Source of the DNA: Cloacibacterium sp. TD35
GTDB taxonomy: Bacteria > Bacteroidota > Bacteroidia > Flavobacteriales > Weeksellaceae
Direction of reading: 5' to 3'
Assembly (NCBI RefSeq): GCF_028864635.1
Contig: NZ_CP104850.1
Coordinates: forward strand, 564,001 to 628,000
DNA: 64,000 bases
The notes beneath the pieces are model-generated. The model worked only from the letters and a program-made list of their open reading frames with translations, did not search any database and had not been told where the DNA came from. A program made the translations under genes and the position numbers. Numbering within the stretch: position 1 is the stretch's first letter; every line of letters starts with the position of its first letter. Below are positions 1 through 64,000 of this stretch, piece after piece.

Positions 1-255
1 TTAGAAATGAAAAAAGCCATCGGAACTTCTATGATGATTATTTCTATGAATTCTCTTTTGGGTTTTTTAAGCTCTCAAAAAACAGAAATTAATTGGCAAT
101 TTCTTTTGATTTTCACTTCAATTGCTGTCGTTGGAATGCTCATTGGAATTCAATTAGCTAAAAAAATAGATGGCAAAAAACTGAAACCTATTTTCGGTTG
201 GTTTGTTTTGATCATGGGAATTTATATCATCATCAAAGAAGTCTTTTTTCACTAA
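1..255 (+). CDS. TauE/SafE-family sulfite exporter-like membrane protein, C-terminal part (cut by window start)
   Basis: The frame is open from the first base, so the gene starts upstream; about 84 residues are visible. The segment has two hydrophobic helices separated by a short basic loop, plus the terminal helix, with the Gly-rich IGxQLAKKI pattern and the GWFVLIMGIYII ending typical of TauE/SafE (sulfite exporter/permease) proteins. Members move sulfite, sulfonates or other sulfur compounds across the inner membrane. Its position just ahead of a persulfide dioxygenase-rhodanese gene on the same strand supports a role in sulfur traffic. A gap of about 150 bases separates it from the next gene. 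Substrate and direction of transport are not shown by the sequence. Confidence 0.75.
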   Translation, partial: LEMKKAIGTSMMIISMNSLLGFLSSQKTEINWQFLLIFTSIAVVGMLIGIQLAKKIDGKKLKPIFGWFVLIMGIYIIIKEVFFH

Positions 256-330
256 ATCTCCTTAATAGTGATTCTCTATCGAACTATGTGATTTTTGTTA
301 CAGAAATCTATTAAAATTTACCCCATTTTT

Positions 331-393
331 GTACTACAAATTACGAAGAAAAAAAGTCATAGATTTTTTGTTGTAACTTCGTAGTGTAGTAAC
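331..393 (+). promoter_or_regulatory. Inverted repeat in the leader of the persulfide dioxygenase gene
   Basis: Arms at 331-348 and 377-393 are imperfect reverse complements; the shared core is TACGAAG/CTTCGTA, flanked by ACTAC/GTAGT. A run of A and a run of T between them can extend the stem. It ends 16 bases before the ATG at 410. It could be an operator or a leader hairpin; the sequence does not decide. Confidence 0.4.
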
Positions 394-409
394 ATATAAA
401 AATATTAAG

Positions 410-1822
410 ATGAAAATAGAACAAATTTATACCGGTTGTTTAGCTCAAGGAGCTTATTACATCGTTTCTGAAGGAGAAGCAGCCATCATTGATCCATTAA
501 GAGAGGTACAACCTTATCTTGATCGATTAGCAAAAGACAATGTAAAACTCAAGTACATTTTTGAGACACATTTCCATGCAGATTTTGTATCTGGTCATGT
601 AGATTTATCTAAAAAAACGGGAGCTCCTATTATATATGGACCAACTGCCGCGCCAGAATTTGAAGCCATCGTAGCAGAAGACAATCAAATTTTTGAAATT
701 GGAAAAATAAAAATCAAAGTTCTTCACACACCTGGCCACACCATGGAAAGTTCTACCTATTTGTTGATAGACGAAAATGGTAAAAACCATGCTATTTTCT
801 CTGGTGACACTTTATTCTTAGGAGATGTAGGAAGACCTGATTTAGCTCAAAAAGCAGCAAATCTTACACAAGAAGAATTAGCAGGTTTGCTTTATGATTC
901 ACTGTACCACAAAATTCTTCCTTTAGAAGATGACATTACAGTTTATCCAGCTCATGGTGCTGGTTCTGCATGTGGAAAAAATATGCAAAAAGAGACTGTA
1001 GACACTTTAGGAAATCAAAAACAAACCAATTATGCTCTAAAACAAACCTCTAAAGAAAGTTTTATCGCTGCAGTTTTAGACGGTTTAACCGCTCCACCGA
1101 AATATTTCGGTATGAATGTAGCGATGAATAAGAAAGGTTATACCAGTTTTGATGAGGTTTTAGCAAAAGGTAAAACAGCGCTTTCTGTAGATGAATTTGA
1201 AACTGCTGCCGAAGAAACTGGAGCTTTAATATTAGACACTAGAAATGCTGCAGAATTCCATAAAGGATTCATTCCTCAATCGATTAATATCGGGTTGAAA
1301 GGAGATTTTGCACCTTGGGTTGGAAGTATGATTGTAGATGTACAACAGCCTATTCTTTTGGTATGTGATGATTGTACCGAAGAAGAAACCATTACCAGAC
1401 TTTCTAGAGTTGGGTTTGATAATGTTTTAGGATACTTAAAAGGTGGCTTTGAAAGCTGGAAAAATTCAGGAAAAGAAATAGATACTGTTCATAGAATTTT
1501 ACCAGAAGAATTTGCGGAAAAATTCAATGAAAACAGTAAGGTTATAGACGTAAGAAAAGAAGGAGAATATGCGGCAGAACATGTAAATGATGCTTATAGC
1601 AAACCATTAGCTTACATTAATGATTGGGTAGGAAACATCAATCCAGATGAACACTTCTTCTTGCATTGTGCAGGTGGTTACAGAAGCATGATTGCCGCAA
1701 GTATTTTGCAAGCAAGAGGTTATAGAAATTTCACAGAAGTAGAAGGTGGTTTTAACGGAATTAAAAAAACAGAAAAAGTTCCTACTACAGATTTTGTGTG
1801 TCAAAGTAAAACTGCATTGTAA
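410..1822 (+). CDS. Persulfide dioxygenase-rhodanese fusion (ETHE1-like metallo-beta-lactamase fold plus two rhodanese domains)
   Basis: 470 residues. Residues 1-200 form a metallo-beta-lactamase domain with H54-x-H56-x-D58, H110, D132 (in SGDTLF) and H182, the single-iron set of ETHE1-type persulfide dioxygenases, which oxidise glutathione persulfide to sulfite. Rhodanese domain 1 (about 265-355) has C319 but the loop CDDCTEEE lacks the usual arginine. Rhodanese domain 2 (about 365-455) has an intact loop CAGGYRS with C420. Such fusions couple persulfide oxidation to sulfur transfer in the cytoplasm. The stop overlaps the next ATG by one base, so the two are translated together. Assignment to MBL plus rhodanese is secure; dioxygenase activity is inferred from the family. 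Confidence 0.88.
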   Translation: MKIEQIYTGCLAQGAYYIVSEGEAAIIDPLREVQPYLDRLAKDNVKLKYIFETHFHADFVSGHVDLSKKTGAPIIYGPTAAPEFEAIVAEDNQIFEIGKIKIKVLHTPGHTMESSTYLLIDENGKNHAIFSGDTLFLGDVGRPDLAQKAANLTQEELAGLLYDSLYHKILPLEDDITVYPAHGAGSACGKNMQKETVDTLGNQKQTNYALKQTSKESFIAAVLDGLTAPPKYFGMNVAMNKKGYTSFDEVLAKGKTALSVDEFETAAEETGALILDTRNAAEFHKGFIPQSINIGLKGDFAPWVGSMIVDVQQPILLVCDDCTEEETITRLSRVGFDNVLGYLKGGFESWKNSGKEIDTVHRILPEEFAEKFNENSKVIDVRKEGEYAAEHVNDAYSKPLAYINDWVGNINPDEHFFLHCAGGYRSMIAASILQARGYRNFTEVEGGFNGIKKTEKVPTTDFVCQSKTAL

Positions 1823-2118
1823 TGAATATTTTCGAAAAAACAGGCTTCACAGGAGATAAACCTTCTGTAGTAAGCATCAAAAAAACGGATAAAGTCAACC
1901 TTTTTACCGTTGGCTTATCAGAAAAACAAGTGTTAGCAAAGCATATCACAACTATTCCTGCGACTTTAGTTTTGCTAAGAGGGAAAGTAGACTTTAACAT
2001 CTCTGGAGAAACCATCGTTTTAAGAGAAGGAGATGTTTACGAAATCCCAGTAAATGTAGAACACGAAGTGGTAGGAAGAGATATAGAAAATGTATTCTTA
2101 ATTATAAAAGAGTTATAA
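1822..2118 (+). CDS. Small cupin-domain protein
   Basis: 98 residues with a single cupin barrel: a central GKVDF/GETIVLREGDVYEIP stretch and an EHEV motif near residue 85 that matches the second cupin motif, giving at most a partial metal-ligand set. The start codon overlaps the stop of the persulfide dioxygenase gene (TAATG), and the next gene starts two bases after its stop, so it is tightly co-transcribed within the sulfur operon. Cupins of this size often act as dioxygenases or ligand sensors; a thiol-dioxygenase-like role would fit here but the residues seen do not prove it. Confidence 0.65.
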   Translation: MNIFEKTGFTGDKPSVVSIKKTDKVNLFTVGLSEKQVLAKHITTIPATLVLLRGKVDFNISGETIVLREGDVYEIPVNVEHEVVGRDIENVFLIIKEL

Positions 2119-2120
2119 AA

Positions 2121-2714
2121 TTGAATCAATTCGATCAAAATTTTTGGAATTCTCGTTGGGAAAATGGCGAAACAGGTTGGGACATAGGCGAAGCCTCTTC
2201 ACCTATCGCAGAATATTTTTTGCAAGTAGAAGATAAAGAGGTTAAAATATTAATTCCCGGTTGCGGAAATGCTCACGAAGCAGAATTGCTTTTAGAAGAA
2301 GGGTTTACAAACATCACGCTTCTAGACATTGCTCAGAAAGCTTGCGAAGTGATTTCTCAGAAATTTTCTCACCACGAAGTAGAAGTCATCTGCAAAGATT
2401 TTTTCGAACACCAAGGAAAATATGACATCATTGTAGAACAAACATTTTTCTGTGCACTTGACCCAGTGTTAAGAGCAAAATATGTAGAAAAAATGCACGA
2501 TTTACTTGCCGAAAATGGCAAAATCATTGGGGTAATGTTCAATAAAGATTTTGGGAATCCGTTTCCTCCATTTGGTGGAAATATAGAGGAATATAAATCT
2601 CTTTTCAGCGAAAAATTTGAGATTAAAACAATAGAAAACTGCCACAACAGTATAAAACTGAGACAAAACACTGAAGTATTCATTAACTTCACTAAAAAAC
2701 AAAACTCACCATAA
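2121..2714 (+). CDS. SAM-dependent thiol methyltransferase of the TPMT family
   Basis: 197 residues. The N-terminal FWNSRWENGETGWD block is the hallmark of thiopurine S-methyltransferase-type enzymes, followed by a Rossmann SAM-binding motif (ILIPGCGNAHEAELL, about residues 46-60) and LLDIAQKA. The start is TTG, two bases after the preceding stop; no ATG gives the full N-terminal block, so TTG is chosen. Members transfer methyl groups to sulfur, selenium or tellurium. In this operon the natural substrate may be an inorganic or low-molecular-weight thiol, which is inference from context. Confidence 0.75.
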   Translation: MNQFDQNFWNSRWENGETGWDIGEASSPIAEYFLQVEDKEVKILIPGCGNAHEAELLLEEGFTNITLLDIAQKACEVISQKFSHHEVEVICKDFFEHQGKYDIIVEQTFFCALDPVLRAKYVEKMHDLLAENGKIIGVMFNKDFGNPFPPFGGNIEEYKSLFSEKFEIKTIENCHNSIKLRQNTEVFINFTKKQNSP

Positions 2715-2725
2715 AACAAAAAAAT

Positions 2726-2929
2726 ATGAAAAAAAACATGGGAGCAACAGACAAGTACATTAGACTTTTCGTTGCATTAATTTTAGCCGTTTTGGTTTAC
2801 CTAAAAGTAATTGAAGGAACTTGGGGAATCGCAGCAACCGCAGTTGCATTCGTTTTTCTATTAACTGGAGCCATCGGCTTTTGTCCGCTTTATACTTTAT
2901 TTGGCATTAACACTTGCAAAAAAGAGTAA
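2726..2929 (+). CDS. DUF2892 (YgaP-type) small membrane protein
   Basis: 67 residues with two transmembrane helices (about 12-30 and 33-53), separated by a short GTWG turn. The ending CPLYTLFGINTC is the DUF2892 signature found as the membrane part of the YgaP rhodanese and as stand-alone genes beside rhodaneses. It lies 11 bases after the methyltransferase gene. The two conserved cysteines may carry or relay sulfane sulfur at the membrane; that role is inferred from family context. Confidence 0.75.
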   Translation: MKKNMGATDKYIRLFVALILAVLVYLKVIEGTWGIAATAVAFVFLLTGAIGFCPLYTLFGINTCKKE

Positions 2930-2938
2930 AAATTAAAT

Positions 2939-2974
2939 TTTTGCCAAAGTTAACTTTTAAAAACTTTGGCAAAA
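2939..2974 (+). promoter_or_regulatory. Strong hairpin inside the sulfur operon
   Basis: Thirteen-base perfect arms TTTTGCCAAAGTT (2939-2951) and AACTTTGGCAAAA (2962-2974) with a 10-base loop lie between two co-directional genes. No T-tract follows on the + strand, so it is more likely an mRNA stability or processing element than a simple terminator. Confidence 0.55.
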
Positions 2975-2987
2975 TTCATCAAAAATT

Positions 2988-3191
2988 ATGGAAAATTTTA
3001 TCAAAAAATACAAACTAGGACTCATCGGAATCGTATTAGGCGGCATTTTAGGTTATGCTTATTACCATTTTATTGGGTGCAATACAGGAACTTGTGCCAT
3101 CACTTCTAAACCATTCAACAGTTCAGTTTATGGTATGGTAATGGGCTATCTTATTCTTTCAACTTTCGAAAAAACAAAAGAAAATAAATAA
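2988..3191 (+). CDS. DUF6132-type small membrane protein
   Basis: 67 residues with two hydrophobic helices (about 9-27 and 45-58). Between them lies GCNTGTCAITSKPF, matching the pattern of DUF6132 proteins (GCxTGxCxIT), again with two conserved cysteines. It is separated from the upstream gene by the hairpin at 2939-2974, and from the rhodanese downstream by four bases. Such genes are often neighbours of rhodaneses and thioredoxins in Bacteroidota. No function is established. Confidence 0.65.
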   Translation: MENFIKKYKLGLIGIVLGGILGYAYYHFIGCNTGTCAITSKPFNSSVYGMVMGYLILSTFEKTKENK

Positions 3192-3195
3192 AAAC

Positions 3196-3507
3196 ATGTT
3201 AGGATTTTTAAAAAACTTATTCGGCGGTAAAAGTGTAGACTACGCAGAGTTAGTAAAAAATGGTGCACAAATTATAGACGTAAGAACACCTGCAGAATTT
3301 AATGGTGGTCATGTAAAAGGGGCTAAAAACGTTCCGCTACAATCATTAAACCAAAATCTGGGGAAAATCAATAAAAACAAACCTGTAATCACATGTTGTG
3401 CAAGTGGCGCAAGAAGTGCTGCCGCAAAAAGCATTTTACTCAATAGCGGATTTACAGAAGTTTATAACGGCGGCGGCTGGATGAGCCTTAAAAACAAATT
3501 ATCATAA
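3196..3507 (+). CDS. Single-domain rhodanese-like sulfurtransferase
   Basis: 103 residues: one rhodanese domain with the IIDVRTPAEFNGGHVKGAKNVPL block and the active-site loop CCASGARS, in which the second cysteine is the expected persulfide carrier. The first 10 residues are hydrophobic but too short for a clear signal peptide, so it is probably cytoplasmic or membrane-edge. It sits between two small cysteine-bearing membrane proteins, which suggests sulfane-sulfur relay in this operon. Confidence 0.85.
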   Translation: MLGFLKNLFGGKSVDYAELVKNGAQIIDVRTPAEFNGGHVKGAKNVPLQSLNQNLGKINKNKPVITCCASGARSAAAKSILLNSGFTEVYNGGGWMSLKNKLS

Positions 3508-3508
3508 A

Positions 3509-3706
3509 ATGAGAAATTTCTTTAACGATTGGAATCTGAGAAGAATTGTTTATCTGATTGGTGGTCTGTGGATTATTGCACAATCATTTATGGATAAAAT
3601 GTGGTATCTAATTCCATTTGGGTTATATTTTGTTGCCATGTCTGTGTTTAAATTTGGTTGCGCATCAGGAAATTGTACTGTCAGAAATCATAAAAACTCA
3701 GCATAG
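3509..3706 (+). CDS. Small two-helix membrane protein with C-terminal cysteines
   Basis: 65 residues starting one base after the rhodanese stop. Two hydrophobic segments (about 11-26 and 30-48) are followed by FKFGCASGNC, a cysteine pair placed like that of DUF2892 proteins. It resembles the gene at 2726 in design though not closely in sequence. It probably works with the rhodanese upstream; no function is proven. Confidence 0.6.
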   Translation: MRNFFNDWNLRRIVYLIGGLWIIAQSFMDKMWYLIPFGLYFVAMSVFKFGCASGNCTVRNHKNSA

Positions 3707-3725
3707 TTTCTCTTTCTTTTTTTAG

Positions 3726-3733
3726 TAAATTTG
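3726..3733 (+). promoter_or_regulatory. Predicted promoter -7 box for the thioredoxin gene
   Basis: TAAATTTG matches the Bacteroidota -7 consensus TAnnTTTG and lies 28 bases before the ATG at 3762, in the only sizeable gap before the thioredoxin gene. A weak TTTC sits about 16 bases upstream as a possible -33 element. Confidence 0.5.
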
Positions 3734-3761
3734 TTTTTAACATTTTATAAAACAAAGAGAT

Positions 3762-4061
3762 ATGTCACAAAAATTTCAAGAAATCATCAGTTCTGAAAAA
3801 CCAGTGTTAATAGATTTTTTTGCAGTATGGTGCCAGCCATGTAGAGTACAATCCTCTGTATTAGTCACTGTAAAAGAACAAGTAGGAGATAATGCCAGAA
3901 TTATAAAAATAGATGTAGACCAATATCCAGAAATCGCTTCTCAATATAATGTAAGAGGAGTTCCTACCCTTGCTCTTTTTAAAAAAGGTGAAATGCTTTG
4001 GAGAGAAAGTGGCGTACATGATGTAAATACATTGGTTAGTCTTATCAATCAACATAGCTAA
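3762..4061 (+). CDS. Thioredoxin-family protein with a WCQPC active site
   Basis: 99 residues, the length of classical thioredoxin without a signal peptide, so cytoplasmic. The active site is W23-C24-Q25-P26-C27-R28; the usual WCGPC glycine is replaced by glutamine, which may shift redox potential or partner choice. The cis-proline lies in RGVPTLALF. It follows the sulfur operon but has its own promoter-like box, and the araC-type gene begins nine bases after it. The likely role is reduction of persulfides or disulfides made by the upstream enzymes. Confidence 0.85.
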   Translation: MSQKFQEIISSEKPVLIDFFAVWCQPCRVQSSVLVTVKEQVGDNARIIKIDVDQYPEIASQYNVRGVPTLALFKKGEMLWRESGVHDVNTLVSLINQHS

Positions 4062-4070
4062 TTCATTTTA

Positions 4071-4952
4071 ATGAATAATTTTCCTGTTTATAGCGCTTGT
4101 GATTTAATTTCTACTGAAAATTCAGAAAGTGAAATAGTAGTTCATGAATTGCAAGATTTATTGACAGAAAAAAGCTTTATTCCAGAAAAACCACACCGTC
4201 ACACTTTTCATCAGATTTTGTATGTAGAAGAAGGCGCAGGAATTCATAAAATAGATTTCGAAGACTATAGCATGAATGCACCAATTATCTATTTCATTTC
4301 TGCGGGACAAGTACATAATCTGGAATTCAAAAAACAATTTGCCAAAGGTTATTTAATTAACTTCAATGCAGAGTTTTTCACCTCATTTCTTGCAAAATCT
4401 CACTGTATAGACCAGTTACCATTTTTCAGAATTAATGGAAACTTCACTTCTTACCAAATCAAAAAAGAAAAAGCTGAAGAACTACAAGAAATTTTTGATA
4501 AAATTAATTTTGAATACAAACAACAAAAAAGAAAATCCGAAGATTTAATCAGGATTTATCTTCTCGAACTGTTTTACTTCATCTTAAATGACGAAGAAAA
4601 CACAGACGAAAACGTAAATATTACCAATCAAAGAATTTTAATCAATAAATTCCAAAAGCTAGTAGAAGAAAACTACTCTGCCGAACATTATCCCAAATTT
4701 TATGCAGACAAGCTTGCTATTACCGCAAATTACCTCAATTTCGTGTGTAGAACCTTTTCCGGCAAAAAAGCTGGAGAAACCATCAGAAACAGGATTATTC
4801 TAGAAGCTAAAAGACTGCTCATCAACTCAGAATTAAGCATTTCACAGATTTCATTTCAATTAGGTTTTGAAGACAATTCTTATTTTACAAAGTTTTTCAA
4901 AACCCACGCTAAGATTTCGCCTTCCGAATTCAGACAGCATATTAATAAATAA
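4071..4952 (+). CDS. AraC-family transcriptional regulator
   Basis: 293 residues. The N-terminal half is an AraC-type cupin sensing domain with PHRHTFHQILYVEEGAG near residues 41-57. The C-terminal 100 residues hold the double helix-turn-helix, including ITANYLNFVCRTFSG and SISQISFQLGFEDNSYFTKFFK, the classic AraC signature. It lies nine bases after the thioredoxin gene, so the two probably form one transcript. Its target may be this sulfur/thioredoxin locus, which is inference. A hairpin with a T-run closes the unit at 5062-5100. Confidence 0.85.
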   Translation: MNNFPVYSACDLISTENSESEIVVHELQDLLTEKSFIPEKPHRHTFHQILYVEEGAGIHKIDFEDYSMNAPIIYFISAGQVHNLEFKKQFAKGYLINFNAEFFTSFLAKSHCIDQLPFFRINGNFTSYQIKKEKAEELQEIFDKINFEYKQQKRKSEDLIRIYLLELFYFILNDEENTDENVNITNQRILINKFQKLVEENYSAEHYPKFYADKLAITANYLNFVCRTFSGKKAGETIRNRIILEAKRLLINSELSISQISFQLGFEDNSYFTKFFKTHAKISPSEFRQHINK

Positions 4953-5061
4953 AAATTACCATTTTCCGAAGATTTTTTACAAGAATTTATTGCAATTCTT
5001 AGCATACCTTTGTACTGTAAAATTACACACAAGACAAACGCAAAACTTTTCATATTTTTAT

Positions 5062-5100
5062 AAAAACGCAACTAAAATCATAAAATTTTGTTGCGTTTTT
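5062..5100 (+). terminator. Rho-independent terminator after the AraC-type gene
   Basis: Arms AAAAACGCAAC (5062-5072) and GTTGCGTTTTT (5090-5100) pair perfectly and can be extended by AAAA/TTTT inside; the right arm ends in a T-run. Confidence 0.75.
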
Positions 5101-5233
5101 CCTTTACAAACCCCTTCTATAAAGCGTTTTCTGACTTTGGCACGGAAATAGAATACCTCATAACAGCAACCCTAAGTTTTTCAATGCAAGACTTTAGAAG
5201 CAGCCAAGAAAAACTTATTTAAACATATATAAT

Positions 5234-6139
5234 ATGAGAAAATTTTATTTTTTATTAGCCGCTTTCATCGCATTAGGATTTAGTGCACAAGAAGCAGGAA
5301 AAGCTGGAGAATTATTAAAAAACGAAGCGAGCAAAACCGAAACTTCTGCAAAAAATGAAGCTTTCGGCAGAAATAACTCTCAAGATAAATCTTCAGTTTT
5401 TAGAAATGATAATGGTTTTAGAAATTCTACAGAAAAATCAAGACCTAATTATAATTGGAACCAAAATTACGCTTATGGTTACGCCGAAGTTTTCTTAAGA
5501 ATTCCAGAGCAAGGTTACTTTAGCATAGAAATTGGTGACCAAAAAATTTCTAACGCATCAGGTAAATTTAGATTTTTTGACTTGATGCCAGGAAACAACG
5601 TCATTTCTATCTATGAAAGAAATTTCCTAGTTTACAGAACCAGAATCAATATTAAAAATAATACCAGATTGGTTTTAGACTATTTCACACATCAAGGTTT
5701 ATATCTTCTAGGAACTTACAACCTAAGAAACAACCACGGAAATGTTTGGAATGACACTTGGAACAGTCCTTACGGAAATGGAAACGGAAATTCTTGGGAT
5801 CCTTATGATGATTATCAAAACGATTACGGATACGGAGATGCTTACGGAAATGTAATGAGCGATAGAGAATTTTCTTCTTTCATACAAATGTTGAAAAAAC
5901 AAAGTTTTGATGACAGAAGATTAGATTTTATAAAAAGCCAACTCAATAAAACTGATTTCAACACAAGACAAATCAAAGCGATGATGAAAGAATTTAGTTT
6001 TGATAAAAACAGATTAGAATTTGCAAAAATGGCGTATAGAAATTGTGTAGACAAAAGAAACTATTTTGAATTATACGACGCATTTGACTTTGAAAGTTAC
6101 GCCAGAGATTTGAACAAATTTGTTCAAAACCAAAGATAA
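5234..6139 (+). CDS. Secreted DUF4476-domain protein
   Basis: 301 residues with a signal peptide ending in GFSAQ (about residue 19), so exported. Residues 20-85 are polar and Asn/Ser-rich. Residues 85-165 look like a beta-rich fold (AEVFLRIPEQGYFSIEIGDQ). A Gly/Asn/Tyr-rich linker follows (about 172-205), then a helical C-terminal DUF4476 domain (about 208-298) with the repeated pattern FSFDKNRLEFAKMAYRNC. DUF4476 proteins are common and uncharacterised in Bacteroidota. It stands alone between two terminators. Confidence 0.8.
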   Translation: MRKFYFLLAAFIALGFSAQEAGKAGELLKNEASKTETSAKNEAFGRNNSQDKSSVFRNDNGFRNSTEKSRPNYNWNQNYAYGYAEVFLRIPEQGYFSIEIGDQKISNASGKFRFFDLMPGNNVISIYERNFLVYRTRINIKNNTRLVLDYFTHQGLYLLGTYNLRNNHGNVWNDTWNSPYGNGNGNSWDPYDDYQNDYGYGDAYGNVMSDREFSSFIQMLKKQSFDDRRLDFIKSQLNKTDFNTRQIKAMMKEFSFDKNRLEFAKMAYRNCVDKRNYFELYDAFDFESYARDLNKFVQNQR

Positions 6140-6164
6140 CCCAATCATTCATTCATATATACAA

Positions 6165-6200
6165 AAAGTCGGTTTCAGAAACTCTGAAGCCGACTTTCTT
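6165..6200. terminator. Bidirectional terminator between convergent genes
   Basis: A 15-base stem, 6165-6179 with 6183-6197, has a three-base loop and flanking A/T runs. It can serve both the DUF4476 gene (+) and the DUF3365 gene (-). Confidence 0.85.
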
Positions 6201-6218
6201 TATAGGGAAATACTTCAT

Positions 6219-6797
6219 TTAGTTCGGTTTAATCACCATCAAACCTCGCATTTCATTCTCTTGATATCCTGTTGCTTTATCATTAGGATAGAGTGATTTT
6301 ATTTTCGCTAAGGTTTCTGGTTTTATATCTTTTTCAGAGCCATGACATTGCAAACACATACTGTTTGTGGTAATTGGCGCATAAAAAACTCCATTATCAA
6401 ATTTTGCTTCTAATTTTTGTTTCAAAACAAGTTGTTCTTTAAAAAAATCAATATATTTTCTTTCTGTTTCATTTGCTGCATTATCAGGATTTCTATTTTT
6501 ATCAGAAACTCTTTTTATCGTGACATTATGCTGGTCTTCCAACTGTTTGGTGAGCGGAATGGCGTTTACATTACAAAATTCTAAAGCATTTTCGGCTCCT
6601 TTTTCAGAAATTTTCTGCGTAAGATTGGTCACCAAATTCTTTTTGGTTTCTTCGGCGATTTTTTTAAAATCAGCTTTCGTTAATTGTTTTTGCGGAATAA
6701 TTTCCTTGGGCAAAACACCTTTATTTCCCGTTTCTTTGGAACATTGAATCAAAAACATTCCTGAAACAGCGAGCGTTAAGTAAATTCTGGTTTTCAT
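6219..6797 (-). CDS. DUF3365 (Tll0287-like) haem-binding lipoprotein
   Basis: 192 residues. A lipoprotein signal ends in FLIQC (Cys19). The rest matches the Tll0287-like/DUF3365 family: helical region with EFCNVNAIPLTKQL, then a C-terminal CLQCHG c-type haem motif (about residues 150-155), followed by YPNDKATGYQENEMRGL. Such domains often act as periplasmic haem sensors or electron carriers; here the domain is free-standing and lipid-anchored. Monocistronic. Confidence 0.8.
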   Translation of the reverse strand: MKTRIYLTLAVSGMFLIQCSKETGNKGVLPKEIIPQKQLTKADFKKIAEETKKNLVTNLTQKISEKGAENALEFCNVNAIPLTKQLEDQHNVTIKRVSDKNRNPDNAANETERKYIDFFKEQLVLKQKLEAKFDNGVFYAPITTNSMCLQCHGSEKDIKPETLAKIKSLYPNDKATGYQENEMRGLMVIKPN

Positions 6798-6874
6798 AAT
6801 TGTTTTTTCAAATTTGTGAATTTAATGTTTTATTGAGCGTAACTTTTGTTACTTTTACCCAAAGTTAATGAATT

Positions 6875-7288
6875 ATGAAAAATTTTTTTACAATTATTTT
6901 GTTATCAAGTTTCGGCATCTTTTTCTCTCAAGAAAAAGACATGTTGAAAGTTTTACATGAACAACAAACCGCTTGGAACAATGGTGACATTGAGGGCTTT
7001 ATGAAAGGATACTGGAAAAATGATTCACTGCTTTTTATCGGCTCGAAAGGCCCGACTTACGGTTGGCAAAAAACATTAGACAACTACAAAAAAACTTATC
7101 CCAATAAAGAAATGATGGGTATTCTAGAATTTTCTGACATTCAAGTGAAAATGCTGGGCAAAAAACATGCTTATGTTTTTGGAAAGTGGAAACTCATCCG
7201 TGCAAATGACACTCCTAATGGAATTTACACTTTGGTTTTTCAGAAATTTAATGACGGCTGGAAAATTATTTCAGACCATACAAATTAA
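6875..7288 (+). CDS. Exported SnoaL/NTF2-like (DUF4440) protein
   Basis: 137 residues with a signal peptide ending near FFSQ (residue 19). The rest is one cone-shaped NTF2-like domain: VLHEQQTAWNNGDIEGFMKGYW at the start and GWKIISDHTN at the end are typical of DUF4440/SnoaL-like proteins. No catalytic residues can be assigned. Its 3' end overlaps the convergent nitrilase gene by 23 bases. Confidence 0.8.
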   Translation: MKNFFTIILLSSFGIFFSQEKDMLKVLHEQQTAWNNGDIEGFMKGYWKNDSLLFIGSKGPTYGWQKTLDNYKKTYPNKEMMGILEFSDIQVKMLGKKHAYVFGKWKLIRANDTPNGIYTLVFQKFNDGWKIISDHTN

Positions 7289-8024
7289 ATTCATCTGCAT
7301 CATTTAAAAAAGGAAACTCTTTTCTGAAAGCTTCTAATTTTTGCAAATCTAATTCTGCAAAGATTAAATCTCCATTTTTAGTAGAAACATCTGTTCCATC
7401 TGCAAAAAAACAATGGCTACTTTCTTGATATTTCAAGTTATTTCCGTCTTCACCAGTTCTATTTAAGGCAAAAACATAGGCTTGATTTTCGATTGCTCTT
7501 GCTCTATTTAATGTTTCCCACGCAAGAACTCTGGTTTCTGGCCAATTCGCGACATTTAGAACTACATCATAGTCTTTTCTGTTTCTCGCAAAAACAGGAA
7601 ATCTCGCATCAAAACAAACTTGTAATAAAAATCTGAATCCTAAATATTCTACCACTACTCTTTCCGTTCCTGCAGTGTATACTTTATCTTCACCAGTGTA
7701 AGAAAAAAGATGTCTTTTATCGTATTGATGGTAAGTTCCGTTTGGTTTTACATAATAAAATCGGTTATAGAATTTGCCATTATCCTTTACAGAAACGCTT
7801 CCGCCAATTGCAGCATTTTTAGATTTCGCAAAATTCTTCATCCAAGTCAGTGCAAGTCCTTCTTCGTCTGCTACTTCCTGAGCTTTCATGTAGAAACCAG
7901 TGGTAAACATCTCTGGAAGCAAAAATAAATCTGCTTCTAAATCTTTAAATTTTTCTTCTATCAAAAGAAAATTTTCTTGTTTTTCTTTCCAAATAATATT
8001 TTGACTTAAACCGATGATTTTCAT
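7266..8024 (-). CDS. Nitrilase-family amidohydrolase, omega-amidase-like
   Basis: 252 residues, the usual length for YafV/omega-amidase-type carbon-nitrogen hydrolases. The catalytic triad is visible: Glu in LLPEMFTTGF (about residue 38), Lys in YDKRHLF (about 104) and Cys in QVCFDARFP (about 137). These cytoplasmic enzymes hydrolyse alpha-ketoglutaramate or alpha-ketosuccinamate, acting in methionine salvage or metabolite repair. The 3' end overlaps the opposite-strand gene at 6875. Confidence 0.85.
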   Translation of the reverse strand: MKIIGLSQNIIWKEKQENFLLIEEKFKDLEADLFLLPEMFTTGFYMKAQEVADEEGLALTWMKNFAKSKNAAIGGSVSVKDNGKFYNRFYYVKPNGTYHQYDKRHLFSYTGEDKVYTAGTERVVVEYLGFRFLLQVCFDARFPVFARNRKDYDVVLNVANWPETRVLAWETLNRARAIENQAYVFALNRTGEDGNNLKYQESSHCFFADGTDVSTKNGDLIFAELDLQKLEAFRKEFPFLNDADEFNLYGLK

Positions 8025-8099
8025 AATGCTTAGGTTTCAGAATTTTTAAAATGTTTTACAAAATTACCACAAAAGTCTTTTCATAAGGCAACATTACTA

Positions 8100-8107
8100 T
8101 AAATTTG
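8100..8107 (+). promoter_or_regulatory. Predicted -7 box for the DUF6646-like gene
   Basis: TAAATTTG matches TAnnTTTG and lies 49 bases before the ATG at 8157, directed into the gene. Confidence 0.5.
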
Positions 8108-8156
8108 TCGTTAGAAAAAACAGAAATTCAAATAAAACTTAAAAATAAATATTCTT

Positions 8157-8588
8157 ATGAAAAAATTAGTATTAGCATTCGCAATGTTGTTCGCAGGACA
8201 ATTAGCATTTGCTCAAGCATGGCAAGGTAAAGGCGACCAAAAATTACAAATTGGTTTTAATGGTTACGGTAACGGAACTGGCATTACAGGGACTTATGAC
8301 TACGGAATTTCTAACGTAGTTTCATTAGGAGCTGGAGCTAATTTTTACTTCGATGGTTATGAAGATGACCACAAAGCTTTCGTTTTCGGTAGAGTAAATT
8401 TCCACCTTCAAGATGCTCTTAATATGCCAAGCAAATGGGATTTATACCCTGGTTTAGATGTAGGTGTATTAGGAAACACATTCGGTCTAGGTGCACACTT
8501 AGGGGTGAGATATTTCTTTAACAACAATGTAGGTGCATTTATAGAAGCTGGTAATAATGGTAGCATAGGTTTATCATTTAACTTCTAG
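8157..8588 (+). CDS. Small outer-membrane beta-barrel-like protein (DUF6646-like)
   Basis: 143 residues with a signal peptide ending in LAFAQ (about residue 20). The mature part is Gly/aromatic-rich with alternating hydrophobic strands and the shared block KWDLYPGLDVGVLG...GAHLGVRYFF. The last residue is Phe, typical of outer-membrane barrels. It is a paralogue of the protein encoded at 25127, which carries the same N-terminal KGxGDxKxxIG and C-terminal LYPGL/GARYFF blocks. Function unknown. Confidence 0.7.
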   Translation: MKKLVLAFAMLFAGQLAFAQAWQGKGDQKLQIGFNGYGNGTGITGTYDYGISNVVSLGAGANFYFDGYEDDHKAFVFGRVNFHLQDALNMPSKWDLYPGLDVGVLGNTFGLGAHLGVRYFFNNNVGAFIEAGNNGSIGLSFNF

Positions 8589-8612
8589 TAAAAACTTAAC
8601 AATATTTAATGT

Positions 8613-8639
8613 AAAAGACGCTTTTTGGCGTCTTTTTTT
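8613..8639 (+). terminator. Rho-independent terminator
   Basis: Arms AAAAGACGC (8613-8621) and GCGTCTTTT (8628-8636) with a T-run follow the DUF6646-like gene. Confidence 0.85.
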
Positions 8640-8670
8640 ATTTGGTACAGTTTTAGTGAGAGAGAATTAT

Positions 8671-8678
8671 TACATTTG
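8671..8678 (+). promoter_or_regulatory. Predicted -7 box for rseP
   Basis: TACATTTG matches TAnnTTTG and lies 26 bases before the rseP ATG at 8705. Confidence 0.5.
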
Positions 8679-8704
8679 CATAACTTTAAAAAAATTAAAA
8701 TTTA

Positions 8705-10048
8705 ATGGAATTAGCAACACAGATATTTCAGTTTATATTAAGTATTTCAATTCTCGTTATTTTACACGAACTAGGCCATTTTTTACCCGCAAAATGGTTT
8801 AAATGTAGAGTAGAAAAATTCTACTTATTCTTTGACCCATGGTTTTCTTTGGCAAAGAAAAAAATTGGTGAAACCGAATACGGAATCGGTTGGTTACCAT
8901 TTGGTGGTTATGTAAAAATCGCAGGAATGGTAGACGAAAGTATGGATACAGAACAACTGAAACAACCCGCTCAACCATGGGAGTTCAGAAGCAAAACTGC
9001 TTGGCAAAGACTTATCATCATGCTAGGTGGTATTTTCGTGAATCTTATTTTGGCTTGGGCTATTTACACAGGGTTGAACTTATCTGTAGGCGAAAAATAC
9101 CATGATTTAGCAAAGTTTGAGAATGGAATTGCGGTTTCTGAAGAAGGCGCAAAAATGGGATTGATGAACGGCGACAAAATCTTAAAAATAGATGGAAAAC
9201 CTGCCGTAAGAATGGAAAATTCTATGATTAATATGCTTCTTGCAAATGAAATCACGGTACTTAGAAATGGTAAAGAAGTTGCTTTTGCACCAAAAGAAGA
9301 CGGAATTGCCCATATTTTAGGTTCAAAAACGGCTAAATTATATATTACCAACAGATTTGCTCCAGTAGTAGATTCATTGACAGAAGGCCCAGGAAAACAA
9401 GCGGGCTTACAAAAAGGAGATCAAATTGTAGCACTTAATGGCAAAAACATTAGATTTTATGATGAATTGACTGACGGATTGGCGGGAAAGAAAAACCAAC
9501 CCATCACGATAGATGTTCTTAGAAACAATGAGGTTAAAACATTTAGCTTAAATACAGACAAAGACGGGAAAATAGGTTTCAGACCAGATTTTAAACCAGC
9601 TGAAGCTGCTTTTGAAAAAACAGTTACCAATCAAGAATACAGCTTTTTACCAGCAGTAGGTAGGGGTTTTGAGAGAACTGTAGAATCTCTTACGATGCAG
9701 ATTAAGCAATTTAAATTAATGTTTAACAAAAAAATTAAAGGTTACAAAAATGTTGGCGGACCAATTGCAATTGTGAAAATGATGCCTAAAGAAATCGATT
9801 GGGTTGCATTTTGGAGTTTTACCGCTATGTTTTCTGCTTGGTTAGCGTTCCTTAACCTGTTGCCAATTCCTGGATTAGACGGTGGTCACGCGTTATTTAC
9901 GACTTGGGAAATCATCACAGGGAAGCCAGTTCCGCAAAAAGTTTTAGAAAATGCACAAATGATTGGAGTTATCTTTTTAATGGGACTAATGCTATTAATC
10001 TTTGGTTCAGATATTTACAAATTTATCATTTCACCATTTTTAAAATAA
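8705..10048 (+). CDS. rseP: RIP metalloprotease RseP (site-2 protease)
   Basis: 447 residues, normal for the family. The zinc motif H21-E-L-G-H25 lies in the first transmembrane helix. Two PDZ regions follow (about 115-200 and 205-285). The second zinc ligand region is NLLPIPGLDGGH near residue 390, followed by two terminal helices. The enzyme cuts transmembrane anti-sigma factors within the membrane in the envelope stress response and can clear remnant signal peptides. It is preceded by its own terminator/promoter region and followed by tRNA-Asn. Confidence 0.93.
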   Translation: MELATQIFQFILSISILVILHELGHFLPAKWFKCRVEKFYLFFDPWFSLAKKKIGETEYGIGWLPFGGYVKIAGMVDESMDTEQLKQPAQPWEFRSKTAWQRLIIMLGGIFVNLILAWAIYTGLNLSVGEKYHDLAKFENGIAVSEEGAKMGLMNGDKILKIDGKPAVRMENSMINMLLANEITVLRNGKEVAFAPKEDGIAHILGSKTAKLYITNRFAPVVDSLTEGPGKQAGLQKGDQIVALNGKNIRFYDELTDGLAGKKNQPITIDVLRNNEVKTFSLNTDKDGKIGFRPDFKPAEAAFEKTVTNQEYSFLPAVGRGFERTVESLTMQIKQFKLMFNKKIKGYKNVGGPIAIVKMMPKEIDWVAFWSFTAMFSAWLAFLNLLPIPGLDGGHALFTTWEIITGKPVPQKVLENAQMIGVIFLMGLMLLIFGSDIYKFIISPFLK

Positions 10049-10070
10049 TGTAAATTTTTTCAAAAAATAT

Positions 10071-10102
10071 TTTGCGCAAATAGAAAAAACGTATTATATT
10101 TG
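10071..10102 (+). promoter_or_regulatory. Promoter of tRNA-Asn
   Basis: TTTG (10071-10074) and TATATTTG (10095-10102), spaced by 20 bases, match the Bacteroidota -33/-7 promoter. The tRNA begins 23 bases further on. Confidence 0.7.
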
Positions 10103-10125
10103 CACCACTCAAAACAACAAGAGTA

Positions 10126-10199
10126 GCCTTTTTAGCTCAGTCGGTTAGAGCATCTGACTGTTAATCAGAGGGTCGCTGGTTCGAGCCCAGCAAAAGGCG
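10126..10199 (+). tRNA. tRNA-Asn (anticodon GTT)
   Basis: Seventy-four bases fold as a cloverleaf: acceptor GCCTTTT/AAAAGGC, D stem GCTC/GAGC, anticodon stem TCTGA/TCAGA with loop CTGTTAA (anticodon GTT), T stem GCTGG/CCAGC with loop TTCGAGC, discriminator G. CCA is not encoded (CCC follows). A partial copy of its 3' end recurs at 14412-14432, marking it as a likely integration site. Confidence 0.95.
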
Positions 10200-10210
10200 C
10201 CCATCACAAG

Positions 10211-10244
10211 AGAGTTTTCGATTAGTTTCGAAAACTCTTTTTTT
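10211..10244 (+). terminator. Terminator of tRNA-Asn
   Basis: Arms AGAGTTTTCGA (10211-10221) and TCGAAAACTCT (10228-10238) pair perfectly and are followed by a T-run. Confidence 0.85.
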
Positions 10245-10279
10245 ATTTGAGCATGTTTTGAGCAAGGTTTTGGGAGAAG

Positions 10280-10312
10280 TTCCTGTAAATTTAAAGGAGG
10301 GTTAAGTTTAAA
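10280..10312 (+). repeat. 33-nt direct repeat, copy 1
   Basis: Begins TTCCTGTAAATTTAAAGGAG and ends AAGTTTAAA. It matches 13144-13176 at 32 of 33 positions. Its core (CCTGTAAATTTAAAGG) is an imperfect palindrome. Both copies are in the same orientation, one on each side of the IS and TPR gene. Confidence 0.8.
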
Positions 10313-10570
10313 TAATAAAACCCTATCATTTTTTGACAGGGTTTATTTTGTTTTATTATTAGTATTGAATACCTAGCTGATATTTCTTTTATTAGTGTCT
10401 AAAAATATACTTAAAATGAGTTGTAGAAAGAAACGGATTAGAAATCTGAGGCATCGGGGGCTTTTCAATTCAGAGGTAAAACCCGCCTTTTGCAAATACT
10501 ATGTGCATGTTGCACAACTCAAATATACAAATAAACTTGTATAAAAACGGGGTATTTCGTAAATTTATGT

Positions 10571-12145
10571 ATGCAAGGCAAGAAGAGTTTTAGACCACAA
10601 TTATTTGTATCGGTCAATTTATTAGACCTAGTTCCCGAGGATAATTTTTACAGAAAATTGCAAACCGAACTCGATTTAGATTTCATTTATAAAGCAACTC
10701 AAAAGTATTATGGTAAGGAAGGACAGGAGAGTATAGATCCTGTAGTTTTCTTTAAGATATTGTTGGTGGGATATTTAAACAATATCAATTCAGATAGACA
10801 ATTAATTGCTTTTTGTAGTGATAGCTTATCGATACGCTTGTTTTTAGGTTATGATGTACATGAGCAACTTCCTTGGCACAGTACCATTAGCCGAACTCGC
10901 GGTTTATATGGCGAAGAAGTGTTTTTAAACTTGTTTAAAGAAGTCTTGAAAATGTGCGTTTCTAAAGGCATGGTTCGTGGAAAACGACAAGCGGTGGACA
11001 GCGTTTTCATCAAAGCCAACGCCAGTATGGATAGTTTAGTAGAGAAGGAAGTTTTGGAAGATGTTAGTGCTTTTGTAAACGAATTAGAAGAAAACAGCGA
11101 ATTTAAAACCACCAGTGCAAGGAAGAAGTTGGTAGAGCAGCACCACGCTTGGAAAGCAGAAGCGTATAAAGGAATGCCTAACGCTACAGGAAAAGACAAA
11201 ATAGATGAATTTGGGAACATCATTCGTCCAAAATATGTATCGAATCATACGCATTATTCACCTACAGATAGCGATGCTAGAGTGAGTGTAAAACCAGGCA
11301 AAGCGCGACAATTAAATTATTTTGGACAAATCGTAGTAGACGATGCGCACCATGTCATTACAGGAGCGTGTTCAGATTTTGCGGATAAAAGAGACAGTCA
11401 GTGTTTAGAACAAATTGTAGAACTCACAGAAGAAAACCTAAAGGAAAACGGAATAAAGTTACAAGAACTTTTAGCCGATGGTGGTTACAGCAGTGGAGAA
11501 TCGTTGGCGTATTTACACGAAAAAAATATCAACGCCTACATACCCAACTTTGGACAATACAAACCCGAGCGCGAAGGATTTACCTTCCACAAAGAAGAAA
11601 ACTATTACCAATGCACAAAACCCGAAGGCAACCAAGCCAAACTGCTTTTCAAAGGCGAAAAAACCGATAGTAAAGGCTACACCAAACGCACCTACCGAAG
11701 CAGTGAAACAGATTGTAAAAACTGTCCACTAAGAGAACCTTGTTGTGGTAAAAGCACCAAGTTCAAAAAGCTAGACGACAGCATCCATAAAGAACATTAC
11801 GACCGCATGCATCAAAAGCTTACACAGAATGAAAAATATGCCAAAAAAATGTCGAGAATAAGAAGTAAAACAGTCGAACCTGTGATTGGAACGTTAGTCA
11901 ACTTTACGAACATGAAGAGAGTCAATACACGAGGAATCAAAAACGCAAACAAACACGTATTAATGGCAAGTTTAACGTACAACTTGAAAAAATACTTGCG
12001 CTTTACCATCAAAAAATCGAGTATTTTAGCTCAAGTTATTTCCCTAAAACAAGGGAAGTGCTTTGCTTTTATGAAAACAGTCTTTCAAAGCATCAACAAC
12101 TCAATTTTAAGCACCCCAAATTTTATAATTTTGACCGTTAACTAA
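10571..12145 (+). CDS. IS1182-family transposase
   Basis: 524 residues, full length. The N-terminal domain (VPEDNFYRKLQTELD through WHSTISRTRGLYGEE) is the DUF772/IS1182 DNA-binding part. Catalytic DDE candidates are D in AVDSVFIKANAS (about residue 143), D in LLADGGYSSGE (about 305) and E in TVEPVIGTLVNFTNMKR (about 438). The cysteine cluster CKNCPLREPCC is typical. No frameshift or stop breaks the frame, so it may be active. Codon use looks slightly different from neighbours (more CGA/CGC). Confidence 0.92.
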   Translation: MQGKKSFRPQLFVSVNLLDLVPEDNFYRKLQTELDLDFIYKATQKYYGKEGQESIDPVVFFKILLVGYLNNINSDRQLIAFCSDSLSIRLFLGYDVHEQLPWHSTISRTRGLYGEEVFLNLFKEVLKMCVSKGMVRGKRQAVDSVFIKANASMDSLVEKEVLEDVSAFVNELEENSEFKTTSARKKLVEQHHAWKAEAYKGMPNATGKDKIDEFGNIIRPKYVSNHTHYSPTDSDARVSVKPGKARQLNYFGQIVVDDAHHVITGACSDFADKRDSQCLEQIVELTEENLKENGIKLQELLADGGYSSGESLAYLHEKNINAYIPNFGQYKPEREGFTFHKEENYYQCTKPEGNQAKLLFKGEKTDSKGYTKRTYRSSETDCKNCPLREPCCGKSTKFKKLDDSIHKEHYDRMHQKLTQNEKYAKKMSRIRSKTVEPVIGTLVNFTNMKRVNTRGIKNANKHVLMASLTYNLKKYLRFTIKKSSILAQVISLKQGKCFAFMKTVFQSINNSILSTPNFIILTVN

Positions 12146-12187
12146 AAAACAAACCTCTCTAAAATTGCTTCTAAAGAGGTCAAAATT
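12127..12187 (+). terminator. Hairpin/terminator region at the IS right end
   Basis: Outer arms AATTTTGACC (12127-12136) and GGTCAAAATT (12178-12187) enclose inner arms ACCTCT (12153-12158) and AGAGGT (12175-12180). It overlaps the transposase stop and could also block read-through from outside. Confidence 0.5.
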
Positions 12188-12240
12188 TTATGTTTTTGAA
12201 ATAGTATTTCTAAAAATGGGAGTTGTGCAACAGTTACCTA

Positions 12241-12260
12241 TGTTATACGCAGTTTTTATT
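12241..12260 (+). repeat. Left arm of an inverted repeat bracketing the TPR gene
   Basis: TGTTATACGCAGTTTTTATT here matches the reverse complement of 12904-12923 (TGTTGTACGCAATTTTATAA) at 14 of the first 16 positions. The arm contains the stop codon of the TPR gene. Confidence 0.6.
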
Positions 12261-12888
12261 CAACTTTTTCTACTATTCCAAACTGAACTTGATTTTCCTC
12301 TATTTTTTCGTATAAATATTTATTATTTTCTATTTTTAAAATTCTGGTTAAAAATTTTGGATTTTCAGTCATCATTTTTTCAGTGTCTTCCGTTGGAATT
12401 ATAGTGTAGTCGCCGTTTTTATACCAAATGATTTTACCACTGTAAACTTTGCCTTCAAAATTCTCATATTGAACATTATTTCTGCGCTCAAATTCATATT
12501 TTGTTGAGTCTTTTGTCTTGTCATCTAAAATTTGGAGAGTAAATTTCCCTGTTTTGAAATTTTGAGGATTTAATTTTGGATCATAATTGATGCATTTTTC
12601 CGCATAAACTTTTTTAGGATAATCATTGCCACCAAAAAATATTGAATTAATTAAATTTTGGCAACCTTTTTTATCTTCTCCAATTATAATTTGAGAATAG
12701 CCTTTAAAATAAAGTGCACTCCAATTGTTTGGAACAATTTTTAAGGATTTGTCAAGGTTTATAATTGCATTTTTAAAATCTTGATTTTGAATATTTTTCA
12801 TTGCGGTTTGCATCGCATTTGACCAATCGTCTTTTTGTTGGCTAAAATACAAGAGTGGAAAAAATATAAAAATTAAAATCTTTTTCAT
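12256..12888 (-). CDS. Exported TPR-containing protein of unknown function
   Basis: 210 residues with a signal peptide ending in LLYFSQ (about residue 17). Residues 20-100 form two to three tetratricopeptide helices pairs, including NAIINLDKSLKIVPNNWSALYFKGYSQ, a clear TPR. The C-terminal half (about 110-210) is charged and beta-rich (GKVYSGKIIWYKNGDYTIIP) and not recognised. The gene stands alone between the right end of the IS, 24 bases away, and a non-coding stretch, and it is bracketed by inverted repeats. It is intact. Confidence 0.65.
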   Translation of the reverse strand: MKKILIFIFFPLLYFSQQKDDWSNAMQTAMKNIQNQDFKNAIINLDKSLKIVPNNWSALYFKGYSQIIIGEDKKGCQNLINSIFFGGNDYPKKVYAEKCINYDPKLNPQNFKTGKFTLQILDDKTKDSTKYEFERRNNVQYENFEGKVYSGKIIWYKNGDYTIIPTEDTEKMMTENPKFLTRILKIENNKYLYEKIEENQVQFGIVEKVE

Positions 12889-12903
12889 TTTTGCGGTATC
12901 TGT

Positions 12904-12923
12904 TTATAAAATTGCGTACAACA
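12904..12923 (-). repeat. Right arm of the inverted repeat bracketing the TPR gene
   Basis: The reverse complement reads TGTTGTACGCAATTTTATAA and pairs with 12241-12260; it lies 15 bases upstream of the TPR start codon. Confidence 0.6.
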
Positions 12924-13143
12924 CTCAAATAGACGAAGTATAAATGTAACACACTTATAACCAATTAAATATTAGTTTGTAAATGATTGTAAGTATTTTG
13001 TTCGGTGATTGAGTTTCTGCTTATTAGTTTCTAACAAATTTAATTAAAATAAATGATTTAAGTTTTGGAGACTACTCATCATTGGAATTTAACCAATATT
13101 TTATTAAATCGGTAAACTTTTTTGAACACAAGTCTAGGACAAC

Positions 13144-13176
13144 TTCCTGTAAATTTAAAGGAGGGTGAAGTTTAAA
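13144..13176 (+). repeat. 33-nt direct repeat, copy 2
   Basis: Same orientation as copy 1 at 10280-10312 and differs at one base (G for T after GGAGGGT). It ends 106 bases before the LRR gene. Confidence 0.8.
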
Positions 13177-13282
13177 ATTTACTATTTAACGAATAATAAA
13201 TCGTTCATTAACAACCTTTTATGTTTTTTATCATGTTTTTTTTCCTGCTGAAAACACGTAAATTTATAGAAACAAAACTTTT

Positions 13283-14365
13283 ATGAAAACAAAACTACTT
13301 AATTCTTTTATCCTGTTTCTATTCTTGTTTTTCATCAATGGATTAACAGCACAATATTTCACTGAAAATAATATCTATTATCAAATAACTTCTTCTACTG
13401 CGCCTCTTAAAGTAAAGGTAATGAACCCCAATGGAACTAGTGGTGGTGGTTACACAGGAGATATAACAATCCCATCTACTGTTTCCAATGGAGGCAACAC
13501 ATACATTGTCACTGAAATCGGTTATCGAGCATTTTATGCTTGCGCAGGATTAACATCTGTTACCATTCCCAATTCGGTTACTTTTTTTAATTCGGAAGCA
13601 TTTTCTAATTGCACAGGATTAACATCTGTTTCTATTCCTAATTCTGTTACTTCTATTTGGGATTGGGCATTTTACAAATGTTCAGGATTAACAACTATTA
13701 CTATTCCTGATTCGGTTACATTTATTGGGGATTATGCTTTTTCTGCTTCAGGATTAAGCTCTATTTCTATTCCTAATTCTTTTACTTCTATTGGTAGAGG
13801 CATATTTAGATATTGTACAGGATTAACATCTGTTTCTATTCCTAATTCTGTTACCTCTATTGGTAATGAGGCATTTAATGGTTGTACTGAATTAACCTCT
13901 ATTTCTATTCCTGATTCAGTTACCTCTATTGGGAATTTAGCATTTTATAATTGCAATAAATTAACATCCTTTACATCTTTGGCAACAACTCCTCCAAGTC
14001 TTGGAAGTAATGTGTTTTACGGGACATGGCAGAAAAATTGCGCCCTTTTTGTTCCTGAGAATTCTAAAACAGCTTATGCTGCAGCCTCTCAATGGAATGG
14101 TTTTAAAAATGTAAACACTTATCTATCAACAACAGAAACAAAGAATAATCTTTTGAAAGTTTATCCTAATCCTGCAAAAGACTATGTGGTAATTTCTAAC
14201 ATTTCAAAAGGAGAAAATATTAGTGTTTACGATTTATCTGGTAAAATATTGTTTCAAACTAAATCTATCGGAAACTCTGTAAACATTAATACATCAGCTT
14301 ACAAAAATGGAATTTACTTGGTTAAAGTAGGAGAAAACACAACAAAAATAATGGTGAGCAAGTAA
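13283..14365 (+). CDS. BspA-type leucine-rich-repeat surface protein with type IX secretion signal
   Basis: 360 residues. A signal peptide ends in GLTAQ (about residue 24). Residues 75-245 hold about seven 23-residue LRR_5 (BspA-type) repeats of the form LTSVSIPNSVTSIGxxAFxxC. A short non-repeat region follows, then a C-terminal sorting domain (about 290-360) with VYPNPAKDYVVIS, ISVYDLSGKIL and NGIYLVKV, the marks of type IX secretion (type A). The product is expected on the cell surface or released; BspA-like repeats commonly bind proteins or host/particle surfaces. Monocistronic, inside the tRNA-bounded segment. Confidence 0.88.
   Translation: MKTKLLNSFILFLFLFFINGLTAQYFTENNIYYQITSSTAPLKVKVMNPNGTSGGGYTGDITIPSTVSNGGNTYIVTEIGYRAFYACAGLTSVTIPNSVTFFNSEAFSNCTGLTSVSIPNSVTSIWDWAFYKCSGLTTITIPDSVTFIGDYAFSASGLSSISIPNSFTSIGRGIFRYCTGLTSVSIPNSVTSIGNEAFNGCTELTSISIPDSVTSIGNLAFYNCNKLTSFTSLATTPPSLGSNVFYGTWQKNCALFVPENSKTAYAAASQWNGFKNVNTYLSTTETKNNLLKVYPNPAKDYVVISNISKGENISVYDLSGKILFQTKSIGNSVNINTSAYKNGIYLVKVGENTTKIMVSK
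13548..13968 (+). repeat. Tandem 69-bp repeats encoding LRR units
   Basis: Six to seven units of about 69 bases recur within the gene, sharing segments such as GGATTAACATCTGTTTCTAT. Identity between neighbouring units is high enough for slippage or recombination to change the unit number. Confidence 0.75.
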
Positions 14366-14411
14366 CAAAACTTTAAAAATATCAACAATAAAAAAAGATT
14401 TGCCGATTTAT

Positions 14412-14432
14412 CTGGTTAGAGCCCAGCAAAAG
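14412..14432 (+). other. Partial copy of the tRNA-Asn 3' end (candidate attR)
   Basis: Twenty of 21 bases match 10176-10196 of tRNA-Asn (CTGGTT, one mismatch, GAGCCCAGCAAAAG). The rest of the tRNA is absent. The match is followed by a CCATCAC block, as after the real tRNA, and by a terminator. The layout is that expected when an element integrates into the 3' end of a tRNA gene and restores it. Confidence 0.7.
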
Positions 14433-14437
14433 CACCA

Positions 14438-14467
14438 AAACCATCACAGTAATGTGGTGGTTTTTTG
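14438..14467 (+). terminator. Terminator behind the tRNA fragment
   Basis: Arms AAACCATCAC (14438-14447) and GTGGTGGTTT (14454-14463, one G-T pair) with a T-run. It may be the original terminator of tRNA-Asn before the insertion. Confidence 0.75.
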
Positions 14468-14682
14468 TTTTTATTTAATTCTCAGTATTATATATAATTA
14501 TAAAATATAGAATTCGTCATTTAAGAAGACTTTTTGGTTAAAAAAGGTATACTTTTCGGTAAACTCAAAATAGCTTTTTAAAAATTATTTTTCTTCCCAG
14601 AATTTGAGAAAATTAATCTCAGATATAGCAAATATCATCTGCTGAACTTGCTTCGAAATTTAAAAAACTCCAAAAAATCTCA

Positions 14683-14690
14683 TACCTTTG
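14683..14690 (+). promoter_or_regulatory. Predicted -7 box of menD, five bases from the ATG
   Basis: TACCTTTG matches TAnnTTTG. Only five bases separate it from the ATG at 14696, so the transcript would begin at or next to the start codon. Confidence 0.55.
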
Positions 14691-14695
14691 TAACT

Positions 14696-16363
14696 ATGAA
14701 ACAATTCTCATCAAAACGCAGCATTCAGATTTTAGGGCACGTTCTTCAGCAATATGGTATAAACAAAATGGTAATTTCGCCAGGAAGCAGAAATGCTCCA
14801 CTTGCTATTCATTTTTCAGAGCTAGATTCTTTTGAATGCTTCAGCATCGTAGACGAAAGAAGCGCTGCTTTTGTAGCGATGGGAATGGCAAAATCGCTTA
14901 AACAACCTATTGCAATTTCTTGTACCTCTGGTTCTGCTGCTACCAATTATTATCCTGCTGTGGTAGAAGCATTTTATCAAAACGTTCCTCTTCTAGTACT
15001 TACTGCAGACAGACCTACAGATTTTGTGGATTTATTTGATGGGCAAACGATTCGTCAAAAAGATTTGTTTCAACAGCATTCTTACGGAGATTTTCAGCTT
15101 TTGGAAGATGACAAAGAAAATGCTGAAGAAGAGAACTTAAAAATCGTAAAAACAGCGATAGAACTGTGTTTCGAGAAACAAGGGCCGGTTCATATCAATA
15201 TTCCGCTTACAGAACCATTATACCAGTACGCTACAGAATTGCCTGTCTTTCCTAGCATAGAGAAAACCATTCAGAAAAGAGATTTCGAGATTTCCTCTAC
15301 CCTAGTTTCTGAATTTAATGTAGCTAAAAGAATTTTGATTTTAGCAGGAACGCTTGACAAAAATCCTAAACTCCAAAGTTTATTGTCGCAATTCGTGAAA
15401 AATCATTCTGTGGTAGTGCTTACAGAAGCGAATTCTAATCTCTATCACGACAAGTTTTTCAATCATATTGACCGATATGTCTTCAACTACAGCGAAGAAG
15501 ATTTCAAAACCTACGCTCCAGATTTACTCATTACGATTGGTCAAAACGTAGTTTCTAAAAAAGTGAAAGAATTTTTGAGAAAAGCAAAACCTCAAAATCA
15601 TTGGCATATTGATGAATTTTGGCAACCGAATACGTATTTTGCTTTAACTCAAGAAATCAAAACAAAACCAGAAATTTTCTTCAGTCAGTTGTTGAAATTT
15701 GCCAAGTTAGAACCTTCAGCTTATTTCAATCTTTGGGATGTTCTTCGTGATAAAAAAGATGCAAAACACGATGAATATTGCAAAACAATAGATTTTTCAG
15801 ATTTTAAAATTTTCCAAATTTTAGAACAAAAAATTCCGAGTAATTACAATATTCATATTTCTAATTCTTCGGCGATTCGCTATGCAGAATTGTTCCCATA
15901 TTCACAAAATCACAACATTTATTGCAACCGTGGAACCAGCGGAATAGATGGTTCTACTTCTACTGCGATGGGTTTTGCGATGATGAACGAAAATCCTACG
16001 ATTTTGATTTCTGGCGAACTTGGATTTTTCTATGATATTAATGGACTTTGGAACAATTACATTCCGCCGTACACTAGAATTATCGTGATGAATAACGGTG
16101 AAGGAAATATTTTTAGAATTATTCCCGGACCTACAACTTCTAATGCAATAGACGAATTTATTGCGACCAAACATCAGAAAAACTGCGAAAATCTAGCTAA
16201 ACATTTCGGTTTTGGATATTTTAAAGTGGAAGACGAAGATACTCTGTTAAGAGTTTTAGACAATTTCTTTAAGCCAGAAGCTAAACCAAAAATCTTAGAA
16301 ATCAACACTGCCGATATTCAAAACGCAGAAGTTTTGAAAGAATATTTTAAGTTCTTGAAGTAA
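14696..16363 (+). CDS. menD: MenD, 2-succinyl-5-enolpyruvyl-6-hydroxy-3-cyclohexene-1-carboxylate synthase
   Basis: 555 residues from the ATG at 14696, chosen over an upstream TTG at 14648 because the promoter box lies between them and the family starts near this point. The thiamine-diphosphate enzyme adds succinic semialdehyde to isochorismate in menaquinone synthesis. Visible blocks: ISPGSRNAPLAIH (about 28-40), DERSAAFVAMGMAK with the ThDP-activating Glu, CTSGSAATNYYPAVVEA, and a C-terminal RGTSGIDGSTSTAMGF and NNGEGNIF cofactor-binding region. Menaquinone is the usual quinone of this group. Convergent with pabC. Confidence 0.95.
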   Translation: MKQFSSKRSIQILGHVLQQYGINKMVISPGSRNAPLAIHFSELDSFECFSIVDERSAAFVAMGMAKSLKQPIAISCTSGSAATNYYPAVVEAFYQNVPLLVLTADRPTDFVDLFDGQTIRQKDLFQQHSYGDFQLLEDDKENAEEENLKIVKTAIELCFEKQGPVHINIPLTEPLYQYATELPVFPSIEKTIQKRDFEISSTLVSEFNVAKRILILAGTLDKNPKLQSLLSQFVKNHSVVVLTEANSNLYHDKFFNHIDRYVFNYSEEDFKTYAPDLLITIGQNVVSKKVKEFLRKAKPQNHWHIDEFWQPNTYFALTQEIKTKPEIFFSQLLKFAKLEPSAYFNLWDVLRDKKDAKHDEYCKTIDFSDFKIFQILEQKIPSNYNIHISNSSAIRYAELFPYSQNHNIYCNRGTSGIDGSTSTAMGFAMMNENPTILISGELGFFYDINGLWNNYIPPYTRIIVMNNGEGNIFRIIPGPTTSNAIDEFIATKHQKNCENLAKHFGFGYFKVEDEDTLLRVLDNFFKPEAKPKILEINTADIQNAEVLKEYFKFLK

Positions 16364-16376
16364 GGTTTCCTGAAGT

Positions 16377-17003
16377 TTAAACGTCTAGATAATCAGAACT
16401 TTCTGGTAAATTTACAATTCTTTCGATGGGATAAATAAACATATCATCGAAATCATTCATGGCGTTAATCAACTGAAAGTGAGAAAATTCCTTAATGTTT
16501 TGAAGCGTAATTTCGGTTTCTTTTATCTTCTTTTCGTGAAGCAAATGTTGGCGCATCACACCGTTTAACAGATAAGTAGTCGGCGTGAACCATTCTTTAC
16601 CTTTCAAAAAAAGAATATTGGTATAAGAAGTATCCGTAATGTGATTATTCTTCACCACAATGATTTCTTCTGTTTTAGCTTTGGTTTTCATTCGTTCAAA
16701 TTCCTTTCTATCTTCAAATTTGAAAGAATAATCGTAAGAATTATTTTCCACCAACTGAAAATTTTCTATTTCGGGAATCGCATAAGGAATGAGTTGTGTA
16801 GTGAATTTTTTATCTAAATCATACACGATGCGCAGTTTGTACAAACCATCTTCATCATGTTCTAAATTTTTAAAAATTTTAGCCAAATCTATAGAACCTT
16901 CTTTGCCAAAATGCGCAAAAGTTTGGTTCACTCGTTTTTGATGTAAGTCTAGCAAAAAGGCTTTTTGGTCTTCTATTTTAATGCTTTCAATGAATCGGGA
17001 CAT
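16377..17003 (-). CDS. pabC: Aminotransferase class IV, aminodeoxychorismate lyase-like
   Basis: 208 residues, somewhat shorter than the 250-280 of classical PabC. Features include RVNQTFAHFG near the N-terminus, the LRIVYDL strand, ETxVVKNNHITDTSYTNILFLKG (about 117-139), and TTYLLNGVMRQHLLHE, matching class IV PLP enzymes. The likely reaction converts 4-amino-4-deoxychorismate to p-aminobenzoate plus pyruvate for folate synthesis. The start overlaps the end of pabB by 17 bases, so they are translationally coupled. Confidence 0.8.
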   Translation of the reverse strand: MSRFIESIKIEDQKAFLLDLHQKRVNQTFAHFGKEGSIDLAKIFKNLEHDEDGLYKLRIVYDLDKKFTTQLIPYAIPEIENFQLVENNSYDYSFKFEDRKEFERMKTKAKTEEIIVVKNNHITDTSYTNILFLKGKEWFTPTTYLLNGVMRQHLLHEKKIKETEITLQNIKEFSHFQLINAMNDFDDMFIYPIERIVNLPESSDYLDV

Positions 17004-17964
17004 AAATTTTGTTTTTCATTTCTTGGTATTCATCTGCTAATTTACTCAAATGTGTAATTCCACCGCCACTTCGGAATGTTAAATTTCCACCATTTTGTTG
17101 AATAAACCGAATCATCACACAAGAATCTAAATTCTCCCCATCAAAATAACCGCAAACTCCTGTATAAAAGCCTCTTTCATAAGTTTCGGCTTCTAATATA
17201 ATTTCTAAGGTTTTGGGTTTTGGAGCGCCCAAAATACTTCCTGCAGGAAGTAAGGTTTTCATCAAACTTCCTATTTTATTTTGAAATTCTGGCTTTACTT
17301 TTCCCGAAATTTCAGAACTCATCGCATAGAGATTTTTGTTTCGGGTTTTTAAGAAATCTATCCTCTGGAATTCATCTAATTTTACCCATTCTGCAACCAT
17401 GCTCAAATCGTTTCTAAGCAAATCTACTACAGTGTAATGTTCTGCTTTTTCCTTCACCGAATTTTTTAGTTCATATACAGCATTTGGAACAGAAGCTTCA
17501 ATAGTTCCTTTCATAGGATGAGTAAAAATCTCATGATTTTTAATTTCTACAAAAGTTTCTGGCGAAAAAAAAGTAAAATTCTCTGGGAATAAAATTTTGT
17601 ACTTTGCTTCAGATTGATAAAAAATTTCTTCTAAAGAAAGATTAGTCTCAATTGCCGTTTCACAAGTGTAATTAATCAAATAAGAATCTCCTAATTTCAA
17701 ATGATTTTGCACGATTTCGAAGCCTTTTTGGTAATCTTCTTTGGATTGAGGAAAAGATTTCCACGAGACTTCTTTTGGTTCAAAAGTTGATTTTTGAACA
17801 TTTTTAAAACTAGGAAAATCCACTAAAATTTTCTTGGCTCTCAAATCTTCTTCATTGAAAATGAGCACATTCTCCATTAAAAAATCAATCACAAAAAAGA
17901 AAGGAACTTTCTGCAGAGAAAGCTCATCCATTTCTGAAAATTTCTGTTTGTTGATTTTTAACAT
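16987..17964 (-). CDS. pabB: Aminodeoxychorismate synthase component I (chorismate-binding)
   Basis: 325 residues: essentially only the chorismate-binding domain, without the longer N-terminal part of PabB/TrpE. Diagnostic blocks are HPMKGTIEAS, VDLLRNDLSMVA, LLPAGSILGAPKPKTLEII, ERGFYTGVCGYFDG and the C-terminal FRSGGGITHLSKLADEYQE. It uses chorismate and ammonia/glutamine to give aminodeoxychorismate, acting with the overlapping pabC. A -7 box lies only four bases before the ATG. Confidence 0.85.
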   Translation of the reverse strand: MLKINKQKFSEMDELSLQKVPFFFVIDFLMENVLIFNEEDLRAKKILVDFPSFKNVQKSTFEPKEVSWKSFPQSKEDYQKGFEIVQNHLKLGDSYLINYTCETAIETNLSLEEIFYQSEAKYKILFPENFTFFSPETFVEIKNHEIFTHPMKGTIEASVPNAVYELKNSVKEKAEHYTVVDLLRNDLSMVAEWVKLDEFQRIDFLKTRNKNLYAMSSEISGKVKPEFQNKIGSLMKTLLPAGSILGAPKPKTLEIILEAETYERGFYTGVCGYFDGENLDSCVMIRFIQQNGGNLTFRSGGGITHLSKLADEYQEMKNKIYVPIH

Positions 17965-17968
17965 CGCG

Positions 17969-17976
17969 CAAATTTA
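17969..17976 (-). promoter_or_regulatory. Predicted -7 box of pabB, four bases from the ATG
   Basis: TAAATTTG on the minus strand is separated from the pabB start codon (17964) by CGCG only, implying a leaderless transcript. Confidence 0.55.
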
Positions 17977-18068
17977 CAAATTAGAACTTGAGATTTTAGA
18001 TTTTTAAAAAAATAAGCCGTTTCTCTTTTTACGATTTTACGATTGCTCTACTTTACATCAAAAAACAT

Positions 18069-18076
18069 TACTTTTG
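18069..18076 (+). promoter_or_regulatory. Predicted -7 box four bases before the ATG at 18081
   Basis: TACTTTTG matches TAnnTTTG; CAGC then ATG follow directly. Confidence 0.5.
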
Positions 18077-18080
18077 CAGC

Positions 18081-18812
18081 ATGAATCAAGAAAATTTACC
18101 AAAGGCAAAAATCACTTTAGACGAGGTGATCAATCAGTCTTTTAGATATTGGAAAGCTACGCTTTCGTTTCAGTTTGTGGTGACCGTTTTATATTTTGGG
18201 ATAATTTTTATTTCAGGATTTCAGTTAGTGCAGTATTATTTCGGAGATCAATTACACATTTTCACGCCAGAACTTTTACAAGATCCTATAAAATTTAATG
18301 TGAAAATAAGAGAACTTCTCGCAACGGAAAACGGAAGTTATTTCCAAATTGTTCTATCATTGTTAAAAGCATCACTTTTCCCATTATTTATTGGGCTTTT
18401 AAGAGTATATACTTTAATTGATGAAGGCAAAAAACCTAGTATATCAGAAGTTTTAGATGGTTATAAAGGAAGTAATTTCTTTAAACTTTGGGGTTATGCA
18501 ATTTTCTGGAATGTTATTTTCAGTTTTGGAGTTTCATTCTTTTTCATTCCTGGTGTTTTATGGGTATTTCTTACTGTTTTTGTAGGTCCGTTACTCTATT
18601 TCACGCCTATGAGAATGCTAGAAGCCATCAACATCAGCGCAAAAGTAGCTTGGGCAAACTGGACTATCGTTTTACCTTGTGCCATCATCGCATTTTTATT
18701 CAGTTATAGCGGATTTATCTTGTTTTTCGTAGGATTTTTATTCACTTATCCTTTTTGGAATGCTATTATTTATACTTTATTCAAAAGATTCTTCAGCATT
18801 AAATTTGTATAA
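18081..18812 (+). CDS. Multi-pass membrane protein, unknown function (first of a tandem pair)
   Basis: 243 residues with about six hydrophobic helices (near 30-50, 95-115, 145-165, 165-185, 195-215, 215-235). A polar N-terminus (DEVINQSFRYWKATL) precedes the first helix. The design, a soluble start, a long loop after helix 1 and FTYPFWNAIIYTLFKRFF at the end, parallels the next gene (FTYPFFFTARYSIY), so the two look like diverged duplicates. No catalytic motif is seen. Confidence 0.6.
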   Translation: MNQENLPKAKITLDEVINQSFRYWKATLSFQFVVTVLYFGIIFISGFQLVQYYFGDQLHIFTPELLQDPIKFNVKIRELLATENGSYFQIVLSLLKASLFPLFIGLLRVYTLIDEGKKPSISEVLDGYKGSNFFKLWGYAIFWNVIFSFGVSFFFIPGVLWVFLTVFVGPLLYFTPMRMLEAINISAKVAWANWTIVLPCAIIAFLFSYSGFILFFVGFLFTYPFWNAIIYTLFKRFFSIKFV

Positions 18813-18840
18813 AATGTAACGAAACTTTGAGAAAATTAAC

Positions 18841-18848
18841 TAATTTTG
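18841..18848 (+). promoter_or_regulatory. Predicted -7 box for the gene at 18871
   Basis: TAATTTTG fits TAnnTTTG, 22 bases before the ATG. Confidence 0.4.
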
Positions 18849-18870
18849 GTAGAACTCAATTGAAAAAACT

Positions 18871-19656
18871 ATGGAAAATTTTACCGAAGTAAACCAACCT
18901 ATTACACCCAAAAAGGAAATAGGAAGTATTCTTTCTCATGCATTCGAAAATTTTACGGGAACTTTTTTATATGCATTAGTCTTTGTAGTCATTTATCTTT
19001 TAGCGTATTTCATTTTTAATGGCGCACTGTCTTTATTGATTCCAGGCGGTAGCGATTATCAAAATGAAGTCATGAAGGTGATGAATGATTTCGTAGAGAA
19101 ACAAAAATATGACCTCAACGCTATTACTGAGCTACAAAATAGTTTAGATGCTGCCAAAACTACTGCAGTAATGATTTCTGAAGTGATTTCTAAAAGTATT
19201 ACTTCGGCATTATTAGCTCCTTTAGTGGTAGGAATTATTTACATTTCTTATCAGTTCAGCGCTAAAAAAGAGGTAGAATTTGGAGATTTATTCATCGGTT
19301 TCAGACAGAATACCGTACAAATCATCATTTATGGATTCATTACTACAGCGCTTATTCAAACTGGTTTAGAAATCAACATGCTGATTGGTGTATACCTTTC
19401 TTTTGCATTCTTTATAGGATTACCGATTGTGTTTTTCGAAAACACCTCAGCAGTAGAAGGTATTAGAAAATCATTTTCTCTGGTTCATGCTAATTTTATA
19501 ACCGTTTTGGTATTGTGGATTTTAGCAGGAATTATAGCTTGTGCAGGTGTTTTATTTTGCTTGGTTGGGATATTATTTACTTACCCATTCTTCTTTACAG
19601 CAAGATATTCTATCTATTCTGCAATTTGCGGAGCGCCATACGAAGTAAAATCTTAA
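18871..19656 (+). CDS. Multi-pass membrane protein, unknown function (second of a tandem pair)
   Basis: 261 residues with about six hydrophobic helices and a long polar loop after helix 1 (SDYQNEVMKVMNDFVEKQKYD). Near residues 190-215 the stretch FFENTSAVEGIRKSFSLVHANF resembles the AINISAKVAWANW segment of the upstream protein, and both end in a FTYPF helix. It resembles DUF975/GlpM-like integral membrane proteins only in outline. A strong terminator follows. Confidence 0.6.
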   Translation: MENFTEVNQPITPKKEIGSILSHAFENFTGTFLYALVFVVIYLLAYFIFNGALSLLIPGGSDYQNEVMKVMNDFVEKQKYDLNAITELQNSLDAAKTTAVMISEVISKSITSALLAPLVVGIIYISYQFSAKKEVEFGDLFIGFRQNTVQIIIYGFITTALIQTGLEINMLIGVYLSFAFFIGLPIVFFENTSAVEGIRKSFSLVHANFITVLVLWILAGIIACAGVLFCLVGILFTYPFFFTARYSIYSAICGAPYEVKS

Positions 19657-19677
19657 AATTTTATAAACAATTTACAG

Positions 19678-19707
19678 AAAGCAACAGATTTTACTGTTGC
19701 TTTTTTT
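19678..19707 (+). terminator. Rho-independent terminator
   Basis: AAAGCAACAG (19678-19687) pairs with CTGTTGCTTT (19694-19703), followed by T-run. Confidence 0.85.
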
Positions 19708-19733
19708 ATTAAATTCGCATTAAAACAAAACAA

Positions 19734-20825
19734 ATGCACCCAGACCAAATCAGCAATAACAAAATCCGTCAAGTTTTCATGTTGGCGGTCATTATAATTC
19801 TTTCAGCGATAATATTATACAATCTCAGTGATTTTTTGCCATCATTATTAGGAGCCATCACATTGTATATTATTTCTAGAAGTTGGAATTTTAAACTCGT
19901 AGAAGAAAAAGGCTGGAAACCTTGGGTTGCTGCATTGGTCATTATCTTAATTTGTCTAGTCATCATCGTGATTCCCACGTATTTCACTATTGAAGTTTTA
20001 GTCAATAAAATAAGTGATGCAAAAGCTTATACAGAGAGTATTACAGATTTCTTTTTAAAAATAGAAAGTTATATTCGTGCCAAAACAGGGTTTGAAATTT
20101 TAAGTGGCGGAAATCTAGAAAAAATCACAGGATTTGCTACGCAAGCTTCCACTGCTATTCTGAATACTACAGTTAATATGATTAGTATAATTGTAGGTAT
20201 GTTTTTCATTTTGTACTTCATGCTTACTAAAGGAAGATTATTCGAAAGAATTCTTACCTCTATTTCTCCTCTAAAGAAAGCGAATGACCAAAAAATTGGC
20301 GAAAAATTTACGAAAATGGTAATTGCTAATGCGGTAGGAATTCCAGTTGTAGCACTTGTTCAGGCAATAGTTGCATTGATTAGTTATTTTATTTTTGGCG
20401 CCCCAAGTCCTTTATTGTTGTTTATCCTTACTTTTATTGGCAGTATGATTCCGATTGTAGGAGCTGCTATTATTTATGTACCAGTCGGTTTATTTATGCT
20501 TGCAAGTGGTGATACTTTTGGCGGACTCGGCATTCTAGCTTATGGATTTTTAGTAGTGGGATTGGTAGATAATGTTTTCAGATTTACTTTTTTGAAAAAA
20601 CTAGAAAACATCCATCCATTAAATACCGTTTTTGGAATTATTTTAGGACTAAAGATTTTCGGCTTTTTTGGTTTAATATTTGGGCCGATTTTAGTTTCTA
20701 TCACTATTCTACTGATGCAAATTTATGGAGACGAATTTTCTGAAGAAACAGAAGATTCTCCGAATGACATCGTTCTTCCCGAAAGCGAAAGCCCACTTCA
20801 ATCAAAAATTGATATTGATATTTAA
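19734..20825 (+). CDS. AI-2E family (PerM/YdiK-type) membrane transporter
   Basis: 363 residues, normal for the AI-2E transporter family. Seven to eight transmembrane helices are visible; the conserved region FGAPSPLLLFILTFIGSMIPIVGAAIIYVPV (about 225-255) and LKIFGFFGLIFGPILVS near 305-320 are diagnostic. The family includes proposed quorum-signal exporters and sodium/proton antiporters, so substrate is open. The acidic tail (EETEDSPNDIVLPESE) is variable. The DUF3820 gene follows after five bases. Confidence 0.85.
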   Translation: MHPDQISNNKIRQVFMLAVIIILSAIILYNLSDFLPSLLGAITLYIISRSWNFKLVEEKGWKPWVAALVIILICLVIIVIPTYFTIEVLVNKISDAKAYTESITDFFLKIESYIRAKTGFEILSGGNLEKITGFATQASTAILNTTVNMISIIVGMFFILYFMLTKGRLFERILTSISPLKKANDQKIGEKFTKMVIANAVGIPVVALVQAIVALISYFIFGAPSPLLLFILTFIGSMIPIVGAAIIYVPVGLFMLASGDTFGGLGILAYGFLVVGLVDNVFRFTFLKKLENIHPLNTVFGIILGLKIFGFFGLIFGPILVSITILLMQIYGDEFSEETEDSPNDIVLPESESPLQSKIDIDI

Positions 20826-20830
20826 AAAAA

Positions 20831-21091
20831 ATGCAAGGAATTAACCCCGAAATATTAAAAGAAATCTGCGAGGTAAAAATGCCTTTCGGAAAACATGCTG
20901 GAATCGTTTTGGCAGATTTGCCTATTTCTTACTTAGAATGGTTTCACCGACAAGGAATGCCAAAAGGAAAACTCGGCATGCAACTTTCTACGATTTATGA
21001 AATAAAAATCAATGGTTTAATGGATTTACTTACTCCAATTCGTGATGAAGTGAATTATGAAAAATCAAAGAAAAGAGTTTATAAATTTTAG
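20831..21091 (+). CDS. DUF3820 family protein
   Basis: 86 residues. The core MPFGKHAGIVLADLPISYLEWFHRQGMP is the DUF3820 signature (MPFGKYKGxxLxDLPExYLxWF), sometimes found next to exonuclease or nucleic-acid enzymes. It is five bases behind the transporter gene and 12 bases from the convergent uvrB. Function unknown. Confidence 0.85.
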   Translation: MQGINPEILKEICEVKMPFGKHAGIVLADLPISYLEWFHRQGMPKGKLGMQLSTIYEIKINGLMDLLTPIRDEVNYEKSKKRVYKF

Positions 21092-21103
21092 ATTGAATCT
21101 TTT

Positions 21104-23095
21104 TTAAGTTTTCAACGCAGCAATCTCATCTCGCAATTTTGCAGCGGTGATGAAATCTAGATTTTTCGCAGCCGCTTCCATCGCTTTTTGTTTTTCGGCG
21201 ATGAGTTTTTCTACATCTACGCTTCCGTAAGCAGCACGTTCTTCAGCAACTTGACGAATAATTTCTTTTTGGGTATAAGAAGTATCAGGGAAATCTTTGG
21301 CTCTTCCCACCAAATGTTCAGAAATTTTCTTGTTAAGTGCAGTCGGAACTTTATTGTGTTCTAAATTGTATTGTGTTTGTTTTTCACGGCGATAATTGGT
21401 TTCATCAATCGCTTTTTGCATAGAATTGGTAATTTTATCGGCGTACATAATTGCTTTTCCGTTGATATTTCTCGCGGCTCTACCAATGGTTTGGACCAAA
21501 GAACGACGAGAACGCAACATTCCTTCTTTATCCGCATCGAGAATTGCTACCAGTGAAACTTCCGGTAAATCTAAACCTTCTCTCAAAAGATTTACGCCCA
21601 CCAAAACATCAAATAATCCCGTTCTTAAATCTTGCATGATTTGGATACGCTCCAAAGTTTCTACATCTGAGTGAATATAACGAGTTCTAATACCAAATCT
21701 GGTAAAATATTTAGTGAGTTCTTCTGCCATTTTCTTGGTTAAAGTCGTCACCAAAACACGTTCGTCTTCTTCTACCCTTTTTTGAATTTCTTCGATTAAA
21801 TCATCGATTTGATTCATGGTAGGCCTTACTTCGATAATTGGGTCAAGAAGTCCAGTCGGTCTTATAATTTGTTCGGTATAAATTCCTCCAGATTTTTCCA
21901 ATTCATAATCAGCAGGAGTCGCAGAAACGTAAATCACTTGATTCTGCATTTCCTCAAATTCTGGAAATTTCAGCGGTCTGTTATCCATTGCAGCGGGAAG
22001 TCTGAATCCGTACTCCACCAAAGCCTCTTTTCTGCTTCTATCACCACCATACATTGCGTGAACTTGCGGAAGTGTAGCGTGAGACTCATCAATCACCATC
22101 AAATAATCTTTCGGAAAATAATCTAACAAGCAGAACGGTCTAGAACCAGGCATTCTTCCGTCCATATAACGAGAATAATTCTCAATTCCAGAGCAATAAC
22201 CGAGCTCTTTTATCATTTCCAAATCCAATTCGGTACGTTCTTGCAAACGCTTGGCTTCAATTGGCTTATCAATAGAATTAAAAAAGTCGACTTGTTTTAC
22301 CATGTCGTCCTGAATCTCTCTAATTGCCGAATTTAAAGTTTCTTTGGAGGTAACAAATAAATTGGCTGGATAAATATTTATTTGGTCAAAACTAGAAGTT
22401 ACGTTTCCTGAAATGACATCAAAACTTTGAATTTTTTCGATTTCATCTCCGAAAAATTGCACTCTAATTCCGTTATCAGCATATGCTGGATAAACATCTA
22501 TCACGTCTCCTTTTACTCGAAATGTACCTCTCGCAAATTCATTTACACTTCTAGAGTACAACGCATTTACCAATTTATGAAGAAAATCTGTTCTAGAAAT
22601 TTTAGAATTGACTTCTAATTCTATCAAAGATTTATTGAACTCTGTAGGATTTCCAATACCGTAAATACATGAAACTGAAGCAACTATTAAAACATCTCTC
22701 CTTCCGGAAAGTAAACTTGCCGTAGCCGAAAGCCTTAGTTTTTCTACTTCTTCATTAATAGACAAGTCTTTTTCTATGTAGGTCCCAGACGAAGCAATGT
22801 AAGCTTCTGGCTGATAATAATCGTAGTAAGAAACGAAATATTCTACCGCATTATCTGGAAAAAACTCCTTGAATTCCATAAAAAGTTGAGCCGCCAAAGT
22901 TTTATTATGCGCTAAAACTAAAGTCGGTTTTTGAACTTTTTCAACCACATTTGCAATGGTAAAAGTCTTACCAGAACCAGTAACACCTAGCAAAGTCTGA
23001 TATTTCTCTCCGTTTTGTAAACCTTCGGAGAGTTTTTCAATAGCTGCGGGCTGATCACCTGTTGGTGCAAATTCTGAGTGAAGTTTGAAATTCAT
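21104..23095 (-). CDS. uvrB: UvrABC system protein B
   Basis: 663 residues, full length. Walker A GVTGSGKT (about 39-46), the DESH box (IDESHATLPQ), the beta-hairpin region YYDYYQPEAYI, helicase motif VI QTIGRAARN, and a C-terminal UVR motif (AMEAAAKNLDFITAAKLRDEI) are all present. It is the damage-verifying helicase-like subunit of nucleotide excision repair. A clean -7 box (TATCTTTG, complement 23112-23119) lies 16 bases before the ATG, and a terminator separates it from the upstream protease gene. Confidence 0.97.
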   Translation of the reverse strand: MNFKLHSEFAPTGDQPAAIEKLSEGLQNGEKYQTLLGVTGSGKTFTIANVVEKVQKPTLVLAHNKTLAAQLFMEFKEFFPDNAVEYFVSYYDYYQPEAYIASSGTYIEKDLSINEEVEKLRLSATASLLSGRRDVLIVASVSCIYGIGNPTEFNKSLIELEVNSKISRTDFLHKLVNALYSRSVNEFARGTFRVKGDVIDVYPAYADNGIRVQFFGDEIEKIQSFDVISGNVTSSFDQINIYPANLFVTSKETLNSAIREIQDDMVKQVDFFNSIDKPIEAKRLQERTELDLEMIKELGYCSGIENYSRYMDGRMPGSRPFCLLDYFPKDYLMVIDESHATLPQVHAMYGGDRSRKEALVEYGFRLPAAMDNRPLKFPEFEEMQNQVIYVSATPADYELEKSGGIYTEQIIRPTGLLDPIIEVRPTMNQIDDLIEEIQKRVEEDERVLVTTLTKKMAEELTKYFTRFGIRTRYIHSDVETLERIQIMQDLRTGLFDVLVGVNLLREGLDLPEVSLVAILDADKEGMLRSRRSLVQTIGRAARNINGKAIMYADKITNSMQKAIDETNYRREKQTQYNLEHNKVPTALNKKISEHLVGRAKDFPDTSYTQKEIIRQVAEERAAYGSVDVEKLIAEKQKAMEAAAKNLDFITAAKLRDEIAALKT

Positions 23096-23111
23096 GAGTG
23101 TGAATAAAGAG

Positions 23112-23119
23112 CAAAGATA
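23112..23119 (-). promoter_or_regulatory. Predicted -7 box of uvrB
   Basis: TATCTTTG on the minus strand, 16 bases from the uvrB ATG. Confidence 0.55.
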
Positions 23120-23136
23120 ACAAGAATAGAAAGAAA

Positions 23137-23162
23137 AAAAGAGCAGAAATTTCTGCTCTTTT
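23137..23162 (-). terminator. Terminator of the S41 protease gene
   Basis: A perfect 26-base palindrome (arms AAAAGAGCAGAAA and complement) lies just behind the protease stop codon. Confidence 0.85.
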
Positions 23163-23167
23163 AAAAA

Positions 23168-24652
23168 TTATCTAAAATTTTGAAAATCTTGAATATATAG
23201 TCCTTTTGCAGCATTCGTAGGATTAAATCTTTGCAGATTTTTATTTTCAAAACTGCTGGTAGCAGTATTACTCATTCTGAATGTTTGACCTGTAATAAGC
23301 TCTAAGGCTTTTTTCAAAAATGGGTCTCTTACATCACCAAAAGCGGTCAGGTTGTTAAAAATAGAATAAGGATTGATGGCATAATCTGGATTAATGTATG
23401 TGGGATTTACATCTTTATCTTTGTTATAATAAGAAAAAGTAATTGGCTGTAATTGCCAGTTATGCTTCGTATTTCTGTTTGCATAAGAAGTATAATCTTG
23501 AGAAGGTGAATCATATAATGTAATAGAACCTACAAATTTCCCTACTGTATCATAACCAATAGTTACCACATTTACGTATTTTTTAAGACACTGAACAGTA
23601 AGCTCGCTTGCTGATGCTGTTTGAAAATTCACCAATACATACACCTTGGTAAGATTAAGACTGTTTATAGCTTGTGTTCCAGATTTTTCTGGCCTGTTAT
23701 TAACCAGGCTATAAGTATTTACTTGATTGCTCAGATAATCAAAGCCGTCCTCGCTATTATGTTTATTATTAAAATCTAAATAAACATACGGACTGCCGCT
23801 AAAATTATTATTAATCATTCCTGCTAACGCTATCGCAGTTTCTAGAGAACCACCTCCGTTATATCTTAAATCTAGAACCAATTCATTGATTCCATCTGTT
23901 TTCATTTGTGCAAAAGCAGCATTTAATTCGTCATTATAATCTGCTTTGAAGGCATTAAATACTAGATAACCAATATTTTTAGTGCCGTAAACTTTTTTCT
24001 CGTAATAAGCGACAGGATTTTCATCTATGTCAGCTTGAGTAATGGAAATAGAAGAGGTTTTATCTGTAGTAATAATCCCTGTGCTTAACAATTGTACAGT
24101 AGCAGCAAGTGTAATATTTACTTGACTATTATATAGTAAACTTGAATTACTAAGCGTTAAAGGAGAACCGTTTACTTTAGTAATTACATCACCTCGTTTT
24201 AAACCAGCTAAAGCTGCAGGTGAATTAGGCACCACGTAATTTACAAGAGCAACAGCATTAGTATTGGTATTGTCTTTAGGGTAAATTCCTATATCAAATC
24301 CTCCACTTTTCTCTACTTCAGCAATTTTAGAAGAATATACAATTTCATTATTATTTTCAATCCAAGAAAATCTATCGACTGTCTCTCTCTGATAAAGTAA
24401 AGAATAAAACAACTTGTCTGGAGTCTTTCCATTTAAAAAATTAGCATATGAGGTGAGATTATCATCAAAAGAATCTGCTAGATTAGGAACATTGGGTTGC
24501 CAATAATACCAAGAGTTCATTGCCTTCCAAACAAAATTATTAATTTCATCAGGCTTAGTAGTAGTAGAACCAGAGTCATTATTGTCATCTCTAGAACAAG
24601 AGATAAATACTAATGTCAAAAATAGTGCGTTAAATAGGTATTTAAGTTTCAT
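23168..24652 (-). CDS. S41-family C-terminal-processing peptidase, lipoprotein
   Basis: 494 residues. A lipoprotein signal ends in LVFISC (Cys19), so the enzyme is anchored in the envelope. An N-terminal helical region (about 35-115) precedes a PDZ-like domain (about 120-205, NSPAALAGLKRGDVITKVNG). The S41 domain (about 215-430) carries ELVLDLRYNGGGSLETA, the nucleophile block TASASELTV and the Lys in TVGKFVG, giving the Ser-Lys dyad. Such proteases trim exported proteins or glycan-utilisation regulators. Monocistronic. Confidence 0.88.
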   Translation of the reverse strand: MKLKYLFNALFLTLVFISCSRDDNNDSGSTTTKPDEINNFVWKAMNSWYYWQPNVPNLADSFDDNLTSYANFLNGKTPDKLFYSLLYQRETVDRFSWIENNNEIVYSSKIAEVEKSGGFDIGIYPKDNTNTNAVALVNYVVPNSPAALAGLKRGDVITKVNGSPLTLSNSSLLYNSQVNITLAATVQLLSTGIITTDKTSSISITQADIDENPVAYYEKKVYGTKNIGYLVFNAFKADYNDELNAAFAQMKTDGINELVLDLRYNGGGSLETAIALAGMINNNFSGSPYVYLDFNNKHNSEDGFDYLSNQVNTYSLVNNRPEKSGTQAINSLNLTKVYVLVNFQTASASELTVQCLKKYVNVVTIGYDTVGKFVGSITLYDSPSQDYTSYANRNTKHNWQLQPITFSYYNKDKDVNPTYINPDYAINPYSIFNNLTAFGDVRDPFLKKALELITGQTFRMSNTATSSFENKNLQRFNPTNAAKGLYIQDFQNFR

Positions 24653-24661
24653 TTTTTTGAA

Positions 24662-24669
24662 TAGATTTG
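24662..24669 (+). promoter_or_regulatory. Predicted -7 box of the lipoprotein gene at 24693
   Basis: TAGATTTG fits TAnnTTTG and lies in the 40-base divergent gap to the S41 gene. Confidence 0.45.
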
Positions 24670-24692
24670 TAAATTAATTAAACGATAAATTT

Positions 24693-25067
24693 ATGAAAAT
24701 TAGTATAATAAAAACATTTTTAGCCGCAATCTTTATCACAATTATAGCAACTTCTTGTAAATCAAGTGCTTTACCAAAGGTGAAAAATGCTACATACTCT
24801 TCTTATTCTAATGCTGATCAAAAAGGGTATTGGGTAGAATTTGAACTAAGTCATGATTCTATTGCTCCTAAATCAGTAGTTCTTAATAATATTTTACAAG
24901 AAATAACTCCAGAAAACAAAACAAATAAAAAATTCAAAGTCAATGTAATAGCTCAATCTACCGCAATTTTTGGATTCAAACCTAAGTTAGTAGAAAAAGA
25001 AAATGGCATTTATTTTGTTACAGATACGGCAGATGTTTTTAAACCGGTAAATTTTAAACTAAAATAA
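24693..25067 (+). CDS. Small lipoprotein, unknown function
   Basis: 124 residues with a lipoprotein signal ending in IIATSC (Cys22) followed by KSS. The mature part is polar and appears beta-rich (GYWVEFELSHDSIAPKSVVLNN, KFKVNVIAQST). No family is recognised. It is divergent from the S41 protease lipoprotein and precedes the DUF6646-like gene, but a separate promoter box for the latter suggests separate transcription. Confidence 0.6.
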   Translation: MKISIIKTFLAAIFITIIATSCKSSALPKVKNATYSSYSNADQKGYWVEFELSHDSIAPKSVVLNNILQEITPENKTNKKFKVNVIAQSTAIFGFKPKLVEKENGIYFVTDTADVFKPVNFKLK

Positions 25068-25085
25068 TTTTTTTTTAAAATAGAT

Positions 25086-25093
25086 TATTTTTG
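25086..25093 (+). promoter_or_regulatory. Predicted -7 box of the DUF6646-like gene at 25127
   Basis: TATTTTTG fits TAnnTTTG and lies 33 bases before the ATG; it also shows why the upstream TTG at 25091 is not the start. Confidence 0.5.
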
Positions 25094-25126
25094 CGCCCGT
25101 TTAAATTACATGTAAAAAGTATTATT

Positions 25127-25633
25127 ATGAAAAAAATTTTAGCAAGCGCGATGATTTTAGCAATAGGTTCTGCAAGTGCTCAAACTGTTGCTTACAAAGG
25201 AACTGGTGATGTAAAAGTGAATATTGGAGCTAATTTACAAGATGGAGGAACAGGAATAGTTTCTTCTGTAGATTATGGCTTAGGAGATAGTTTTTCTGTT
25301 GGCGCACAGGCCGGATATCTTCTAGGTGTTAAAGAAATCGGTGGAGAAATCCCAAAATTCGGTGCTAGATTTGATTTAAAGGTAAGATTAAACGCTAATC
25401 TTGGAAGTGTAATGAAATTGCCTTCAAATGTAGATGTATATCCAGGATTAAACCTTGGAGTTAAAAATTTCGGCGGACATCTTGGAGCAAGATATTTCTT
25501 CGATAAAGGTTTTGGACTCTATACAGAAATGCAATTCCCAATCGCGAAATACAAAAAATCTGAAACCGTTTTCGATGATTTAAACAATCAATTTGCTGTA
25601 AATATTGGAGTATCTTTTGATATTGACAACTAA
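25127..25633 (+). CDS. Outer-membrane beta-barrel-like protein (DUF6646-like), paralogue of 8157
   Basis: 168 residues from the ATG at 25127, which places a normal signal peptide (ending in SASAQ) at the start; an upstream in-frame TTG lies inside the promoter box. The mature part shares KGTGDVKVNIGAN, DVYPGLNLGV and GARYFFDKGFG with the protein at 8157, with an insertion of about 25 residues in the middle. Alternating hydrophobic strands suggest a small barrel. Function unknown. Confidence 0.7.
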   Translation: MKKILASAMILAIGSASAQTVAYKGTGDVKVNIGANLQDGGTGIVSSVDYGLGDSFSVGAQAGYLLGVKEIGGEIPKFGARFDLKVRLNANLGSVMKLPSNVDVYPGLNLGVKNFGGHLGARYFFDKGFGLYTEMQFPIAKYKKSETVFDDLNNQFAVNIGVSFDIDN

Positions 25634-25652
25634 AAAACTTTATAAAAAATAC

Positions 25653-25684
25653 AAATGCCGAGAAAAATCTCGGCATTTTTTATG
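25653..25684. terminator. Bidirectional terminator
   Basis: AAATGCCGAGA (25653-25663) pairs with TCTCGGCATTT (25668-25678), with A/T runs both sides, between the DUF6646-like gene and tnaA. Confidence 0.85.
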
Positions 25685-27056
25685 CTTGTTCTAGCTTTAC
25701 TGTAAAATGTCTTAAAATTTCTGATTCCCAAGTGATTTTGTACCCTTTTGTAATCTCATCTCTTCGGTCAAAAACATTCTTAAGCGCTGCTGCAATATAC
25801 TGAATATGATTATCGGTATACGTTCTTCTTGGCAATGCCAATCTTACCAATTCTAGTTTTGGATAACGATTTTCTCTGGTTTCTGGGTCTCTATCTGCTA
25901 AAATAGTTCCTATTTCCACCCCTCTAATTCCTGCCTCTTTATAGATTTCTAAAGCCAATGTTTGCGCAGGAAATTCTTCTCTTTTTATATTCGGAAGAAA
26001 CTTCAGCGCATCTAAGAAAACAGCGTGACCGCCAATTGGTTTCTGAACAGGAATTCCGTATTCTATCAAGAGATTTCCCAAAAGTTCTACTTGAGAAATT
26101 CTACTTTCTAGGTATGGAAATTCAGTTGCTTCGTCTAAACCTTGCGCAAGTGCAGCCATATCTCTTCCCGCCATTCCACCGTAAGTGATAAAACCTTCAT
26201 AAATAATAGTGAAATTAGACGCTTTTCTGAAAATTTCCTCGTCATTTAAAGCGATAAAACCACCAATATTTACCAACCCATCTTTTTTAGAACTCATGGT
26301 CATCCCAATTCCGTAAGAAAACATTTCTCTACAGATTTCTTTGATGCTCCAATTTTTGTAATTTTCTTCTCTTTGCTTAATGAAATAAGCATTTTCGGCA
26401 AATCTTGCAGCGTCAAAAATCACTGGAATCCCATATTGATCCGAGAGATTTTTAACCGCTTTTATATTTTCCAAAGAAACGGGTTGTCCGCCAGAAGTAT
26501 TACAAGTAATGGTAATCAAACAAAACGGAATTTGTTCTTTTGGATAAGATTGATAAACTTTTTCTAATTTTTGAATATCTAAATTTCCTTTGAAAGGATG
26601 AAGGTTTTCTATATCAAAAGCCTCATCAATCGTACAATCCACTGCATGAGCTTTTCTGAATTCTATATGCCCTTTGGTGGTATCAAAATGAGAATTTCCA
26701 GGAATAATGTCATTTTCTTTAATCATCGTAGAAAAAAGCACATTTTCTGCAGCTCTACCTTGATGAACGGGTAAAAGAAACTGAAATCCCGTTAATTTTT
26801 CGACTTGTTTTTGGAGTTTTTCGAAGGAGCGAGAACCGGCATAAGATTCATCTCCAGTCATGAGTTCTCCCCATTGTTTATCACTCATTGCTCCCGTTCC
26901 TGAATCGGTAAGCAAATCGATAAAAACCTGAGAAGATTTTAAATTAAATAAGTTATAGTGCGCTTCTTGAAGCCAAAGCTCTCTTTGTTCGCGTGTAGAT
27001 TGATAGATTTCTTCCACCATTTTTATGCGGAAGGGTTCTGCGTAAGGAAGTTTCAT
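25680..27056 (-). CDS. tnaA: Tryptophanase (L-tryptophan indole-lyase)
   Basis: 458 residues. This PLP enzyme splits tryptophan to indole, pyruvate and ammonia. The cofactor lysine is in SSKKDG (K258, second of the pair); D215 in FDAARFAENAYF binds the pyridine nitrogen. The close relative tyrosine phenol-lyase has a Met-Glu-Arg-Gly segment near residue 380; here it reads GVEIG, as in tryptophanase, and FDTTKGH near 124-130 also fits tryptophanase. It follows a DUF502 gene on the same strand after a 98-base gap carrying a nested hairpin. Predicts an indole-positive strain. Confidence 0.92.
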   Translation of the reverse strand: MKLPYAEPFRIKMVEEIYQSTREQRELWLQEAHYNLFNLKSSQVFIDLLTDSGTGAMSDKQWGELMTGDESYAGSRSFEKLQKQVEKLTGFQFLLPVHQGRAAENVLFSTMIKENDIIPGNSHFDTTKGHIEFRKAHAVDCTIDEAFDIENLHPFKGNLDIQKLEKVYQSYPKEQIPFCLITITCNTSGGQPVSLENIKAVKNLSDQYGIPVIFDAARFAENAYFIKQREENYKNWSIKEICREMFSYGIGMTMSSKKDGLVNIGGFIALNDEEIFRKASNFTIIYEGFITYGGMAGRDMAALAQGLDEATEFPYLESRISQVELLGNLLIEYGIPVQKPIGGHAVFLDALKFLPNIKREEFPAQTLALEIYKEAGIRGVEIGTILADRDPETRENRYPKLELVRLALPRRTYTDNHIQYIAAALKNVFDRRDEITKGYKITWESEILRHFTVKLEQA

Positions 27057-27071
27057 TAAATGAATAATTTA

Positions 27072-27149
27072 AAATTAAATAATTAAATTTTGAGAATTCT
27101 AAAAATGAAAAGCAACCATTGACTCTTTCATTTTTTAATTATTTAATTT
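27072..27149 (-). promoter_or_regulatory. Nested inverted repeat in the tnaA leader
   Basis: Outer arms of 16 perfect bases (27072-27087 and 27134-27149; AAATTAAATAATTAAA) enclose inner arms AAAAATGAAA (27101-27110) and TTTCATTTTT (27126-27135). On the minus strand the inner hairpin followed by T-rich sequence could terminate the DUF502 transcript or attenuate tnaA. Confidence 0.6.
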
Positions 27150-27154
27150 ATAAA

Positions 27155-27790
27155 TCATTCCGGTGCTTTGAAAACGTTTTTATCACTGTGGAAGCCTGCC
27201 ACTCCACCAGAAACTGCAAATTTCATAGCTTCGGCAGCGTTCATTCCCACTACAGGTTTTATGTTTTTTTCTTCGGTGACAATTACCCAGCCAGAAATAG
27301 CGTAAGAATGAGGCAAATACACCGCCACAAAATTGTGTTTTTCTACTTCGCCCATTTCTTTTTGAGTCAAAAATCCAATTCTCCAGATTTCTGGATTTTC
27401 ATTGGTTTTTACCCAAACTGGCGTGTTAAATTTTTTCTTATCTCCTACAAATGAAGACATTACATCTTTAGTAGGTGTGTAAATATGTTTTACTCCTGGT
27501 GTTTTTTCTAAAAAATGGTCTAAACTTTCGAAAACTACTTTACCAAAAACAAATTTGTTAAAGAAATAACCTACTCCAGAAATAAATAGAATTAATGACA
27601 AAAAGCCAACACCTGTTCTATTGAGATAGGGAAAGAATTTTTCAAACGGAATGATATTATCAATGGTGTCAAAAACCAAAAAAATGAGATACAAAGTAGC
27701 CGCGATAGGACCAATGATAATCAGCCCTTTCAAGAAAGATTTCACGAAAAGATTTAAGTAGTCTTCGGGTTTTGGCTTTTTAATTCTCAC
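27155..27790 (-). CDS. DUF502-family membrane protein
   Basis: 211 residues with a GTG start. Two transmembrane helices (about 20-40 and 53-72) are followed by a soluble domain with LEKTPGVKHIYTPTKDVMSSF, IGFLTQKE, HNFVAVYLPHSYAISGW and PVVGMNAAEAMKFAVSGG, all DUF502 hallmarks. The family occurs in bacteria and plants and has no firm function. It lies upstream of tnaA on the same strand. Confidence 0.88.
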   Translation of the reverse strand: MRIKKPKPEDYLNLFVKSFLKGLIIIGPIAATLYLIFLVFDTIDNIIPFEKFFPYLNRTGVGFLSLILFISGVGYFFNKFVFGKVVFESLDHFLEKTPGVKHIYTPTKDVMSSFVGDKKKFNTPVWVKTNENPEIWRIGFLTQKEMGEVEKHNFVAVYLPHSYAISGWVIVTEEKNIKPVVGMNAAEAMKFAVSGGVAGFHSDKNVFKAPE

Positions 27791-27919
27791 TTTCTTAAAA
27801 ATATCGCAGTAAAGATAATAATTTCATAAACTTTCTGATAAAAAATGTAAACTAAATTTTAATGTTTCATTCTACTTTTACCACACCAAAATATTAACAA
27901 CTATTAAATCACAAAACCT

Positions 27920-28126
27920 ATGAAAAATTTACAGAAAATGAGTGCAAGTTTATTTGCATTATTGGTAAGCTTTTTAGCATTTGCTCAAGAAAAAGCAGTA
28001 GAGGTAACCACTTCTACCACTACCACCACAGAAGAATGGTACACTAATCCGCTATATTGGGTTATAGGAGCAGTAGCTCTTATTGCAATTATCGCGATTG
28101 TATCAAGAGGTAGCAACAAAGATTAA
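27920..28126 (+). CDS. Tiny exported membrane protein with a Thr-rich linker
   Basis: 68 residues: a signal-like N-terminus ending in LAFAQ (about residue 23), a Thr/Ser/Glu stretch (VEVTTSTTTTTEEWY, about 27-42), one transmembrane helix (about 46-62) and a short charged tail RGSNKD. No family is recognised. It is monocistronic, between divergent DUF502 and a strong terminator. Confidence 0.6.
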   Translation: MKNLQKMSASLFALLVSFLAFAQEKAVEVTTSTTTTTEEWYTNPLYWVIGAVALIAIIAIVSRGSNKD

Positions 28127-28138
28127 TCTCCTTTGATT

Positions 28139-28173
28139 AAAAAAGCTCATCAAAATTTGATGAGCTTTTTTAT
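28139..28173. terminator. Bidirectional terminator
   Basis: AAAAAGCTCATCAAA and its complement form a near-perfect palindrome with flanking A and T runs, between the small membrane protein (+) and miaE (-). Confidence 0.85.
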
Positions 28174-28175
28174 TT

Positions 28176-28754
28176 TTAACCATGAATGGTTTCTTTATTT
28201 CCGTAAGATTTTATGATTTCGCCTTCATATTGCAACCATTCTTCCCAGCGTTTGTTTACTTTTTCTGGGTCGCCTAATTGTCTTGCAAAACTGATGAAAG
28301 TAGTGTAATGATTGGCTTCAGAAATCATCAATTCTTTGTAGAATTCTTTCAGTTCTTCGTCTTTTATGTTTTCTGTCAAAACTTTAAAACGCTCACAACT
28401 TCTCGCTTCAATCATCGCTGCAAAAAGCATTTTGTCTATAATTAAATCTTCTCTACTTCCTTGAATAATGAATTTAAAAAGTTGATTTACATAATCGTCT
28501 TTTCTGGTTCTTCCTAAAATATAACCTCTCTTTTTGATGATCTCGTGAACTTGATTGAAATGGTCCATTTCTTCTTGTGCGATTGCCAAAAGTTCGGTCA
28601 CAATTTCTGTATGTTCAGGAATCATTGTGATTAAACCAATCGCATTGGTGGCAGCTTTTTGTTCGCACCAAGCGTGATCTGTAAGGATTTCTTCTAAATT
28701 TCCTTCTGCTATATTTGCCCAACGTGGATCTGTAGGTAATTTTAATTTGAACAT
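28176..28754 (-). CDS. miaE: tRNA-(ms2io6A)-hydroxylase MiaE-like
   Basis: 192 residues from the ATG at 28754; an upstream TTG (28775) falls inside the promoter box and is rejected. The four-helix diiron protein shows ligand blocks DHAWCEQKAATN, IAQEEMDHFNQVH, MIEARSCERF and ISEANHYTTF. The enzyme hydroxylates the isopentenyl group of ms2i6A at position 37 of tRNAs. Its -7 box lies at complement 28773-28780, directly after the upstream acyltransferase stop. Confidence 0.9.
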   Translation of the reverse strand: MFKLKLPTDPRWANIAEGNLEEILTDHAWCEQKAATNAIGLITMIPEHTEIVTELLAIAQEEMDHFNQVHEIIKKRGYILGRTRKDDYVNQLFKFIIQGSREDLIIDKMLFAAMIEARSCERFKVLTENIKDEELKEFYKELMISEANHYTTFISFARQLGDPEKVNKRWEEWLQYEGEIIKSYGNKETIHG

Positions 28755-28772
28755 TTTATTTCTAATTTTTTG

Positions 28773-28780
28773 CAAATTTA
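28773..28780 (-). promoter_or_regulatory. Predicted -7 box of miaE
   Basis: TAAATTTG on the minus strand, 18 bases upstream of the ATG at 28754. Confidence 0.5.
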
Positions 28781-28782
28781 CA

Positions 28783-29895
28783 TTAATTCTCGGCAGTTTT
28801 CTTTCTTAGAAACTCTAAAACTTTCCAGCCATAATCGTCTACTTTCTTCAAAACTTCTGCGAAAAGGATGGCTAAAATTACATTCAAAACATAAACAATC
28901 ACCATCAAAACCCAAATATTTATGCTGTCTTTGAGTGGCGGTATTAAAAAATACACTACTGAAGAGCTCATTCCTTGCGCAAAATAATAGAAAATGGCGT
29001 TTTTACCAATGTAGTTAATGAAATTGTCTTTAGTGATTTTCAATCGGTTATACAATACAAAAATGGTCACCAAAGAAAGTAAACTCCACACGATGTAAGG
29101 GATTTTTGGCGGAAACTTTTGCTTATTAAATTTATAGAAAACTTCGTTCCCGAAATACCAGAAAACCAAAACCAAACTCAGTGCAACTAAACCATACAAC
29201 ATTGGAACGAAAACATTTTTAATTCTTTTTCCTTTCAATTGAGTAGCGATTAAGAAAATGGCCAGATAAAAAGCAACGTAACCTACTTGTCCGCTAGGAT
29301 AATACGGCGCAAAGTTTTTCATCACATCATTATCAATATTGAAATAAACCGTGAGCGCTAAACAAACTCCTATTAACCATTTGATATGTTTAGGGAAAAA
29401 TTTCAAGGCTAAAACTCCAAAAACGGTTACGATGTAATAGACTTTAAGATACCAGAAGCTCCCCATCACTACAGGAAAACTATCACAATTGCTATAGCTG
29501 TGAAGCCACCAATTACCGAGCATATCCCAATTAAACGCGGAATCTAAATTTGGCACACCATATTTAGTCCCGAAAACCGTATAATAGGACTGCATTCCTT
29601 CTGCTCCAAAAATATTGAAGATTCCGAGCTTCATAAATCCATCAAGGAAAAACAAGAACGTCACGAAAATCATATACGTCACCTGAAGTTTCAGTAATCT
29701 GTACAAAGTTTTCTCTACATTATTCCCAGAAGTTAAGCCACTTAAAGCAAAAAATACGGGAACGTCTATGAGTAGGCTGAGCGTTCTCACTTCCGAAGGA
29801 AGGTAGAGCTGACCGCTCCAAAAAGCAGTATGAATAAAAATAATAGAAAGAGTAGCCAAACCTTTGGCAAAATCAATGTAGAGGTCTCGTTTCAT
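28783..29895 (-). CDS. Acyltransferase family 3 membrane protein
   Basis: 370 residues with about ten transmembrane helices. The start RDLYIDFAKGLATLSIIFIHT is the typical first helix of acyltransferase-3 proteins (RxxxxDxxKGxxxxxVxxxH), with His at the active-site position, and VPVFFALSGL follows. Members O-acylate surface sugars or peptidoglycan from the cytoplasmic side. The neighbour miaE has its own promoter, so the two are not necessarily linked. Substrate unknown. Confidence 0.85.
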   Translation of the reverse strand: MKRDLYIDFAKGLATLSIIFIHTAFWSGQLYLPSEVRTLSLLIDVPVFFALSGLTSGNNVEKTLYRLLKLQVTYMIFVTFLFFLDGFMKLGIFNIFGAEGMQSYYTVFGTKYGVPNLDSAFNWDMLGNWWLHSYSNCDSFPVVMGSFWYLKVYYIVTVFGVLALKFFPKHIKWLIGVCLALTVYFNIDNDVMKNFAPYYPSGQVGYVAFYLAIFLIATQLKGKRIKNVFVPMLYGLVALSLVLVFWYFGNEVFYKFNKQKFPPKIPYIVWSLLSLVTIFVLYNRLKITKDNFINYIGKNAIFYYFAQGMSSSVVYFLIPPLKDSINIWVLMVIVYVLNVILAILFAEVLKKVDDYGWKVLEFLRKKTAEN

Positions 29896-29982
29896 ATAGT
29901 TTATTAAGTAATTTCAAATTTACAATTTATCAGTGTAAATAAAAAATTTTAGCATTATTGTGGATAACTCAAAAATATTTCT

Positions 29983-29990
29983 TACTTTTG
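29983..29990 (+). promoter_or_regulatory. Predicted -7 box of rplU-rpmA
   Basis: TACTTTTG fits TAnnTTTG, 31 bases before the rplU ATG; TTG at 29958 is a possible -33 element. Confidence 0.55.
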
Positions 29991-30021
29991 CACCCTGAAT
30001 TAACTAAAAAAATTATAAACA

Positions 30022-30447
30022 ATGTTAGCAATCGTAGAGATAGCAGGGCTTCAATACAAAGTTGAGCAAAACCAAAAGTTGTTTGTAAACCGTCTAAAAG
30101 GAGAAAAAGGAGACAAAGTTTCTTTTGATAAAGTTCTTCTTACTATTGACGGAGCAATCACTGTAGGTGCCCCAGCTGTAGAGGGAGTTTCTGTACAAGC
30201 AGAAATCCTAGACCATGTACAAGCAGATAAAGTAATCGTTTTCAAAAAGAAAAGAAGAAAAGGTTACAAAGTGAAAAATGGTCACAGACAACAATTAACT
30301 CAAATTCAGATTGTATCAATCGGTGGTGCTGAAGCTCCAAAAGCTAAAAAAGCTACCAAAAAAGAAACAACTGAAGAAGTAGTAGCAGAAGAAAAACCAG
30401 CTAAGAAACCAGCTGCTAAAAAAACTGCTAAAAAAACAGAAGAATAA
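30022..30447 (+). CDS. rplU: 50S ribosomal protein L21
   Basis: 141 residues. The first 100 match L21 (MLAIVEIAGLQYKVEQNQKLFVNRL; KRRKGYKVKNGHRQQLTQIQI). A tail of about 38 residues, rich in Lys, Ala, Glu and Thr (AKKATKKETTEE, AKKPAAKKTAKK), extends beyond the E. coli length of 103. It is followed after 30 bases by rpmA in the usual L21-L27 order. Confidence 0.97.
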   Translation: MLAIVEIAGLQYKVEQNQKLFVNRLKGEKGDKVSFDKVLLTIDGAITVGAPAVEGVSVQAEILDHVQADKVIVFKKKRRKGYKVKNGHRQQLTQIQIVSIGGAEAPKAKKATKKETTEEVVAEEKPAKKPAAKKTAKKTEE

Positions 30448-30477
30448 TTTTTAAAAACCAAAAAACCTTAAAATAAA

Positions 30478-30735
30478 ATGGCACACAAGAAAGGAGTTGG
30501 TAGTTCCAAAAACGGTAGAGAATCTCACTCTAAAAGATTAGGTGTGAAGATTTTCGGTGGACAAAGCGCTATTGCTGGTAATATTATTGTAAGACAAAGA
30601 GGTACTCAACACCACCCAGGTGAAAACGTGGGAATGGGTAAAGACCATACTTTGCATGCATTAGTAGACGGTAAAGTAGTTTTCACTAAGAAAGCAAACA
30701 ACAGATCTTTTGTATCTGTAGAACCAAACGCATAA
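30478..30735 (+). CDS. rpmA: 50S ribosomal protein L27
   Basis: 85 residues starting [16 protein letters not shown], the universal L27 start, with [12 protein letters not shown] and [10 protein letters not shown]. There is no N-terminal extension needing cleavage of the kind seen in Firmicutes. Its N-terminus reaches the peptidyl-transferase centre. Two hairpin terminators follow. Confidence 0.97.
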
Positions 30736-30757
30736 TTTAAGCGTTATAAAAATTTAG

Positions 30758-30848
30758 AAACCTCAGCTTTTCGCTGAGGTTTTCTTTATCTATTTCATTT
30801 AATAAAAAATAATTCAATACAAACCGAAGAAGTTCTTCGGTTTTTTTA
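30758..30848 (+). terminator. Two successive terminators after rpmA
   Basis: AAACCTCAGC/GCTGAGGTTT (30758-30782) and AAACCGAAGAA/TTCTTCGGTTT (30821-30843), each with a T-run; the second lies just before the next gene. Confidence 0.8.
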
Positions 30849-30874
30849 TTTATTTTTGGGAAAATTCCCAACAA

Positions 30875-32989
30875 ATGAAAATTATTACATTCACCATGGC
30901 ATTAGCAGGTTTATTCCTTGCCTCGTGCTCATCTCAAATTATGAAGAATTCATTCAATTATCCTGAAACCAAAAAAGTAGAACATACTGACGAATATTTT
31001 GGGACTAAAGTAGCAGATCCTTACCGTTGGTTAGAAGACGATCGTGCAGAAGACACTAAAGATTGGGTTCAGCGTGAAGTGGCTTTTACACAAAATTATC
31101 TTAATCAAATTCCTTTTCGTGAAGAAATTCGTGCACAGTTAAAAAACATTTGGAATTACGAGAAAATTTCTGCTCCTTTTAAAGAAGGAGATTACACGTA
31201 CTTCTATAAAAATGATGGTTTACAAGCACAATCTGTACTGTATAGAACTGATAAAAATTGCAACACCGAAGTTTTCCTTGACCCTAATAAATTTTCAGAA
31301 AAAGGAACTACTTCTATGTCTGGCTTAGCTTTTAACAAAAAAGGAACGCTTGCTGCTTACAATATTTCTGAAGGAGGAAGTGATTGGCAAAAAATTGTCA
31401 TCATCAATGCGATTACCAAAGAAAAAATAGACGAAACCATTACCGATGTTAAATTTTCTGGAGCTTCTTGGCTAGGAGACGAAGGTTTCTTCTACTCTAC
31501 TTATGGAAAAGTACAAGGCTCTGAACTTTCTGTAAAAACGGATATGCACAAAGTATATTTCCATAAATTAGAAACCAAGCAGTCTGAAGACAAACATATC
31601 ATCGGCGATGAGAATTTTAAACGCAGATATATGAACATTGGCGTTTCAGATGACGAAAGATTCTTGATTCTAAATGCTTCAATTGCAACTAACGGAAATG
31701 AATTATACATCAAAGACCTTAAAAATAACACCGATTGGATTGCTATTCAAAAAGGATATGATTACAATACAGATGTTTTAGACACCAAAGGAGATTTTAT
31801 CTACATTATGACAGATAAAAATGCTCCAAATATGAAATTGCAGAAATTTGACATTAAGAACCCTTCTGTTTGGACAGACGTTATCCCAGAAACTGAAAAC
31901 GTTTTAAGCGCTTCAACTGGTGGTGGTTATATCTTCGCTAAATACATGAAAGATGCTGTCTCTTATATGAAACAGTTCGATTATAACGGTAAATTAATTA
32001 GAGAAATCACTCTTCCTGGAATTGGCACCGCTTCTAATATTGGCGGTAAAGAATCTGCAAAAGAATTGTATTACTCTTTCAGCAATTATATCACGCCGGG
32101 AACTACTTATAAATTTAATGTAGAAAATGGAACTTCTGAAATTTACCAAAAACCAAACGTAAAATTCAATCCAGAAGATTATGTTTCTGAGCAAGTATTT
32201 TTCACTTCAAAAGATGGAACAAAAGTACCGATGATGATTTCTTACAAAAAAGGAATTAAACTAAACGGTAAAAACCCAACCATTTTATACGGTTACGGCG
32301 GTTTCAATATTTCTGTAACCCCAAATTTCTCTGTAGTGAATGCAATCTGGATGGAAAACGGCGGAATTTATGCCGTTCCGAATCTTAGAGGAGGCGGTGA
32401 ATATGGCAAAAAATGGCACGTAGCCGGAACACAAATGCAAAAGAAAAATGTTTTTGAAGATTTTATAGCTGCAGGTGAATATTTACAGAAAAACGGTTAC
32501 ACTTCGCCAGAATTTATGGCACTTTCTGGCCGTTCAAACGGTGGTTTATTAGTAGGCGCAACCATTACGATGAGACCTGATTTAGCGAAAGTAGCCTTCC
32601 CAGGAGTTGGCGTTCTTGATATGCTCAGATACAATAAATTTACAGCAGGAGCTGGTTGGTCATTCGACTACGGAACAGCGGAAGATTCAAAAGAAATGTT
32701 CGAATATTTAAAATCATATTCACCTGTTCACAATGTGAGAAAAGGTGTTTGTTATCCTTCTACGATGATTATTACGAGTGATCATGATGACAGAGTAGTT
32801 CCGGCTCACTCTTTTAAATTCGGGGCAGAATTACAAGAAAAACAAAGCTGCAACAACCCTGCTTTAATCAGAATCGAGGTAAACGCAGGCCACGGAGCTG
32901 GTAGAAGTACAGACCAAGTCATCGGCGAAAACACAGATTTAATGAGTTTTGCACTCTATGAAATGGGAATTAAAGAACTGAAAAAATAA
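30875..32989 (+). CDS. Prolyl oligopeptidase family serine peptidase, lipoprotein
   Basis: 704 residues, the usual length. A lipoprotein signal ends in LFLASC (Cys19). The N-terminal beta-propeller begins DPYRWLEDD and spans roughly 60-440. The C-terminal alpha/beta-hydrolase domain has the nucleophile S554 in SGRSNGG (GGSNGG in most relatives), the acid in ITSDHDDRVVP and the base in NAGHGAG. It cleaves short proline-containing peptides in the periplasm or at the outer membrane. Closed by a palindromic terminator. Confidence 0.92.
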   Translation: MKIITFTMALAGLFLASCSSQIMKNSFNYPETKKVEHTDEYFGTKVADPYRWLEDDRAEDTKDWVQREVAFTQNYLNQIPFREEIRAQLKNIWNYEKISAPFKEGDYTYFYKNDGLQAQSVLYRTDKNCNTEVFLDPNKFSEKGTTSMSGLAFNKKGTLAAYNISEGGSDWQKIVIINAITKEKIDETITDVKFSGASWLGDEGFFYSTYGKVQGSELSVKTDMHKVYFHKLETKQSEDKHIIGDENFKRRYMNIGVSDDERFLILNASIATNGNELYIKDLKNNTDWIAIQKGYDYNTDVLDTKGDFIYIMTDKNAPNMKLQKFDIKNPSVWTDVIPETENVLSASTGGGYIFAKYMKDAVSYMKQFDYNGKLIREITLPGIGTASNIGGKESAKELYYSFSNYITPGTTYKFNVENGTSEIYQKPNVKFNPEDYVSEQVFFTSKDGTKVPMMISYKKGIKLNGKNPTILYGYGGFNISVTPNFSVVNAIWMENGGIYAVPNLRGGGEYGKKWHVAGTQMQKKNVFEDFIAAGEYLQKNGYTSPEFMALSGRSNGGLLVGATITMRPDLAKVAFPGVGVLDMLRYNKFTAGAGWSFDYGTAEDSKEMFEYLKSYSPVHNVRKGVCYPSTMIITSDHDDRVVPAHSFKFGAELQEKQSCNNPALIRIEVNAGHGAGRSTDQVIGENTDLMSFALYEMGIKELKK

Positions 32990-33010
32990 TTTCTAATCTA
33001 CCATAAAATG

Positions 33011-33038
33011 AAACCGCAGAAATTTCTGCGGTTTTTTT
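33011..33038 (+). terminator. Rho-independent terminator
   Basis: A 24-base perfect palindrome (arms AAACCGCAGAAA) followed by T-run. Confidence 0.85.
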
Positions 33039-33052
33039 ATTTGAATTACATA

Positions 33053-33847
33053 TCAATTAATTTCCAACTCAATCACATACCCTTCGTGACTTCTTACATT
33101 GATGAAATCTCCTTCATTAAAATACAAATACTGTCCTTTAATTCCTTTTAAAACCCCTTCAAACTCTGGTTTAGAATCTAGCGTGAAAGAATTAATTTTC
33201 GCAGGCGCTTCATACGGAAAGTCTAAACGTACCATTTCTTGACCATCAATCGCAAAATTTTTAAAATCTTTAGGAAAAAGTTCCGCAATCTGATTTCGAA
33301 AATCCAATAAATCTACATCGCTTTCTCTGTCGTCTTGAAGCATTTTTCTCCAATTGGTTTTATCCGCAATATGTTTTTTGAGTTCCACTTCTATCATTCC
33401 CGCTTCGTAGCGGTTTTCGGTCTTTGCAATCGGCAAGGCAAAAGTTGCACCTTGATCAATCCAACGAGTTGGAACTTGACTTTCGCGCGTTACGCCAACT
33501 TTTACATCACCAGTGTAAGCCAAATAAACAATATGCGGCTGCAATTGTATCTCTTTTTCTACTTCTAAATCACGCTCTTCAATCCCGAGATGTGCTGTAG
33601 AAAGTTCTGGCTTCAGAATCGTATCACTAGCATAAGGACTTTCGAAAAAACATTTTTTACAAAATCCCATTCTATAGATTTTTTCATCTTTACCACACTC
33701 TACACACTGATAACCAATATGTTTTATGGTGAATTTTTTACCAAAAAGCTGATTCATAGAGATTAAATCTCCAGAAAGATTAAGGTAATACTGAATTGGA
33801 TTTCCGAGAACGGAAGACATTTTGAGAATTTGTCCTTTAAATTGCAT
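33053..33847 (-). CDS. DUF2797-domain protein
   Basis: 264 residues. Four cysteines in CVECGKDEKIYRMGFCKKC (about 49-67) form a zinc-ribbon-like knuckle. HIVYLAYTGDVKVGVTRESQVPTRWIDQGA (about 106-135) is the conserved DUF2797 core, which resembles GIY-YIG-type folds. The family is uncharacterised. The gene is monocistronic and convergent with the peptidase gene. Confidence 0.8.
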   Translation of the reverse strand: MQFKGQILKMSSVLGNPIQYYLNLSGDLISMNQLFGKKFTIKHIGYQCVECGKDEKIYRMGFCKKCFFESPYASDTILKPELSTAHLGIEERDLEVEKEIQLQPHIVYLAYTGDVKVGVTRESQVPTRWIDQGATFALPIAKTENRYEAGMIEVELKKHIADKTNWRKMLQDDRESDVDLLDFRNQIAELFPKDFKNFAIDGQEMVRLDFPYEAPAKINSFTLDSKPEFEGVLKGIKGQYLYFNEGDFINVRSHEGYVIELEIN

Positions 33848-33974
33848 TGCGAAAATTTTGAGTAAAAATAAGGAAAAGATGTTAAACCTCTCGTTGATTT
33901 TTCTTAATGAACAGATATAAATTAGAATCTTCCTTATATGCGTTATCTGGCAATAAAATTTATTTTATATTTGA

Positions 33975-34004
33975 TTTGTAATCAGTTTCAAATTCTTAAA
34001 TTTG
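33975..34004 (+). promoter_or_regulatory. Predicted promoter of the epimerase gene
   Basis: TTTG (33975-33978) and TAAATTTG (33997-34004), spaced by 18 bases, match the Bacteroidota consensus; the chosen ATG is 23 bases further. Confidence 0.6.
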
Positions 34005-34027
34005 CTCTTCTTTTGAAAATTTCACAA

Positions 34028-35053
34028 ATGAATTATTTAGTTACTGGCGGTTCCGGATTTATAGGTTCACATTTGGTAGAACATTTGTTGAAAGATGGAC
34101 ATTTTGTCATTAATATTGACAATTTTGATGATTTCTATGATTATAAAATCAAAATAAAAAATACACTAGAAAGTGTAAATCAGCTTACAAATTTTGAGTT
34201 TTCTGATAAAGAAAATGACATTCAAAAACTGGTAAAACAAACCCAGTCAGAAAATTACATTCTTTACTATACCGACATTCGTGATAAAGAAGCTTTATCT
34301 AAAATTTTTAAAAATCACAAAATAGATGTTTTAGTTCATCTTGCAGCTTTGGCTGGAGTTCGCCCTTCTATAGAAAGACCTATGGATTATGAAGAAGTGA
34401 ATATCAAAGGAACCATGCATCTTTGGGAATTATGCAAAGAATACAGCGTAAAGAAAAACGTAATTGCATCATCATCAAGCGTTTATGGAAACAACGAAAA
34501 AATTCCGTTTTCTGAAACAGATAATGTAGACAGACCTATTTCGCCTTATGCTGCAACCAAAAAATGCACAGAAATTCTAGGTCATGTTTATCATCATTTG
34601 TACGGAATAGACATGATTTTCTTAAGATTTTTCACGGTTTTCGGCCCAAGGCAAAGACCAGATTTAGCGATTCACAAATTCACGAAACTGACTTCTGAAA
34701 ACCAAGAAATTCCTTTCTACGGAGATGGTTCTACAGCTAGAGATTATACTTTTATAGACGATATTATCGATGGCGTAGTAAAATCTGTAAAATATGTAGA
34801 AGGTCATCATAACGTATACGAAACCATCAACTTAGGAGAAAGCGAAGTGGTAAACCTAAACGAAATGGTGACAGGAATAGAGCAAGAACTTGGAAAATCT
34901 GCCATCAAAAAAAATCTGCCAATGCAGCCTGGAGATGTAGAAAAAACCAACGCAGATATACAAAAAGCGAAAAATCTCCTCAATTATTCCCCCAAAACAA
35001 AATACCAAAATGGCATAAAAATTTTTGTGGAATGGTTTTTGAGAAACAGATAA
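34028..35053 (+). CDS. NAD-dependent nucleotide-sugar epimerase, UDP-glucuronate 4-epimerase-like
   Basis: 341 residues from the ATG at 34028; an upstream in-frame start at 33938 precedes the promoter and would add a stretch absent from the family. The Rossmann motif is VTGGSGFIGSHLVEHLL (about 4-20). The catalytic triad region shows ASSSSVYG and YAATKK (Tyr-x-x-x-Lys), and FFTVFGPRQRPD fits the SDR extended family. It interconverts UDP-sugars for surface polysaccharides. Sequence pattern is nearest to UDP-glucuronate 4-epimerases; UDP-glucose epimerase is possible. Confidence 0.85.
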   Translation: MNYLVTGGSGFIGSHLVEHLLKDGHFVINIDNFDDFYDYKIKIKNTLESVNQLTNFEFSDKENDIQKLVKQTQSENYILYYTDIRDKEALSKIFKNHKIDVLVHLAALAGVRPSIERPMDYEEVNIKGTMHLWELCKEYSVKKNVIASSSSVYGNNEKIPFSETDNVDRPISPYAATKKCTEILGHVYHHLYGIDMIFLRFFTVFGPRQRPDLAIHKFTKLTSENQEIPFYGDGSTARDYTFIDDIIDGVVKSVKYVEGHHNVYETINLGESEVVNLNEMVTGIEQELGKSAIKKNLPMQPGDVEKTNADIQKAKNLLNYSPKTKYQNGIKIFVEWFLRNR

Positions 35054-35173
35054 AACAATTATATTAGAACATTATTAAAAATTAAGTTTAGATTTTATAA
35101 ATCTGTTGAAAATCAGATAGAAAAATTTTGAAATCTCACCTAATTTTATACTTTTGCAAAAAATTTAAATATT

Positions 35174-35395
35174 ATGTATTGGACATTAGAATTAGCTTCA
35201 TATTTAAGCGACGCACCTTGGCCGATGACTAAAGCAGAGCTTATCGATTATGCTATTAGAACAGGTGCACCAATGGAAGTAGTAGAAAATCTTCAAGCCA
35301 TTGAAGACGAAGGAGAAATCTATGAAAGCATAGAAGAAGTCTGGAGTGATTATCCTACAGACGAAGACTTCCTCTGGAACGAAGACGAATATTAA
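35174..35395 (+). CDS. DUF2795-domain small acidic protein
   Basis: 73 residues: MYWTLELASYLSDAPWPMTKAELIDYA and the following helix GAPMEVVENLQAIEDEGEIY match DUF2795. The C-terminus is strongly acidic (DYPTDEDFLWNEDEY). Soluble, function unknown. It precedes secA by about 107 bases but repeats lie between. Confidence 0.8.
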   Translation: MYWTLELASYLSDAPWPMTKAELIDYAIRTGAPMEVVENLQAIEDEGEIYESIEEVWSDYPTDEDFLWNEDEY

Positions 35396-35401
35396 AAAAT
35401 G

Positions 35402-35431
35402 CAGTCGGCTGTCGGCAATCGGCAATCGGCT
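35402..35431 (+). repeat. Short CGGC-rich tandem repeats
   Basis: Four to five CGGC units separated by T, TGT or AAT occur in a row (key piece CGGCAATCGGCAATCGGC), followed by a T-run. It stands out as GC-rich in an A/T-rich gap. Confidence 0.55.
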
Positions 35432-35502
35432 TTTTTTTGAATTTCTATAAATTTAACATTAATATGGCTGAAGCGCATTGCTAGTAGCCAAAAGCAATTA
35501 TT

Positions 35503-38500
35503 ATGAGTTTTTTAAATAAAATTCTTCAAGGATTCTTGGGCGACAAAAATGCTAAAGACCTAAAAGAAATCAAAAAAGTTGTAGACAAAATTAAGAAAGT
35601 AGAGCCAGCAATTGCCGAGCTTTCGGATGATGAATTGAGAGCAAAAACTCAAGAATTCAAAGATAAAATTGATGCAGCTACAGAGCACATTACCAATCAA
35701 GTAGTAGAAGTTCATGAGCAAATTGCAAAATCTTCTGACATAGACGAAAAAGAAAAACTTTTTGGGCAAATAGAAGCACTGAAAAAGGATTCTTATCAAA
35801 TTGAGGAAAAAGTATTAAACGACATTCTTCCAGAAGCTTTTGCAGTAGTCAAAGAAACTGCAAGAAGATTGGCTCAAAACGGTGGACTTACCGTTACAGC
35901 AACTGAGCATGACCAAGAATTAGCTGCTGCTAAAGATTTTGTTGAAATTAAAGGAGATAAAGCTTTCTGGAAGAACAAATGGGATGCTGCTGGTAAAGAA
36001 GTAGTTTGGGACATGGTTCACTATGACACCCAATTTATCGGCGGGGTTGCGCTTCACAGTGGTAGAATTGCCGAAATGGCGACTGGTGAAGGTAAAACTT
36101 TAGTAGGAACGCTACCTATTTACTTAAATGCACTTCCTGGTCGTGGTGTTCACGTAGTTACGGTGAATGATTACTTGGCAAAAAGAGACTCCGCTTGGAT
36201 GGGGCCTATTTATCAGTTCCACGGTTTAAGCATAGACTGTATTGATTTGCACCAGCCAAATACAGATGCAAGGAGAAAAGCTTATCAAGCAGATATCACT
36301 TATGGAACCAATAATGAGTTCGGTTTTGACTATTTAAGAGATAACATGGTTTCTTCGCCTGAAGAATTAGTTCAAGGTGAATTAAACTTTGCGATTGTAG
36401 ACGAAGTAGACTCTGTATTAATTGATGATGCTAGAACGCCACTCATTATTTCTGGACCAATTCCTCAAGGTGACAGACAAGAATTCGATGTTTTAAAACC
36501 ATCTGTAGACAGAATTGTAGCCGTACAGAAGCAAATCGTTTCTAATTTATTAACCGAAGCAAAGAAACTAATTGCAGCAGGTAATAAAACAGACGGCGGG
36601 TTTAAACTTTTACAAGCATACAGAGGTTTGCCTAAAAACAAACACTTAATCAAATTCCTTTCAGAAGAGGGAATAAGAGTACTTTTACAAAAAACAGAAG
36701 GGGAATATATGCAAGACAATAGCAAGAGAATGCGTATTGTAGATAAAGACCTTTATTTTGTAATCGACGAGAAAAATAATCAAATAGACCTTACAGACAA
36801 AGGTGTAGAATATATGTCTCAAGGTAACCAAGATGCTAATTTCTTCGTTTTAGAAGATATTGGAACTTTGATTGCTGAATTAGAGGCAAAAAATCTTACT
36901 AAAGAAGAAGAATTTGCTCAAAAAGAAGAACTTTTCAGAAATTATGCAGTAAAATCTGAAAGAATTCACACTTTAAGCCAGTTATTAAAAGCATATACAT
37001 TATTTGAAAAAGATGATGAATATGTAGTAATCGACGGAGAAGTAAAAATCGTAGACGAGCAAACCGGTCGTATCATGGAAGGAAGACGTTATTCAGACGG
37101 ACTTCACCAAGCGATTGAAGCTAAAGAAAATGTAAAAATCGAAGCAGCTACTCAAACTTTCGCTACCATTACGTTACAGAATTACTTCAGAATGTATAAC
37201 AAATTAGCCGGGATGACGGGTACTGCAGAAACTGAAGCAGGAGAATTCTGGCAAATTTATAAATTAGATGTAGTAGTAATTCCTACCAACAGACCAATCA
37301 TCAGAGATGATAGACAAGATTTAGTTTACAAAACCAACAGAGAAAAATTCAATGCGGTAATTGATGAAATCGAAAGACTTACTGCAGCAGGAAGACCAAT
37401 ACTTGTAGGTACTACTTCTGTAGAAATTTCTCAGTTCTTGTCAAAAGCGCTTCAATTAAGAAAAATTCCGCATAATGTATTGAATGCGAAATTGCACAAG
37501 AAAGAAGCAGACATCGTAGCTGAAGCTGGTAGAGCTGGTGTAGTAACCATTGCTACCAACATGGCTGGTCGTGGTACAGATATTAAACTACAAGGTGAGG
37601 TAAAAGAAAACGGAGGTCTTGCCATCATCGGTACAGAAAGACATGATTCTAGACGTGTAGACAGACAGTTAAGAGGTAGAGCTGGTAGACAAGGAGACCC
37701 AGGAAGCTCACAATTCTACGTTTCTCTGGAAGATAACTTAATGAGACTTTTCGGTTCTGAAAGAATCGCAAAAATGATGGATAAAATGGGACACAAAGAA
37801 GGCGAAGTCATTCAGCACTCTATGATTACCAAATCTATCGAAAGAGCTCAGAAAAAAGTAGAGGAAAACAACTTCGGTATCAGAAAAAGATTGCTAGAAT
37901 ATGATGATGTAATGAACAAACAACGTGATGTAATCTACAAACGTAGAAAAAATGCATTGTTTGGTGACCATTTAAAATATGACATTATCAATACCATTTA
38001 TGATGTAGCAGCATCTATCGTAAGCAATACAAAAGGTGGCAACCAATTCAAAGAATTTGAATACGAAATCATCAAATTCTTCACGATGGAAGCTCCACTT
38101 ACTGAAGCTGAATTCAAGGTAAAAACTGAAAGAGAAATCACAGATATCGTTTTCAAAAAAGCAGAAGAAGATTACAAAAACAGATTGGTTTTATTAAAAG
38201 AAAACTCATTCCCAATCATAGAAAATGTGTTTAAACAGCAAGGTCACATGTTCAAAAACGTACAAGTACCTTTCTCTGACGGAACCAAAACACTTACCAT
38301 CGTTACTGATCTTAAGCAAGCTTATGAAACTCAGTGCGAATCTATGATTAATGATTTTGAGAAGAATATCTGTTTAACCATTATAGACGAAAACTGGAAA
38401 CATCATCTTAAAGAAATGGATGATTTACGTAAATCTTCACAAGGTGCAGTTTATGAGCAAAAAGACCCATTGGTAATCTACAAACAAGAGTCTTTCCATT

Positions 38501-38577
38501 TGTTCAGCGAAATGATGGATAAAGTAAACAAAGAAATTATTTCTTTCCTATTCAAAGGAGAAATCCCAACTTCTTAG
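35503..38577 (+). CDS. secA: Preprotein translocase ATPase SecA
   Basis: 1,024 residues, longer than the roughly 900 of E. coli SecA. Walker A is in MATGEGKT (about 190), the DEAD-type box is DEVD (about 305), and [12 protein letters not shown] plus [12 protein letters not shown] complete the motor. An insertion (about 345-430, [19 protein letters not shown] onwards) lies in NBD1, as in other Bacteroidota. The extreme C-terminus ([10 protein letters not shown]) lacks the zinc-binding tail that binds SecB. It drives protein export through SecYEG. A terminator follows. Confidence 0.97.
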
Positions 38578-38600
38578 TCCACTTAACATTATATACATTA

Positions 38601-38632
38601 AAATCCGAAGAGCTTTTCTTCGGATTTTTTTT
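38601..38632 (+). terminator. Terminator of secA
   Basis: AAATCCGAAGA (38601-38611) and TCTTCGGATTT (38617-38627) with T-run. Confidence 0.88.
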
Positions 38633-38702
38633 ATGAAATTAATTGTAATCAAGATATTCTGAGAAAAATTTTAATACTTTAGCAGTAATTAAAAACAATA
38701 CA

Positions 38703-39197
38703 ATGAAAAAACTGATTACAATTTTAGCTTTTATATGTAGCACCTTTGCATTTTCTCAATCAGAAAACAATGAATTTAAAGTAAACATTCTTTACACAGC
38801 TATCGGAATGCCTGAACTATCTTACGAAAGACTAATTTCTGACAATTCGTCTCTTGGTGCGTCTGTAGCATTTTCTCTTGATAAAAAAGAAGATATGGAT
38901 TTGAGATTCAGTTTCACTCCTTATTATAGAATGTTTTTTGGACAAAAGAAAGCAGCAGGTTTCTTTATAGAAGCTAATTCTATCGTTGTAAATTATGTAG
39001 ACACTATTTATTACAATGGAAGCACAAATACTTATGAGACGAAGACTGGTTTCGGTTTAGGAGCAGCAGCTGGAGCTAAATTTCTTACCAAAAACAATCT
39101 AATCGGAGAAGTTTATGGCGGAGTAGGAAGAGTTTTCGGAGATAATTCTTTAGGTGCTTATCCAAGATTCGGGATTACTCTCGGCAAAAGATTTTAA
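38703..39197 (+). CDS. Putative outer-membrane beta-barrel protein
   Basis: 164 residues with a signal peptide ending in FAFSQ (about residue 19). The mature part has alternating strands (LSYERLISDNSSLGASVAFSL, SFTPYYRMFFG, GFGLGAAAGAKFL, PRFGITLGKRF) and ends in Phe, typical of eight-stranded OM barrels such as DUF3575-type proteins. No specific function can be given. It lies 42 bases before msrA. Confidence 0.65.
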   Translation: MKKLITILAFICSTFAFSQSENNEFKVNILYTAIGMPELSYERLISDNSSLGASVAFSLDKKEDMDLRFSFTPYYRMFFGQKKAAGFFIEANSIVVNYVDTIYYNGSTNTYETKTGFGLGAAAGAKFLTKNNLIGEVYGGVGRVFGDNSLGAYPRFGITLGKRF

Positions 39198-39239
39198 CTA
39201 TTATTAAAATAAAAATTAAAACAACAACGTTATTTCTAA

Positions 39240-39878
39240 ATGAAAAAGTTTTTTATATTTTTGATGAGTATTTTACTGATTTCTTGCAACGGACAAGAAA
39301 ACAAAGTTTCAAAGAAAAAAAATCTTAAAATGGAAAACAAAAATCTAGAATATGCTACGTTTGGTGGCGGGTGTTTTTGGTGTGTAGAAGCATGTTTTGA
39401 CATGTTAAAAGGCGTAGAATCTGTAACTTCTGGCTATTCTGGCGGTCATAAAGAAAACCCTACTTACGAAGAAGTTTGTACAGGAGAAACTGGTCATGCA
39501 GAAGTGGTACAAATCGCTTTTGATCCTTCTGTAATCTCTTATTCACAATTGTTAGAATCATTTTGGTTCCTGCACGATCCTACACAATTAAACAGACAAG
39601 GTGAAGACATCGGCACACAATATCGTTCAGTGATTTTCTATCATTCTGAAAAACAAAAAGAAGAAGCACAAGTTTCTATGGAAAATTCAGAAAAATCTGG
39701 AAAATGGAATGGTAAATATGTAACTCAAATCGTTCCGTTTGAAAAATTCTGGGGCGCAGAGAAATATCACCAAAACTATTTTGAAATCAACCCAAACCAG
39801 CCCTATTGTAGTGCTGTAGTAGGGCCAAAAGTAGCCAAATTCAAAAAACATTTCGGTGAACTTGGTTTATTAAAATAA
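39240..39878 (+). CDS. msrA: Peptide-methionine (S)-S-oxide reductase MsrA, lipoprotein form
   Basis: 212 residues. The ATG at 39240 gives a lipoprotein signal ending in LLISC (Cys16); an internal ATG (residue 31) would give a cytoplasmic form. Catalytic C45 lies in FGGGCFWC; HDPTQLNRQGEDIGTQYRS and the C-terminal PYCSAVV (resolving Cys) complete the family pattern. It repairs oxidised methionine in proteins, here most likely in the periplasm. A terminator follows. Confidence 0.93.
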   Translation: MKKFFIFLMSILLISCNGQENKVSKKKNLKMENKNLEYATFGGGCFWCVEACFDMLKGVESVTSGYSGGHKENPTYEEVCTGETGHAEVVQIAFDPSVISYSQLLESFWFLHDPTQLNRQGEDIGTQYRSVIFYHSEKQKEEAQVSMENSEKSGKWNGKYVTQIVPFEKFWGAEKYHQNYFEINPNQPYCSAVVGPKVAKFKKHFGELGLLK

Positions 39879-39898
39879 AAAATAGAAAAAATACTTAT

Positions 39899-39930
39899 GG
39901 AGCAGACTTTTTTTGTCTGCTCTTTTTTTT
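39899..39930 (+). terminator. Terminator of msrA
   Basis: GGAGCAGAC (39899-39907) pairs with GTCTGCTC (39915-39922), followed by a long T-run. Confidence 0.88.
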
Positions 39931-39938
39931 GTAATTTA

Positions 39939-39955
39939 GGATAAAAATTTTATCC
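39939..39955. promoter_or_regulatory. Perfect palindrome abutting the histidine kinase start codon
   Basis: GGATAAAAATTTTATCC, eight-base arms around one A, ends one base before the TTG start at 39957. It may be an operator or a translation-controlling hairpin. Confidence 0.55.
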
Positions 39956-39956
39956 A

Positions 39957-41600
39957 TTGAAAAAACTAATTCCATTTTTAATTTTAACCATTATACTTTC
40001 GTGCACCAAAAAAAATTCAGAATCAGACTCATCTAAAAATAAAATTTATTTAAAAGCCTCAGACTATAGAGATGCTGGTGAAAAAGATTCTGCATATGTT
40101 TATTATGCCCTTGCTAAAAGTGAGTTTTTGAGAAAAAACGACTCGCTTTTTGCTGCAAAATGTTTAATAAACATGGCCATTATCCAAACAGATCAAGGAG
40201 ATCATTTTGGTGGAATAGAAACTTCCCTAGAAGCCGAAAAAATGCTGAAAAAAAATGACAGCATTACCAAACAGCTTAAATCATCTAATTATAATAACTT
40301 GGCTTTGGCTAGCGCAAAACAAGAAAACTATAAAAACGCTGAAAAATATTATGATTTAGCCCTTCAAAATTCCTCCGAGCAAGAATCTCAATACATCTAT
40401 TATAACAATATTGCGAATAACTATTTGGATTTAAAGAACTTCGCAAAGGCAAAAGAATTTTACAACAAAGCTTTAAAAACAAAAGATAGTCTTTCTTACG
40501 CTAGAACGCTCAATAATCTTGGCAGGTGTTTGCTCATCGAAAATAAAAACATTAATGTCTTAAACTATTTTTTACAATCACTTAAAATCAGAGAATCTAA
40601 AGAAGATTACTGGGGGCTGAATTCTAGCTATGCCACTCTTTCTGATTATTACAAAGAAAAAGACCCTCAAAAAGCACTTTTCTACGCAGGAAAAATGTAT
40701 ACAATTGCTCAAAAAATAAAAAGTCCTGATGATAGATTAGAAGCTCTAGAAAAATTAATTTTCCTAGAAAAGTCAGACCATTCAAAAAAATATTTTTCGG
40801 AATATCAAAAACTCAATGACAGCCTGCAAACCTCAAGAGCAAAAGCTAAAAACCAATTTGCACTGATTCGCTACGAAACCGAAAAAGCCAAAACCGAAAA
40901 TATAGAAAACGAGAATCACATCTTTAGACAAAAAGTAGCGATTACATTTCTTATTATAGGTTTAATTACAGGATTATTTTGGTACATGAGAAGGAAAAAA
41001 AGATTAGAACAAGAAAAAGAAATTGAAATAAAAAACACGCAGATAAAATATTCTAAAAAAATACATGATGTAGTAGCCAATGGACTTTACCAAACCATGA
41101 TTGAAGTAGAGAATCAAGATAAACTAGACAAAGAAAAGCTACTCAACAAATTAGAAAAAATGTATGAAGAGTCCAGAGATATTGCACATGAAGAACTCTA
41201 CGAAAAAGCAGAGAAAGATTTTTCGGTAAAACTTTTTGAAATGATTTCTTCTTATTCTTCACCACAGCAAAAAGTTCTAGTTATAGGAAATGAGCAAAAT
41301 ATTTGGCAGAATATTTCTAAGAATGCACAATCAGAGATTTTTTATTCAATCAGAGAGCTTATGATTAACATGAAAAAACACAGTCAAGCTACCCTAGTTT
41401 CCGTTAAATTTGAAAAATCTGAAAATATTTTGAAAATAAAATACAGTGACAATGGCCTTGGAATGGACAATATAGAAAACAAAAAAATTTCCGGGATTAA
41501 AAATACGGAAAACCGTATTGAATCCATTGGCGGAGATATTAACTTTGAGAAAAATATAAATAAAGGATTACTGGTAAATATTTCTATTCCAATACTTTAA
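39957..41600 (+). CDS. TPR-containing sensor histidine kinase (lipoprotein-type signal)
   Basis: 547 residues with a TTG start, chosen because it alone supplies the signal sequence (MKKLIPFLILTIILSC). Residues 30-290 are TPR repeats, for example NNLALASAKQENYKNAEKYYDLAL. One transmembrane helix (about 323-342) leads to a cytoplasmic kinase with H370 in SKKIHDVVANGLYQ (HisKA_3/DesK type), an N-box MKKHSQA and a G-box DNGLGM. The periplasmic TPR part would sense a partner. Its response regulator follows after three bases. Confidence 0.88.
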   Translation: MKKLIPFLILTIILSCTKKNSESDSSKNKIYLKASDYRDAGEKDSAYVYYALAKSEFLRKNDSLFAAKCLINMAIIQTDQGDHFGGIETSLEAEKMLKKNDSITKQLKSSNYNNLALASAKQENYKNAEKYYDLALQNSSEQESQYIYYNNIANNYLDLKNFAKAKEFYNKALKTKDSLSYARTLNNLGRCLLIENKNINVLNYFLQSLKIRESKEDYWGLNSSYATLSDYYKEKDPQKALFYAGKMYTIAQKIKSPDDRLEALEKLIFLEKSDHSKKYFSEYQKLNDSLQTSRAKAKNQFALIRYETEKAKTENIENENHIFRQKVAITFLIIGLITGLFWYMRRKKRLEQEKEIEIKNTQIKYSKKIHDVVANGLYQTMIEVENQDKLDKEKLLNKLEKMYEESRDIAHEELYEKAEKDFSVKLFEMISSYSSPQQKVLVIGNEQNIWQNISKNAQSEIFYSIRELMINMKKHSQATLVSVKFEKSENILKIKYSDNGLGMDNIENKKISGIKNTENRIESIGGDINFEKNINKGLLVNISIPIL

Positions 41601-41603
41601 AAA

Positions 41604-42266
41604 ATGTTTAGCAAAATACTAATAGCCGAAGACCACGAAATTAGAAATCTAGGAGTCATCAAAACTCTAGAAGAATTACAAATTAAAAACTATGAATTTG
41701 TAAGCTACTGTGATGACGCAATTACTAAATTAAAAACTGCAATTTCAGAAGAAAACCCATATGATTTACTGATTACCGATTTATCTTTTGATGGGGATTC
41801 TCGCGTACAAAAACTCACTTCTGGTCAGGAGCTTATCACCGAAGTAAGACAATTACTGCCCGATATTAAAATCATCGCTTTTTCTATCGAGAAAAAACCT
41901 TCAATCATTGATGAACTTTTTAAAAAACACCATATCAATGGCTTTGTGAGCAAAGGTAGAAATGACGCCAAAGAATTAAAAAACGCCATCAAAAAAGTAT
42001 ATGAGGATAAAATTGTTATTCCTCAAGAAATTATTAATTCTATTAGGAATAATTCATTTGAATTTACCAATTATGACGTGCATTTAGTAGAGCTTTTGGC
42101 TAAAGGATGGCGTCAACAAGAAATAGAAGATCATTTTAAAAGCAACCATATAAAGCCTGATAGCAGAAGTTCTATAGAAAAACGTTTGAGTGAATTGCGT
42201 GAAAATTTAGATGCCAAAAACAATATAGAAATGGTAGTGATTTGCAAAGATTTAGGGATTATTTAG
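41604..42266 (+). CDS. Response regulator with LuxR-like output domain
   Basis: 220 residues. The receiver domain has AEDHEIRN acidic residues, phospho-acceptor D59 in LLITDLSFDG, and Lys in FVSKGR. The C-terminal part (about 155-215, VHLVELLAKGWRQQEIEDHF and SSIEKRLSELRENL) resembles a LuxR/NarL helix-turn-helix but is divergent. It pairs with the kinase immediately upstream. Confidence 0.85.
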   Translation: MFSKILIAEDHEIRNLGVIKTLEELQIKNYEFVSYCDDAITKLKTAISEENPYDLLITDLSFDGDSRVQKLTSGQELITEVRQLLPDIKIIAFSIEKKPSIIDELFKKHHINGFVSKGRNDAKELKNAIKKVYEDKIVIPQEIINSIRNNSFEFTNYDVHLVELLAKGWRQQEIEDHFKSNHIKPDSRSSIEKRLSELRENLDAKNNIEMVVICKDLGII

Positions 42267-42329
42267 CTTCATTAAATACAATCCTTTAATTTATTAATCT
42301 GATAATGATAATAAAAATATAGAAGGAAT

Positions 42330-42551
42330 ATGAAATTCTCAAAAAGCCACATATTAAAATTTTTTGCTTCATTTATTTACTTCGTTTTTATGATGTCTAA
42401 TTTTGCATTAGTTGCAGAAATTATCTTGAATTTGGTTATTAGGAACAAAGTTTTTAATGCTAACATTCTCTATTTTTTCTTTATTGCTTTGAGCTTTCTA
42501 CTCATCATTTTACAATACAGAATTCAATTAGAGAAAAAAACTTCACCATAA
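42330..42551 (+). CDS. Small two-helix membrane protein, unknown
   Basis: 73 residues with two hydrophobic helices (about 9-37 and 44-63) and basic ends (MKFSKSH, QLEKKTSP). It starts 63 bases after the response regulator on the same strand and may be part of that signalling unit. No family is recognised. Confidence 0.5.
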   Translation: MKFSKSHILKFFASFIYFVFMMSNFALVAEIILNLVIRNKVFNANILYFFFIALSFLLIILQYRIQLEKKTSP

Positions 42552-42861
42552 AGTTCTATTAACTAATTAACTAATTTATACTTTAAAAATATAATTTATT
42601 GAAAATTACGGAAAACCGTAATGAAATAAATTTTAATCAGAATATCTTTGCAGGAGTAATCTTCTTTATACTCGATTTTAACGGATGCAAAAAAAATTAC
42701 TTATTAGACTAATAACTATTTTTTATATTACAACACATTTGCATTCTGAGTAAAGTAAGTTTTAAACGGGGAATGGTGGGAGCAATCTCACCATTTATTT
42801 TATAGCTTATGTTTTGGAGATTTTAATCTAAAGCAAAAGAAGAAAACACGAACGAAAAAAG
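42552..42861. other. Non-coding stretch with candidate small-RNA signals
   Basis: No convincing gene. It shows an inverted repeat ATTACGG/CCGTAAT (42605-42622), a -7-like box TATCTTTG (42643-42650) and a hairpin AATGGTGGGA/TCTCACCATT (42772-42795) followed by T-rich sequence. The last two could bound a small RNA of about 150 bases. Confidence 0.4.
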
Positions 42862-42890
42862 AATGGCGAGAAATTATTTTCTCGCCATTT
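42862..42890. terminator. Hairpin overlapping the end of the GNAT gene
   Basis: AATGGCGAGAAA (42862-42873) pairs with TTTCTCGCCATT (42878-42889). The right arm is the last codons of the minus-strand gene, so the terminator is partly coding. Confidence 0.75.
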
Positions 42891-43323
42891 CTGTATGTGG
42901 AATATCATCTTCCAAATATTTTTTCCCTGTATCTTGGAATCCAAAATCACTATAAAATTTAATGAGATAATCTTGTGCAGAAATTCTGCATTCTGTAGTA
43001 TTAAATCTAGTTTTTATAGCTTCTAAAGCAAAACTGATAAGGGTTTTTCCTAGTTTTAAATTTCTGAAATCAGGATGCGTCAGAACTCTTCCAATAGAAG
43101 TTTCTGGATATTTTATCCCTTCGGGGAAAATCCTGCAATATGCAACCACTTTTCCTTCTTTTTCAGCAAAAATATGAAGCGCTTTCTGGTCATAACCATC
43201 AGCATCTAAGTAATAACAAGTTTGCTCTACCACGAAAACCTCTTGTCTCACTTTCAAAATTTCATACAACTCATGAATAGATAACTCTTCGAATGATTTT
43301 ATTTTCCAGATAATGTCTTTCAT
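42874..43323 (-). CDS. GNAT-family N-acetyltransferase, ElaA-like
   Basis: 149 residues. The start IIWKIKSFEELSIHELYEILKVRQEVFVVEQ and DLDADGYDQKALHI-type segment are typical of ElaA proteins, and the acetyl-CoA motif is VLTHPDFRNLKLGKTLI (about 87-103). ElaA-type enzymes are cytoplasmic with unknown substrates. The gene follows engB on the same strand after a gap of 33 bases. Confidence 0.85.
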   Translation of the reverse strand: MKDIIWKIKSFEELSIHELYEILKVRQEVFVVEQTCYYLDADGYDQKALHIFAEKEGKVVAYCRIFPEGIKYPETSIGRVLTHPDFRNLKLGKTLISFALEAIKTRFNTTECRISAQDYLIKFYSDFGFQDTGKKYLEDDIPHTEMARK

Positions 43324-43356
43324 TTTAATAGAAATCTTTAAGCTTATAAACTCTTT

Positions 43357-43977
43357 TTAGGAGAACTTCACTTTATTTTTAACCAAATAAACATTAGTTT
43401 TTTCGATGAATTTCAGAATTTCATCACCACCCATTTTCTTTTCGGCAGAAGTAATATAAATATCAGGTAAATCTTCCCAAGTTTCTAGAAGTTTGGTTTT
43501 ATATACTTCTACATTTCTGTCGGCAGCTCCAGGTTTTAGCTTATCTTGTTTCGTGAAAACAATAGAAAACGGCACGCCATTTTCTCCGCACCATTCCATA
43601 AATTCTAAATCTATTTTTTGGGGAGTATGTCTTATATCAACTAAAACAAAAAGGTTTACCAAATTTTTTCTATTCAGAATATAATTGGTGATGAGTTTTT
43701 CAAAATCTTTTCTCAAACTTTTAGAAACTTTAGCATAACCATAGCCAGGTAAATCGGTAAGATACCAATTTTCATTTACCAAAAAATGGTTAATCAGCTG
43801 TGTTTTCCCAGGAGTTTGAGAGGTTTTTGCCAAATCTTTATGATTCATAATGGCATTGATTAACGAAGATTTCCCCACGTTACTTCTCCCGATAAAAGCA
43901 TATTCAGGAATCGTAGGTTCTGGGCACTCTTGCCATTTCCCACTAGATTTTACAAAGTTTACAGTCTTTACTATCAT
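43357..43977 (-). CDS. engB: Ribosome biogenesis GTPase YsxC/EngB
   Basis: 206 residues from the ATG at 43977; an upstream TTG (44001) lies inside a hairpin and is rejected. G1 is [12 protein letters not shown]2 region [12 protein letters not shown]3 DLPGYGYA, G4 FTKQDKL, G5 ITSAEK. EngB is an essential GTPase for 50S subunit assembly. It sits between the alpha/beta hydrolase and the GNAT gene on the minus strand. Confidence 0.93.
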
Positions 43978-43981
43978 ATTC

Positions 43982-44008
43982 AAAAAATGGAAGCTTTTCA
44001 ACTTCCAT
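43982..44008 (-). terminator. Hairpin with T-run between hydrolase gene and engB
   Basis: On the minus strand TGGAAG and CTTCCA (44002-44007 and 43988-43993) form a stem followed by TTTTTT, ending four bases before the engB start codon. It may act as terminator or attenuator. Confidence 0.55.
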
Positions 44009-44029
44009 CATTATTTTTTCAACTTAATT

Positions 44030-44791
44030 CTAAATTTTATCTTTTAACCAGTTGTAAAGAATTTCATTAAACTCTTCTGGTTTTTCCATCATCGCAGCGT
44101 GACCGCATTCATCTAACCAGAACAAGTCTGAATTAGGAATTTGCCTATCCATTTCTTCTGCCACATCTGGTGGAGTTACTCCATCTTGTTTTCCCCAAAT
44201 AATACAAGTTGGCTGTTTTATTTTTGGCAAATCATGGAGCATGTTATGCTTAATAGCACTTTTCGCTAAAAGCACTGTTTTAATGCCTTTCATTCTATCA
44301 TTTACCACTGCGAAAACCTCATCTACTAATTCATCTGTAGCTACTTTCGGGTCAAAGAAAACTTCTTCTGTTTTCTTTTTGATATAGTCTCTGTCACCTC
44401 TTCTTGGAAAGGTTTCTCCAAAACTTTTTTCGTATAAACCAGAACTTCCTGTTAAAACTAAAGAATGGACTAACTCTGGATTAGCTAATGTTAGAATAAG
44501 GCCAATATGGCCTCCCATAGAATTCCCCATTAAAGTTACGGGTTGTCCTATTTTATCTTTTATAAATCTTGCTACATATTTTGCAATGCTGGTAAGATTA
44601 GTATTCAGCACTGGCAAATCATAAATAGGAAGCTGCGGAACATAAACTTTGTAACCTTTTTCTGAGAAATAAGTAATCATTTTATCAAAATTACTTAAGC
44701 CTCCCATCAATCCATGTAGAAGTACCATAGGATGACCTTCTCCGCTTTCTATAAATGTATATTTCTTCTCCTTTTTGGTATTAAAAATCAT
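44030..44791 (-). CDS. Alpha/beta-fold hydrolase
   Basis: 253 residues. Oxyanion-hole region LLHGLMGGLSNFDKM (about 24-38), nucleophile elbow GNSMGGHIG (Ser near 93), acid in IWGKQDGVTPPDVAEEM, base His in DECGHAAMMEKPEEF (about 231). Esterase or lipase-type activity is likely; the substrate is unknown. No signal peptide. It is divergent from the dcw cluster. Confidence 0.85.
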   Translation of the reverse strand: MIFNTKKEKKYTFIESGEGHPMVLLHGLMGGLSNFDKMITYFSEKGYKVYVPQLPIYDLPVLNTNLTSIAKYVARFIKDKIGQPVTLMGNSMGGHIGLILTLANPELVHSLVLTGSSGLYEKSFGETFPRRGDRDYIKKKTEEVFFDPKVATDELVDEVFAVVNDRMKGIKTVLLAKSAIKHNMLHDLPKIKQPTCIIWGKQDGVTPPDVAEEMDRQIPNSDLFWLDECGHAAMMEKPEEFNEILYNWLKDKI

Positions 44792-44987
44792 ATAAAGTAT
44801 CTGTCAAACGCAAAAATACAAAAAAAATAGAATTTTGACCCGTTTTTATCATGTTAATTTCATTTAATACATATCAATTACCCTTACATCTAGCCTTATA
44901 TAACATCCTTTCATTAACATTTTACTAATCAATCAGTTAGCTACAAAAAGCTCTGCGATTAAAAAGTTATCAACATTAAGTTAAAAA

Positions 44988-45003
44988 GTGGGAAAAAGTG
45001 GGA
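44988..45003 (+). promoter_or_regulatory. Two MraZ boxes
   Basis: GTGGGA occurs at 44988-44993 and 44998-45003, ten bases apart, the repeat unit and spacing of known MraZ operators. They lie 20-35 bases upstream of the -7 box, so bound MraZ would cover the -33 region. Confidence 0.75.
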
Positions 45004-45022
45004 AATTTTAGAAAATAATAAA

Positions 45023-45030
45023 TAAATTTG
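45023..45030 (+). promoter_or_regulatory. Predicted -7 box of the dcw operon
   Basis: TAAATTTG fits TAnnTTTG; six bases separate it from the mraZ ATG at 45037. Confidence 0.6.
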
Positions 45031-45036
45031 CTCCAA

Positions 45037-45501
45037 ATGATTCATTTCTACGAAACATATGAATGCAAGATTGATGACAAAGGCAGAATAAAGCTTCCTT
45101 CGTCATTAGTAAAACTATTGCAAAGTTCTGAAGATAAGAACTTTGTAATTAAGCGTGCTGTGTTTCAGAATTGCTTAGAAGTTTACCCGATGCAGCCTTG
45201 GGAAAAACTGATGAAAAAGATAAACGGACTGAACCGTTTCGTGAAAAAGAATGCAGATTTCATCAGAATGTTTACCGCCGGTGTAAAAAACGTAGAGCTA
45301 GATTCTTCTGAGAGAATTCTTATTCCAAAAGATTTAAAACAATTTGCCAACCTTCATAAAGAAATCGTGATTTCTGGGGCGGGTGAACTGTTTGAAATTT
45401 GGGATAAAGAAGCGTATGAAAAAGTAATTGCTACCAACGAAGTTGATTTCGGGAAACTAACCGAAGAGGTGATGGGCGAAATCAATTTTGACGAAGAATA
45501 A
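45037..45501 (+). CDS. mraZ: Transcriptional regulator MraZ
   Basis: 154 residues from the ATG at 45037; a TTG at 45028 lies inside the promoter box. Two SpoVT/AbrB-like halves are seen: YECKIDDKGRIKLPSSL (about 6-22) and VELDSSERILIPKDLKQFA (about 88-106). MraZ forms a ring that binds GTGGG repeats and represses its own dcw operon; two such repeats lie upstream. First gene of the cluster. Confidence 0.95.
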   Translation: MIHFYETYECKIDDKGRIKLPSSLVKLLQSSEDKNFVIKRAVFQNCLEVYPMQPWEKLMKKINGLNRFVKKNADFIRMFTAGVKNVELDSSERILIPKDLKQFANLHKEIVISGAGELFEIWDKEAYEKVIATNEVDFGKLTEEVMGEINFDEE

Positions 45502-45541
45502 TCTCTACACCTCAATTTTATAATTTTTTAAATCTAATAGA

Positions 45542-46435
45542 ATGTATCACAATCCTGTATTATTAAAGGAAAGTATAGACGCTCTCATCACTAATCCTGA
45601 TGGAGTTTACGTAGATGTAACTTTCGGAGGAGGCGGGCATTCTCGTGAAATATTAAAAAGACTTTCCAGCAAAGGAAAATTATACAGCTTCGATCAAGAT
45701 TTAGACGCACTCAACAATTCAATTGATGATGAGAGATTTACATTAATCAATCAGAATTTTAGATTTTTAGAAAACTCACTATTGATGTACGGAGTTACCG
45801 AAGTAGACGGAATTTTAGGAGATTTAGGCGTTTCTTCTCATCAATTTGATGCTGCAGAACGTGGTTTTTCTACCAGAAGTGATGCGCCTCTAGACATGAG
45901 AATGAACGTGATGCAACATCTAGATGCCAAAAAAATAGTAAATGAATATGAAGAAGAACATTTGGCAGATATTTTCTACTACTATGGTGAAATAAGAGAA
46001 GCCAGAAAACTGGCGAGAGAAATTGTACACGCTAGAAAATCAAAGGAAATTGTAACGACTCAAGATTTAAAAAATGTGTTCAGTTATATTCCACAATTTA
46101 AGCAAAATAAATTTTTTGCACAGTTATTCCAAGCGATTAGAATAGAGGTAAACCAAGAGCTAGAAGTTTTAAAAGAAATGTTGCTACAATCTTATAAAAT
46201 CTTGAAAAAAGAAGGAAGATTAGTGGTGATTTCTTATCATTCCTTAGAAGACAGACTGGTAAAGCGCTTTCTAAAAAACGGAATGTTCGAAGGCGAACCA
46301 GAACGCGATATTTATGGAAATTATGCTAAAGCTTTTGAATTGTTAAAAAGCAAAGCCATCATTCCAACAGAAGAAGAAATAGAAGAAAATTCTAGAGCAA
46401 GAAGCGCTAAAATGCGAGTAGGAATTAAATTATAA
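45542..46435 (+). CDS. rsmH: 16S rRNA (cytosine(1402)-N(4))-methyltransferase RsmH
   Basis: 297 residues. The SAM-binding start YHNPVLLKESIDAL and VDVTFGGGGHSREIL, DGILGDLGVSSHQFD, and the C-terminal VVISYHSLEDRLVKRF and SRARSAKMRVG are all RsmH hallmarks. It methylates C1402 in the ribosomal P site. Second gene of the dcw cluster. Confidence 0.96.
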   Translation: MYHNPVLLKESIDALITNPDGVYVDVTFGGGGHSREILKRLSSKGKLYSFDQDLDALNNSIDDERFTLINQNFRFLENSLLMYGVTEVDGILGDLGVSSHQFDAAERGFSTRSDAPLDMRMNVMQHLDAKKIVNEYEEEHLADIFYYYGEIREARKLAREIVHARKSKEIVTTQDLKNVFSYIPQFKQNKFFAQLFQAIRIEVNQELEVLKEMLLQSYKILKKEGRLVVISYHSLEDRLVKRFLKNGMFEGEPERDIYGNYAKAFELLKSKAIIPTEEEIEENSRARSAKMRVGIKL

Positions 46436-46454
46436 TTAAAATCAGACAAAGTCT

Positions 46455-46823
46455 GTGGCAAAAAGAGTAACATATAATAAAAAACCGAAGAAACTTACTT
46501 TCATGGATATCATGAAGGGGAATTTCTTAAACCGTGATGAAGTAAAAGTTCATTACAAATATTTTTTACTCATTTTTTCCTTGTTAATGATTATGATTTA
46601 TAGCAATCACTTGGTCAACAAAAAAATAGAAACCGTAAATCAACTTAAAGAACAGGCAGAAGAATATAAATCTAGAAATGCTTACGCACAGAGTAGATTG
46701 ATTAAAGTAAGAATGGAAAGTGAGCTAAGCAAAGAAATGGAAGAAGATTCTCTGATGTCTTTAGAAAACCATCCACATAAACTTTTAATAAAAGTAGACA
46801 GTTTAGAAAATGGCAATGAATAG
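46455..46823 (+). CDS. ftsL: FtsL-like division protein
   Basis: 122 residues with a GTG start. A basic cytoplasmic N-terminus, one transmembrane helix (about 37-52, YFLLIFSLLMIMIYSNHL) and a coiled-coil periplasmic part (about 55-105) match the bitopic topology of FtsL. Sequence similarity to FtsL is weak in general, so the call rests on topology and position between rsmH and ftsI. Overlaps ftsI by 14 bases. Confidence 0.8.
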   Translation: MAKRVTYNKKPKKLTFMDIMKGNFLNRDEVKVHYKYFLLIFSLLMIMIYSNHLVNKKIETVNQLKEQAEEYKSRNAYAQSRLIKVRMESELSKEMEEDSLMSLENHPHKLLIKVDSLENGNE

Positions 46824-48825
46824 TAATGAATATGATATCAAACGCGGCAGAGCGTTAAAATGGGGTTACCTTTTTGCAGGGGTAGCTTTCATCGTATTTG
46901 TTATGTTTCTGACAAGAATTATTTTTTTACAAAATACCAATGTAGAAGAATTTGAAGACAATTATATCAGTAAGAATTACAGAGAAGCCACTTTAAAAGC
47001 TGCTCGTGGAAACCTTTTTGCGTCAGATGGTTCTATTTTAGCAACCACTGTAATGAGATACGATGCATATATCGATTTTAAAACCATCAAGGATTCTGTT
47101 TACGATAATAATATTGGCGCATTAACTGATTCTTTGAGCCAAATGTTTGGTAAACCAAGGGTTCATTACAGAAAAATCTTTGACGAACAAAAAAAGAAAA
47201 AAAATCAATATTTTTCTTTGGTAAGAGGTTTAGACTTCGACCAATATGACAGAATTAAAAAATTCCCGATTTTCAGTAAAAAAGATAAAAAAACAGGGAA
47301 ATTTAAGAAAAACAGATGTTTAATTATCGATAGAAAATTCCGCAGAGAACTGGCAACTGCTCAAATTGGTGCAGGAACAATAGGAATGGATAACGAGATT
47401 GGAAAATCTGGACTTGAAGGCGCTTTTTCTAAATATCTTTCCGGAACAGACGGAAAAAGATTAGAGCAAAGAATCAATTCATCTCAGTGGAAACCAATTG
47501 ATTATTGGAAAGTACAAGATCCTATAGACGGTCAAGATGTTTACACCACAATAGATTTAAGAATTCAAGATATTGCCCATTCTGCTCTAGAAAAACAATT
47601 GTTACACTATGAAGCAGATCATGGTTCAGTTCTCGTAATGGAAGCTGCCACTGGCAAAGTAAGAGCCATGGTAAACCTTAGAAGAAATGAAGAGGGAAAT
47701 TATATAGACGCTTACAATTACGCGCTGAAAGATGCTACAGAACCAGGTTCTACATTTAAGACGGTTTCGCTTTTGGCTGCAATGGACGATGGTTTCATAG
47801 ATGAAAATACCAAAATCAACATTGGTGGAATTTCTTGGACTTATTATAGTCAGAGAATTACAGATTCTCACGCAGGTGGAACGTATGACATCAGTGATAT
47901 TTTAGCACAATCAAGTAACATTGGTGCGGCAAAAATCATCACCCAGCATTATGCAGATAAACCAGATGTTTTCTTAAAACATTTGAAGAGATGGAAACTT
48001 TTTGAAAAATTAGAAATCGAACTTCCAGGTGTTACCAAACCTTCAATTGTAACACCAGAAAATAAAAGATGGAACAAGGCAACATTGGCTTCTCTAGGAT
48101 ATGGTTATAGCGTGAGCCTCAATTTATTACAGCTTACCACTTTCTATAACGGAATTGCCAATAAAGGAAAAATGGTGAAACCGCTTTTCATAGAAAAAAT
48201 CATGAAAGACGGTAAGGTTTCTTATCAAGCAGAACCTCAGGTTTTAGTAGATAAAATGGCTTCTACTGAGGCTATTAATCTAATGACTGCGATGCTTACC
48301 AAAGCGGTAGAAAAAGGAACAGCAAAAAGTATTTTCACTCCAAACATCAAATTGGCAGGAAAAACTGGAACCGCAAGGTTTGAATATTGGAAACCAGGAC
48401 CAACAAAATATCAGGCGAGTTTTGCAGGGTTTTTTCCAGCTGATAATCCTAAATATACTTGTATAGTAATGGTAAACCAACCAAACACTTCAAAAGGATA
48501 TTATGGATCCGTGGTTTCGGCGCCAGTTTTTAAAGAAATTGCAGGAAAAGTGTTCCTTAAAACACCGCTGAATGTAGAAAAAGAGCTTTTAGTAGATAAA
48601 AAGGTGAACCTTAATAAAATGCTAGAACCCAATGTAAAGGTAAATGTGAAAAACGGAGTTCTGCCTAATCTAAAAGGTTTAATGGGGAAAAACATTATTC
48701 CTCAATTAGAAAACCAAGGATACCGAGTTGATTATAAAGGTGTTGGGAAAATAAAAAATCAGTTCCCAATGGCTGGAACTGTCATTAATAAAAACCAAAG
48801 AATTTATTTGGAATTACAGAATTAA
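46810..48825 (+). CDS. ftsI: Penicillin-binding protein, FtsI/PBP3-type transpeptidase with PASTA domain
   Basis: 671 residues. One N-terminal transmembrane helix (about 17-36), a dimerisation domain, then the transpeptidase: nucleophile in EPGSTFK (about 315), SSN (SSNIGAAK), and KTG in LAGKTGTARFE (about 518). A single PASTA-like domain ends the protein (LPNLKGLMGKNIIPQLENQGY). It cross-links septal peptidoglycan with FtsW. Overlaps ftsL and lies one base before murE. Confidence 0.94.
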   Translation: MAMNSNEYDIKRGRALKWGYLFAGVAFIVFVMFLTRIIFLQNTNVEEFEDNYISKNYREATLKAARGNLFASDGSILATTVMRYDAYIDFKTIKDSVYDNNIGALTDSLSQMFGKPRVHYRKIFDEQKKKKNQYFSLVRGLDFDQYDRIKKFPIFSKKDKKTGKFKKNRCLIIDRKFRRELATAQIGAGTIGMDNEIGKSGLEGAFSKYLSGTDGKRLEQRINSSQWKPIDYWKVQDPIDGQDVYTTIDLRIQDIAHSALEKQLLHYEADHGSVLVMEAATGKVRAMVNLRRNEEGNYIDAYNYALKDATEPGSTFKTVSLLAAMDDGFIDENTKINIGGISWTYYSQRITDSHAGGTYDISDILAQSSNIGAAKIITQHYADKPDVFLKHLKRWKLFEKLEIELPGVTKPSIVTPENKRWNKATLASLGYGYSVSLNLLQLTTFYNGIANKGKMVKPLFIEKIMKDGKVSYQAEPQVLVDKMASTEAINLMTAMLTKAVEKGTAKSIFTPNIKLAGKTGTARFEYWKPGPTKYQASFAGFFPADNPKYTCIVMVNQPNTSKGYYGSVVSAPVFKEIAGKVFLKTPLNVEKELLVDKKVNLNKMLEPNVKVNVKNGVLPNLKGLMGKNIIPQLENQGYRVDYKGVGKIKNQFPMAGTVINKNQRIYLELQN

Positions 48826-48826
48826 A

Positions 48827-50287
48827 ATGATTTTATCAGAATTATTACATAAAATTCCCGTTTTAGAAACTTTTGAAAATTTAAATTCTGAGGTTTCAGA
48901 ACTCGTTTTCGATAGCAGAAAAGTTACCGAAGGTTCGCTCTATGTTGCTATAAAAGGAACCGTTTCAGACGGACATTCTTATATTTCTTCGGCGATTGAA
49001 AAGGGAGCGAAAACAATTGTTTGCGAAGTTTTACCCGAAAATTTAATCGATGGAATTAACTATATTCAAGTTAAAAATTCATCTAAAGCTTTAGGCAAAC
49101 TTGCTTCTAATTTTTATGGAAATCCTTCTGAAAATCTAAAGTTAATCGGAATTACAGGCACCAACGGAAAAACCACCGCTTCTACTCTACTTTTTGATAT
49201 TTTCAAAAATTTAGGTTACCAAAGCGCACTCATTTCTACCGTAGAGTACAGAATTGGAGATGAAATCATTCCATCTACACATACCACTCCAGATGTAATT
49301 CGTTTGAACCAAATGTTGGCAAAAGCTGTAGAAAACGGTTGCGAATATGCTTTTATGGAAGTTTCTTCACACGGAATTCATCAAGACAGAATTGAGGGTT
49401 TACACTTTGCTGTAGCGGGTTTCACCAATCTTACTCATGATCATCTTGATTATCATAAAACGTTTGAAGAATATCTTAAAACCAAAAAAAGATTCTTCGA
49501 TGAGTTGCCAGAATCTGCAGTAGCGATTACCAATGCTGATGATAAAAACGGTGATGTAATGCTACAAAATACCAAAGCGAAAAAGAAAGATTACGCTTTG
49601 AAAACTTTGGCAGATTATCATGGGAAAATTTTGGAAGTAGACTTCAATGGAATGCTTCTGAATTTCAACGGAAAAGAATTTTGGACGACTTTAACGGGGA
49701 AATTCAATGTTTATAATTTACTTCTAGCTTTTGCTATTTCAGTGGAATTAGGATTCAATGAAGAAGAAGTTTTACAAGCGATTTCAACTCTAAAAAGAGT
49801 AAACGGAAGATTTGAAACCATAAAATCTGATGGCGGAATTTTCTTCATCGTAGATTATGCTCACACTCCAGATGCTTTGGAAAATGTATTAGATTCTATC
49901 AACGAAATCAGAACCAAAAACGAAAGATTAATCACTGTTTTCGGTTGTGGCGGAGACAGAGATCAAGCAAAGAGACCAGAAATGGGAAAAATTGCAACCA
50001 GAAAATCTACTTTGGCCATTATTACCACAGACAATCCGAGAACTGAAAATCCTCAAGATATTATCAAAGAAATTGAGGCGGGTGTAGAACCGCAGAATTT
50101 CAGCAAATACACTTCTATTCCAGACAGAAGAGAAGCGATAAAAATGGCGATAAAATTCGCTGAGCCTAAAGATATTGTTCTCGTAGCAGGAAAAGGCCAC
50201 GAAACGTATCAAGAAATCAATGGAGTGAGACATCATTTTGATGATAAAGAAACGATTGTAGAGTTATATAAATTAATGAGTAAATAA
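48827..50287 (+). CDS. murE: UDP-MurNAc-tripeptide synthetase MurE
   Basis: 486 residues. ATP loop GITGTNGKTTAST (about 104-116), carbamylated-lysine region, and the specificity motif DNPR (in TTDNPRTENP, about 405) that selects meso-diaminopimelate. It adds the third amino acid to the UDP-MurNAc-dipeptide. Predicts a meso-DAP peptidoglycan. Confidence 0.95.
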   Translation: MILSELLHKIPVLETFENLNSEVSELVFDSRKVTEGSLYVAIKGTVSDGHSYISSAIEKGAKTIVCEVLPENLIDGINYIQVKNSSKALGKLASNFYGNPSENLKLIGITGTNGKTTASTLLFDIFKNLGYQSALISTVEYRIGDEIIPSTHTTPDVIRLNQMLAKAVENGCEYAFMEVSSHGIHQDRIEGLHFAVAGFTNLTHDHLDYHKTFEEYLKTKKRFFDELPESAVAITNADDKNGDVMLQNTKAKKKDYALKTLADYHGKILEVDFNGMLLNFNGKEFWTTLTGKFNVYNLLLAFAISVELGFNEEEVLQAISTLKRVNGRFETIKSDGGIFFIVDYAHTPDALENVLDSINEIRTKNERLITVFGCGGDRDQAKRPEMGKIATRKSTLAIITTDNPRTENPQDIIKEIEAGVEPQNFSKYTSIPDRREAIKMAIKFAEPKDIVLVAGKGHETYQEINGVRHHFDDKETIVELYKLMSK

Positions 50288-50338
50288 TTTTAAAGGCAAA
50301 GAAAAATTCAAAGCGTTTAAAATCTAAAACTAGAAAAT

Positions 50339-51577
50339 ATGTTGTACTATCTATACGAATATCTTACCAATCACGGAATTCACATTCCTGGATTAAACTT
50401 ACTGAAATACATCTCTTTCAGAGCGGCTTTTGCTGTGCTTTTTTCATTGCTGATTGCTCTGGTTTATGGTAAAAAAATCATCAATTATCTGCGTAACAAA
50501 CAGATGGGAGAATTGGTAAGAGATCTCGGGTTAGAAGGACAAAAACAAAAAGAGGGTACACCAACTATGGGAGGCTTAATCATCATTTTTGCCACCATTA
50601 TTCCTGTACTTTTATTTACAAAATTTAATATTTACGTTCTTCTGTTGATTGTTTCCATGCTTTGGATGGGCGCCATCGGCTTTATAGACGATTATCTCAA
50701 AAAAGTAAAGAAAAATAAAGACGGCTTAAGCGGAATTTTTAAAATTATAGGACAAGTTGGTTTAGGATTAATCGTAGGAGTAACCATGTATTTTCACCCA
50801 GACATTACCATCAAAAGAAAATATGCTGATGCTCACGAAATCAACAGAACAAGCGTTTCTCAAAACTTTGCTCCAGCAGAAAGAGAAACCATTTCCACTG
50901 TTCCATTTATGAAAAACAATGAGTTTGATTACAGCAAAATTCTTTTCTGGATGGACGAATCTTCACAAGAAGAATGGGCTTGGATTATTTTTATCCCACT
51001 GGTAATTTTCATTGTGACAGCGGTTTCTAATGGAGCCAATATTACAGACGGAATTGATGGACTTGCTGCAGGAACAAGTGTGGTGATTTTAGGAACACTT
51101 GCATTTTTTGCCTATCTATCTGGAAACATCATTTTCGCTGATTATCTGAATATTATGTTCCTACCAAACATGGGAGAAACCACCATTTTCGCAGTTGCTT
51201 TAATTGGAGCAACCATAGGATTTTTCTGGTACAACACTTATCCAGCTCAAGTTTTTATGGGCGACACTGGTAGTTTGATGTTAGGAGGTGTAATTGCTGT
51301 TTTGGCAATTATTTTAAGAAAAGAATTATTGATTCCAGTTTTATGTGGAATTTTCTTAATCGAAAATCTTTCAGTAATGCTGCAAGTAGCGGTTTTTAAA
51401 TACAGAAAGAAAAAGTACGGATTAGAGTACGCTCAGAATAACAGATTGTTTAAAATGTCTCCACTTCATCACCATTATCAGAAAAGTGGTTTCCATGAAA
51501 GCAAAATTGTTAACAGAATGATTATCATAGGAGTTATGTTGGCGATTATTTGTTTAATAACACTGAAAATTAGATAA
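50339..51577 (+). CDS. mraY: Phospho-MurNAc-pentapeptide transferase MraY
   Basis: 412 residues, about 50 longer than E. coli MraY (360). About ten membrane helices. Catalytic aspartates lie in GFIDDYLKK (about 118), [12 protein letters not shown] (about 240) and the [17 protein letters not shown] end. Extra residues form a polar loop (about 153-205, [18 protein letters not shown] onwards). The enzyme makes lipid I. Confidence 0.95.
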
Positions 51578-51582
51578 AAATT

Positions 51583-51630
51583 AAGTTCCACAGGAACGAA
51601 AGATATTATAACGTTGGTTTTTAATCCAAC
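51583..51630 (+). repeat. Intergenic palindromic patch between mraY and murD
   Basis: GTTCC/GGAAC (51585-51597) and GTTGG/CCAAC (51613-51630) form two small hairpins. The pattern, a GTTCCxxxGGAACG block followed by a second hairpin, resembles short dispersed repeats seen in Bacteroidota genomes; this is from memory. Confidence 0.4.
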
Positions 51631-51660
51631 AAAATAAAAAGGTTTGAAATAAAAATCGAA

Positions 51661-53010
51661 ATGGAAAAAATGAAAGTCGTAATTCTAGGAGGAGGAGAAA
51701 GTGGAGTGGGCGCTGCAATTTTGGCTAAAACTAAAGGTTTGGAAGTTTTTCTTTCAGACAAAGGCGAAATTAAAGAGAATTACAAAAAAGTTTTGGTAGA
51801 AAACGGAATCGAGTTTGAAGAAAAAAACCACGATGAAGAAAGAATTCTTGCTGCAGATTGGGTCATAAAATCTCCGGGAGTTCCTAAGAAAGCTGAAATG
51901 GTTCAAAAAATCAAAGCGAAAGGAATCAGACTTTCTTCGGAGATAGAATTCGGTGCAGAATTTACCAACGCCAAAATCATCGCCATCACAGGAAGTAATG
52001 GGAAAACCACTACTACATCGCTCATTTATCACATTCTGAAAAATGACAACTTGAATGTAGGTTTAGGTGGAAACATCGGCAAAAGTTTCGCAATGCAAGT
52101 TGCGCAAGAGAATTTTGATTATTATGTACTGGAAGTTAGTAGCTTCCAACTGGATGATATTCAGAATTTTAGACCATATATTTCTTTATTATTGAATTTG
52201 AGTCCAGACCATCTTGACCAATACAATTACAATTACGAAGAATATGCTTTGGCAAAATTCAGAATTGCCGAAAATCAAGAAAATGACAACTATTTCATCT
52301 ACAATAAAGATGATGAAATGAGTCAAAAACTGCTTCAAAAATTAGATTTAAGAGTGAAGCAAATTCCATTCTCTATGAAGGAAAAATTTGATGAAGGAGG
52401 TTTTACAGAAGAGGAGAAAATTGTGGTAAAACTTCACGATGAGTTTTCTATGAAAATAGAAGATTTATCTCTGATGGGAACGCATAATGTTGCCAATAGC
52501 CTAGCAGCATCTATCGCTGGTAAACTATTGAATATCAGCAACGAAAGCATTAGAAATTCTCTGATGACTTTCCAAGCGGTAGAACACAGATTAGAAGGTG
52601 TGGCAGAAATTAATGGTGTGAAATTCATCAACGATTCTAAAGCAACCAATGTAAACGCTACCTACTATGCTTTAGAAAGCATGAAAACCCCAACGATTTG
52701 GATTGTTGGTGGAACAGACAAGGGAAATGATTACACAGAAATAGAAGATTTAGTAAAAAGAAAAGTAAAAGCGATTATTTGTTTAGGGCTTGACAATGCT
52801 AAAATCATTAATTTTTTCAAAGACAAAAAAGATATTATCGTAGATACTTCTAGCATGGAAGAAGCGGTGAAAACTGCGAAATCTTTAGCAGAAAAAGGCG
52901 ATACCGTTTTACTTTCTCCTTGTTGTGCAAGTTTTGATTTATTCAATAACTATGAACATAGAGGACAATTATTTAAAGAAGAAGTTTTAAAAACAGAAAA
53001 TTCAAAGTAA
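51661..53010 (+). CDS. murD: UDP-MurNAc-L-alanine-D-glutamate ligase MurD
   Basis: 449 residues. N-terminal Rossmann VILGGGESGVGAAILA, ATP loop AITGSNGKTTTTSL (about 113-126), LLNLSPDHLDQY, and C-terminal LSPCCASFDLF. It adds D-glutamate to UDP-MurNAc-L-Ala. Follows the mraY gene after an 83-base gap with small hairpins. Confidence 0.95.
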   Translation: MEKMKVVILGGGESGVGAAILAKTKGLEVFLSDKGEIKENYKKVLVENGIEFEEKNHDEERILAADWVIKSPGVPKKAEMVQKIKAKGIRLSSEIEFGAEFTNAKIIAITGSNGKTTTTSLIYHILKNDNLNVGLGGNIGKSFAMQVAQENFDYYVLEVSSFQLDDIQNFRPYISLLLNLSPDHLDQYNYNYEEYALAKFRIAENQENDNYFIYNKDDEMSQKLLQKLDLRVKQIPFSMKEKFDEGGFTEEEKIVVKLHDEFSMKIEDLSLMGTHNVANSLAASIAGKLLNISNESIRNSLMTFQAVEHRLEGVAEINGVKFINDSKATNVNATYYALESMKTPTIWIVGGTDKGNDYTEIEDLVKRKVKAIICLGLDNAKIINFFKDKKDIIVDTSSMEEAVKTAKSLAEKGDTVLLSPCCASFDLFNNYEHRGQLFKEEVLKTENSK

Positions 53011-53033
53011 GGATTTGAATTTTAAATTATAGA

Positions 53034-54263
53034 ATGGAACAACAAGAAAACAAATTTGAACTTTTAAAAGGCGACAAAGTGCTTTGGATGGTGATTATTT
53101 TAATCTCCTTCTTTTCCGTGTTCCCTGTATATTCTGCAAGTTCTAACTTAGAATACATTGTGCAGAATGGTACAACTACGGGACACGTTATCAAGCACAT
53201 GTTTTTTGTTTTCTTAGGTTTAGCCATTATGAGAGCTGTAGGAACAGTAAAATACGAACACATCGGAAAACTAAGCAGTATCCTTCTCGGAATTATGGTG
53301 ATTTTACTTTTTGTAACCATGTTTACAGGACAAAAAATCGACGGAGCGTCTGCTTCTCGTTGGTTAAAAATCCCAGGAACCCCTATTTCTTTTCAGCCAT
53401 CAAGCTTTGCATACCTCATGTTAATTATTTATTTGTGTAGATATTTAACTAAAAAAATTAAAAGAGAAAGACTTCCGATAGAGAACATATTTTACATTTT
53501 CGGACCTGTTTTATTGGTTTTCGGATTAGTTGCCAAAGATAATGGGTCTACTGCATTGATGATTCTAATGGTTTCATTAGCAGTAATGTTAATAGGTCAA
53601 CTTTCCTCCAAATACATTCTGGGATTTTTAGGAATATCAGGGCTTTTTGTGGGAGTTTTCTTGTTTTTGGCTTTAAAAACAGATTTAATTGGCAGCAATC
53701 GTGTTCATACTTGGGTAAGTAGAATAGAAACTTTTGCCAATTCTAAGAAAAACGAAAATGTAGAAGACGAAACAGTTAAAGCAAAAAACTATCAGGTAAA
53801 CCAAGCAAAAGCAGCAATAGTTCACGGCGGAATTACAGGAATGGGACCAGGGAAATCTGCCTTAAAACAGATGCTTCCACAGTCTGCTTCGGATTTTATT
53901 TTCGCCATTATTGTAGAGGAATATGGTTTTTTTGGAGCATTAGTTCTTATCACTTTATACATGATTATGATGATAAGAATTGTGATGATTGCCAGTAAAA
54001 TGCGGGCATTTTTTGGAAGTTTATTGGTGCTCAGTTTAGGAATTATGATTTTCGTGCAATTGGCAGTAAATATTGCTGTAGCGGTAAATCTTATTCCAGT
54101 AACAGGACAGCCACTTCCTTTGATTAGTTATGGAGGAACTTCAATGCTGGTTACTTATCTTCAATTAGGAATTATTCTGAATGTAAGTTCAAGAATTCTC
54201 ACTTTCGAAGAAGAAGGAATGGGCAAAAAACAAAATGTAGAAGAAATAAATGATATAGCGTAA
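53034..54263 (+). CDS. ftsW: FtsW/RodA/SpoVE-family peptidoglycan polymerase FtsW
   Basis: 409 residues with about ten membrane helices. KIDGASASRWLKIPGTPISFQPSSFA (about 104-129), and the C-terminal VAVNLIPVTGQPLPLISYGGTSMLV (about 345-369), are SEDS-family signatures. It polymerises glycan strands at the septum with ftsI. Located between murD and murG. Confidence 0.94.
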   Translation: MEQQENKFELLKGDKVLWMVIILISFFSVFPVYSASSNLEYIVQNGTTTGHVIKHMFFVFLGLAIMRAVGTVKYEHIGKLSSILLGIMVILLFVTMFTGQKIDGASASRWLKIPGTPISFQPSSFAYLMLIIYLCRYLTKKIKRERLPIENIFYIFGPVLLVFGLVAKDNGSTALMILMVSLAVMLIGQLSSKYILGFLGISGLFVGVFLFLALKTDLIGSNRVHTWVSRIETFANSKKNENVEDETVKAKNYQVNQAKAAIVHGGITGMGPGKSALKQMLPQSASDFIFAIIVEEYGFFGALVLITLYMIMMIRIVMIASKMRAFFGSLLVLSLGIMIFVQLAVNIAVAVNLIPVTGQPLPLISYGGTSMLVTYLQLGIILNVSSRILTFEEEGMGKKQNVEEINDIA

Positions 54264-54330
54264 AATTAAACGATTGAACGAGTTGTAATCTTTAAATATT
54301 TCAATTCTTAAATCTTTAAATCAAGATAAT

Positions 54331-55431
54331 ATGAGCAAAAAATTAAAAGTTTTAATGAGTGGTGGTGGAACAGGTGGTCACATCTTTCCAGCTGTTGCCA
54401 TTGCGCAGGAAATACAAAAACGTTTTCCTGATGCAGAGTTTTTGTTCATGGGTGCCAATGGAAAAATGGAGATGGAAAAAGTTCCGCAAGCTGGTTTCAA
54501 GATTGAAGGATTAAACATCGCAGGATTTGACAGAGGAAATCTTTTGGCTAATATTAATTTACCGTTTAAGGTAATTTCTAGTTTGCTTAAAGCTAGAAAA
54601 ATCATCAAAGAATTCCAGCCAGATTTTGCTGTGGGAACAGGAGGTTTTGCAAGCGGGCCAGCTTTATTCATCGCTGCGAGAATGGGAATCCCTACTTTTA
54701 TCCAAGAGCAGAATTCTCTTCCTGGGAAAACCAATATTTTCAATGCTAAAAAGGCAAAAACTGTTTTCACCGCCTATCCAAATATGGAAAAATTCTTCCA
54801 CGGAACGAAAACATTATTTTTAGGAAATCCTATCAGAAAAAACATTATTACTGATATCATTGACAGCGATTTAGCCAAAGAAAAATTAGGTTTAGAAAAA
54901 GGGAAGTTAACGATACTTTCAGTAGGCGGTTCATTAGGTTCTAGAACTTTGAATAACGGCTGGAAAGAAAACATTAATCAAGTTTTAGAAAAAGATTACC
55001 AACTCATTTGGCAAACAGGTAAACTAGATTATAAAAATATTTTAGAAGAAACGAAAGACATTCACAGCAGAAACATTCAAATAGTAGAATTTATTAAAAA
55101 CATGGAAATGGCTTATTCTGCGGCAGATGTAATTGTTTCTAGAGCTGGAGCGATAGCGATTTCGGAATTGGCAATTGCTAAAAAGCCAGTTTTGCTAGTT
55201 CCTTTTCCGTTTGCAGCAGAAGATCATCAAACCAAAAACGCTCAGACTTTGGTTGAAAAAAATGCTGCTAAAATGGTGAAAGACACAGAGATGAAAGATA
55301 AATTCTGGAACACGCTTTCAGAAATTTGCGAAAACGAAGATTTGAGAACGGAAATGGCTCAAAATTTAGAATTTTTTGCAAAACCAAAAGCGACAGAAGA
55401 AATTGTAGATGAAATATTAAAGACATTATGA
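54331..55431 (+). CDS. murG: UDP-GlcNAc transferase MurG
   Basis: 366 residues. The N-terminal MSGGGTGGHIFPAVAIA, the lipid-facing GTGGFASGPALFIAA, and the donor-binding SVGGSLGSRTLNN and SRAGAIAISELAI are diagnostic. It turns lipid I into lipid II on the inner membrane. The stop overlaps the murC start (ATGA). Confidence 0.96.
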   Translation: MSKKLKVLMSGGGTGGHIFPAVAIAQEIQKRFPDAEFLFMGANGKMEMEKVPQAGFKIEGLNIAGFDRGNLLANINLPFKVISSLLKARKIIKEFQPDFAVGTGGFASGPALFIAARMGIPTFIQEQNSLPGKTNIFNAKKAKTVFTAYPNMEKFFHGTKTLFLGNPIRKNIITDIIDSDLAKEKLGLEKGKLTILSVGGSLGSRTLNNGWKENINQVLEKDYQLIWQTGKLDYKNILEETKDIHSRNIQIVEFIKNMEMAYSAADVIVSRAGAIAISELAIAKKPVLLVPFPFAAEDHQTKNAQTLVEKNAAKMVKDTEMKDKFWNTLSEICENEDLRTEMAQNLEFFAKPKATEEIVDEILKTL

Positions 55432-56780
55432 AAAACTATCAAAACTTTTACTTCGTAGGAATCGGTGGAATCGGTATGTCTGCTTTGGCAAGATATTTCC
55501 ATGCTGCCGGGAAAAATGTTTTGGGCTATGATAAAACCGAAACCAAACTCACTACAGAGCTTCAGAAGGAAGGAATTTCTATCACTTTTGAAGATATGGT
55601 AGATGAGAAAATTTCGTCTTTGAAGAAAGAAGAAACATTAGTGATTTATACACCTGCGATTAAAGTTTTAGGAATTTTAGATTATTTCAATGAAAATGGT
55701 TTTGAAGTTTTAAAACGCGCAAAAGTTCTCGGCATGATTACCGAAGATACCAATTGTATCGCGGTAGCTGGAACGCATGGCAAAACAACTACCTCTAGTT
55801 TGGTAGCACATCTTTGCAAAGTGGCTGATCTTCCATTTTCAGGATTTTTAGGTGGAATTGCAGAAAATTATAAGTCAAATTTCATCTTTAACGGAACAGA
55901 AATGTCTGTTTTAGAAGCAGATGAATATGACAGAAGTTTCCTCAACCTTTCACCAGATTGGGCAATTATTACATCTATTGATGCAGACCATCTTGATATT
56001 TATGGAGATACTGAAACCATAGAACAAGGTTTCAGGGATTTTGCAGATTTAGTGCCAGAAAACGACCAGCTTTTCGTGAGAAAAGGAGTAAATATTGGCA
56101 GACCGTGTAAAACATATGCGGTAAATGAAGAAGCTGATTATTATTCTGATAATCTGCATATTGTAGATGGTTGGATGATGTTTGATTTTCATGCAGGCGA
56201 ACAAACAGTAGAGTTTGCATGGCAAATTCCGGGAACGCATAATGTAGAAAATGCAACTGCTGCTATTGCTGTTTTGCACAATTTAGGAGCAGATTTTACA
56301 GCTTTACAAGAGGGGATTTCTAGTTTCAAAGGAATTAAAAGACGTTATACCAAACATATTTTTGAAAACGGTAAGATTTATGTAGATGATTATGCACACC
56401 ACCCTACAGAACTGAATGCGGTAATGGGTTCTATCAGAACTTTTAACCCAAATAAAAAACTGTTGGTTGTGTTTCAGCCACATTTATTCAGCAGAACCAG
56501 AGATTTTGCAGATGGTTTTGGAGAAAGTTTAGCTGCAGCAGATGAATTGTTATTATTAGACATTTATCCAGCAAGAGAATTACAGAAAGATTTTGACGGT
56601 GTAACTTCTGATTGGTTGTTAGAAAAAGTACAGTTAGAGAAAAAAGAAGCGTGCAGTTTAAGCGAAGCTTTTGAAAAAATCAAAGAAAAAGATTTTGACA
56701 TTTTGCTTACAGTAGGTGCAGGAAACATAGACACTTTGTATGACCCAATTATGAATTGGATTGGTACATTGAAAAATTAA
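55428..56780 (+). CDS. murC: UDP-MurNAc-L-alanine ligase MurC
   Basis: 450 residues. N-terminal FVGIGGIGMSALARYF, ATP loop AVAGTHGKTTTSSL (about 107-120), DEYDRSFLNLSP and YVDDYAHHPTEL are family marks. It adds L-alanine to UDP-MurNAc, the first peptide step. Four-base overlap with murG indicates translational coupling. Confidence 0.95.
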   Translation: MKNYQNFYFVGIGGIGMSALARYFHAAGKNVLGYDKTETKLTTELQKEGISITFEDMVDEKISSLKKEETLVIYTPAIKVLGILDYFNENGFEVLKRAKVLGMITEDTNCIAVAGTHGKTTTSSLVAHLCKVADLPFSGFLGGIAENYKSNFIFNGTEMSVLEADEYDRSFLNLSPDWAIITSIDADHLDIYGDTETIEQGFRDFADLVPENDQLFVRKGVNIGRPCKTYAVNEEADYYSDNLHIVDGWMMFDFHAGEQTVEFAWQIPGTHNVENATAAIAVLHNLGADFTALQEGISSFKGIKRRYTKHIFENGKIYVDDYAHHPTELNAVMGSIRTFNPNKKLLVVFQPHLFSRTRDFADGFGESLAAADELLLLDIYPARELQKDFDGVTSDWLLEKVQLEKKEACSLSEAFEKIKEKDFDILLTVGAGNIDTLYDPIMNWIGTLKN

Positions 56781-56807
56781 AAATAGAAAAAACTCGGAAG
56801 TAAGTTT

Positions 56808-57629
56808 ATGAAAAACAAGTGGAGAATTCTCAAAATTTTTGTCACAGTAGTCATCTTCGGATTTCTATTGAGCTTCTCTTTGAAGAGATTCAATGACAGA
56901 AAAATTGATGAACAATCTATCATTGTTAAGTTAAATGATAGCTCAACACCTGTTTATTTTGTAGACGAAAAAGACATTAGAACCATTGTAGAAAGGTATA
57001 ATTCTACAAAAAAAGTGGGCGATGTAGACATCCCGAGTTTAGAAAAAAAATTAAACGAATTGCCTGCTGTGGATAGTGCAAACGTATACCTCAATCTGAA
57101 CGGAAAACTGAATGTAGATATCAAACAAAGAGTTCCCGTTTTTAGATTAAATAATGGTGGAAAAGGATTTTATGTAGACAAAAAAGGAATAGAATTCCCA
57201 ATTTCTAAAACATACTCTCATCCTTGCATGCTGGTTTCTGGCGATGTAAAGAAGAAAGAGTATAAAAAACTCATTGAGTTAATAGAAAAAATAAACAAAG
57301 ATAGTTTCTGCAAAAATTTCTTTGTAGGAATCACAAAAGAAAACGGAAACTACAATCTTGCAACAAGCGACGGAAACTATAAAGTAGAAATCGGTGATTT
57401 AGATAGAATAGATTTTAAAGTAAAAGGTTTTAAAACATTTGTAGAAAAATATTTGGTCTATCAAGCTCCAGAAAAATATTCTAAAATTTCTGTAAAATAT
57501 GATAACCAAATCGTAACCACTCTTAATTCCGGTTATAAACCCGAAGAAGACAGTTTACAAACAAATGAACAAACCACAATAAACACCGTAACAGGAACAC
57601 AAAAAACCGAAGAAAAAACAATTAATTAA
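56808..57629 (+). CDS. ftsQ: FtsQ-like division protein
   Basis: 273 residues. Short basic start, one transmembrane helix (about 9-24), a POTRA-like domain (STPVYFVDEKDIRTIVERYN onwards) and a beta domain ending in a polar Thr/Glu-rich tail. Sequence similarity to FtsQ is modest, but topology and position between murC and ftsA fit. It links early and late divisome parts. Confidence 0.82.
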   Translation: MKNKWRILKIFVTVVIFGFLLSFSLKRFNDRKIDEQSIIVKLNDSSTPVYFVDEKDIRTIVERYNSTKKVGDVDIPSLEKKLNELPAVDSANVYLNLNGKLNVDIKQRVPVFRLNNGGKGFYVDKKGIEFPISKTYSHPCMLVSGDVKKKEYKKLIELIEKINKDSFCKNFFVGITKENGNYNLATSDGNYKVEIGDLDRIDFKVKGFKTFVEKYLVYQAPEKYSKISVKYDNQIVTTLNSGYKPEEDSLQTNEQTTINTVTGTQKTEEKTIN

Positions 57630-57648
57630 AAAAAGAGAACAGCAATAT

Positions 57649-59004
57649 ATGGAAACACATGATTATTCAGTAGGTTTAGACATTGGTACCACGAAAATTG
57701 TTGCCATTGTAGGCAGAAAAAATGCCCACGGAAAAATTGAAGTTTTAGGCGTAGGTAAAGCCAAAAGTTTGGGCGTTCACAAAGGAATTGTGAATAATAT
57801 TTCTCAAACGATAAGCTCTATCAAAGCTGCTATTTCAGAAGCAGAAAAATCTTCAGGAGTTCCTATTCATAGAGTAACCGTAGGTATCGCAGGCAAACAC
57901 ATCCGTAGTCTGCAACACTCAGATTACATTATGAGAGAAAACCCAGATAAATATATCACAGATGAAGATATAGAAATCTTAAAAGACCAAGTAAAAAAAC
58001 TGGTCATGCTTCCTGGCGAAGAAATCATACACGTGCTTCCACAAGAGTACAAAGTAGATTCTGAAGGCGAAATCCAAGAACCAATCGGCATGCACGGAAA
58101 ACGTCTGGAAGCAAATTTCCATGTGGTAGTTGGTCAAATGGGAAGCATCAGAAATATCGCACGCTGCGTTCGCGAAGCTGGTTTAGAAATGGAAGCCCTT
58201 ACTCTAGAACCTCTTGCCTCTTCAGAAGCTGTTCTTACTACTGAAGAAAAAGAAGCAGGAGTTGCCATCGTAGACATCGGTGGTGGTACTACAGATATTG
58301 CTATTTTTAAAGATAACATCATTCGTCATACTTGCGTCATTCCTTATGGTGGCGGAATTATCACAGATGACATTAAAGAAGGCTGTTCTATTATAGAAAA
58401 ACACGCAGAGCAACTGAAAGTAAAATTCGGGTCTGCCGTTCCAGATTTAGAAAAAGATTCTACGTTTGTTACCATTCCAGGTTTACACGGAAGACCAGAC
58501 AAAGAAATTTCTCTTAAATCATTGGCAAGTATTATCAATGCAAGAGTAGAAGAAATTCTCGAAATGGTAAATACAGAATTAAAAGCCTATGGAGCTTATG
58601 AACAAAAACGTAAATTGATTGCAGGAATTGTTTTAACGGGAGGCGGTTCTAATCTTAAAAACCTTCGCCAGTTAGCCAATTATGTAACAGGATTTGATGC
58701 GAGAATTGGTTTCGCCAATGAATATATTGCCAATGACAAAAACCAATATCTGAAATCTCCTGAGTTTGCTACCTCAATTGGTTTATTGATGGAAAGTTTA
58801 AAAATTCACGACAAAAAACCTGTTGAAAAACCTGTAGAAGAGCCAAAAGTAATAGAAATTCCTCAAACAGAAAATACAGTAGAAGATGTAAAAACCGAGG
58901 AACAAGAAATTGCAAAACACATCGAAGAGGTGAAGAAAAACAAACCTACTTTTGGACAATCAATCCTTGAAAAAGTAAAAAAATTCTTCGAAGAAGTAGA
59001 ATAA
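57649..59004 (+). CDS. ftsA: Cell division protein FtsA
   Basis: 451 residues, actin fold: phosphate-1 SVGLDIGTTKIVAIVG (about 6-21), phosphate-2 VAIVDIGGGTTDIAIF (about 204-219), adenosine motif GIVLTGGGSNLKNL. A charged linker follows (about 385-430, Glu/Lys/Pro-rich). The last residues (FGQSILEKVKKFFEEVE) form an amphipathic helix for membrane binding, anchoring FtsZ. Confidence 0.95.
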   Translation: METHDYSVGLDIGTTKIVAIVGRKNAHGKIEVLGVGKAKSLGVHKGIVNNISQTISSIKAAISEAEKSSGVPIHRVTVGIAGKHIRSLQHSDYIMRENPDKYITDEDIEILKDQVKKLVMLPGEEIIHVLPQEYKVDSEGEIQEPIGMHGKRLEANFHVVVGQMGSIRNIARCVREAGLEMEALTLEPLASSEAVLTTEEKEAGVAIVDIGGGTTDIAIFKDNIIRHTCVIPYGGGIITDDIKEGCSIIEKHAEQLKVKFGSAVPDLEKDSTFVTIPGLHGRPDKEISLKSLASIINARVEEILEMVNTELKAYGAYEQKRKLIAGIVLTGGGSNLKNLRQLANYVTGFDARIGFANEYIANDKNQYLKSPEFATSIGLLMESLKIHDKKPVEKPVEEPKVIEIPQTENTVEDVKTEEQEIAKHIEEVKKNKPTFGQSILEKVKKFFEEVE

Positions 59005-59056
59005 TTAAAACGAATAACACTAAAATAAGTAAGTAACTTTTATACATCGAAAATAT

Positions 59057-60976
59057 ATGGAAAATACATTAAATACAGGGTTTTCATTCGATTTACCAAA
59101 AGGGAATTCATCTATCATAAAAGTAATTGGTGTAGGTGGTGGAGGTAACAATGCGTTAAAACACATGTACGAAAAAGGAATACATGGAGTAGATTTTGTC
59201 ATTTGTAACACCGATGCACAAACACTAGATAATAACCCAATTTCTACAAAAGTTCAGTTAGGAGCTGCAATCACAGAAGGTTTAGGCGCTGGAGCAGACC
59301 CAGAAGTTGGAGAAAAATCTGCCTTAGAAAGTATTGATGAAATCAAAGCTGTTCTAGGTCATAATACTAAAATGGTTTTCATTACCGCAGGAATGGGTGG
59401 CGGAACAGGTACTGGTGCTGCTCCTGTTATTGCAAAAATTGCCAAAGAAATGGGAATTTTAACCATTGGTATTGTTACCGTACCTTTTAGTTTTGAAGGT
59501 AAAAGAAGACTAGAACAAGCTGAAATTGGTCTAGAAAAACTTCGCAATAATGTAGATTCTTTGATTGTAATTAATAACGATAAACTTCGTCAGCAATTTG
59601 GTAACCTTGGCTTCAAATCTGGTTTTGCTAAAGCAGATGAAGTGTTAGCCAATGCTGCTAAAGGTATGGCAGAAGTAATTACAGGATATTTCGATGTAAA
59701 TATAGACTTCCGTGATGCACGTTCAGTTTTACAAAACTCTGGCACCGCACTCATGTCTACAGGAACGGCTTCTGGCGAAAACAAAGCAGAAGAAGCAGTG
59801 AAAAAAGCACTAGACTCTCCATTATTAAATGATAATAAAATTACAGGAGCTAAAAACGTGCTTCTACTCATCAGAAGTGGAAACGAAGAAGCTACTATGG
59901 ATGAAATCGGCTTAATTAATGACCACATACAGCGCGAAGCAGGTAACACAGCAGATATTATCTTCGGCGTGGGAACAGATGCAGAATTGGGAGATTCTAT
60001 CAGCGTATTGGTTATTGCCACTGGTTTTGCAGCGGATGATCAAAAATATGCAGGTCCTACCGAAAAAATTAGATATTCATTAGAAGACACTCCTTCTTCT
60101 TCTAAAGCTAAGAGAGAGTCTCCATTTGGGAAAACTTCTTCTGAAAAATTTCAAGAAAACCCAATGCAAAACTCATCAAAAAGCATGTTTTTCTTAGATG
60201 ATTCTAATGATAGCAGCACTCCAGACTTCCCTAGTAATTCTGTGAATCAATTTGCAGAAACACAAGCAGCTGTAATGGAAGAAAGAATTGAGGAACTTAG
60301 ATTTTTTGAAGACGAAAGTTTAAGCATCGAAAGCAGTCATCAAACTTTTGAAGTAGAAGAACAAGAAAATAATGTTTTAGAATTATTTTCATTTGATGAT
60401 GAAGATGTCTTAGAATCTCAATCTTTCACTTTTGAAACAGAAGAAAAGAAAACAACTATTATAGAAGAAACTCAGTTTAATGCTGCGCAAGAAGTAGAAA
60501 ATGTAAAACTTTCTGTGGAAGAAACCAAAGAAGAAATTTCATTCATTGTAGAAGTAAAAACAGTTGAAACTTATAGACCAAAAGCAGAAACGAAAACTTT
60601 AGTTGAAGAAAAACCTATTGAATTTACCTTTAAAATTGCAGAAGAAATAGAAGAAGTAAAAACCGTTTTTGAAAATCACACTGAAGAAAAAATCACTTTT
60701 ACAGAAACTAAAATTGAAGAGGAATTTAAATTTATAGAAAAAAATACCGCTTCAGATAAAGTTCAGGCAAGAAGAGATAAACTGAAAGAGTTTAACTCTC
60801 GTTATCAAACGATAGAAAACGAAAATGAATTCGAAAATATTCCTGCTTTCAGAAGAAAAAACATCAATATAGGTCACGAAAATGCTTCTCAACAGCAAAT
60901 TTCTAGTTTCCTTTCTGAAAACAACGGAAGAGTACAACTCAGAGAAAACAAGTTTTTAAACAAAGACGTAGATTAA
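59057..60976 (+). CDS. ftsZ: Cell division protein FtsZ with a very long C-terminal linker
   Basis: 639 residues, against 383 in E. coli. The tubulin-like core (about 15-330) has the G-box GGGTGTG and T7-loop residues in FDVNIDFRD (Asn, Asp, Asp kept). Residues about 340-590 are an acidic, Glu/Thr/Lys-rich, low-complexity linker. The conserved C-terminal peptide IPAFRRKN is at about 595-602 and is followed by about 37 more residues, so it is not terminal. It forms the division ring. Confidence 0.96.
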
Positions 60977-60997
60977 AATTTTTAAAATTTAGAAAAA

Positions 60998-61444
60998 ATG
61001 AGTTTAGAACTTACCATAAACGAAGCGATTAAAACCGCAATGAGAGAAAAAGACAAAGTAGCTCTTGACTCTCTAAGAGCAGTAAAATCTCAAATTCTCT
61101 TGCTTAAAACTGAAGCAAAAGGAGCTGATGTTTCTGCAGAACAAGAAATTGCCATTCTCCAAAGAATGATTAAGCAAAGAAAAGATTCTTACGAACAATT
61201 TGTTGCTCAAAATAGAAATGATTTGGCAGAAGTGGAAATGGCACAAATGAAAGTGATTGAACAATTTTTACCTGCTCAACTTTCTGCGGAAGAATTAGAA
61301 GCAGAAATTAAAAAAATCATTGCCGAAGTAGGCGCAGAATCTCTAAAAGACTTAGGAAAAGTTATGGGAACTGCTTCTAAAGCTTTGGCAGGAAAATCAG
61401 ATGGAAAATCCATCTCAGAAATGGTGAAAAAACTATTATCATAA
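60998..61444 (+). CDS. yqeY: GatB/YqeY-domain protein
   Basis: 148 residues: SLELTINEAIKTAMREKDKVALDSLRAVKSQIL at the start and a C-terminal helical domain (SLKDLGKVMGTASKALAGKSDGKSISEMVKKLL) match the YqeY family, related to the tail of GatB. It may act on tRNA-linked amidation, but no role is proven. It follows ftsZ by 21 bases and ends the run with a terminator. Confidence 0.9.
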   Translation: MSLELTINEAIKTAMREKDKVALDSLRAVKSQILLLKTEAKGADVSAEQEIAILQRMIKQRKDSYEQFVAQNRNDLAEVEMAQMKVIEQFLPAQLSAEELEAEIKKIIAEVGAESLKDLGKVMGTASKALAGKSDGKSISEMVKKLLS

Positions 61445-61469
61445 TTAAATTTTCATATTAACGATAAAG

Positions 61470-61499
61470 AGCCGGTGAAAAATTCATCGGCTTTTTTTC
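61470..61499 (+). terminator. Terminator closing the dcw transcript
   Basis: AGCCGGTGAA (61470-61479) with TTCATCGGCT (61483-61492), one G-T pair, then T-run. Confidence 0.82.
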
Positions 61500-61637
61500 T
61501 CTTTAAAAGGAGTCATTTTGTCTTAATAGATTTTTGGCATATTTTTGATAATAGAATTAAATAGAATTTTCCAAATTTTAATTATAAATTTGCATAGAAA
61601 TAAAAAATTATACTTTAATCTTAAAACTATATATATT

Positions 61638-62048
61638 ATGTATCCAGCAGATTTAGTAATGCCAATGAAGGCAGAACTCACAGATAAAGGTTTCCAAGAC
61701 CTTACCTCAGCAGAACAAGTAAATGATGCCCTTAAACAACCGGGAACTACCCTAGTAATGGTAAATTCGGTTTGTGGTTGCGCAGCAGGAGCAGCAAGAC
61801 CAGGTGTTATTTATTCTTTAACTGGTGATAAAAAACCAGACCATTTAACTACTGTTTTTGCAGGTTTTGATACAGAAGCTGTAGCAGAAGCTAGAAAACA
61901 CTTTGCGCCATTCCCACCAAGTTCACCTTGTGTAGCACTTTTCAAAGATGGAGAACTAGTTCACATGCTAGAAAGACACCACATCGAAGGAAATCCTGCA
62001 GGTGCTATTGCAGCAAATTTACAAGCAGCTTACGAAGAGTTTTGCTAA
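61638..62048 (+). CDS. Bacilliredoxin BrxA/BrxB-family protein
   Basis: 136 residues from the ATG at 61638; a longer in-frame start at 61545 adds residues unlike the family. MYPADLVMPMKAELTDKGFQ is the usual N-terminus and SVCGCAAGAARPG holds the CxC active site. Bacilliredoxins remove bacillithiol from mixed disulfides. Whether this organism makes bacillithiol is not shown here. Monocistronic with terminator. Confidence 0.9.
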   Translation: MYPADLVMPMKAELTDKGFQDLTSAEQVNDALKQPGTTLVMVNSVCGCAAGAARPGVIYSLTGDKKPDHLTTVFAGFDTEAVAEARKHFAPFPPSSPCVALFKDGELVHMLERHHIEGNPAGAIAANLQAAYEEFC

Positions 62049-62071
62049 ATTTTTCTCTAAAAATAATCCTC

Positions 62072-62104
62072 AATCCGTTCTAAATTTTTAGAGCGGATTT
62101 TTGT
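62072..62104 (+). terminator. Terminator of the bacilliredoxin gene
   Basis: AATCCGTTCTAAA and TTTAGAGCGGATT pair with one mismatch, then T-run. Confidence 0.8.
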
Positions 62105-62137
62105 TTTCATTAGGTATAAGATTCTCAAAAAAATTAT

Positions 62138-62145
62138 TAAATTTG
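62138..62145 (+). promoter_or_regulatory. Predicted -7 box four bases before the GH3 gene
   Basis: TAAATTTG followed by AGCA and the ATG at 62150. Confidence 0.55.
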
Positions 62146-62149
62146 AGCA

Positions 62150-63664
62150 ATGGCAACAAAGGCTCTCTTCAATATGGCTGTAAACTGGTTTATTCGACAA
62201 AGAATAGACCAAATTCAGAATTTCATGAAACATCCTATTGAAACTCAAAACGGAGTTTTATTTTCTCAGCTTTTTCATGCAGAAGAAACAGAATACGGCA
62301 AAAAATTCGGTTTCAAAGACATTTCTTCTTACCGAGATTTTCAGCAACAAGTTCCTATCCTAAACTATGAAGAATTTGAACCCTACATAGAAAAAGCAAG
62401 ACAAGGTCAAAAAGATGTTTCTTGGCCGGGAGTTATCCGTCAATTTGCGAAATCTTCCGGAACGACCAATGCCAAAAGCAAATTCATCCCTATTTCAGAC
62501 GAAAGTTTAGAAGAGTGTCATTACAAAGCGGGAAAGGATTTAATTTCCATTTATGCAAACAATCACCCTGATAATCAATTATTTCTCAATAAAAATTTAA
62601 GATTAGGGGGAAGCGCAGAATTGTACGAAAGTTTCAATACCAAGTTCGGTGATTTATCTGCAATTTTGATAGAAAATCTTCCTTTTTGGGTAGAAATTAC
62701 CACGGTTCCTAGCAAAAAAACTTCCCTAATGTCAGAATGGGAAACCAAACTGAAAGCCATCGTTTCAGAAGTTAAAAACCAAGACGTAGGAAGTTTAACC
62801 GGCGTACCAAGTTGGATGATGGTTTTACTTCAAAGAATTTTAACCGAAACAGGAAAAGGCAATATTTCTGAAATTTTCCCAAATTTAGAAGTGTTTTTCC
62901 ACGGTGGAATAAGTTTTAAACCGTATAGAGAACAGTATAAAAAAATCATAGGCAAAGACATTAATTACTACGAAATTTATAATGCTTCTGAAGGTTTCTT
63001 CGGGATTCAAGACAGAAGTGGCAGTGACGAAATGCTTCTGATGCTAGATTACGGAATTTTCTATGAATTTATTCCGATGGATAAATTTGACAGAAACCAT
63101 CTAGAAGCGATTCCTTTGGAAGAAGTAGAACTCGGCAAAAATTATGCTGTAGTTATTTCTACCAATGGTGGACTTTGGCGCTATTTAATCGGTGATACCG
63201 TAAAATTTACTTCTCTTTCTCCGCATAGAATTCAGATTTCTGGCAGAACCAAACATTATATCAATGCCTTTGGCGAAGAATTAATGATAGACAATGTAGA
63301 AACAGCCCTTAAAAAAGCTTGTGAAGCTACTGAGGCGCACGTTTTAGATTACACAGGAGCACCAGTTTTTATGAGCGAAGGAAAATCTGGAGCACATGAA
63401 TGGCTGATTGAATTTGCCAAACATCCAACTAATTTCGAAGCGTTTTCTAAAATTTTTGATGATACTTTGAAATCAATCAATTCTGATTACGAAGCGAAGC
63501 GTTACCTCAATATGACACTGAATCCGCCAATTATTCACACCGCTAAAGAAAAACTTTTCTATCAATGGATGGAATCTAGAGGAAAACTGGGCGGACAAAA
63601 CAAAGTGCCGCGATTGAGCAACGACAGAGAATACATCGATCCTCTTTTGGAGTTGAATAAATAA
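62150..63664 (+). CDS. GH3-family (auxin-responsive promoter type) acyl-adenylating enzyme
   Basis: 504 residues, close to plant GH3 acyl-acid amido synthetases in pattern. Motif I FAKSSGTTNAKSKFIPIS (about 101-118) binds ATP, motif II is YNASEGFFGIQ (about 279-289), motif III NGGLWRYLIGDTVKF (about 344-358). Plant GH3s conjugate hormones to amino acids; bacterial members are widespread in Bacteroidota with unknown substrate. Monocistronic with near-leaderless promoter and a terminator. Confidence 0.88.
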   Translation: MATKALFNMAVNWFIRQRIDQIQNFMKHPIETQNGVLFSQLFHAEETEYGKKFGFKDISSYRDFQQQVPILNYEEFEPYIEKARQGQKDVSWPGVIRQFAKSSGTTNAKSKFIPISDESLEECHYKAGKDLISIYANNHPDNQLFLNKNLRLGGSAELYESFNTKFGDLSAILIENLPFWVEITTVPSKKTSLMSEWETKLKAIVSEVKNQDVGSLTGVPSWMMVLLQRILTETGKGNISEIFPNLEVFFHGGISFKPYREQYKKIIGKDINYYEIYNASEGFFGIQDRSGSDEMLLMLDYGIFYEFIPMDKFDRNHLEAIPLEEVELGKNYAVVISTNGGLWRYLIGDTVKFTSLSPHRIQISGRTKHYINAFGEELMIDNVETALKKACEATEAHVLDYTGAPVFMSEGKSGAHEWLIEFAKHPTNFEAFSKIFDDTLKSINSDYEAKRYLNMTLNPPIIHTAKEKLFYQWMESRGKLGGQNKVPRLSNDREYIDPLLELNK

Positions 63665-63697
63665 AACCGTTCTATTTTTTGAATGGTTTATTTTTTC
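63664..63697 (+). terminator. Terminator of the GH3 gene
   Basis: AAACCGTTC (63664-63672) with GAATGGTTT (63681-63689), one G-T pair, then T-run. Confidence 0.75.
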
Positions 63698-63744
63698 TAT
63701 GCTTTTCTTAACATAAATCAATGATAAAACCGATCACCATAGCT

Positions 63745-63752
63745 TATCTTTG
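63745..63752 (+). promoter_or_regulatory. Predicted -7 box of the nitroreductase gene
   Basis: TATCTTTG fits TAnnTTTG, 18 bases before the ATG at 63771. Confidence 0.5.
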
Positions 63753-63770
63753 CAAAAAAATTTTTATAAA

Positions 63771-64000
63771 ATGGATTTATTAGATAAATTAAAATGGAGA
63801 TACGCTGCAAAAGCGATGAACGGAGAAAAAGTAAGTGATGAAAAACTTGAAAGAATTTTAGAAGCAGCTCGTCTTGCTCCTACTTCTAGCGGTTTACAGC
63901 CTTTCGAAATTTATGTAGTGTCTAATCAAGAGGTTAAAAATCAATTAAAAGAAGCAGCAAATAATCAACCACAAGTTGCAGATGCTTCTCATGTTTTGGT
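63771..64000 (+). CDS. Nitroreductase-family FMN oxidoreductase, N-terminal part (cut by window end)
   Basis: About 76 residues are visible. KWRYAAKAMNGEKVSDEKLERILEAARLAPTSSGLQPFEIYVVSN is typical of the first helices and the FMN-binding SSGLQPF block of NAD(P)H-dependent nitroreductases. The frame runs on past the window. It has its own promoter box behind the GH3 terminator. Confidence 0.9.
   Translation, partial: MDLLDKLKWRYAAKAMNGEKVSDEKLERILEAARLAPTSSGLQPFEIYVVSNQEVKNQLKEAANNQPQVADASHVL

What the first reader, a model, noticed from the sequence alone, without database searches (positions are those of the whole stretch)
10126..14467. Accessory segment bounded by tRNA-Asn and a partial copy of its 3' end
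The last 24 bases of tRNA-Asn are mirrored at 14412-14432 (20 of 21 identical), followed again by a CCATCAC block and a terminator, 4.2 kb downstream. Between them lie only accessory features: an IS1182 element, an inverted-repeat-bracketed TPR gene, two copies of a 33-nt repeat and a type IX-secreted LRR protein. This is the layout of an element integrated at a tRNA 3' end. No integrase is left inside, so it may be a decayed or trans-mobilised island.
Basis: partly seen in the sequence, partly recalled or inferred. Interest (0 to 1): 0.7.

Follow-up and report, generated by a model that had tools for sequence, protein, structure and literature searches.

The report
Integrase-less island at a tRNA-Asn gene
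A 4.2-kb piece of foreign DNA sits in the end of a tRNA gene in a Cloacibacterium chromosome; four close relatives have the empty site, a more distant species carries different cargo behind the same end, and no integrase gene was found in the piece.

Summary
tRNA-Asn (10126-10201) is followed by a 4,235-bp segment (10202-14436) ending in a direct repeat of the tRNA 3' end (20 of 21; none in 100 shuffles). Four of four close same-genus relatives have the empty site: tRNA-Asn, then directly the terminator now behind the relic, then menD. Cloacibacterium rupense carries, at the same tRNA, an insert with the same first 117 bp (93%; flanking rseP 78%, menD 74%) but other cargo (SoFic), and behind it a second insert with QatABCD. 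No integrase was found in these inserts or the window's. Elsewhere in the family the syntenic tRNA-Asn holds integrase-bearing islands, and one integrase-less islet there shares both ends with one of them. This is an integrase-less, CIME-like islet at a tRNA hotspot, decayed or moved in trans. Corrections: the two terminators differ; the 'TPR' gene has no profile support and looks like an integron-type cassette; the IS1182 element sits in that cassette's presumed recombination site. Whether the islet still moves was not tested.

The parts
8705..10048 (+). rseP-like M50 protease gene, conserved left neighbour of the site
   Evidence: Pfam PF02163; an rseP match on 58 of 66 surveyed stretches that hold tRNA-Asn, seen directly upstream in the 17 with coordinates
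10126..10201 (+). tRNA-Asn(GTT), target gene; its 3' end is now the left copy of the repeat (attL)
   Evidence: ARAGORN; repeat 10176-10196
10202..10318 (+). left end of the insert: terminator hairpin 10208-10241 plus about 77 bp, shared with the C. rupense SoFic insert
   Evidence: 93% over 117 nt, one difference in the first 81 alignment columns; found over this length in 2 of 320 family genomes
10256..10312 (+). copy 1 of a 57-nt repeat, inside the left end
   Evidence: the repeat finder D2
10504..12237 (+). IS1182-family element, transposase 10571-12145, 5-bp target duplication CTATG (10499-10503 / 12238-12242)
   Evidence: NF033551 above cut-off; second copy in the genome 99.9% identical; duplication and coordinates
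12242..12922 (-). integron-cassette-like unit: gene 12256-12888 bracketed by GTTATACGC (12242-12250) and GCGTACAAC (12914-12922)
   Evidence: boxes; a 51% homologue lies in an array of genes separated by attC-like repeats in G298 (L149)
13120..13176 (+). copy 2 of the 57-nt repeat (82%), possible remnant of a second element's left end (inference)
13283..14365 (+). BspA-type LRR protein with T9SS sorting tail, cargo
   Evidence: Pfam, TIGR04183
14412..14436 (+). relic of the tRNA-Asn 3' end (attR)
   Evidence: 20 of 21 identical to 10176-10196; aligned with four empty sites
14437..14467 (+). original tRNA-Asn terminator, displaced by the insert
   Evidence: directly follows tRNA-Asn in 4 of 4 close relatives
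14696..16363 (+). menD, right neighbour
   Evidence: Pfam TPP-enzyme domains; follows the tRNA in L025-L028

Best explanation
The segment 10202-14436 is a genomic islet that entered the 3' end of tRNA-Asn by site-specific recombination. The incoming DNA carried its own copy of the tRNA 3' end plus a terminator, so the tRNA stayed whole; the old 3' end and old terminator were pushed 4.2 kb downstream, where the old end now decays. Shown: empty sites, the direct repeat, a different terminator behind the tRNA, and the same left end with different cargo in C. rupense. Inferred: a tyrosine integrase of the kind found at this site in related genera did it, either from a gene since lost or in trans, which makes the islet CIME-like. 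It later took an IS1182 insertion. The 57-nt repeat may mark two elements accreted in tandem (inferred); tandem inserts are directly visible in C. rupense.
For: Empty site in 4 of 4 close relatives. Direct repeat beyond chance. Left end 93% identical to the C. rupense insert over 117 nt while flanking rseP and menD are 78% and 74%. C. rupense has two inserts in tandem, separated by a 37-nt copy of the tRNA 3' end. Of 12 surveyed loci with a downstream partial copy of the tRNA end, 7 hold a tyrosine recombinase between tRNA and copy (one truncated, one split in two frames) and 5 do not (sample biased, see Tried and rejected). Integrase-less L102 matches integrase-bearing L171 over its left 2-954 nt (76%) and its last 87 nt, flush to the repeat (83%).
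Against: No integrase-bearing element with this left end was found: in 320 family genomes it is only in the window's genome and C. rupense; an exact 36-nt scan of genome contigs gave only C. rupense; plasmids, phages and viral contigs gave nothing. The relic is short and mutated, so the crossover cannot be placed. Of the 10 PF00589 matches in the host, 8 regions were fetched; one has a tRNA nearby, tRNA-Phe, none has tRNA-Asn. The window insert shares nothing with the SoFic insert beyond the left end and nothing with the Qat insert, so no common right end is known. Phylogeny does not separate gain from precise loss.
Confidence: 0.8

Rival explanations
1. The segment lay between two ancestral tandem tRNA-Asn genes, as is common in genus g20. 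One gene decayed in the window's lineage, and recombination between the copies removed the segment in the four relatives.
For: Many g20 loci have two full tRNA-Asn genes at this place. The window is sister to the four empty genomes, so insertion and loss are not separated by the tree.
Against: The left end shared with C. rupense (one difference in 81 columns) is far more alike than the flanking genes at 74-78%, which fits horizontal spread or strong constraint on that end. The C. rupense copies are partial 3' ends; ARAGORN finds one tRNA-Asn gene there. The relic has no 5' half.
Confidence: 0.1
2. The islet came in by natural transformation and homologous recombination through the tRNA and flanks, without an integrase at any step.
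For: Integrase-less inserts occur in 5 of 12 surveyed loci with a downstream partial copy.
Against: It does not explain how the tRNA 3' end came to be duplicated at the first insertion, nor the use of this tRNA end by several integrase types.
Confidence: 0.1
3. A composite of unrelated insertions (IS, cassette, LRR gene) next to a chance repeat.
For: The contents are mixed and the IS has a near-identical second copy.
Against: No chance match in 100 shuffles; the empty sites break at the repeat.
Confidence: 0.01

Closest known systems
CIME (cis-mobilizable element) as defined in PMC5704250 (passages read)
   Same: Two att-like ends at a tRNA 3' end, no integration or transfer genes found; tandem inserts (accretion) in a sister species.
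   Different: No parental ICE or IME with the same ends was found; mobilisation not tested.
L102 (integrase-less, G145) and L171 (integrase-bearing, G207) at the same tRNA-Asn in genus g20 (unnamed; Chryseobacterium is my guess, from recall)
   Same: Same rseP-linked tRNA-Asn; the integrase-less one is bounded by the tRNA and a 3'-end copy.
   Different: There both ends match an integrase-bearing island; here only the left end matches another integrase-less insert.
SoFic and QatABCD inserts at tRNA-Asn of C. rupense (L030)
   Same: Same site; the SoFic insert has the same left end.
   Different: They carry recognised defence genes; the two window cargo proteins tested match no PADLOC model.

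Membership tests
Genomic island integrated at a tRNA 3' end | Direct repeat of the tRNA 3' end bounds the segment | tested here: met
Genomic island integrated at a tRNA 3' end | Empty site in relatives | tested here: met
   4 of 4 close relatives
Genomic island integrated at a tRNA 3' end | Integrase gene inside | tested here: not met
   none found; BLAST against known tyrosine integrases only, so an unlike one could be missed
CIME | Retains attL and attR, lacks integration and transfer genes | tested here: met
   attR is mutated (1 substitution in 21 nt, GGCGCC changed to GCACC)
CIME | Derived from an ICE or IME with the same ends | tested here: inconclusive
   no parent found; an analogous pair exists at the same site
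CIME | Can be mobilised by a related element | not testable with these tools
   needs excision and transfer assays
Integron gene cassette (gene 12256-12888) | Gene followed by an attC site | tested here: inconclusive
   core-like boxes present and a homologue in an attC-like array, but the attC profile gave one weak window match only, at 29678 (E 4.7), none at this gene, whose presumed site is interrupted by the IS

The most novel reading that the evidence does not exclude
Weeksellaceae have a tRNA-Asn 'socket' into which small integrase-less cassettes, each with one functional module (SoFic, QatABCD, a toxin-like gene plus small ORF, a T9SS LRR protein) behind an end that restores the tRNA and its terminator, are slotted and stacked by integrases supplied in trans.
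Probability: 0.25. Interest if true: 0.6.

Novelty: new member of a known kind. Interest (0 to 1): 0.42.

Why it matters
It documents a recurrent insertion site (rseP/tRNA-Asn) in the family Weeksellaceae, with empty, integrase-bearing, integrase-less and stacked states side by side, and shows two known defence systems sitting there in small inserts without an integrase. That makes it a usable place to look for small mobile modules that a search starting from integrases would miss.

Tried and rejected
Reading the 57-nt repeat as the C-terminus of a lost protein: the 23-aa peptide had no match in plasmids; one search printed only its first 40 rows, so I repeated it over all 238 loci: beyond the window's and C. 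rupense's own copies there were only weak, gapped or 7-residue matches (L041, best E 1.5e-4; L044). The reading stays unsupported. Matches to parts of the left end in 14 other family genomes were short (26-52 nt) and judged chance after viewing them (in L054 the slice printed missed the match). The tRNA 3' end and the left-end hairpin were absent from viral contigs. A home-made attC detector found 0 in its positive control L149 and was replaced by a profile. No integron integrase over the curated cut-off in 9 genomes. One search was wasted on a 60-aa fragment. G004 could not be used: its menD contig ends 0.3 kb upstream of menD and the tRNA pattern was not found. Partial matches upstream of the tRNA in L163 and L181 were left out of the count of 12.

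Limits of the survey: the 17 loci were all chosen because their genome had two or more tRNA-end matches; the 40 loci were picked by hand from genomes with one match; so the proportions are not frequencies. Integrases were sought by BLAST against known ones. Strongly truncated tRNA copies (under 14 identical nt) are not seen by the rule. Genus g20 is unnamed in the data.

Full report
The window lies at G000:C1:564001-628000 in a 2.6-Mb genome. tRNA-Asn is at 10126-10201; its 3' end recurs at 14412-14432 with one mismatch, and 100 shuffles gave no match. Start-to-start distance is 4,236 bp; the inserted unit is 10202-14436.

Empty site. A search with menD matched 46 of 59 genomes, the window's own included. 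I fetched 14 upstream regions. In the four closest (G002, G003, G005, G006) the order is rseP, tRNA-Asn, terminator, menD. Their terminator is the one that lies behind the relic in the window; in the window the tRNA is followed by another terminator. A tree of rseP plus menD, rooted on C. rupense, puts the window as sister to these four (support 0.995), so insertion in one lineage and precise loss in the other are not separated. G004 could not be judged because its contig ends. In the eight remaining regions (other genera) no tRNA-Asn was found near menD.

A second species. In C. rupense (L030) tRNA-Asn is followed by the same left end: 93% over 117 nt, one difference in the first 81 columns, against 78% for rseP and 74% for menD. 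After that the sequences part. Its first insert holds one SoFic protein (PADLOC E 4.6e-109). A 37-nt tRNA 3'-end copy follows, then a second insert with QatA, QatB, QatC and QatD (E 4.6e-117, 3.9e-28, 7.5e-115, 4.1e-59), then a further partial copy with the terminator. No integrase was found in these inserts. The window insert shares only the left end with the SoFic insert and nothing with the Qat insert. The left end was found over its length in 2 of 320 family genomes.

The site in the family. The tRNA 3'-end pattern (up to 3 mismatches) matched 109 of 320 genomes. I surveyed 66 loci; 58 have an rseP match on the fetched stretch. Many genus g20 loci have two full tRNA-Asn genes. Twelve loci have a downstream partial copy; seven of these contain a tyrosine recombinase (L106 truncated, L161 in two frames) and five do not (L097, L102, L114, L030, window). 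The recombinases fall into four types: L113/L186/L161 (65-89% identical), L098/L106 (90%), L108 and L171. Integrase-less L102 matches integrase-bearing L171 over its left 2-954 nt (76%), two inner stretches, and its last 87 nt up to the repeat (83%). That is the relation expected between a decayed and a complete element. For the window no complete partner was found.

Own integrases. G000 has 10 PF00589 matches. Eight regions were fetched; one has a tRNA nearby, tRNA-Phe. Four of them (L141, L142, L143, L146) hold a protein 31-47% identical to the L186 integrase, in L143 over 148 residues. None is tied to tRNA-Asn.

Contents. The IS1182 element (10504-12237) has a 5-bp target duplication, and the genome holds a second copy 99.9% identical, so it moved recently. 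Of seven full copies in the seven genus genomes and G322, six show perfect 5-bp duplications under one rule; the seventh (L199) did not fit the rule but shows GGCTG on both sides by eye. By eye, five of the seven (window, L198, L204, L215, L199) lie at attC-like sequence and two (L203, L209) do not clearly. The attC profile supports L198 (E 9.6e-9), L204 and L215 only weakly, and not L199 or the window. The gene at 12256-12888 has homologues in 11 other genomes of 320, one of them weak, and one lies in a contig made of genes separated by attC-like repeats. It is therefore probably a stray integron-type cassette rather than part of the islet's own machinery. The other homologues inspected show no such bracket by eye, apart from G322's one side. 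The LRR protein's best relatives are 46-48% identical, in genus g26 (316 genomes).

Literature. The CIME definition was read in passages of PMC5704250; no other paper was opened. A search for Cloacibacterium with tRNA and integrase gave one paper, on Elizabethkingia by title. Searches on CIME accretion (15 of 49 listed), Elizabethkingia and tRNA-Asn (10 of 78), defence systems, tRNA and hotspots (15 of 18), Cloacibacterium and integrons (10 of 2,582), IS1182 with attC (2 papers) and CALIN in Bacteroidetes (1 paper) listed no title that describes this site. I make no stronger claim about what is in print. Targeting of attC by IS1111-type elements is recalled; one search lists papers that hold those terms, not read.

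Verdict: a real, site-specific, integrase-less islet at a tRNA hotspot, a new member of a known kind. Its interest comes from the shared end with different cargo and from defence systems in stacked integrase-less inserts in a sister species.

Noticed in passing
window 10504-12237; L198, L204, L215, L199: An IS1182-family element whose copies lie in five of seven cases (by eye; profile support strong for L198 only) at attC-like cassette sites with a 5-bp duplication; possibly an IS that targets attC, as recalled for the IS1111 group.
   Followed up: partly
L229 (G003:C1:1629000-1646000), starts 960, 3220, 5025, 6834, 7914, 8747, 12480, 13286: A cassette-like array in which genes are followed by a repeat of about 300 nt that holds an IS1182-like end between cassette-type core boxes, by eye; the copy at 13286 differs in its second half.
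   Followed up: partly
L149 (G298 contig C1, whole 5.1 kb): A contig consisting of integron-type cassettes: six attC-profile matches, four of which were used to build the profile; no integrase among its ORFs as listed.
   Followed up: partly
L228 (G001:C4:294901-304000): Four independent matches to the attC-like profile at E 1.8e-10 or better in C. rupense, near IS1182 copies and a 171-178-aa tyrosine-recombinase frame.
   Followed up: no
L030 oriented 8305-13950: QatABCD in C. rupense between two partial copies of the tRNA-Asn end and terminator; the small gene at its right edge is 53% identical over 49 residues to one in the L113 island.
   Followed up: partly
L114 2409-5354; L097 2251-3701: Integrase-less inserts at tRNA-Asn sharing a 105-aa ORF (90% identical); in L114 it follows a gene with a Tox-MPTase4 domain, which suggests a toxin-immunity pair.
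   Followed up: partly
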